NCBI GenBank assembly: GCA_020053195.1
Contig: JAGVNQ010000345.1
Span: forward strand, 1-32,520
Reading direction: 5' to 3'
Length of the DNA stretch: 32,520 bases
Origin: Sideroxydans sp.
GTDB lineage: Bacteria > Pseudomonadota > Gammaproteobacteria > Burkholderiales > Gallionellaceae
This document shows positions 1 through 32,520 of this stretch, in pieces. A program made the translations under genes and the position numbers. Numbering within the stretch: the stretch's first letter is position 1; the number at the start of each line of letters is the position of its first letter. The notes under the pieces are model-generated. The model worked only from the letters and a program-made list of their open reading frames with translations. It did not search any database and was not told the DNA's origin.

Positions 1-988
1 CGATGCGCACCGCTTCGTCGAGATATTTGGCTGCGGTTTTGCGTGTCACTTGCAACTCGTCCATCACAAACTCAATCTTGGTGTAGGGGTGACGGAACAG
101 GTTGTTTATCAAATCCTGGCTGTATATTTTTGGGAGTTCGGTGCGCAGCTTTTCCTTGTGCTGCTGCATCAGTGCCACGATGGCGGTAATCAGCGCGGTG
201 GTTTGACGCGAGGTTTGTTCCACACCGTCGAGCATGTACAGCAGCCAGTCTTGCCAGTTGCCCGTGTCGCGGGTGGTTTGCAGCAGGCGGTAGTAGTCGG
301 CTTTGTTCTGGTTGATGTAGCGGCTCAGATAAAGCAAGGGGCTGCCCAGCAAACCGTGTTGCACCAAGTACAAAATATTGATGATGCGTCCGGTTCTGCC
401 GTTGCCATCATAGAAAGGATGGATGCTTTCAAACTGGTGATGAATGATCGCCATTTTGGTGAGCGGATCCCAGTCGCACAGATCGTTTTCGTTGATGAAA
501 CGTTCGAGGTTAGTCATCAGGGAGATGATTTCATCGGGGTGTTGCGGCGGGGTGTAAACGGTTGCGCCGGTGAGGTCATTCTTCAATGCTGTGCCGGGCA
601 GCTTGCGAAAGCCTGCTCTACTTTCTTCGATGCAGGCCTGAATTTCCAGTATGTCGTTGTTGGTGAGCAGCCCGGTGCGCTTGACCTGCTCGAAGCCGTT
701 GCGCAAGGCGGTGGCGTAGTTGTGTACTTCTTTCGCCGCGACGGTGACAAATATCCGCGCCACGCTGTCGCTGCGGTACAGGTCATCATGCGTGGTGATG
801 ATATTTTCAATTGCGGAACTGTCTTTGGCTTCCTGCAACGACAGTGTGCTGATGAGAATGCTTTGATTGGGGATGCTGGCAACCACGCCTTTCAGCTCGG
901 CCAGCGCCTGATGCGCTTTGGCGAGTTTTTTCAGCACTGCGGTGGTTTCGATGTCTTGCTCAAACGGTAATGATTTGATTGTGCTCAT
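1..988 (-). CDS. Fic family protein (Fic/DOC AMP-transferase-like), 3' end cut off by the window's left edge
   Basis: Translating the minus strand from the ATG at 988 gives MSTIKSLPFEQDIETTAVLKKLAKAHQ...; Fic core motif HPFYDGNGRTGR at about 386-421 and an inhibitory-helix-like motif SSAIEN at about 808-827. The start overlaps the hsdM stop (ATGA, 985-988). Not in the ORF track because it is open at the edge. Confidence 0.92.
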   Translation of the reverse strand, partial: MSTIKSLPFEQDIETTAVLKKLAKAHQALAELKGVVASIPNQSILISTLSLQEAKDSSAIENIITTHDDLYRSDSVARIFVTVAAKEVHNYATALRNGFEQVKRTGLLTNNDILEIQACIEESRAGFRKLPGTALKNDLTGATVYTPPQHPDEIISLMTNLERFINENDLCDWDPLTKMAIIHHQFESIHPFYDGNGRTGRIINILYLVQHGLLGSPLLYLSRYINQNKADYYRLLQTTRDTGNWQDWLLYMLDGVEQTSRQTTALITAIVALMQQHKEKLRTELPKIYSQDLINNLFRHPYTKIEFVMDELQVTRKTAAKYLDEAVRI

Positions 989-3432
989 GGTTGGAATCCC
1001 ATTTTCCGCAGGTGTGCTTCCACTTTTGCGCTCAAGTTTGCCACGTTATCAGCCAGCACAGACAGCGGCGTTTCATAGCGCTCGGCCAGTTCTTTCACGC
1101 GCCGGGTAAGCGCCTGGCTGATGCGATCCATTTCGCCGTGGATGTCTTTGTCCAGCGCGGCGAGCCATTTGTCGTCCACCACCAGCATTTTGATTTCGTC
1201 TTCGCTGAGTTTGGGATATTTCGCGTAGGCCAGCACATCGAGTGCGGCTTCGGCATCTTTGATGGATTTTTTGAGGTCGGCTTCTTGGGTGCTGAGTTGC
1301 AGCCACGCATCGAGCGCGGCGATTTCATCCTTGGCGGATTTGTCGCTTTTGATTTCTTTCAGGCGCGCGGCGACATTGGCTTTGTTCACTTTGTCGAGTT
1401 CGGAATATGCGCCGTCTTCGCCGCCGTGTTCTTCCTCCAACTCGGTCATTTGAGCGGCGACGCTTTCCAGCGATGCTTCCAGTTCGCGTATGGCATGCTG
1501 CTGCGCGGCGAAGTAGTGAGCCACGATGAGCGGCTTGGGCACGAGGTCGCACGCCCAGCCTTTGTCCACTTCCTTGATCGTTTTGCCTTCCTTGTTTTTC
1601 TTGACCTCGATGATGCGGTAGGTCGTCGCAACCCAGCCATCGGCGGTGATGAGATAGCAATCGTCCTGCATAGTCGCTGACCAGTAGTCCATCAGGTGCT
1701 GATAGACATCGTATTTGTCGATGAGCGGTTTGCCGGTGTAGAAGGCGAGCAGGCTTTCCGACATCTGGCCGATTAGTTCCTTCGGATGAAAGCCTGCTTC
1801 CAGGGTCTTAAGCGCGATGGCACTCTGACCGCGCCAGGACGCGAAGAGAACATTCATGCTGTCGATGAAGGCGACGAACTCGGGATGCTGGTAGATGGTG
1901 GGTTTGATGGCTTGTTTGGGGACGGCCAGATCAAGGTAACCAACCCTCACCCCCTGCCCCTCTCCCGCTTGCGGGCGAGGGGAGAAAAGCGTCTTGCGCA
2001 GTTGCGGGCACACGTCCCAATAAGCATGCAACGCATCCACGTCGGCGCTGGGAATACCGCCCTTCAGATGACCTTCGATGTCTTGAATATCTTCGACTTG
2101 CTGGCTGTCGATGTAGCGCGGGATGTTGAGGTTGAATTCGTTCTTCTCGATTTCTTCAACACTGACCATGCGCGCATAGCTCGGGTCGCTGTCGTCGCGA
2201 CGGTTGAACACGTCCACGATCTTGTGGATGTCGCAATCGCGCAGGCGGTTTTTGTTGCCGTCCTTGAGGTAGCCGCTGCTGGCATCGATCATGAAAATGC
2301 CTTTGCGGGTGTGGGCGTTTTCCTTGTCGATGACGACGATGCAGGCAGGAATACCCGTGCCGTAAAACAGGTTGGCGGGCAAGCCGATAATGCCTTTGAT
2401 GTAACCTTTGCGGATGAGATTCCTGCGGATGTCGGCTTCGGCATTGCCGCGAAACAACACGCCGTGCGGCAGAATGCACGCGCCTTTGCCCGTGTTTTTG
2501 AGCGAACGGATGATGTGCAGCAGGTAGGCATAGTCGCCCTGCTTGGCGGGCGGTGTGCCGTAATGCTGGAAGCGTTCGTGCGGGTCGTTGAGCGGGTCGA
2601 TGCCGGTGCTCCAGCGTTTGTCGCTGAAAGGCGGATTGGCAACCACGTAGTCGAAAGTTTTGAGCTTGCCGTCTTCGCCGGTGTACAGCGGATTCGCTAG
2701 GGTGCTGTGTCCGCCTTTGATGAGCGCCGTGGGTTTGTTGTGCAGGATCATATTCATCCGCGCCAGACCGGAAGTGGCGGTGTCTTTTTCCTGACCGTAC
2801 AGCGTAACTTCCGCCTTAGCCTCATCGCCCACTTTCAACAGCAGCGAACCCGAGCCGCAGGTCGGGTCATACACGGTGGTGTTATTTGTGGTGTGCGTAT
2901 CGCGGATGCCGATGATCTGCGCCATGACGCGACTGACTTCGGCGGGCGTGTAAAACTGGCCTTTGCTCTTGCCGCTCTCGGTAGCGAAATGGCGCATCAG
3001 GTATTCATAAGCATCGCCGAGGATGTCGTCACCTTCAGCGCGGTTCTTGCTGAAATCCAGCGCCTTGTTTTCAAAGATGCCGATTAGGTTGGTGAGGCGC
3101 TCGACGATTTCTTGTCCGCTGCCCAGCTTGCTCGGGTCGTTGAAGTCCGGCATGTCGGACAACTTGTTGGCATTCGCCAGTGGCGCGATGATTTTTTTGT
3201 TGATCTGGTCGCCGATGTCCGACTTGCCCTTGAGGGCAACCATGTCCGTAAAGCTGGCACCTTTTGGAATCGTGATCGGTGCGTAAGGTACGTCGGCATA
3301 TTTGTCGCTGACGTATTTGATGAACAGCATCACCAACACGTAATCCTTGTACTGGCTGGCATCCATGCCGCCGCGCAGCTCGTCGCAGCTTGACCAGAGG
3401 GATGAATAAAGTTCGGATTTCTTGATTGCCAT
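985..3432 (-). CDS. hsdM: Type I restriction-modification system DNA methyltransferase subunit (HsdM)
   Basis: 815 aa ORF; N-terminal HsdM-like region, SAM-binding 'YDPTCGSGSLLL', N6-adenine MTase motif 'VANPPFSDKRW', long charged C-terminal region. Confidence 0.95.
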   Translation of the reverse strand: MAIKKSELYSSLWSSCDELRGGMDASQYKDYVLVMLFIKYVSDKYADVPYAPITIPKGASFTDMVALKGKSDIGDQINKKIIAPLANANKLSDMPDFNDPSKLGSGQEIVERLTNLIGIFENKALDFSKNRAEGDDILGDAYEYLMRHFATESGKSKGQFYTPAEVSRVMAQIIGIRDTHTTNNTTVYDPTCGSGSLLLKVGDEAKAEVTLYGQEKDTATSGLARMNMILHNKPTALIKGGHSTLANPLYTGEDGKLKTFDYVVANPPFSDKRWSTGIDPLNDPHERFQHYGTPPAKQGDYAYLLHIIRSLKNTGKGACILPHGVLFRGNAEADIRRNLIRKGYIKGIIGLPANLFYGTGIPACIVVIDKENAHTRKGIFMIDASSGYLKDGNKNRLRDCDIHKIVDVFNRRDDSDPSYARMVSVEEIEKNEFNLNIPRYIDSQQVEDIQDIEGHLKGGIPSADVDALHAYWDVCPQLRKTLFSPRPQAGEGQGVRVGYLDLAVPKQAIKPTIYQHPEFVAFIDSMNVLFASWRGQSAIALKTLEAGFHPKELIGQMSESLLAFYTGKPLIDKYDVYQHLMDYWSATMQDDCYLITADGWVATTYRIIEVKKNKEGKTIKEVDKGWACDLVPKPLIVAHYFAAQQHAIRELEASLESVAAQMTELEEEHGGEDGAYSELDKVNKANVAARLKEIKSDKSAKDEIAALDAWLQLSTQEADLKKSIKDAEAALDVLAYAKYPKLSEDEIKMLVVDDKWLAALDKDIHGEMDRISQALTRRVKELAERYETPLSVLADNVANLSAKVEAHLRKMGFQP
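1943..1986. repeat. Palindromic REP-like element (CCCTCTCCC family), copy inside hsdM
   Basis: ACCCTCACCCCCTGCCCCTCTCCCGCTTGCGGGCGAGGGGAGAA; encodes LFSPRPQAGEGQGVRV in HsdM. Confidence 0.85.
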
Positions 3433-3685
3433 GTGACCTTAATATGCCGTTCGTTGTGCCGAATACTTGCCGCAAAAACCCATATTACGATTGTAATGCG
3501 AATACTCTGCAATGTACTGGAATGTCCGGCACAATCCAAACTATTACCCGTCAAATTGAAAGATAAGTGAGCTATGACGAAGCCTACTACGATACCTTGG
3601 TTCGCATGTTTGAGCAGGCACAGCCACAACTTTGCTTATGGTGTCGGCGATGATATGGATGAGCTCATGCACAACTATGGTTTCG

Positions 3686-6043
3686 ATGCCTGACTCCACT
3701 GACCTTGCAAATCTACAGGCGGAAAACCAGCGCCTGATCGCATTACTCGAAGCGCACAACATTGAATGGCGCGCTTGCCCGTCTTCCGCAGTTGTTATGC
3801 TACCAGCCCCTGAACTCGCCCAGTCAAATTTGAACACAGATGAAAAAGTGGCACTGTTTCGCCGCTTGTTTCAAGGCCGCAGCGATGTTTACCCTGTTCG
3901 CTGGGAAAGCCAGAAAACCGGCAAATCCGGCTACGCGCCAGCCTGCGCAAACGAATGGCGGCATGGCGTGTGCAACAAGCCGCGCATCAAGTGTGCGGAT
4001 TGCAGCAACCGACTGTTAAGCCCGCTTACCGACACCGTCATCTACAAACACCTCGCTGGCGAACACACCGTTGGCGTTTATCCTCTGTTGGCAGATGACA
4101 CCTGTCATTTTCTTGCTGTCGATTTTGATGAGGCCGAATGGCAAGAAGATGCGAAGGCGTTTGTACAATCGGGCAATGAATTGGGTGTGCCAATAGCACT
4201 CGAAATTTCCCGCTCCGGCAACGGCGCGCATGCTTGGGTTTTCTTTGCTGGCAGGGTTTCCGCGCGCGATGCCCGGCGGCTGGGCACGGCCATCATCAGC
4301 CATACCTGCGCCCGCACCCGGCAACTCAAGCTTGCATCCTATGATCGGCTTTTCCCCAATCAAGACACGATGCCAAAGGGAGGTTTCGGCAATTTGATCG
4401 CGCTGCCCTTGCAGAAGAAGCCGCGCGAAAACGGTTGCAGTGTGTTCGTGGATGCGGCATTGCATCCTTATCCAGACCAATGGGCTTTCCTGGATTCTAT
4501 CCAGCCGATGCCTGCACACGACATCGAGCCGACCATCCTGCTTGCCACTGGTGGCGCGCATCCGCTGGACGTGACCTTCATTGACGAAGAAGACCTCAAA
4601 CAACCTTGGAAGCGATCCGCACCCGCAACCAAGAAACTTGCAGGTGCAATGCCGAAATCGCTCACAGTAACGTTGTCTAATCTTATCTATTTTGAAAAAG
4701 AACAACTACCGCAAGCGTTGGCCAATCGCCTGATCCGACTTGCGGCTTTTCAGAATCCAGAATTCTACAAAGCGCAGGCAATGCGCATGTCGGTTTGGGA
4801 TAAGCCGCGCGTGATTGGCTGCGCGGAAAATTATCCGAATCACATTGCGCTGCCTCGCGGTTGTTTGGATGCGGCGCTGGAATTGCTGCGCGACAACAGC
4901 GTCGACTGCAATCTAAAAGATGAGCGATTCGTCGGCGATGCAATCGACGCGGCTTTCGCCGGAACACTGCGCCTGGATCAAGAAGCAGCGATAGCCGGGA
5001 TGTTGCATTTCGATTCAGGCGTATTGTGCGCGCCGACCGCATTCGGCAAAACTGTGGTGGCTGCTGCAATGATCGCCGAGCGCGGCGTGAACACGCTGGT
5101 GCTGGTGCATCGCACCGAGTTGCTCAAGCAATGGCAAGCGCGGTTGCAGGCATTTCTTGGTGTCGGCAAAGGCGTGGTGGGAACGATTGGTGGAGGTAAA
5201 GCCAAACTGACCGGCAAGATCGACATCGCGGTGATGCAGTCCGTGTCGCGCCAAGGCGAGATCAATCCGCTAGTCGAGAACTACGGGCTCGTGATCATCG
5301 ATGAATGCCATCACGTCGGAGCGGTGTCGTTCGATGCGATTCTGAAACGGGTCAAAGCGAAATACGTGCTCGGCTTGACTGCCACCCCGATCCGGCGCGA
5401 CGGACAGCAGCCCATCATCTTCATGCAATGCGGGTCGATTCGTTATACGGCAGTGAAACCCGCCAATGCGCCGCACGATTTAGACGTGATTCCGCAACTG
5501 CTGCACACGCGAATTGATCTACCGCAAGAAGCCGGAATTCAGGATGTATTCCGCCACCTCGCCGCCGACAAAGCGCGCACCATGGCGATCGCCGCTCAAA
5601 TCGAGAACGCTTACAACCAAGGTCGAAAAGTGCTCGTGCTAACCGAGCGCACCGAACATCTGGATGCCCTCCAAGCCGCATTGGACGGAAAAATGCTTTC
5701 ACTTTTTGTGCTGCACGGACGACTGTCGAAGAAACTGCGCACATCGGTCGTCACGCAACTCGAAGCACTGCTGCCCGATGCCCCTCGCGTCTTGCTCGCC
5801 ACGGGAAAGTTAGTGGGCGAAGGTTTTGACCATCCGCCACTCGATACGCTGGTGCTGGCCATGCCGGTTTCGTGGACGGGTACGCTCCAGCAATACGCGG
5901 GACGTTTGCACCGCGAACACGCAAGCAAAACCAATGTACGGGTGATCGACTTTGTGGATACAGGCCACCCGGCGCTGCTGCGCATGTGGGACAAACGCCA
6001 GCGCGGGTATCGGGCGATGGGGTACAAAATCAACACTGAATGA
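3686..6043 (+). CDS. TOTE-type archaeo-eukaryotic primase (AEP) domain fused to SF2 DEAD/DEAH-box-like helicase
   Basis: Cys cluster 'CANEWRHGVCNKPRIKCADC', AEP-like 'FLAVDFDEAEW' and 'ISRSGNGAHAWVFF', then SF2 helicase motifs 'APTAFGKT', 'IIDECHH', 'GLTATPIRRDG', and C-terminal 'LATGKLVGEGFDHPPLDTLVLAMPVSWTGTLQQYAGRLHR'. ORF opens at 3632; the ATG at 3686 (MPDSTDLANLQAENQRLIALL) is a likelier start. Confidence 0.85.
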   Translation: MPDSTDLANLQAENQRLIALLEAHNIEWRACPSSAVVMLPAPELAQSNLNTDEKVALFRRLFQGRSDVYPVRWESQKTGKSGYAPACANEWRHGVCNKPRIKCADCSNRLLSPLTDTVIYKHLAGEHTVGVYPLLADDTCHFLAVDFDEAEWQEDAKAFVQSGNELGVPIALEISRSGNGAHAWVFFAGRVSARDARRLGTAIISHTCARTRQLKLASYDRLFPNQDTMPKGGFGNLIALPLQKKPRENGCSVFVDAALHPYPDQWAFLDSIQPMPAHDIEPTILLATGGAHPLDVTFIDEEDLKQPWKRSAPATKKLAGAMPKSLTVTLSNLIYFEKEQLPQALANRLIRLAAFQNPEFYKAQAMRMSVWDKPRVIGCAENYPNHIALPRGCLDAALELLRDNSVDCNLKDERFVGDAIDAAFAGTLRLDQEAAIAGMLHFDSGVLCAPTAFGKTVVAAAMIAERGVNTLVLVHRTELLKQWQARLQAFLGVGKGVVGTIGGGKAKLTGKIDIAVMQSVSRQGEINPLVENYGLVIIDECHHVGAVSFDAILKRVKAKYVLGLTATPIRRDGQQPIIFMQCGSIRYTAVKPANAPHDLDVIPQLLHTRIDLPQEAGIQDVFRHLAADKARTMAIAAQIENAYNQGRKVLVLTERTEHLDALQAALDGKMLSLFVLHGRLSKKLRTSVVTQLEALLPDAPRVLLATGKLVGEGFDHPPLDTLVLAMPVSWTGTLQQYAGRLHREHASKTNVRVIDFVDTGHPALLRMWDKRQRGYRAMGYKINTE

Positions 6044-6119
6044 CACGAACATCCCCAACTTTATTGAAGCCTCCGCCCTATAACGGTATAGTCCGCCAAA
6101 CTTCCATCAAGGCAAATCT

Positions 6120-7898
6120 ATGGCTGCGCAAAACGTTCCAGAACACAAACTGAAACTGGCTGAAGTGCTGGGTATGCTGGTCAAGGATGGTGTCGTCGGC
6201 CAGGACGATGCCGATGCGCTGATCGCCGAGCGGCGCATCCACCGGCAGGATGTACATCCGCTGGTCTCCATCTCCGAAAAAAACTGGAAGTCGCTGCTGC
6301 CGCCGCAACGCATTCTGACACTTGATTCGCTGACCGAATGGCTGGCCGCCAAGGTCGGGCTGGAATACCTGCATATCGACCCGCTGAAAATCGACTTCGC
6401 CAACATGAGCGACATGATGTCGATCGAGTACGCCACGCGCTTCACCATCATGCCTATCCGCATGGACAACAACGATTTGGTGGTGGCGACCGCCGAGCCG
6501 TTCCTGCGCGACTGGGAGTCCATGCTCAAGCAGATTTCGCGCAAAAATATCCAGCGCGTGTTCGCTTCGCCCACCGACATCAGCCGCTATCTGGTGGAGT
6601 TTTACAATCTGGCGCGCTCGGTGAAAAGCGCGACCAAAGCGAATAACGATTCTTCCACGCTGGCTTCGTTCGAGCAGTTGGTCGATCTGGGCAAGACCAG
6701 CAAACAGTTCGATGCCAACGACCAGCACATCGTGCATATCGTGGATTGGTTGTGGCAGTACGCGTTCGACCAGCGCGCGTCCGACATCCACATGGAGCCG
6801 CGCCGCGAACTCGGCATCGTGCGCTTCCGCATCGACGGCGTGTTGCACCAAGTGCATCAGCTGCCGATGTCGGTGATCACCGCGATGACCAGCCGCATCA
6901 AACTGCTTGGACGCATGGACTTAATGGAAAAGCGCCGCCCGCAAGATGGCCGCATCAAGACGCGCACCGAAAACGGACAGGAAATCGAGTTGCGCCTTTC
7001 CACGCTGCCCACCGCGTTCGGCGAAAAACTGGTGATGCGCGTTTTCGACCCGGAAGTGTTGATGCGCGATTTTTCCGAACTGGGGTTTTCCGAAGACGAC
7101 CGCGCGCGCTGGGAGCTGATGACGCAAAAACCCAACGGCATCATTCTGGTCACCGGCCCCACCGGCTCGGGCAAAACCACCACGCTGTATTCCACGCTCA
7201 AAACGCTGGCGACACCCGAAGTTAATGTCTGCACGCTGGAAGACCCCATCGAAATGGTGGAGCCCGCGTTCAACCAGATGCAGATTCAGCAAGGGCTGGA
7301 TCTGGGCTTCGCCGAAGGAGTGCGCGCGCTGATGCGGCAGGACCCGGACATCATCATGGTAGGCGAAATCCGCGATCTGGAAACCGCCGATATGGCGATC
7401 CAGGCCGCGCTCACCGGCCATCTGGTGATCTCGACCCTGCACACCAACGATGCGCCTTCGGCCATCACCCGCCTGCTCGATCTGGGCGTGCCGCCTTATC
7501 TGATCAACGCCACGCTGCTGGGCATCATGGCGCAACGTCTGGTGCGCACGTTGTGCCCGCACTGCAAAAAACCGCAGCCCATGCAAGAGACCGAAAACGA
7601 GCTGTGGGATCATCTGGTCGCGCCGTGGAAAGCCGCGCGACCGCCGCAGTTGCAACAGCCGCAAGGCTGCCTCGAATGCCGCATGACGGGCTATTCCGGG
7701 CGTATCGGCATTTACGAAATCCTGCTCATGTCGCCGGAACTGCGCAAACTCATCACCGCCGAAACCAACATCGCCGCGCTGCGCGATCAAGCCAACCGCG
7801 AAGGCATGAAGCCGCTGCGCATTTCCGGCGCGCAAAAAATCGCCGCCGGACTCACCACGCTGGAAGAAATCCTGAAAACTTCACCGCCCTCGGAATAA
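6120..7898 (+). CDS. GspE/PulE/PilB family secretion/pilus assembly ATPase
   Basis: 592 aa; Walker A 'GPTGSGKTTTLYSTL', Asp box 'TLEDPIE', Walker B 'DPDIIMVGEIRD', His box 'HLVISTLHTNDA', CxxC-type zinc motif 'CPHCKK...CLEC', N-terminal MshEN-like region. Confidence 0.93.
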   Translation: MAAQNVPEHKLKLAEVLGMLVKDGVVGQDDADALIAERRIHRQDVHPLVSISEKNWKSLLPPQRILTLDSLTEWLAAKVGLEYLHIDPLKIDFANMSDMMSIEYATRFTIMPIRMDNNDLVVATAEPFLRDWESMLKQISRKNIQRVFASPTDISRYLVEFYNLARSVKSATKANNDSSTLASFEQLVDLGKTSKQFDANDQHIVHIVDWLWQYAFDQRASDIHMEPRRELGIVRFRIDGVLHQVHQLPMSVITAMTSRIKLLGRMDLMEKRRPQDGRIKTRTENGQEIELRLSTLPTAFGEKLVMRVFDPEVLMRDFSELGFSEDDRARWELMTQKPNGIILVTGPTGSGKTTTLYSTLKTLATPEVNVCTLEDPIEMVEPAFNQMQIQQGLDLGFAEGVRALMRQDPDIIMVGEIRDLETADMAIQAALTGHLVISTLHTNDAPSAITRLLDLGVPPYLINATLLGIMAQRLVRTLCPHCKKPQPMQETENELWDHLVAPWKAARPPQLQQPQGCLECRMTGYSGRIGIYEILLMSPELRKLITAETNIAALRDQANREGMKPLRISGAQKIAAGLTTLEEILKTSPPSE

Positions 7899-7925
7899 CA
7901 TTTTTTTAATCTGGAACAACACACA

Positions 7926-8828
7926 ATGACTTTGCAAGCCCTGAATCAAAACTTCGCCATCGCCAATCATCTGCAATTCGTCGAAAAAGAAGGCGGGCTG
8001 GTGTTCGCCGAAATCAACAACGCGCACGCCACCGCCAGCATCGCCTTGCAAGGCGCGCACATCGTCACCTTCCAGCCCAACGGCGAAGCGCCGGTGATCT
8101 GGGTATCCAAGTTCGCCAAATTCGCGCCGGGCAAATCCATACGCGGCGGCGTGCCGATCTGCTGGCCGTGGTTCGGCCCGCACAAAAACGACAGCAAATT
8201 GCCCGGCCACGGCTTCGCGCGCACTGTGCCGTGGCAAGTGCTGGAAAGCAAAGCGATGGAGGACGGCGCGACTTTCCTGCGGTTCGGCCTGATAGCAAAC
8301 GACACCACCCGCGCACAATGGCCGCATGCCTGCACCGTGCATCTGGAAGTGTCAGTCGGCAAAGCCTTGCGCGTGGAGCTGGTCACCACCAATAGCGGCA
8401 AAGAATCGTTCCAGCTCGGCGAAGCGCTGCACACCTATTTCCACATCAGCGATGTGGCGCAGATGACGGTGCGCGGCTTGGAAGGCTGCGAATATCTGGA
8501 CAAGGTAAAAGACTTCGCGCGCTTCACCCAGCAAGACGGTATCAACATCGAAAGCGAAGTGGATCGCGTGTATGTCAACACCGCCGCCGATTGCCTGATC
8601 GAAGATAAAGGACTGAACCGCGTTATCCGCATCGCCAAACAAGGCAGCCAATCCACCGTGGTGTGGAATCCATGGACAGAAAAAGCCTACAAAATGGGCG
8701 ACTTCGGCCAGGACGGCCATCGCGGCATGGTGTGCGTGGAAAGCGGCAACGCCATGGAGAATGTGGTCACACTGGCAGCGGGCGAAACGCACAGGTTGGT
8801 GGTGGTGTATAGCGTGGAGAAGCTGTAA
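7926..8828 (+). CDS. D-hexose-6-phosphate mutarotase / aldose 1-epimerase family protein (YeaD-like)
   Basis: 300 aa; 'GAHIVTFQP....PVIWVSKFAKFAPGKSIRGGVPICWPWFGPH' and 'LHTYFHISDV' are typical of the YeaD family. Confidence 0.9.
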   Translation: MTLQALNQNFAIANHLQFVEKEGGLVFAEINNAHATASIALQGAHIVTFQPNGEAPVIWVSKFAKFAPGKSIRGGVPICWPWFGPHKNDSKLPGHGFARTVPWQVLESKAMEDGATFLRFGLIANDTTRAQWPHACTVHLEVSVGKALRVELVTTNSGKESFQLGEALHTYFHISDVAQMTVRGLEGCEYLDKVKDFARFTQQDGINIESEVDRVYVNTAADCLIEDKGLNRVIRIAKQGSQSTVVWNPWTEKAYKMGDFGQDGHRGMVCVESGNAMENVVTLAAGETHRLVVVYSVEKL

Positions 8829-8834
8829 CACATC

Positions 8835-8949
8835 CGTCATTCCGGCATAGGCCGGAATCCAGTGGTTTTAACAAAACTCCGCGAAGCGGGACAAAACCCT
8901 AACTGCATATTTGATAAAAACGCTGGATTCCGGCCTACGCCGGAATGAC
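8835..8949. repeat. Dispersed inverted repeat (CGTCATTCCGGCnnnGGCCGGAATCCAG family), MITE-like unit
   Basis: Left arm CGTCATTCCGGCATAGGCCGGAATCCAG (8835-8862); right arm CTGGATTCCGGCCTACGCCGGAATGAC (8923-8949) is its near-exact reverse complement. Confidence 0.85.
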
Positions 8950-8963
8950 AAGCAAAAAACAAA

Positions 8964-8990
8964 AGAGCCGCTTTGCAGCGGCTCTTTCTT
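8964..8990. terminator. Rho-independent terminator for efp (minus strand), probably bidirectional
   Basis: 9-bp stem AGAGCCGCT-TTGC-AGCGGCTCT flanked by an A-rich tract on the left and a T-rich tract on the right. Confidence 0.8.
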
Positions 8991-9010
8991 TTTGCATCGA
9001 CAAACCAGAC

Positions 9011-9577
9011 TCAGTTCGCGCGTTTCTTGTATTCGTTGGTGCGGGTGTCGATTTCGATCTTGTCGCCGATTTCGATGAACGCGGCCACTGGCAATTCAAA
9101 ACCGGAACCTTTCAGCTTGGCAGGCTTCATCACCTTGCCGGAAGTGTCGCCGCGCACGGCGGGTTCGGTGTACTCGATCTCGCGCACGATGGTGTTGGGC
9201 AGCTCGACCGAGATGGCCTTGCCGTCGTAGAACACCACTTCGCAGATGTCTTCCATGCCGTCGGCCAGATAGTTCACCACATCGCCGACGTTCTCTTTTT
9301 CCACTTCATACTGGTTGTATTCGGTGTCCATAAACACATACATCGGGTCGGCGAAGTAGGTATAAGTGCATTCTTTTTTGTCGAGGATGATCTGGTCGAA
9401 CTTGTCGTCCGCTGCGTAAACCCATTCCTTGGCGGAACTGGTCAGCAGGTTCTTCATCTTCATTTTGACCACGGAACCGTTACGACCGGAACGGCTGTAT
9501 TCGGCTTTCAGGATAACCATCGGCTCGCCGCCAACATTGATGACGTTACCGGCGCGGAGTTCTTGTGCTGTTTTCAT
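9011..9577 (-). CDS. efp: Translation elongation factor P
   Basis: 188 aa, full-length EF-P similarity ([44 protein letters not shown]...). The loop residue is Arg32, matching the EarP-modified type. Confidence 0.97.
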
Positions 9578-9609
9578 GTTTGCTGCCCCTAAAATTCAAG
9601 GCGCGGATT

Positions 9610-10809
9610 CTATGCAACTTGGCGGTAAAAATCCAGCAAATTCAAAGCGAGGTTATTGGATGACAAACGCCGCGCCCATTCCGCGCCGTGCCGGGTCAGC
9701 GCCTCGCGCTGTGCCGAGAAACCCTGCCATGCTGCGGCAATGTCCTGCCCGCCGTTCCACGCCAGCCACAAATCCCGCACTGCCAGCGCGATTTCAGGCG
9801 GTAACCCCGCCGTATAACGCGCCCGCAACGCCTCCAATTTTTCCAGATGCACCCCGTCGTGCTGCGGATAAATCTGCCACACGAACGGCTTGCCCGCCCA
9901 TTGCGCCCGCACGCAGGAATCCTCGCCGCGCACAAAATTCACATCGCATGCCCATAACAACTCGTCGTAACGCTCCTGTTCGACGAATGGCAAAACGTAA
10001 ACACGCAGATTGCCGCGTTGCCATGTATCGCCTGCCTTGCCCGCAGATTGCCCGAAGAACCCCGCCACCTGCGGCAAAGACCTGCCCTCCGGCAACAGCA
10101 CCGTAACCAGCGTCCCTCCCTGCTCCCAGACACGCAACAAGACCTCCATCGACTCGTTCTCGTAGCCGAACAAAGACACGCGCAATTCACCCGCCTCGCG
10201 TTCCGCCACACCCAAACTGCGCCAGAAATCCGTTTGCGCTCCAGTCTGAAAAACATCCCGCCGCGCCAACAACTCACGCTCCAACAACAATCCGCCCGTC
10301 TTTTCAGTGAAACCGGGAAAGAAAAAATACTTGGTCAGCGGCAAAGTCGAATGCGGCGAAGGCAATTTATGACACCCCTCCACCCAATCTTCAGCGGAAA
10401 GGTATTCGAGATTGACCCACACCGGCTTGTGTTCTCGCGCCGCCATGGCTTCGACATAAGACTGCGGCAACTTGCAGGCGAATGCTTCGATCACCAGATC
10501 GGCAACACCCTCTCCCCCAACCCCTCTCCCGCAAGCGGGAGAGGGTGGCCGATAGGCCGGGAGAGGGTTTGTGGGCAGAAGGAAATCCTGGGCATCCCAT
10601 CTCAACACCTCCACCCCGCGACACCGCTGCGCATCCAACTCCACATCCAGCTCCGGGCACAACTTGCCGAAGCTGCGCAAATCATCCACCCACAAACGCA
10701 CGTCTAATCCATGCTCGTTCGCCAACTGCCGCGCCAGCCGCCAGCACACGCCGATGTCGCCGTAGTTATCGACCACGGCGCAGAAGATGTCGCAGGTGTC
10801 AGCGCGCAC
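9610..10809 (-). CDS. earP: EF-P arginine rhamnosyltransferase EarP
   Basis: 'CDIFCAVVDNYGDIGVCWRLARQLANEHGLDVRLWVDDL' N-terminus and 'NFVRGEDSCVRAQWAGKPFVWQIYPQHDGVHLEKLEAL' C-terminal motif; adjacent to efp. ORF opens at 10872; the GTG at 10809 is a likelier start. Contains an in-frame repeat insertion. Confidence 0.93.
   Translation of the reverse strand: MRADTCDIFCAVVDNYGDIGVCWRLARQLANEHGLDVRLWVDDLRSFGKLCPELDVELDAQRCRGVEVLRWDAQDFLLPTNPLPAYRPPSPACGRGVGGEGVADLVIEAFACKLPQSYVEAMAAREHKPVWVNLEYLSAEDWVEGCHKLPSPHSTLPLTKYFFFPGFTEKTGGLLLERELLARRDVFQTGAQTDFWRSLGVAEREAGELRVSLFGYENESMEVLLRVWEQGGTLVTVLLPEGRSLPQVAGFFGQSAGKAGDTWQRGNLRVYVLPFVEQERYDELLWACDVNFVRGEDSCVRAQWAGKPFVWQIYPQHDGVHLEKLEALRARYTAGLPPEIALAVRDLWLAWNGGQDIAAAWQGFSAQREALTRHGAEWARRLSSNNLALNLLDFYRQVA
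10505..10570. repeat. Palindromic REP-like element (CCCTCTCCC family), copy inside earP
   Basis: ACACCCTCTCCCCCAACCCCTCTCCCGCAAGCGGGAGAGGGTGGCCGATAGGCCGGGAGAGGGTT; encodes NPLPAYRPPSPACGRGVGGEGV in EarP. Confidence 0.85.
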
Positions 10810-10949
10810 GGCGACACCTCCGGCGCAACAATAAAAAACCCACCTCGTCCGCAAGCCAATAAATACGGGCATCTCCAGCGGTATATCGCGTAGATCGCCA
10901 TTCGGCGGGCGTTCCCGCGATGCTGACTGAAAAAAACATCAAATTTGCC

Positions 10950-12149
10950 TCACTCGGCATGCAACGCTTCCACCGGATCCAGCCTGGCCGCGCGCATGGC
11001 CGGTGCGACTCCCGCCGCCAGCCCGATGGTGATTGCGGTCAGTTCCGCCAGCACCGCATACAGCCACGGCGTATGCACCGGCAGAGCGGGGAACAGCAGG
11101 TGCAGGCCTTGCGCGATGCCGATACCGAGAGCCAGCCCCATCACGCCGCCCAGCGCGGAGAGCATGATGGCTTCGCCCAAAAACAACATCAGCACTTGTT
11201 TTTCCTGTGCGCCCAGCGCGCGCAGCAGGCCGATTTCGGCGGTGCGTTCGGTGACGGCCATGGTCATGATGGTGAGGATGCCGACCGCGCCGACCAGCAG
11301 CGAGATGCCGCCCAGTGCGCCGACGGCAAAGGTGACCACATCGAGCACGGAGCTGAGCACTTCCAACGCCTGTTCTTGCGAGATGACGGTGAAGTCTTCG
11401 CGCCCGTGGCGTTCGGTCAAACGTTCTTTGATGAGGCGGATGATGGTGTTTGCGTCCACATCGGCGCGGTAGCTGACGTTGACTTCCATCAGGCCGGGGC
11501 GGTTGAACATTTCCATCGCGCGCGCGGCGGGGATGAACACGGCATCGTCCATGTCCATGCCGAGGATTTGACCTTTTGATTCCATCACGCCGATCACGCG
11601 ATAACGTTGTCCGCCAACGCGCAGATATTGCCCGAGCGGGTTCGTGCCGCCGAAAAGTTCCTGCTCGATCTTGATACCAATTACCACCTGCGCGCGCGCC
11701 TGCTCGTCGTCAGCGTCCGTCCAGAAGCTGCCGCTCTTCACTTTCATGGTGAACGCTTTGCCAAAATCGCGCCCCTCGCCCAACACCATGGTGCGGCGCG
11801 ACCTGCCGTTGGCGCGCACTTCGGCGTTGCCCATCAAGCCGGGGATGACATGCTCCACGTAGGGCAGGCGGCGCAAGGCATCGGCATCGTCCAGCGTGAG
11901 CGGCCTGACCGAGCCGAAGATACCTACATTGCCGCCCTGCACCTGAGTTTTGCCGGGTTGCACGCTGATGATGTTGGTGCCGAACTGCGAGAATTCAGAC
12001 AGCATGAACTGGTGCAGACCTTCGCCGATGGACGTGAGCAAAATCACCGCCGCCACGCCGATGGCGATGCCAAGGCCAGTGAGGAAACTGCGCATGCGCG
12101 AAGTGAGGAAGCTGGAGGTGGTGAGGGTTAGGAAGTCGCGGAAGTACAT
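10950..12149 (-). CDS. ABC transporter permease (MacB/FtsX-like)
   Basis: 399 aa; N-terminal TM 'MRSFLTGLGIAIGVAAVILLTSIGEG', MacB-like periplasmic region, C-terminal TM region ending 'PAMRAARLDPVEALHAE'. Confidence 0.9.
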   Translation of the reverse strand: MYFRDFLTLTTSSFLTSRMRSFLTGLGIAIGVAAVILLTSIGEGLHQFMLSEFSQFGTNIISVQPGKTQVQGGNVGIFGSVRPLTLDDADALRRLPYVEHVIPGLMGNAEVRANGRSRRTMVLGEGRDFGKAFTMKVKSGSFWTDADDEQARAQVVIGIKIEQELFGGTNPLGQYLRVGGQRYRVIGVMESKGQILGMDMDDAVFIPAARAMEMFNRPGLMEVNVSYRADVDANTIIRLIKERLTERHGREDFTVISQEQALEVLSSVLDVVTFAVGALGGISLLVGAVGILTIMTMAVTERTAEIGLLRALGAQEKQVLMLFLGEAIMLSALGGVMGLALGIGIAQGLHLLFPALPVHTPWLYAVLAELTAITIGLAAGVAPAMRAARLDPVEALHAE

Positions 12150-12170
12150 ATCATCGCCCCACTAAATATA

Positions 12171-12215
12171 CTCCCCTCGCCCGCTGGCGGGAGAGGGGCT
12201 GGGGGAGAGGGTGGT
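12171..12215. repeat. CCCTCTCCC-family element, reverse orientation, between the two permease genes
   Basis: CTCCCCTCGCCCGCTGGCGGGAGAGGGGCTGGGGGAGAGGGTGGT. Confidence 0.85.
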
Positions 12216-12245
12216 GCGAAATCAAGAAGAATTTTTCCACGAGCT

Positions 12246-12285
12246 TACCCTCTCCCTAACCCTCTCCCGCCAGCGGGCGAGGGAA
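12246..12285. repeat. CCCTCTCCC-family element, forward orientation, paired with 12171-12215
   Basis: TACCCTCTCCCTAACCCTCTCCCGCCAGCGGGCGAGGGAA; inverse of the preceding element, forming a long hairpin. Confidence 0.85.
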
Positions 12286-12341
12286 CAAAGTTGTGCCAAT
12301 CCTTCTGTCCGAGGTAATAGCTACAAGTAATAGGTTATTCA

Positions 12342-13550
12342 TCATCGCCCCGCCAACGCCGCCACCGGATCCAACCTTGCCGCGCGGCGGGCAGGCCATA
12401 CGCTGAACAAAATACCAGTGCCCAGCGCCGTGACGCAGGCGGCGAGCACCGCCCACCACGGCGGCGATACCGGCAGGCTGGGATAGAGGTGGGCGATGAC
12501 CATGCTGCCCGCGTAACCCAGCGCCAGTCCCGCCATGCTGCCGATAGTAGAAAGCAGCGCAGCTTCGGCGAAAAACAGCATGCGAATTTGTTTGCCCGGC
12601 GCGCCCAGCGCTTTGAGCAGGCCAATCTCTTTCACACGCTGCGCCACGGCGATCAGCATCACATTCATGATGAGCACGCCTGCCACCGCCAGGCTGATCG
12701 CGGCGATGCCGCCCACGGCCATGGTCAGCGCGGTGAGGATGCGGTCGAAGGTGGCGACCACGGCATCTTGCGTGATGACCGTCACGTCCTTCTCGCCGCT
12801 GTGGCGCTGGAACATGATCTCTTCCGAATCTTTTTTGGCTTGCTCGATGTAGTCGCGGTTTTTGGCTTCAACCAAAATGCGGAACAAGCCGGAGGTGTTG
12901 AACAACTGGTGCGCCGAAGCAACGGGCACGATCACTATTTCGTCGGTGTTGAAGCCCATGGATTCGCCCTGCGAAGACATCACGCCGACCACGCGGAAAC
13001 GCCGGTCACCGAGGCGCACCCATTGCCCCACCGCCTGCGCGTTGCCGAACAATTCCTGCTTGATTGTTTTGCCCAACACACACACCGAAGCGCTCTCGTG
13101 AATATCGCCCGCTGGCAGAAATTTCCCCACGCCCATCACCATGTGGCGCACTTCCAGCAGCTCGGAAGTCGAACCGAGAATCACCACTTCGCGGTTCAGC
13201 GCATCGCGCGAAATGTTGGACGAACCCACGGTCAGCGGCGCGATACGTTTGATGGCGCGGCTGCGCAGCAACGCCTGCGCATCGTCCAGCGAAATCTCGC
13301 GCGGAGTCTGCCCGCTCAACATGCCCGGCCCAATGCCCGCCGTTTCGGTGCGTCCCGGCAACACGATCACCAGATTGCTGCCCAACGATGCAAACTGGTT
13401 GATGACGTACAGGCGCGCGCCCTCGCCCAGCGCGGTGAGCACCACCACCGCTGCCACGCCGATAGACATCGCCAACATCATCAGCAAAGTGCGCGTGGGG
13501 CTGCCGCGCAGGCTGTCGGAAGCGAATAGCAGGGTGTCGGCGAATTTCAT
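12342..13550 (-). CDS. ABC transporter permease (MacB/FtsX-like), second paralogue
   Basis: 402 aa; 'RTLLMMLAMSIGVAAVVVLTALGEGARLYVINQFASLGSNLVIVLPGR', ends 'WPARRAARLDPVAALAGR'. Confidence 0.9.
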   Translation of the reverse strand: MKFADTLLFASDSLRGSPTRTLLMMLAMSIGVAAVVVLTALGEGARLYVINQFASLGSNLVIVLPGRTETAGIGPGMLSGQTPREISLDDAQALLRSRAIKRIAPLTVGSSNISRDALNREVVILGSTSELLEVRHMVMGVGKFLPAGDIHESASVCVLGKTIKQELFGNAQAVGQWVRLGDRRFRVVGVMSSQGESMGFNTDEIVIVPVASAHQLFNTSGLFRILVEAKNRDYIEQAKKDSEEIMFQRHSGEKDVTVITQDAVVATFDRILTALTMAVGGIAAISLAVAGVLIMNVMLIAVAQRVKEIGLLKALGAPGKQIRMLFFAEAALLSTIGSMAGLALGYAGSMVIAHLYPSLPVSPPWWAVLAACVTALGTGILFSVWPARRAARLDPVAALAGR

Positions 13551-14227
13551 TTCGCTGGCGATTCGTCGGACAGGATGCGCCCATCCAGCATGTGAATCTG
13601 GCGTTTGGCGCGCGCGCCGATTTCGGCATCATGAGTCACCACCACCAGCGTGATGCCTTGCTCCATCAGCCCTTCCAACAGCTTCAACACTTCCCAGCCG
13701 GTGGTTCTATCCAGATTGCCGGTCGGTTCGTCGGCCAGCAACACGGAAGGTTTCATCACCGTGGCACGGGCAATCGCCACACGCTGGCGTTGACCGCCGG
13801 AAAGCTGATCCGGTCTGTGGTCGGCGCGCGTCGCCAGGCCATAATTCTGCATCAACACTTCCACGCGCGCCCGGCGCTCTTCCGCCGGAATACCCGCGAG
13901 AATCATCGGCAGTTCGACGTTCTGCGCCGCCGTCAAGCGCGGCACGAGATGGAACGACTGGAACACGAAACCGATTTTGTCGCGGCGCACTCCCGCCTGC
14001 TGTTCATCGCTCAGATCAGTGACGTTGCCGTCATCCAGCAGATACGTGCCGGAGGACGGCCTGTCCAACAGGCCGAGCAGATTGAGCAAGGTAGATTTGC
14101 CGGAACCGGACGGTCCCATGATGGAGATGTATTCGCTGGCATCCAGACGCAAGTTAATGTCGCGCAACGCGGCCACTTGCTGGTCGCCGACGGTGAAAGT
14201 GCGGCAGACGTTTTTGAGTTCGATCAT
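13547..14227 (-). CDS. ABC transporter ATP-binding protein (MacB/LolD-like)
   Basis: Walker A 'GPSGSGKST', signature 'LSGGQRQRVAIARA', Walker B 'VLLADEPTGNLD'. The likely start is MIELKNVCRTF at 14227 rather than the ORF-track start at 14269. Confidence 0.95.
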   Translation of the reverse strand: MIELKNVCRTFTVGDQQVAALRDINLRLDASEYISIMGPSGSGKSTLLNLLGLLDRPSSGTYLLDDGNVTDLSDEQQAGVRRDKIGFVFQSFHLVPRLTAAQNVELPMILAGIPAEERRARVEVLMQNYGLATRADHRPDQLSGGQRQRVAIARATVMKPSVLLADEPTGNLDRTTGWEVLKLLEGLMEQGITLVVVTHDAEIGARAKRQIHMLDGRILSDESPAK

Positions 14228-14243
14228 CCTAAAAGCCTTTGTC

Positions 14244-14338
14244 AGCCACGGATGAACACGGATATTCACAGATCAAACCGAGCGTTACACAGGATAAGCT
14301 GTCGTTTATCCGTGTTTCATCTGTGTTCATCCGTGGCT
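14244..14338. repeat. Inverted repeat with AGCCACGGATGAACACGGAT / ATCTGTGTTCATCCGTGGCT arms
   Basis: The two ends are near-perfect reverse complements and lie between the ATPase and adaptor genes. Confidence 0.8.
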
Positions 14339-14350
14339 CAATAATGTTTT

Positions 14351-15532
14351 TCATTTTGCTGGTGCGGCTTGTTCCGCTTCAACGCGCACGCCCGCTTTCA
14401 CCCCGGCGCGATCCAGCGACAACACAACCAAATCGCCTTCTTCCAGCCCGGCGCTCACTTCCGCATATTCCCAGTTGGTCAGCCCGGTGGTCACCGTGCG
14501 TTCTTCCAGCACGCCGCCGCTGCCAAACAGCAACACGCGGTTGCCTTCCATCAGGGTTTGCGCGGGGATGCGCAACACGTTGGCGCGCGTGTCGTGAATG
14601 ATCTCGACATCGGCGCTGTAGCCGACCAGCAGGTTTTCATTTTTCGCCAGCGCGGAAAATTCCACTTCCACTTCCACCGTGCGCGCCTGTTTTTCCAGAT
14701 CGAGCACGTAAGGCGCGATGCGCCGCACCTTGCCGATGAAGTTGCGGCCTTTGATGGCATCCAGCGTGATGCGGCTGCGTTGGCCGACTTTGAGTTTGGA
14801 CGCATCCACCTCGTCGATGGGCGCGCTCACATACATGCAGCGGTCGTCGATCAGGTCGATGGCGGGCAAGGTCAGAATGCCGGGCGGCGACGGTGTGCTG
14901 TATTCGCCCAGCTCGCCGCTGATGTCCGCCACCACGCCGTCGAACGGCGCGCGCAACACCATGCGCGCCAGTCCAGCACGCGCCAGCGCAATGCGCGTCT
15001 TGCTCTGCTCGATGTCGCCGCGCGCCGCTTCACACGAAGCTTTGCGCGAGGTCGCCTCGCTCACCGCCCGGTCCAGCACCTGCGCCGAAATAAACCCTTT
15101 GTCGCGCAATTCCTGCGAGCGTTGCGCCTCGCGCTGCGCGGCCTCGTACATCGTGCAAACTTCCTGCACGCGCGTCTTCGAAGTTTTCAGTTGCTCCTGC
15201 GCCAGCATTTCCTGCGCGCGCAAATCGTCGTTCCACAGCTCCAGCAACACTTGGCCTTTTGTAACGTGTTCGCCTTTTTTCACCAGCAACTTGGTGATCT
15301 GCCCGCCCGCCGTGGGCGACATCTTGGCGCGGCGACAGGCTTTCACCGTGCCCGCGCGGGTGTTGCTCACCGACGCTTCCACATCGCCGCGCGCCACGCT
15401 ATGCAACACCACCGGCAACGGCTTGCTGCGCGTGAAATATGCAAACGCCGCGACCAGCGCGATGCCGAGCACGGCGGCGATGGCGATTCTTTTGATGAGA
15501 GGACGGGAATTGCCGAATTGCGGGAAAGTCAT
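14351..15532 (-). CDS. HlyD/MacA-family periplasmic adaptor (membrane fusion) subunit
   Basis: 393 aa; single N-terminal TM, biotinyl-lipoyl-like 'SPTAGGQITKLLVKKGEHVTKGQVLLEL', long coiled-coil, 'RAPFDGVVADISGELGEYSTP'. Confidence 0.9.
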   Translation of the reverse strand: MTFPQFGNSRPLIKRIAIAAVLGIALVAAFAYFTRSKPLPVVLHSVARGDVEASVSNTRAGTVKACRRAKMSPTAGGQITKLLVKKGEHVTKGQVLLELWNDDLRAQEMLAQEQLKTSKTRVQEVCTMYEAAQREAQRSQELRDKGFISAQVLDRAVSEATSRKASCEAARGDIEQSKTRIALARAGLARMVLRAPFDGVVADISGELGEYSTPSPPGILTLPAIDLIDDRCMYVSAPIDEVDASKLKVGQRSRITLDAIKGRNFIGKVRRIAPYVLDLEKQARTVEVEVEFSALAKNENLLVGYSADVEIIHDTRANVLRIPAQTLMEGNRVLLFGSGGVLEERTVTTGLTNWEYAEVSAGLEEGDLVVLSLDRAGVKAGVRVEAEQAAPAK

Positions 15533-15574
15533 TGCTGCTCCTGACTGTTCGCTGAGAAAAATGAGGCGGGAAGG

Positions 15575-15650
15575 TGGTGCCGATGACCGGAATCGAACTG
15601 GTGACCTACGCGTTACGAGTGCGTTGCTCTACCGACTGAGCTACATCGGC
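15575..15650 (-). tRNA. tRNA-Thr (anticodon CGT), CCA encoded
   Basis: GCCGATGTAGCTCAGTCGGTAGAGCAACGCACTCGTAACGCGTAGGTCACCAGTTCGATTCCGGTCATCGGCACCA; 76 nt with perfect acceptor and D stems, anticodon loop CTCGTAA, T loop TTCGATT. Confidence 0.93.
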
Positions 15651-15683
15651 CTTCCGGCGCGGATTATAAGCGGACAGCCGGAA

Positions 15684-16724
15684 TTAAGTCCAACGATAGG
15701 GCGTTACATCCAGCGTTTGCGGGGCTCCGTCGATCTCGTTCAACAGCATTTCCACACTCGCCGGAGACATGGTCACGCCGTAACGGTAATGACCGCTGTT
15801 GATATACAGATTTTGCAGATGCGGATGGCGGCCTATGCTCGGGATATTGCCGGGAGAGGCGGGACGCAATCCGGCCCAATGTTTGATGACCGGCATGCCG
15901 CTCAACACGGGCAGCAATTCGGATGAGCGGCGCTGCAACATCGCGCGCACTTCGTCGGTGGTGCTTTTATCGAAACCCACATCCTCGCGCGTGCTGCCCA
16001 CCAGCAAATGCCCGTCACGGCGCGGAATCAAATACAGATCATTTTGCAGCACGATATGCGGCAGCGGCGGCGCGTCGAATTTGAACAGCAGCATCTGCCC
16101 GCGTATCGGCTTGATGTCGATTGTCAGCGCATGTTCGCCCAACAGCACTTTGCTCCACGCCCCCGCAGTCACGATAAAATTTTCCGCACGAAAATCGCCC
16201 AGCGTCGTCGCCAGATGGCTGACCCGCCCGTCCTCCGCCACGATCTGCTTCACTTCGCACTGTTCGACAATGCGCCCGCCCAGCATCTCCACCCGCGCGC
16301 GCAAAGCCTGCAACAAACGCGGATTGCGCGCCTGAGCCACATCCGACAACAACAACGCATCGCCGCGCCGCTCCACCCGCACCCCGTGCGCCGCACACCA
16401 TGGCAACGCCAGCTTCGCATCGAACGGCGGCAACACCAGCATGCCGCAACGGTTGAACTCGGGATCAATCCCCGTGGTTTGATGCAAAGTCTCCGCCAAA
16501 GCGCCGAACAGCGCCATGCCGCGCAACGCCAAACGGCTCACCTCATCGGGGTAATCCCACGGGCACAGCGGCGACAAAATCCCGCCGCCCGCCCAAGATG
16601 ATTCGCGCCCGACTTCGCCGCGTTCCAGCACAGTCACGGCAGCGCCCCGTTGCAACAGCGCCTGAGCGGTGGCAAGACCCAGCGCACCCGCGCCAATTAC
16701 GACAAATTTATTGTTTCGCATCAA
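15684..16724 (-). CDS. FAD-dependent oxidoreductase, ThiO/glycine oxidase-like (DAO family)
   Basis: 346 aa; N-terminal Rossmann 'FVVIGAGALGLATAQALLQRGAAVTVLERG', 'ESSWAGGGILSPLCPW', C-terminal 'GHYRYGVTMSPAS'. Confidence 0.87.
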   Translation of the reverse strand: MMRNNKFVVIGAGALGLATAQALLQRGAAVTVLERGEVGRESSWAGGGILSPLCPWDYPDEVSRLALRGMALFGALAETLHQTTGIDPEFNRCGMLVLPPFDAKLALPWCAAHGVRVERRGDALLLSDVAQARNPRLLQALRARVEMLGGRIVEQCEVKQIVAEDGRVSHLATTLGDFRAENFIVTAGAWSKVLLGEHALTIDIKPIRGQMLLFKFDAPPLPHIVLQNDLYLIPRRDGHLLVGSTREDVGFDKSTTDEVRAMLQRRSSELLPVLSGMPVIKHWAGLRPASPGNIPSIGRHPHLQNLYINSGHYRYGVTMSPASVEMLLNEIDGAPQTLDVTPYRWT

Positions 16725-16835
16725 TATTTTTTACCTTCCAAGCCGCTAGTCCGGCAGAATTGCCACCTGTCGGTTTTGACTAGCCGAACATATTTGACAG
16801 CTATATCTTTCTCACCACTACACCGGGAGCTCCAA

Positions 16836-17240
16836 ATGAAATCGAACAAAGGTTTTACTTTAGTCGAATTGATGATCGTCGTAACGATAGTCGGGATATT
16901 AACCGCCATTGCTATTCCCGCCTACACCGACTATGTCATTCGCGGCAGATTGGTCGAAGCCCCGGCAGCGCTCGCCGACGGACGGATCAAGCTGGAACAA
17001 TCTTTTCAGGACAATAACGGCAGCTACGCGAGTGGAACATGCCCCGCCGAAACGGTAAATTTTACCTATGCCTGCGATCTTGCGGCGACAACATTCACGA
17101 TAACGGCAACTGGCAAAGATTCCGTGGCCGATTTCAGCTACTCCATTAACGAGTCAAACACTAAAAAAACATTAAGCCTGAAGTCGGGCTGGGGAACTCC
17201 AGGAGACTGCTGGATAACCAGCAAAGGAGGAACATGTTAA
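16836..17240 (+). CDS. pilE: Type IV pilin / minor pilin (PilE-like)
   Basis: MKSNKGFTLVELMIVVTIVGILTAIAIPAYTDYVIRGRL: class III signal and PilE-like C-terminus with cysteines. The start at 16836 follows a GGGAG Shine-Dalgarno; the track's start at 16650 is inside thiO. Confidence 0.9.
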   Translation: MKSNKGFTLVELMIVVTIVGILTAIAIPAYTDYVIRGRLVEAPAALADGRIKLEQSFQDNNGSYASGTCPAETVNFTYACDLAATTFTITATGKDSVADFSYSINESNTKKTLSLKSGWGTPGDCWITSKGGTC

Positions 17241-17755
17241 TCGGCGGCCATCAATCCGGGCAGTCCGGATTTTCCCTAGTTGAGTTGATGATCGGCGTTG
17301 TGGTTCTGGGTATTCTGTCCGCGCTTGCATTCCCCAGCTTCCAATCCATGTTGCGGGATAGGCAAGTACGCAATGCCGCCGAAGCCATTACCAATGGCTT
17401 GCAGCGCGCAAGGGGTGAAGCGGTGGCGCGCAATCGTAATATCGCCTTTACGTTACTAACGGGAACTACCTGGACGGTCACCATTGCCGCAACTGGCGAA
17501 TTGCTTGAACGCAGGGAAGGTAACGAAGGCTCCAAGGATGTCGTGGTGGAGGGTATCCCTTCCGGCGCATCCATAGCCACCTTCAACAATGTTGGCAGCC
17601 AGGTTGCCAATCTCGACGGATCCGCGTCCGTCGCTCGATTCAACCTGTCCGCAGAAGGAAGTGTTCGCCCTTTGAGTGTTCTCATCGGTCTTGGCGGGAA
17701 TGCCAGAATGTGCGACCCCAATGTACCGAGCACCAACGTTAGCTCATGTAATTGA
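17234..17755 (+). CDS. fimT: GspH/FimT family pseudopilin
   Basis: 'GFSLVELMIGVVVLGILSALAFPSFQSMLRDRQVRNAAEAITNGLQRARGEAVARNRNI'; overlaps the pilE stop. Confidence 0.88.
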   Translation: MLIGGHQSGQSGFSLVELMIGVVVLGILSALAFPSFQSMLRDRQVRNAAEAITNGLQRARGEAVARNRNIAFTLLTGTTWTVTIAATGELLERREGNEGSKDVVVEGIPSGASIATFNNVGSQVANLDGSASVARFNLSAEGSVRPLSVLIGLGGNARMCDPNVPSTNVSSCN

Positions 17756-17769
17756 TTGGAGCATCTATC

Positions 17770-18189
17770 ATGACCGAAAAAAAAAGCTTCGCTGCAAAGT
17801 CTGTTCAAAAAGGCACTGTCATAGTTGAAACCCTGGTTGCCATCCTGATTTTCTCCGTGGGCGTACTGGGCATCGTCGGCATGCAAGGCAATATGATCAA
17901 GAACACCGCCGAATCGAAATACCGTGCCGATGCCAGCAATATTGCCAGAGCAACGATAGGAGCCATGTGGGCAGACATTGATCCGGCGAGCAACCTCGAC
18001 ACCCACCTCGCCACATCTGAAGATATTTCCATGTTCTTGCCGGGCGGCAAACGAACCGTCCGCAAGGATAAAGTCATCACCGATAGCGCCGGAAGCGTCA
18101 TCGGCGGCGCGTTTACAATTATTATCACCTGGCAAGCGCCGGGTGAACCGCAACATACATTTACCACCGTTGCCAACATCGCCGGGTAA
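17770..18189 (+). CDS. pilV: Type IV pilus modification protein PilV
   Basis: 'GTVIVETLVAILIFSVGVLGIVGMQGNMIKNTAESKYRADASNIA'. The track start at 17752 is a TTG; the ATG at 17770 is preferred. Confidence 0.87.
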   Translation: MTEKKSFAAKSVQKGTVIVETLVAILIFSVGVLGIVGMQGNMIKNTAESKYRADASNIARATIGAMWADIDPASNLDTHLATSEDISMFLPGGKRTVRKDKVITDSAGSVIGGAFTIIITWQAPGEPQHTFTTVANIAG

Positions 18190-18197
18190 TCACCATC

Positions 18198-19307
18198 ATG
18201 CCATCAAACAGCCAATTCCCTTTTATCCGGCATTCCGGGCGTTGCCAAGCCGGCTTCACATTGGTGGAGCTCATGATCGGCATGACTATTGGCATGCTTG
18301 CCACAATAGTCATCATGCAGGTTTTTTCGGCATTTGAATCGCAGCAGCGCGCGACCACCGGCACTAGCGACGCGCAGACCAATGGCAACATCGCGCTGTA
18401 CACCATAGGGCGCGATATACAACAGGCCGCTTACCCGCTATTTCCAGCAGGTGCACCAGCCACTGCCGATTCCGCGATTGAATGCACGACGCTTAGTATT
18501 AACGGGGCAGCAGCCCCGATCGACCTCCTCGCCCCCGTGGTAATCGCCGATGAAACCGGTAACGGCGGCGACAGCATCACCATACACTATGGCAACTCTG
18601 GATCTGGCGGCATCCCCGCAATAATCACATCCGAAACGGGCGCGACAGCCAACGAAAGAATATTGGAGTCGAATTTCGGTTGCCGCACGGGCGATACCAC
18701 GTTGATCGTTAACGGGGCCACTTGCGACATGTCGTCAGCAAGCGCGGTAGCGGGTACCACGCAAATAACTTTGACAAATACGACCGGCGCGGTGCTCGAT
18801 GCCAATCTGTCATGTTTGGGGACGTGGAATGAAATCACCTACGCCGCGAATAATGAAAATCTGGAGCGCACTTTGTCCACTCCCACCGTAACGGGAGCGG
18901 CCACCCCCACCGTTGCTGGAATCGTCAATATTCAGGCGCAATATGGAATTTCGGACGCGGCCAACTCCAACGCGGTCACCGCATGGGTGGATGCTGCCGG
19001 TGGCACATGGGCCGCACCTTCGGTCGTCAATCGCAACCGCATCAAGGCCATTCGCGTCGCGGTCGTAGCGCGCAATGTTAAAAAGGAGCAAAAGAATTTG
19101 GCCGGCGAATGCATTACCACTAGCCAGTGCAGCTCCTTAAATTCCGCTTCGCCCACCGGTTTGTGCGCGTGGGAAGGCACCTCCGCCTCACCCGCACCGT
19201 CGATCAACCTGAGCGGCATTGATTCCGATTGGCTGTGTTACCGCTACCGGGTGTTTGAAACCATCATTCCGTTGCGAACGGTGATCTGGTCGAGAGGCAC
19301 ATTATGA
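18198..19307 (+). CDS. pilW: PilW family minor pilin
   Basis: 'QAGFTLVELMIGMTIGMLATIVIMQVFSAFESQQRATTGTSDAQTNGNIALYTIGRDIQQAAYP'. Confidence 0.88.
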   Translation: MPSNSQFPFIRHSGRCQAGFTLVELMIGMTIGMLATIVIMQVFSAFESQQRATTGTSDAQTNGNIALYTIGRDIQQAAYPLFPAGAPATADSAIECTTLSINGAAAPIDLLAPVVIADETGNGGDSITIHYGNSGSGGIPAIITSETGATANERILESNFGCRTGDTTLIVNGATCDMSSASAVAGTTQITLTNTTGAVLDANLSCLGTWNEITYAANNENLERTLSTPTVTGAATPTVAGIVNIQAQYGISDAANSNAVTAWVDAAGGTWAAPSVVNRNRIKAIRVAVVARNVKKEQKNLAGECITTSQCSSLNSASPTGLCAWEGTSASPAPSINLSGIDSDWLCYRYRVFETIIPLRTVIWSRGTL

Positions 19308-19942
19308 AATCCTTAATCAAACCCCAAGCGAAGCCTGCGCTTATTTTGAAACAGCGCGGCGTTGTGCTTTTTTTCGCGCTTATCGCCCTGCTTGCCATGT
19401 CGCTTGCAGCAGTCGCCCTGATACGGTCAGTCGATACCAACACTATGATCGCCAGCAATCTGGCCTTCAAGCAGTCTGCAACCAGCTCGGGGGATGCGGG
19501 GGTCGAATTCGCCGTGAATTGGATACAAGCCATAGCAGCCCAAAACAAGGCCTTGAATATATTGCCCTCGGATCCAGCCAACCCATTCAATATTGACCAG
19601 CCGGCGCTTGGTTATTATTCCAGCGCCGCCTCCTCCGTCAGCCTAACCGACGACACAGGCATCCAGTGGACTGATACAGACAGCGTTGCAGTCCCGAGCG
19701 ATGACACCAACAACAAAACCCGCGTTGTCATCCAGCGCATGTGCAATACCCCTGGCGTGCCTCCCGGCCCCGACAACTGCCTGCGCGGCATCACAATAAC
19801 TGGTGGGGGGCAGCAAGACATTCTTCTGGCTACCGAGACCGAGCGCCCAGACTCAACTATCGATTCTTACCAATTTCGCATTACTGCCAGAAGCGAAGCG
19901 CCAAGAAGTTCCACCAGTTATGTGCAAGCATTTGCATTTTAG
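19304..19942 (+). CDS. pilX: PilX-like pilus assembly protein
   Basis: 'QRGVVLFFALIALLAMSLAAVALIRSVDTNTMIASNLAFKQSATSSGDAGVEFA'; ATGA overlap with pilW; position in the operon. Confidence 0.87.
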   Translation: MKSLIKPQAKPALILKQRGVVLFFALIALLAMSLAAVALIRSVDTNTMIASNLAFKQSATSSGDAGVEFAVNWIQAIAAQNKALNILPSDPANPFNIDQPALGYYSSAASSVSLTDDTGIQWTDTDSVAVPSDDTNNKTRVVIQRMCNTPGVPPGPDNCLRGITITGGGQQDILLATETERPDSTIDSYQFRITARSEAPRSSTSYVQAFAF

Positions 19943-19951
19943 GAGTCCATC

Positions 19952-22900
19952 ATGAAACGTTATCTTTTAAATCGTTTTGCGGCTCGCCGCCACTTGCGTA
20001 ATTTTGCATTAGCTGCCTGCCTCGCCTTGCCCTTGCCCGCACTCGCCGCCACGGTTGCATTGGCCACAGAACCGCTGGCAACTTCCACCTCCTCCAGCGT
20101 GAGACCCAACGTGATGTTCATACTGGATGACTCGGGCAGTATGGAATGGGACTACCTGCCGGATTGGGCGGACGACTCAGACCCAACCAGCGGCCTCTAC
20201 CCTAGTTCCGGCATACAATATTCCAGGGTGCCCGCACTTCACCGGAATAGCAGCTTTAACGGTGTAGCCTACAATCCTGCCATCACTTATACGCCGCCCG
20301 TCCTCTACAACGCGGATGGCACGCTCAACACCACCACCTACCCCAGCATCACATCGGGCTGGTCTTCGGTAAAAAATGATGCCTTCGGAAAAATTTCCAC
20401 ATCATCCACCGATCTGCTCGCATCATTCCCGGATGTGGAATGGTGCACAGACTGGACTTACACCGACTGCCTGCGCAACGACAATTTACTCTTGCCCGAC
20501 AGCATTACCGTAGGCGGCGTAACAAAGAATTACAAAACCACACACAGCAAGGTATCCAGCGGCACAGGCAACGTGGCTACCGGCTCGCCGGATGCGCCAA
20601 CCACCGCCGCACGGACATTCGGGCCGTTCTATTACACGATTGTTCCGGCCGAATATTGCGACTCGGCCAACCTGAAAAATTGCCAAACCACCGAGACATC
20701 AACTTTCAAATACGCGGCACCGTTGCGCTGGTGCAACTCTTCCGCTCTGACCACTTGTCAGGCGATTTGGAACAGCACCTACAAATATCCCCGCTATCCG
20801 ACATTGGTGTTAACTCCCGAAGTTCCCTACCAGGCCGCCGTACCCGCCCAGCCTGCGGTGGAAGCGGTTGCCGGTGTTGCTGCCTCAGCCAGTTTCACTT
20901 TTAATTACAGCGGCTCCCTGAACCCGGTCGGATTCAGTATCAAGGTCAACGGCACGGAAATGCTGAACGTATCAACTCCGGGGGCTCTGATGACCAATTC
21001 GCAATTGGCCGCTTGGGTGCAAAGCCACTCCAGCCTTACCGGCTATGCCATTTCGGCAAGCGGCAGCACCGTCACAGTTACTGCCACCACCACAGGTACG
21101 GCCAAAAACATCAGCTCGGTCGTCATTACCGAAATCCCGGGAACCGCTACCTACACCACCAACCCATCGCTTGTTAGCGGCGCAACTGCTGTTGCGGGAG
21201 TTTATCCAACCGGCTTGATCACGTTCGGTCCAACCGGAACAACAAGAAGCTCAAGTACGCCGAGGATCAATGACAGCTTGTTCAATTCTCAATCCATCCG
21301 GGTTGGCAATACCAATGTCTATGCAAACGATATAGACCCGGGCAACAGCAAAACTGCAACTCAAGTAGCGGCGACCGTCGTTTCCAAGGTCGGCACTGGC
21401 GGCACTGTCAAGGCCTATATCGGCGGCAACGCGGTCACACCCACTTGCGCAGCTCAGCCAAGCAATGTTGTTTGTCTGGTTGATACCTCGACTTATACCA
21501 ATAACCGCACCGTATCGGTTGGTTCACGAAGCAATTTCAACACACTGGGAGTTTCCACCAGCTCAACCACTGGCGGCTCTGCCGCCGTAGCCGCCACTTA
21601 TGCAAAAGGAACAATCACTTTCAATTACCCGGGCGCTCTAAACCCGACCGGGATGAGCCTCAATGTCAACGGAACAGAGGTTTTAACTACAACAACGCCG
21701 GGCGCACTCACCACCAATTCGGCCATAGACGACTGGATTCGCCTCCATTCCAGCCTCGCCAACTACGTCATCACCAGCAGCGGCAGCACGGTCACCTTTA
21801 CCGCCAACGCAGTAGGGCCCGCCTGGAACATCAGCTCGATCAGTTATTCGCAAAATCCCCCGGACTCGGTCACATATACCGGGCCGACTATGGTCGCCGG
21901 GGTTGACGAAGTAATCGGGCATGATGTTATTCCGGAAACCCCCGAAGTGCCCTACCAGCCGGCCACCTATTACGGTTCGTTCATTCGCACGGATATTGTG
22001 CCCGCCGACAATAGCTATCCGTATCCGGGTACAGCCACCAAGGCTAACACCCGCACGGATTGTGCCGGTACAACCTGCACTTACGCCGAAGAAATGACCA
22101 ACTTCGCCAACTGGTGGACGTATTACCACACCCGCATGCAGGCGATGAAATCATCGGTAAGCCGCTCTTTCAAGACGATTGATGACCGTTTCCGTGTCGG
22201 CTTCAGCACCATCACATACACTGGCGCAACCGACGGCACGACATTCCTTGGGAATGACACCTTCGAGTTGGATCATAAAAACAAATGGTTCACCAAACTG
22301 TTTGGGACGGATGCACCCTATTCCACCGCATTGCGCCGCGCGCTTTCCAAAGCGGGGCGTTATTATGCGAACAAAATTTCCGGACAAGTGGATCCCGTGC
22401 AGTATTCCTGCCAGCAAAATTTCACTATTCTTTCCACGGATGGCTACTGGAACGATTCGAGCAGCGAAGCTAAGGATCTGAACGGGAACACGATCCCGGA
22501 TATGGATGCCTCGCCCACTCCGCGCCCGATGTACGAAGGCCCAACCGCCACTTCGCCCAGTTTGGCCGATATCGCCAAGTATTACTACGATACCGATTTA
22601 CGCACCAGCACCTTGAGCAATTGCACGGGTGGCAGCAGCTTAGATTTCCCGTCGGGAACCGATGTGTGCAAAAACAACGTGTTTACCAGTTCTTCCGACA
22701 ACAATATCCAGCAGCACATGACTACTTTCACCATGGGGTTGGGCATAGATGGCACGCTGGTCTATACGTCCGATTATCAGGACGCGACATCCGGGGATTA
22801 TTACGATCTTTATCATGGAATCGGCTCAGTAAATTGGTCCGACCCGATAAACAAATCTGCGGGAGAGCGGATTGACGATCTCTGGCATGCTGCGGTCAAC

Positions 22901-25072
22901 GGGCAGGGAATTTATTTCAGCGCAAAGAATCCGGATCAAATCGTCACCGGCTTCAACAAAGCGCTTTCCTCCATTACCACCAAGCTGGGATCTGCCGCCG
23001 CCGCCGCCACCAGCACATTGAATCCGGTTGCCGGCAATAATTATGCCTATGTCGCCAGCTATACCACGGTGAAATGGTTTGGCAATCTGGAAGCACGCAA
23101 AATCAATATTGACGATGGTGCGGTCAGTAAAACAGCAACCTGGTGCGTGGAAGATGTTCTGGCAGAAACCTGCACATCACCGGGCACCATTGCTGCCGAT
23201 ACCAGCGGCTCAAGCACCATTTACAACTGCGTTGTTACCGGAACAACTGCATCTGCTTGCGCCTCACCCGGCGTGTTCGATGCGGGCACTTCCACATGCA
23301 AAACAGAAATTACAAATTCCTGCACGGGCAAATTGGCATCCCAAGTAGGCGCGACTTCCGACACGAGGAATATTTACACCGCCAACAATGCCGGCACTGC
23401 ACTGATCGCATTTGATGCCGATTATGCCACCGCCAATCCCACAAACTTCTCCTCTACCCATATCAGCGGACTCAACCAATGGGGGACGTTAACCATCGCT
23501 CAACAAACTGCGGCGGCAGGGGTTAATCTAATCAATTATCTGCGCGGTCAGAGCGGATATGAAGATCGCGCCGCCAACACGACCAAACTGTATCGCGCCC
23601 GCGAAGCCGTGCTGGGCGACGCGCTGGAATCGCAACCATTCTTTATCAGCGGGCCGTCATTCAGCTACCCCTACCCCGGATACGGCGCATTCAAAGCCGA
23701 TAAAGCCAGCCGGGGAGGAGCAGTGTATATGGGGACCAACGACGGCATGATGCATGCCTTCAATTCGGACGATGGTTCGGAACGCTGGGCTTATGTGCCC
23801 AGCATGGTGATCCCCAATATGTGGATATTGGCGAGCACCAGCTACGACATCAACCATACCAACTTTGTGAACGGCAGCCCGAATGTCGCCGATGTATGCA
23901 CCGCCAATTGCGACAGCAGTTCCGCCGTCTGGAAAACCATTCTGGTGAGCGGCCTCAACGGCGGCGGGCGCGGGTACTTTGCGCTGGATGTCACAGATCC
24001 AAACACGCCAAAACTCCTCTGGGAATTCACCCCTTCAACAGGCGCGGGTGTTATTCAGGACGATGATCTAGGCTACAGTTTCGCCCAACCCATTATCGCC
24101 AGAAAAAACGATGGTTCATGGGTGGTGCTGGTAACTTCCGGCTACAACAATGTCAGCCCAGGCAGCGGCAAAGGTTTCCTTTTTGTGTTGAATGCAGGCA
24201 GCGGAGCCATTGTCAGCAAAATCGCTACCGGCGTTGGCGATACCACCACACCGAGCGGTCTGGCCAAAATTGACGGCTACAATGAAGAACCGGCCGGAAA
24301 CAAAATCGGCTTTGTCTATGGCGGCGATTTGCTGGGTAATTTATGGCGTTTCGATGTCAACAGCGATGTTACTGCAACCGTTGGAAAAGGCGATGTATTG
24401 AAGTTCGCCACTCTGTACGCGGATACCGGTGCAAGCAGCCCGCAGCCCATTACCACCACGCCGATTCTGGCAAAAATCGGTAGCAAACGTCAGATATTTA
24501 TCAGCACGGGAAAGTATCTGGAAAAGGCAGACCTGAGCACCACCCAGGTTCAATCCTTGTATTCCATCCGGGATGATGATGAAAGCACCACTCTGGTAAA
24601 TCCGCGCACTACTCTGGTGAAACAAACCTTGACCAACAGCGGCAGCTCTGCCTCACGCACGAGCACTGCCAATCCGGTTGATTACTCCACCAAACGCGGC
24701 TGTTATGCCGATTATCCGGATGTCGGCGAAAGGGCCAATATCGACAGCAGTCTGGTAAAGGGAATTTTGCTTGCGCCCACTATCGTTCCAGAAAATACGC
24801 CTTGCTCGCCGGGCGGATATGGTTGGCTCAATTATTTTGATTACGAGAACTGCGGCACCTATTCGGTGGGCGATATCGTTGGGGTAAAGTCAGACTCGAC
24901 CATCGTCGGTGTTAACGTTATCTATATTCATGGTGATCCATTAGTCGAAATCGTAACATCGACAAATCCGACACCGGAAAAACCGAAAGGCAATCAACCG
25001 GACTTTTCGAGAGGCAGCGGCTCCGGCTTCACAGGCAGACGCGTAATCTGGCGCGAATTGATCCCAGAATAG
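19952..25072 (+). CDS. pilY1: PilY1-type pilus adhesin/assembly factor with vWA-like N-terminus and C-terminal beta-propeller
   Basis: 1706 aa; signal peptide, 'NVMFILDDSGSMEWDYLPDW' (MIDAS-like DxSGS), Ca-loop-like 'DLNGNTIPDMD', C-terminal 'GGAVYMGTNDGMMHAFNSDDGSERWAYVPSMV', 'GGRGYFALDVTDPNTPKLLWEF'. Confidence 0.93.
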   Translation: MKRYLLNRFAARRHLRNFALAACLALPLPALAATVALATEPLATSTSSSVRPNVMFILDDSGSMEWDYLPDWADDSDPTSGLYPSSGIQYSRVPALHRNSSFNGVAYNPAITYTPPVLYNADGTLNTTTYPSITSGWSSVKNDAFGKISTSSTDLLASFPDVEWCTDWTYTDCLRNDNLLLPDSITVGGVTKNYKTTHSKVSSGTGNVATGSPDAPTTAARTFGPFYYTIVPAEYCDSANLKNCQTTETSTFKYAAPLRWCNSSALTTCQAIWNSTYKYPRYPTLVLTPEVPYQAAVPAQPAVEAVAGVAASASFTFNYSGSLNPVGFSIKVNGTEMLNVSTPGALMTNSQLAAWVQSHSSLTGYAISASGSTVTVTATTTGTAKNISSVVITEIPGTATYTTNPSLVSGATAVAGVYPTGLITFGPTGTTRSSSTPRINDSLFNSQSIRVGNTNVYANDIDPGNSKTATQVAATVVSKVGTGGTVKAYIGGNAVTPTCAAQPSNVVCLVDTSTYTNNRTVSVGSRSNFNTLGVSTSSTTGGSAAVAATYAKGTITFNYPGALNPTGMSLNVNGTEVLTTTTPGALTTNSAIDDWIRLHSSLANYVITSSGSTVTFTANAVGPAWNISSISYSQNPPDSVTYTGPTMVAGVDEVIGHDVIPETPEVPYQPATYYGSFIRTDIVPADNSYPYPGTATKANTRTDCAGTTCTYAEEMTNFANWWTYYHTRMQAMKSSVSRSFKTIDDRFRVGFSTITYTGATDGTTFLGNDTFELDHKNKWFTKLFGTDAPYSTALRRALSKAGRYYANKISGQVDPVQYSCQQNFTILSTDGYWNDSSSEAKDLNGNTIPDMDASPTPRPMYEGPTATSPSLADIAKYYYDTDLRTSTLSNCTGGSSLDFPSGTDVCKNNVFTSSSDNNIQQHMTTFTMGLGIDGTLVYTSDYQDATSGDYYDLYHGIGSVNWSDPINKSAGERIDDLWHAAVNGQGIYFSAKNPDQIVTGFNKALSSITTKLGSAAAAATSTLNPVAGNNYAYVASYTTVKWFGNLEARKINIDDGAVSKTATWCVEDVLAETCTSPGTIAADTSGSSTIYNCVVTGTTASACASPGVFDAGTSTCKTEITNSCTGKLASQVGATSDTRNIYTANNAGTALIAFDADYATANPTNFSSTHISGLNQWGTLTIAQQTAAAGVNLINYLRGQSGYEDRAANTTKLYRAREAVLGDALESQPFFISGPSFSYPYPGYGAFKADKASRGGAVYMGTNDGMMHAFNSDDGSERWAYVPSMVIPNMWILASTSYDINHTNFVNGSPNVADVCTANCDSSSAVWKTILVSGLNGGGRGYFALDVTDPNTPKLLWEFTPSTGAGVIQDDDLGYSFAQPIIARKNDGSWVVLVTSGYNNVSPGSGKGFLFVLNAGSGAIVSKIATGVGDTTTPSGLAKIDGYNEEPAGNKIGFVYGGDLLGNLWRFDVNSDVTATVGKGDVLKFATLYADTGASSPQPITTTPILAKIGSKRQIFISTGKYLEKADLSTTQVQSLYSIRDDDESTTLVNPRTTLVKQTLTNSGSSASRTSTANPVDYSTKRGCYADYPDVGERANIDSSLVKGILLAPTIVPENTPCSPGGYGWLNYFDYENCGTYSVGDIVGVKSDSTIVGVNVIYIHGDPLVEIVTSTNPTPEKPKGNQPDFSRGSGSGFTGRRVIWRELIPE

Positions 25073-25090
25073 GATTGTTTCAAGCACAAG

Positions 25091-25120
25091 CAAAAGCGGC
25101 CTTCGGGCCGCTTTTGTTTT
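25091..25120 (+). terminator. Rho-independent terminator after pilY1
   Basis: CAAAAGCGGCC-TTCG-GGCCGCTTTTG: 11-bp stem with TTCG tetraloop, then TTTTG. Confidence 0.9.
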
Positions 25121-25163
25121 GAATTTATCCAGAATATTCCCCCTGTAATAACTAATTAATTTT

Positions 25164-26105
25164 TCATGTTTTATTGATGGTGTCGCCACTTAAAGTTTTC
25201 GGCAACGGAAACACCACATTCTCCTTAATCCCGTCCGCTTCGTGCACGCTGACCGCGCCTATCTCTTTCAAGCGCGATACCACTTCCTGCACCAACACTT
25301 CCGGGGCGGAGGCTCCGGCGGTGATGCCGACTCGCGGTTTGTTTTGCAGCCATTCCAGTTTGAGTTCGCTGGCGTTGTCGATGAGGTAGGCGGGCACGTT
25401 GAGGTTGCGCGCCACTTCGCGCAGGCGGTTGGAGTTGGAGCTGTTGGGCGAGCCAACCACGATCACCAGATCACATTGCTGCGCGAGCAGCTTCACGGCA
25501 TCTTGCCGGTTTTGCGTGGCGTAACAAATATCGTCTTTTTTCGGACCAACAATCAGCGGAAAGCGCGCTTTGAGCGCGGCAATAATAGCGGCGGCATCGT
25601 CCACCGAGAGCGTGGTCTGTGTCACATAGGTTAAATTCTGTTCGTCCTGCACCTGCAACTTCTGCACATCGGCGGGCGACTCCACCAGATACATGCCGCC
25701 CTCGCTCTGCCCCATCGTGCCTTCCACTTCGGGGTGGCCTTTGTGACCGATCATGATGATTTCCTTGCCCTGCGCGCGCATGCGCGAAACCTGAATATGC
25801 ACTTTGGTCACCAGCGGGCAGGTCGCGTCGAAGATGGTGAGATTGCGCGCTTCGGCTTCTCGCCTTACCGATTGCGGCACGCCGTGCGCGCTGAAGATGA
25901 GGAAGCTGCCGGGCGGCACATCGGACAGATCTTCTATGAACACCGCGCCCTTGGCTTTCAAACTTTCCACCACGAATTTGTTGTGTACCACCTCGTGCCG
26001 CACATAGATGGGCGCGCCGTGCAACGCCAGCGCACGCTCGACAATCGCGATGGCTCTATCCACGCCGGCGCAGAATCCGCGCGGGTTAGCGAGTAACAGT
26101 TCCAT
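25164..26105 (-). CDS. ispH: 4-hydroxy-3-methylbut-2-enyl diphosphate reductase
   Basis: '[23 protein letters not shown]', '[13 protein letters not shown]', '[11 protein letters not shown]', '[14 protein letters not shown]', '[14 protein letters not shown]'. Confidence 0.96.
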
Positions 26106-26167
26106 TCGGCTTCCTTTCTAGTTGTTGGGACGGAAAAAAAACATAACCCCAAAGACCTTAATTCAAG

Positions 26168-26295
26168 CCACAGAGTTCACAGAGAACACAGAGAAAGAAA
26201 AGGTTGTTCCATGATTTGCTGGTTCTCTCAAAAGGTGGGGCACAAAATCGTGATAACCGTTTGTTTCACCTCTGTGATCTCTGTGTTCTCTGTGG
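26168..26295. repeat. Inverted repeat with CCACAGAGTTCACAGAGAACACAGAG / CTCTGTGATCTCTGTGTTCTCTGTGG arms
   Basis: Direct reading; arms are near reverse complements in the lspA-ispH intergenic region. Confidence 0.8.
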
Positions 26296-26333
26296 CTAAT
26301 AAAGTTTTTTAGGATTTTAAAGTGCCATCCCTC

Positions 26334-26401
26334 GGAGAAGCGCATGAATAGGTCATCTACATCATTCAATCGTTGTAGATTCCCTATCCATGCGCTTCTC
26401 C
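26334..26401. repeat. Long near-perfect hairpin in the lspA-ispH intergenic region
   Basis: GGAGAAGCGCATGAATAGG-TC-ATCTACA-(12-nt loop)-TGTAGAT-TC-CCTATCCATGCGCTTCTCC: 19-nt outer arms with one A.C mismatch, a 2x2 bubble and a 7-bp inner stem. Confidence 0.85.
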
Positions 26402-26422
26402 ACGTGGTCGTGCTTGAAAAAA

Positions 26423-26926
26423 CTAGTTTTTCTTCTGAAAACTTTCCAGAATCAGCAAGCCCGCACCGCAGGTAATGGCCGAGTCGGCCACGTTAAACGC
26501 GGCGAAGTGATAGCTACCCCAGTAAAAATCCAGAAAGTCCACCACGTAGCCGTAAGCGATGCGGTCGATCAGATTACCCAGCGCGCCGCCGAGAATACAC
26601 GCCAGCGCAAAGCTGAACAGTTTTTCCGATTGATGCTTGCGCAACAGCCAGACGATCCACACCGAAGCGACCACCGCGATGATGCTGAACAACCAGCGCT
26701 GCATACCGCCCGCGTCGCTCAGAAAACTGAATGCCGCGCCGGTGTTGTGCGCCAGCACCAGATTGAAGAAAGACGTGACGGCGAGGCTTTCGTGCAAAGC
26801 AAAATGGCTGGTGATCGCCGCTTTGCTCAACTGGTCGAGGATGATGACGATGGCCGCGATGGCTAACCACCGAGTTAACTCCCCTCTCCCGCTGGCGGGA
26901 GAGGGGGCGGGGGAGAGGGTGTTCAT
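26423..26926 (-). CDS. lspA: Lipoprotein signal peptidase (signal peptidase II), N-terminus encoded by a repeat element
   Basis: 'AIAAIVIILDQLSKAAI', 'NLVLAHNTGAAFSFLSDAGG', 'GGALGNLIDRIAYGYVVDFLDFYWG...FAAFNVADSAITCGAGLL'; synteny ileS-lspA-ispH. Confidence 0.95.
   Translation of the reverse strand: MNTLSPAPSPASGRGELTRWLAIAAIVIILDQLSKAAITSHFALHESLAVTSFFNLVLAHNTGAAFSFLSDAGGMQRWLFSIIAVVASVWIVWLLRKHQSEKLFSFALACILGGALGNLIDRIAYGYVVDFLDFYWGSYHFAAFNVADSAITCGAGLLILESFQKKN
26881..26922. repeat. CCCTCTCCC-family element overlapping the lspA 5' coding region
   Basis: CCCCTCTCCCGCTGGCGGGAGAGGGGGCGGGGGAGAGGGTGT; minus-strand translation NTLSPAPSPASGRG. Confidence 0.85.
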
Positions 26927-26935
26927 ATAGCAGCC

Positions 26936-26976
26936 GCCCTCTCCCCTAGCCCCTCTCCCGCTAGCGGGCGAGGGGA
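26936..26976. repeat. CCCTCTCCC-family element between ileS and lspA, inverse of 26881-26922
   Basis: CGCCCTCTCCCCTAGCCCCTCTCCCGCTAGCGGGCGAGGGG. Confidence 0.85.
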
Positions 26977-26989
26977 ACAGTTCGCTTGA

Positions 26990-29899
26990 TTACGCATACT
27001 TTCTAGCCTCGCCCGCGCCGAACAAATTGCTCACGCAACGCCCGCACAGCGTCGGATGCGCAACATCGCTGCCCACATCCTCGCGGTAATGCCAGCAACG
27101 CTCGCATTTGGCGTGTGCGCTCGGCGTGACTTTGATTTCCAACTCGCCTTCGCGCAAAAACACTTTGGCACGCGAGGTGATGAACACCAGCCGCAGATCG
27201 TCGCCCAATCGCGCCAGCAATTCGTAAGTTTCTTTCGGCGCATACACCTCCACTTCCGCCTGCAAGGCGGAACCGATGGCGCTGGCGGCGCGCTGCTCTT
27301 CCAGTTTTTTGTTCACCTGTTCGCGCACAGCGCGGATGTCGCCCCACGCGCTCACCGCCGCGCCATCCAAGCCCGAATCCGGCAATGGATACCAGAGTTG
27401 CTCGAACACGCTCACATCATCCTTGCCATTCAACACCGCCCACACTTCTTCGCCGGTGAAGCTCAAGATCGGTGCGATCAAACGCGCCAGCGACTGGGTG
27501 ATGTGATACAGCGCGTTCTGCGCCGAGCGGCGCGCCGTGGAATTTTCACCGGCGGTGTACAGGCGGTCTTTCAGAATATCCAGATAGAAACCGCCCAAAT
27601 CTTCCGAGCAGAACGCGAGTAATTTCTGCACGCCGAAATGGAATTCATAACGCTCGTAATCGCCGCACACTTCGTCTTGCAATTTCTGCGACAACGCCAG
27701 CGCGTAACGGTCTATTTCCAGCCATTGCTCGACCGGGACAGCATCGCGCTGCACATCTAAGTCGGCGATGTTCGCCAGCAAAAAACGCAGCGTGTTGCGG
27801 ATGCGGCGATAGCTTTCCACCACGCGTTTCAGAATTTCATCAGAGATGGTCAGCTCGCCGGAGTAATCGGTGGAAGCCGCCCATAGCCGCAGAATATCCG
27901 CGCCCAGCGTGTCCAGAATTTTCTGCGGCGCAATCACATTGCCTTTGGATTTGGACATCTTGTGGCCGTGCCCGTCCACCACAAAACCGTGCGTCAGCAG
28001 CGCGTCGTAAGGCGCGCGCCCGTTGATGGCGCAGCCGGTCAGCAATGAAGACTGGAACCAGCCGCGATGTTGGTCGGAACCTTCCAGATACAAATCGGCG
28101 GGCGAACGCAGCCCTTCGCGTTTCGCCAGCACCGAGTAATGCGTTGCGCCGGAATCGAACCACACATCCAGCGTGTCAGAAAGTTTGCGGTAATGCGCCG
28201 CGTCTTCGCCCAGCAAATCCACGCTGTTCAACGAGAACCACGCCTCGATGCCGGACTGTTCCACCAGCTTGGCGACTTGCTCCAGCAACTCCGGCGTGCG
28301 CGGATGCAAAGCCATGGTTTCTTTATGCACAAAGAACGGCATCGGCACGCCCCAATTACGTTGGCGCGACACGCACCAGTCGGGGCGATTCTTAATCATC
28401 GCTTCGAGGCGCGCACGTCCCCAGGACGGGAAGAATTGCGTTGCATCAACTGCCTGATTGGCGTGATCGCGCAGGCGAAGTCCGTCATGAATATTCCGAG
28501 AACGTCCCTCACGCACGAGTTTCTCCACCTCCGCATCCACCGGATAAGCAACGCTGTCCATGCCGATAAACCACTGCGGCGTAGAACGGAAGATGATCGG
28601 GGTCTTGTGCCGCCAGCAATGCGGATAACTGTGTTCCACTTTTTTCTGACACAGCAAGTGTCCGCTCGCTTCCATCGCTTGCAACACGATGTCGTTGGCT
28701 TTCCACACGAACACACCGGCCAGCGGCGTGCCGCCGACTGCGGGCGTGGTGGAGATAAATTTGCCATCATCCCCCACCGGATTCTCGTTCGGCAGGTTGT
28801 AGCGCTGACCGACTACGTAGTCGTCCACACCGTGCGCAGGTGCGGTATGCACAGCACCTGTACCCGCCTCAGCGGTTACATGCTCACCCAGAATCACAGG
28901 CACTTTTCGGTCATAAAATGGATGCTGAAGTAAGACGTGCTCCAAATTTCCACCTAAGCAGCCTCCAGCATTATGGATTCGATCATCGGCTAACAGGTCT
29001 ATCCCGTACCTTGTTAAGGCGGCAACACGCAACTCGCTAGCAAGCACAATATATTGCTCAGCCGTCTCAACCACGTCATATTGAAAATGCGGATTCAAAC
29101 TAACAGCTTGGTTAGCAGGTAATGTCCAAGGAGTAGTAGTCCAAATTACAAAATAAATTGGCTTCGCATAGTCCCGAGCATCATCCATTGGAATACGGCC
29201 TTGGCGTACCAGCGTTCTGCCTGCGACTTTATCCCAGAAATTCTCCCGGTCTATCACTTCAAACTTCACATCAATCGCCGTCGAAACTTTGTCTTCGTAT
29301 TCCACTTCCGCTTCGGCCAAGGCCGATTGGCAATCCAGACACCAGTTCACCGGCTTGCGCCCCTGATACAAATAGCCGCGTTCGTTGATCTTGCCCAGCG
29401 CGCGAATGATGTCGGCCTCGACTTGAAAATCCATGGTCAGATAAGGTCTGTCCCAATCGCCCAGTACGCCGAGGCGGATGAAATCTTTCTTCTGACGCTC
29501 GACTTGTTCCTTGGCGTAAGCGCGGCACAGTTCGCGGAATTGCGAAGCGGGAATCGCTTTGCCGTGTTTCTTTTCCACCTGCAATTCGATAGGCAAACCG
29601 TGGCAATCCCAGCCCGGCACGTAAGGCGCATCGAAACCGGAAAGTGTTTTGCTTTTGATGATGATGTCCTTCAACACCTTGTTCACCGCGTGGCCGATGT
29701 GGATGTCGCCATTGGCGTAGGGTGGGCCGTCATGCAGGATGAATTGCTTGCGCCCTTTTGCTGCGGCGCGAATGCGCCCGTAGCGCTGTTGCGCCTGCCA
29801 TTGCGCCAGCATCAGCGGCTCGCGCTTGGCGAGGTCGCCGCGCATGGGGAAGCTGGTATCGGGGAGATTCAGCGGGTATTTCTTTTTGTCTTCAGCCAT
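26990..29899 (-). CDS. ileS: Isoleucyl-tRNA synthetase
   Basis: 969 aa; '[29 protein letters not shown]' (HIGH), '[10 protein letters not shown]' (KMSKS), CP1 editing domain '[14 protein letters not shown]', C-terminal zinc motif '[12 protein letters not shown]...LCGRCVSN'. Confidence 0.97.
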
Positions 29900-29940
29900 G
29901 TTTTTCTCGAAACAAAATTACTCATCAAAAATTTCCAAAC

Positions 29941-30105
29941 CCGTCATTCCGGCGAAAGCCGTATGAGCTAACTTGAGCTCACCAAAGCCAGCCTCCCCTT
30001 CAAGGGGAGGGTTGGGGTGGGGATGGGGTTAAATTTCACTGAATTACACCCCATCCCCCACCTAACCTCCCCCTTGAAGGGGGAGGGATTGGACGGGAAT
30101 GACGG
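29941..30105. repeat. Composite/nested inverted repeat between ribF and ileS
   Basis: Outer CCGTCATTCCGGCG (29941-) / GGACGGGAATGACGG (30091-30105); inner CCTCCCCTTCAAGGGGAGGGTTGGGGTGGGGATGGGG / CCCCATCCCCCACCTAACCTCCCCCTTGAAGGGGGAGG (29992-30087). Confidence 0.8.
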
Positions 30106-30111
30106 CATTTT

Positions 30112-31038
30112 TTACTCATGCTCAATAAACCATTTCTGCGCATTTTCAACATCCAACGCGATCTGCCGCGTCAGTTCTTCCAGCCCGTTAAATTTCATTT
30201 CGTCGCGCAATTTTTGCAAAAACTCCACGCGCAAATGTTTGCCGTAAATCTGCTGATCAAACTCGAACAAGTGAACTTCCAGCACATATTTGGCATCGTG
30301 TTTCAGCGTCGGGCGAATGCCCAAACTGGCCACGCCCTGCAACACGCCCAAGCCTTCGGCATGCGCCAGCACCACGTAAACGCCTTTGAGCGGCGGCAGG
30401 TTATGTTTCATCTGCACGTTGGCCGTGGGATAGCCCAGCCGTCGCCCGGTGGCATCGCCATGCACCACGCGCCCGCTGATGCTGTAAGGCCGCCCCAGAT
30501 ATTCGCGCGCCGTGCGCATCTGCCCTTCGGCCAGCACCGCGCGGATCGCCGTGCTGGAAACGCGCACGCCGCCGTGCAACACGCTGTGCATGGAACGCAC
30601 GGCAAAACCGTGTTGCTCGCCGATCTTTTGCATCAGCGCGAAATCGCCGCTGCGCCCGCTGCCGAAACGGAAGTCGTCGCCGATCAGCACATATTTCGCG
30701 TGTAACTGGGCGTGCAAAGCGTGGATAAAATCCGCCGCCGTCTTCTGCGCAAACAACGCGTTGAAGCGGCACACATGCACGCGATCCACACCCATGGTGC
30801 GAAACAGTTCCAGTTTTTCGCGCAGACTGGTGAGCCGCGCCGGGGCTTGTTGCGGCGAAAAAAACTCGCGCGGATGCGGCTCGAAAATCACCACCGCCGT
30901 TTGTAATCCGCGCGTTTTCGCTTCCGCACGCAATTCGTTGAGCAAAGCCTGATGCCCGAGATGCACGCCATCGAAATTGCCGATGGTGAGCGCAACAGCC
31001 CGAGTGTCGGGAGAATAAAGACCGCGTAGAATTTTCAT
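30112..31038 (-). CDS. ribF: Bifunctional riboflavin kinase / FAD synthetase
   Basis: 'VALTIGNFDGVHLGHQALL', 'YVLIGDDFRFGSGRSGDF', 'VSSTAIRAVLAEG', 'GRPYSISGRVVHGDATGRRLGYPTANV'. The likely start is MKILRGLYSPDTRAVA at 31038, not 31194. Confidence 0.95.
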   Translation of the reverse strand: MKILRGLYSPDTRAVALTIGNFDGVHLGHQALLNELRAEAKTRGLQTAVVIFEPHPREFFSPQQAPARLTSLREKLELFRTMGVDRVHVCRFNALFAQKTAADFIHALHAQLHAKYVLIGDDFRFGSGRSGDFALMQKIGEQHGFAVRSMHSVLHGGVRVSSTAIRAVLAEGQMRTAREYLGRPYSISGRVVHGDATGRRLGYPTANVQMKHNLPPLKGVYVVLAHAEGLGVLQGVASLGIRPTLKHDAKYVLEVHLFEFDQQIYGKHLRVEFLQKLRDEMKFNGLEELTRQIALDVENAQKWFIEHE

Positions 31039-31095
31039 AGGGCGCGGATTATACCGTGAGATACTGCGCACACCCATCGCACCCAAGGAATAAGC

Positions 31096-31488
31096 ATGTT
31101 GGAATACCCGCAAGTCGTACTGGATTTCATGAACCGCGACCACGCCGAATTTGTTGCCTTGCGCGGCAAGCTGCTGGAGTTGCTGGAAGCGCAAGCCCCT
31201 GCCGAAAAAGTGGATACCGCGCTGGACGAGTTACACGAACACACCCGCCGCCACTTCGCCGAAGAAGAACGCATGATGAAAGAAGTCGCGTTCCCGCCCT
31301 ACCCCGTCCATCGGAGCGAACACCTGACCGTGCTGGCCGACATGGCCGACCACATGGAAAAATGGCGCACCGAACGGGATGCCGCCGCCCTGCGCGAATG
31401 GCTGGAAAAACCCGTGGGTGAATGGCTGGTCAACCACATCAACACCATGGATCTTGTTACGGCGGGATTTATCAAGATGAATCAGTAA
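31096..31488 (+). CDS. Hemerythrin-like (HHE) domain protein
   Basis: 130 aa with spaced His/Glu/Asp motifs 'NRDHAEF', 'HTRRHFAEEERMM', 'HRSEH', 'WLVNHINTMD'. Confidence 0.85.
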   Translation: MLEYPQVVLDFMNRDHAEFVALRGKLLELLEAQAPAEKVDTALDELHEHTRRHFAEEERMMKEVAFPPYPVHRSEHLTVLADMADHMEKWRTERDAAALREWLEKPVGEWLVNHINTMDLVTAGFIKMNQ

Positions 31489-31502
31489 TCAAAAACGTTT
31501 GC

Positions 31503-31648
31503 CCGCAGATTACTCAGATTTTCACAGATTAAACCCTAACCAAACCTGCTCCTTCCCCCTTGCAGGGGGAAGGTTGGGATGGGGGTAGAGTAGTGCAACA
31601 ACAACGTTTCTACCCCCACCCTAACCCTCCCCCTGCATGGGGGGGGAA
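31503..31648. repeat. Repeat cluster: GCAGATTACTCAGATTTTCACAGATTAAACC fragment plus inverted CCTTCCCCCTTGCAGGGGGAAGG...CCTCCCCCTGCATGGGGG pair
   Basis: Direct reading of 31503-31535 and of 31551-31600 / 31608-31648; the second part is an inverted pair related to 29992-30087. Confidence 0.75.
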
Positions 31649-31656
31649 CTTTTGAT

Positions 31657-32520
31657 TTACCGCAAATGCCACGCCCCGCTCTTGGGGTGTTCGTTTAACT
31701 GACAGGCGCGACGATAAGCCAGCAAGGTTTTCTGCGCCTGTCCCAGCACGCTGTCGTGCGGATAATTGCCCGCATCGTCGGCCTCGCCGAAAGGCAACCC
31801 GGTGAGCAACTCGACTCCTTCGCTCACTTGCTCTGCCGTGTAAACATGAAATAAGCCCCGCGCCACCGCTTCGACCACATTACGCGCCAGCATCAAATGA
31901 CGGCGATTGCGCTGCGGGATCAGCACGCCGTGGCTGCCGTCCAGTCCCGCTTGTACGCAGACTTGGAAATATCCTTCGATCTTTTCGTTGAGTCCGCCCA
32001 CCGGCAACACGATGCCGTGCTGATTGACCGCGCCGGTCACCGCGATGCCTTGTTTCAGCGGCACGCCGGACAGCGATGAAATCAGCGCATACAGTTCGGC
32101 GCAGGATGCCGAGTCGCCTTCCACGCCGTGATATTCCTGCTCGAACACAATCGATGCGTTGAACGCCAGCGGCGTGTTGTGGATGAATAAACCGGACAAA
32201 TAGTTGTGCAGAATGAACACGCCTTTGTCGTGAATTGGCCCCGACATTTCCACTTCGCGCTCAATGTTGACTAGGCCGTCTTCACCGGCAAAAGTGCGCG
32301 CGGTGACATGCACCGGAAAACCGAAACGGAAATCACCCATGTCCATCTGCGTCAAACCATTGAGCTGCCCGACTTTTTCGCCATGCACATCAATCAGTAA
32401 GTCGCCCTCGGCGAAAGCTTCCTGCAAGCGCTGCTCGGGGTAATCATGGCGCTGGATGCGCGCGCTCAATGCCGCATCGACATCCTCAGCTTCAACCAGA
32501 TGCGCGCCGCGACGGCGGGC
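31657..32520 (-). CDS. Lon-family (LonB-like) ATP-dependent protease, C-terminal proteolytic part; 5' end beyond the right edge
   Basis: Catalytic Ser motif 'EGDSASCAELYALISSLSGVPLKQGIAVTGAVNQHGIVLPVGGLNEKIEGYF' with Ser/Lys dyad. The frame stays open through 32520 (RRRGAHLVEAEDVDAALSARIQRHDYPEQRLQ), so the M at 32469 is not the start. Confidence 0.9.
   Translation of the reverse strand, partial: ARRRGAHLVEAEDVDAALSARIQRHDYPEQRLQEAFAEGDLLIDVHGEKVGQLNGLTQMDMGDFRFGFPVHVTARTFAGEDGLVNIEREVEMSGPIHDKGVFILHNYLSGLFIHNTPLAFNASIVFEQEYHGVEGDSASCAELYALISSLSGVPLKQGIAVTGAVNQHGIVLPVGGLNEKIEGYFQVCVQAGLDGSHGVLIPQRNRRHLMLARNVVEAVARGLFHVYTAEQVSEGVELLTGLPFGEADDAGNYPHDSVLGQAQKTLLAYRRACQLNEHPKSGAWHLR

Follow-up and report, generated by a model that had tools for sequence, protein, structure and literature searches.

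The window analysed here, a stretch of 32,520 nucleotides from Sideroxydans sp. whose first base is also the first base of its contig (JAGVNQ010000345.1), carries near its left end a gene for a primase-helicase fusion. As the first-pass annotation had stated, this gene is placed divergently from hsdM and a Fic gene. The following features were assigned:

1–988, minus strand: Fic gene, SoFic-like, truncated where the contig ends; an accessory member of the hsdM operon
985–3432, minus strand: hsdM, type I restriction-modification (R-M) methyltransferase of 815 aa, from profile matches; most likely part of a separate R-M operon
3576–3693, plus strand: relict of a DUF6155-like partner gene, from comparison with the intact L101 copy (two tblastn segments, E = 8e-9)
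3686–6043, plus strand: AEP (PrimPol)–SF2 helicase fusion of 785 aa, best assigned to the non-CRISPR CAPP-helicase type
3842–4528, plus strand: AEP/PrimPol domain (aa 53–281), from the Pfam AEP-TOTE match, the CAPP PDB match and conservation
4967–5914, plus strand: SF2 helicase domains (aa 428–743), from Pfam ResIII, DEAD and Helicase_C and from XPB/UvsW matches
6055–6119, plus strand: start of the conserved chromosomal flank, the leader of a T2SSE-family ATPase gene at 6120; boundary common to genomes G027 and G008

Architecture and conservation of the primase-helicase

The open reading frame starts with ATG and runs through 785 codons without an internal stop. Pfam analysis of the protein revealed AEP-TOTE at residues 53–281 (E = 1.2e-101), ResIII at 428–570 (E = 8.3e-24) accompanied by a DEAD match, and Helicase_C at 643–743 (E = 1.6e-7), and the scan found no nuclease domain. 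These results agree with the initial description of an AEP domain fused to an SF2 helicase with a DECH box and no obvious nuclease domain.

The Cys cluster and AEP-like motifs of that description are likewise present in the primase domain, with four cysteines forming a zinc knuckle (C87/C96/C103/C106), motif I reading LAVDFD (D146xD148), motif II SGNGAH (G180-A-H182), and motif III comprising Y219-D220, assigned by the pattern hD/E and its invariance. In the HMMER alignment, motif III is shifted by one position relative to the acidic residue of CAPP, so that the assignment of D220 rests on pattern and conservation. All three elements of the PrimPol/AEP superfamily signature (motif I hhhDhD/E, motif II sxH, motif III hD/E; PMC10345425) were located in the domain. 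The helicase part contains the Walker A motif APTAFGKT (449–456), DECHH (539–543, with the DECH box at 539–542) and motif VI QYAGRLHR (736–743). Comparison of 39 homologues revealed the zinc knuckle, motifs I and III, Walker A, DECHH and motif VI to be invariant, while 38 of them retain H182 of motif II and one has Y in its place; a distant copy on an alphaproteobacterial plasmid (~46% identical) shows the same motifs.

Comparison with the closest relative, the orthologue of genome G013 (86% identical), gave a dN/dS of 0.083 over the whole gene and of 0.038 for the primase domain. These values show purifying selection on a real gene, as opposed to a chance reading frame. The full-length AlphaFold model was weak (mean pLDDT 66) and served for domain-level fold matches only.

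Judged by its sequence, the protein is best called a non-CRISPR CAPP-helicase. Its primase domain is homologous to Marinitoga CAPP (PDB 7nqd/7nqf, E ~3e-11), the predicted model of the domain matches the CAPP fold with TM 0.74–0.76 (normalised to CAPP), and the PADLOC PrimPol model PDLC01465 was matched with E = 4.8e-115. The order found here, a CAPP_A-class PrimPol followed by a helicase, is that of the CAPP-helicase, which has been described before and is the architecture encountered most often outside CRISPR loci (PMC8211822). While the protein shares this order with CAPP_A type 3 (CAPP-helicase), together with conserved catalytic motifs, it differs in lying outside a CRISPR locus, in its conserved four-Cys knuckle and in its company, which comprises R-M genes, RhuM, YhcG, YgjP and the DUF6155-like partner. 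A CRISPR-linked CAPP was rejected because the gene does not lie in a CRISPR-Cas operon: there was no cas gene among the scanned window genes and no repeat array in the window, which starts at a contig end, the sole Cas1 match in the genome sits on a different contig (C195), and no Cas family was found among the recurrent neighbours of 80 homologues.

Sequence and fold matches place the helicase part nearest to XPB, RadD and UvsW, with which it shares the helicase core and fold. It differs from these SF2 helicases in being fused to a PrimPol, and the protein scores far under the cut-offs set for XPB and RadD equivalogs.

The TOTE-type membership proposed in the first-pass annotation did not hold. 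TOTE denotes TPR, OB, TBP and Effector (PMC12458937), and the AEP-TOTE primase domain family is common to such systems and to our protein; moreover, RefSeq gives E. coli homologues (e.g. L152:11864–14224) the name ‘TOTE conflict system archaeo-eukaryotic primase domain-containing protein’. However, a TBP gene (PF00352) was detected in none of 45 carrier genomes (that of the window and 44 others), while archaeal controls scored, and TPR and OB/cold-shock genes were absent from the 25 commonest Pfam families of the two nearest neighbours on each side, a selection that would miss rarer cases. A genuine TOTE effector, contradicted by the missing TBP, thus has next to no probability, and the link to TOTE is limited to the name given to the primase domain family. 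Both the RefSeq label and the PADLOC label ‘PrimPol, CAS associated’ imply contexts that are absent in these proteins.

A lost partner gene and a neighbouring restriction-modification operon

In 16 of 80 homologous loci, a gene of ~181 aa lies complete or nearly complete immediately upstream of the primase-helicase, with fragments in four more. It often overlaps the start of the primase-helicase, as in G013 and Azotobacter. In Pfam, 12 of 14 members matched DUF6155 weakly (best 2.8e-4, with the first member below the cut-off). The protein was modelled as all-helical (pLDDT 84), and Foldseek returned generic helical-repeat matches only, at E above 0.08. The relict in the window retains the C-terminal codons only, in two frames encoding ‘SYDEAYYDTLVRMFEQ’ and ‘HNFAYGVGDDMDELMHNYGFDA*’, and its stop overlaps the primase-helicase start as ATGCCTGA. 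From these remnants we concluded that the ancestral unit at the locus evidently consisted of partner and primase-helicase, the partner having since been lost.

The right boundary of the site (from about 6055) is conserved across the genus, and the content upstream of the site differs between genomes. In G027 and G008, a 5′ relict of the primase-helicase, corresponding to window positions 3716–3822 (L104, 9753–9859, and L137, 3343–3443, respectively), is joined directly to the leader of the T2SSE gene, and the G027 relict contains a stop. The gene therefore occupied this site in the genus before and decayed there.

The hsdM-fic pair is most likely part of a type I R-M operon of its own, which came to lie next to the primase-helicase. 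Homologues of the 815-aa HsdM (58–73% identical) were found in 12 other genomes of a 200-genome sample of the order as well as on plasmids, and the operon of this subtype comprises hsdM, a variable accessory gene (PDDEXK, RhuM or none), hsdS, hsdR and a YgjP/SprT metalloprotease. Since none of eight loci of the subtype holds the primase-helicase, the R-M operon stands alone elsewhere and its association with the primase-helicase is not a conserved one. Within the same genome, contig C163 carries an hsdR, followed by YgjP, that is 70–73% identical to the hsdR in four of the six loci of the subtype with hsdR, and 51–52% identical to the other two. This YgjP-hsdR cluster is probably the other half of the R-M operon in the window, which suggests that one operon is divided between contigs C61 and C163, the join being absent from the assembly. 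Because no exact 20-base overlap was found between the left end of the window and five R-M contigs, the link rests on matching of the subtype.

The C163 cluster spans YgjP-hsdR-SLFN/AlbA (L107, 5925–10779). Three further hsdR-hsdM-hsdS clusters are present on contigs C13, C56 and C235 of this genome, G000 (L109, L110 and L111), and an hsdR-RhuM-hsdS cluster on C334 (L108). The host is an R-M-rich bacterium with a 3-Mb draft genome.

The composite R-M and primase-helicase system suggested at first, in which hsdM-fic and the primase-helicase would work as one, draws on their adjacency, which was seen in the window only. However, a relict of a different partner lies between hsdM and the primase-helicase, loci of the hsdM subtype elsewhere have their own hsdR-YgjP and lack the primase-helicase, and the homologous loci contain no close relative of the window's hsdM (best 42%, over partial length). 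We rejected the composite on the relict and on the subtype's own operon, and regard it as highly improbable. Wherever hsdM was detected in the homologous loci (14 cases), it is co-directional with the primase-helicase, the divergent orientation being confined to the window; the back-to-back arrangement is probably a product of island rearrangement.

The association of the homologues with restriction and other defence genes, which the first-pass annotation had proposed to examine by neighbourhood statistics, is statistically real. With this association and the conserved AEP catalytic residues, neither of the two outcomes that the annotation had named as refuting its proposal was observed. Profile searches of neighbouring ORFs located hsdM within ~10 kb (fetched flanks) in 10 of the 44 loci whose whole genomes had N6_Mtase counted, compared to 1.1 expected from genome-wide numbers (simulated P <5e-6; 0 of 200,000 simulations reached 10). 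An R-M-like gene was found near 30 of 80 loci, and an R-M or accessory defence gene near 44 of 80, counting RhuM, YhcG, Fic, SLFN-AlbA and YgjP, all of which recur; as ‘hsdR’ was called at a threshold of E = 1e-4, some of these calls may be other SF2 helicases. The flanks retrieved for the remaining 36 loci, some of them short, showed neither a restriction gene nor an accessory defence gene. Type I R-M operons that carry Fic, YhcG, RhuM, SLFN-AlbA or YgjP as accessory genes form the usual neighbourhood, though the primase-helicase, unlike type I R-M components, has no nuclease or methylase domain.

Among 145 proteins encoded by the two nearest upstream genes, RhuM ranked first (11), followed by HsdR domains (6), and the nearest downstream genes are diverse, with integrases as the top family; the primase-helicase is therefore typically the last gene in its operon. 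A family without Pfam or PADLOC match (F7, ~385 aa) was also observed near the primase-helicase in eight loci, e.g. L002:3342–4499, L055:6968–8122 and L059:8826–9980.

Distribution and proposed role

The 80 homologues fetched (70–81% identity) come nearly all from beta- and gammaproteobacteria according to their record titles. Full-length copies were found in 3 of 61 genomes of the window's genus and its relatives, whereas 676 of 5426 complete E. coli genomes (~12%) hold a copy over at least 80% of the length. The inspected E. coli copies are located in islands next to tRNA-Thr or an integrase gene, in the company of AlpA-like, YfjI and inovirus-type Gp2 genes. Near-full-length copies (at least 80% of the length) were detected in 91 plasmid records, with at least one plasmid copy between a resolvase and a Tn3 transposase. 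Three loci were found in viral contigs, and none of 50,697 phage records held a copy over 80% of the length; the reading as a phage replication gene was rejected. As a separate observation, the primase-helicase lies immediately 3′ of a recombinase-family gene in L155 (7382–13319) and L164 (5382–9289), in L155 also 5′ of a Tn3 transposase, and both copies are apparent transposon passengers.

The best-supported reading would be an accessory role in DNA processing within defence islands. We give about an even chance to the primase-helicase being a mobile accessory gene of such islands that processes foreign or restriction-damaged DNA beside defence genes; action against invaders is favoured on context, at a similarly balanced level of confidence. 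In this mechanism, the SF2 motor would draw on ATP to unwind or remodel the double strand at DNA ends or forks, the PrimPol would prime and extend on the exposed single strand, and the protein would thereby process foreign DNA or DNA damaged by restriction, supplementing the defence genes beside it. Consistent with such a role are the intact PrimPol site, the zinc knuckle, the XPB/UvsW-like motor and the low dN/dS, the hsdM enrichment and the RhuM- and HsdR-led upstream genes, the partner gene with its overlap of the start codon region in G013 and Azotobacter and its relict in the window, the prior description of the CAPP-helicase as the commonest non-CRISPR architecture (PMC8211822), and the spread through E. 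coli and plasmids with no near-full-length copy in phage records. Against it stand the 36 loci without a restriction or accessory gene in their flanks, the weak full-length model, and the integrase/AlpA/YfjI islands and resolvase/Tn3 neighbours, which also fit a role in mobile elements.

A role in damage tolerance, in which the helicase would remodel forks or ends that nearby R-M systems have broken and the PrimPol would reprime, so that the host chromosome is shielded from self-restriction and invaders are not the target, appears rather unlikely. The similarity of the helicase to XPB-, RadD- and UvsW-type repair motors, the repeated position behind hsdR or RhuM, and the action of PrimPols in repair and damage tolerance (PMC10345425) all point in this direction, but in many carriers no R-M gene lies closer than 10 kb, and the sporadic, mobile distribution seen among related genomes is less expected for a repair gene.

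Unlikely, too, is a function in which mobile elements (Tn3-type transposons, integrative islands, plasmids) use the protein as a primase-helicase for their replication or establishment; it would then convert incoming single strands into duplex or aid replication of the element. Copies between resolvase and Tn3 transposase and in integrase-AlpA-YfjI-Gp2 islands fit this function, as do non-CRISPR CAPP relatives reported in mobile elements (PMC8211822). However, phage records are devoid of full-length copies and viral contigs yielded the three loci only, the neighbourhood is enriched for R-M and defence genes, and the E. coli islands already have their own YfjI/DUF3987 gene.

Returning to the accessory role in defence islands, PrimPol-helicase fusions are common, yet we found no functional or experimental study of the family in the literature library searched, which also weighs against that reading. 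Nor did this literature yield a report of the tail position in R-M operons and of the operon partner. A speculative extension, to which we assign a low probability, is that the DUF6155-like protein and the PrimPol-helicase might form a two-gene module repeatedly added to type I/III R-M operons and acting on the DNA ends that these create; for example, priming and copying of single strands could block the recombination-based escape of restricted phage DNA. A partner gene and a PrimPol-helicase closing R-M operons offer a testable arrangement.
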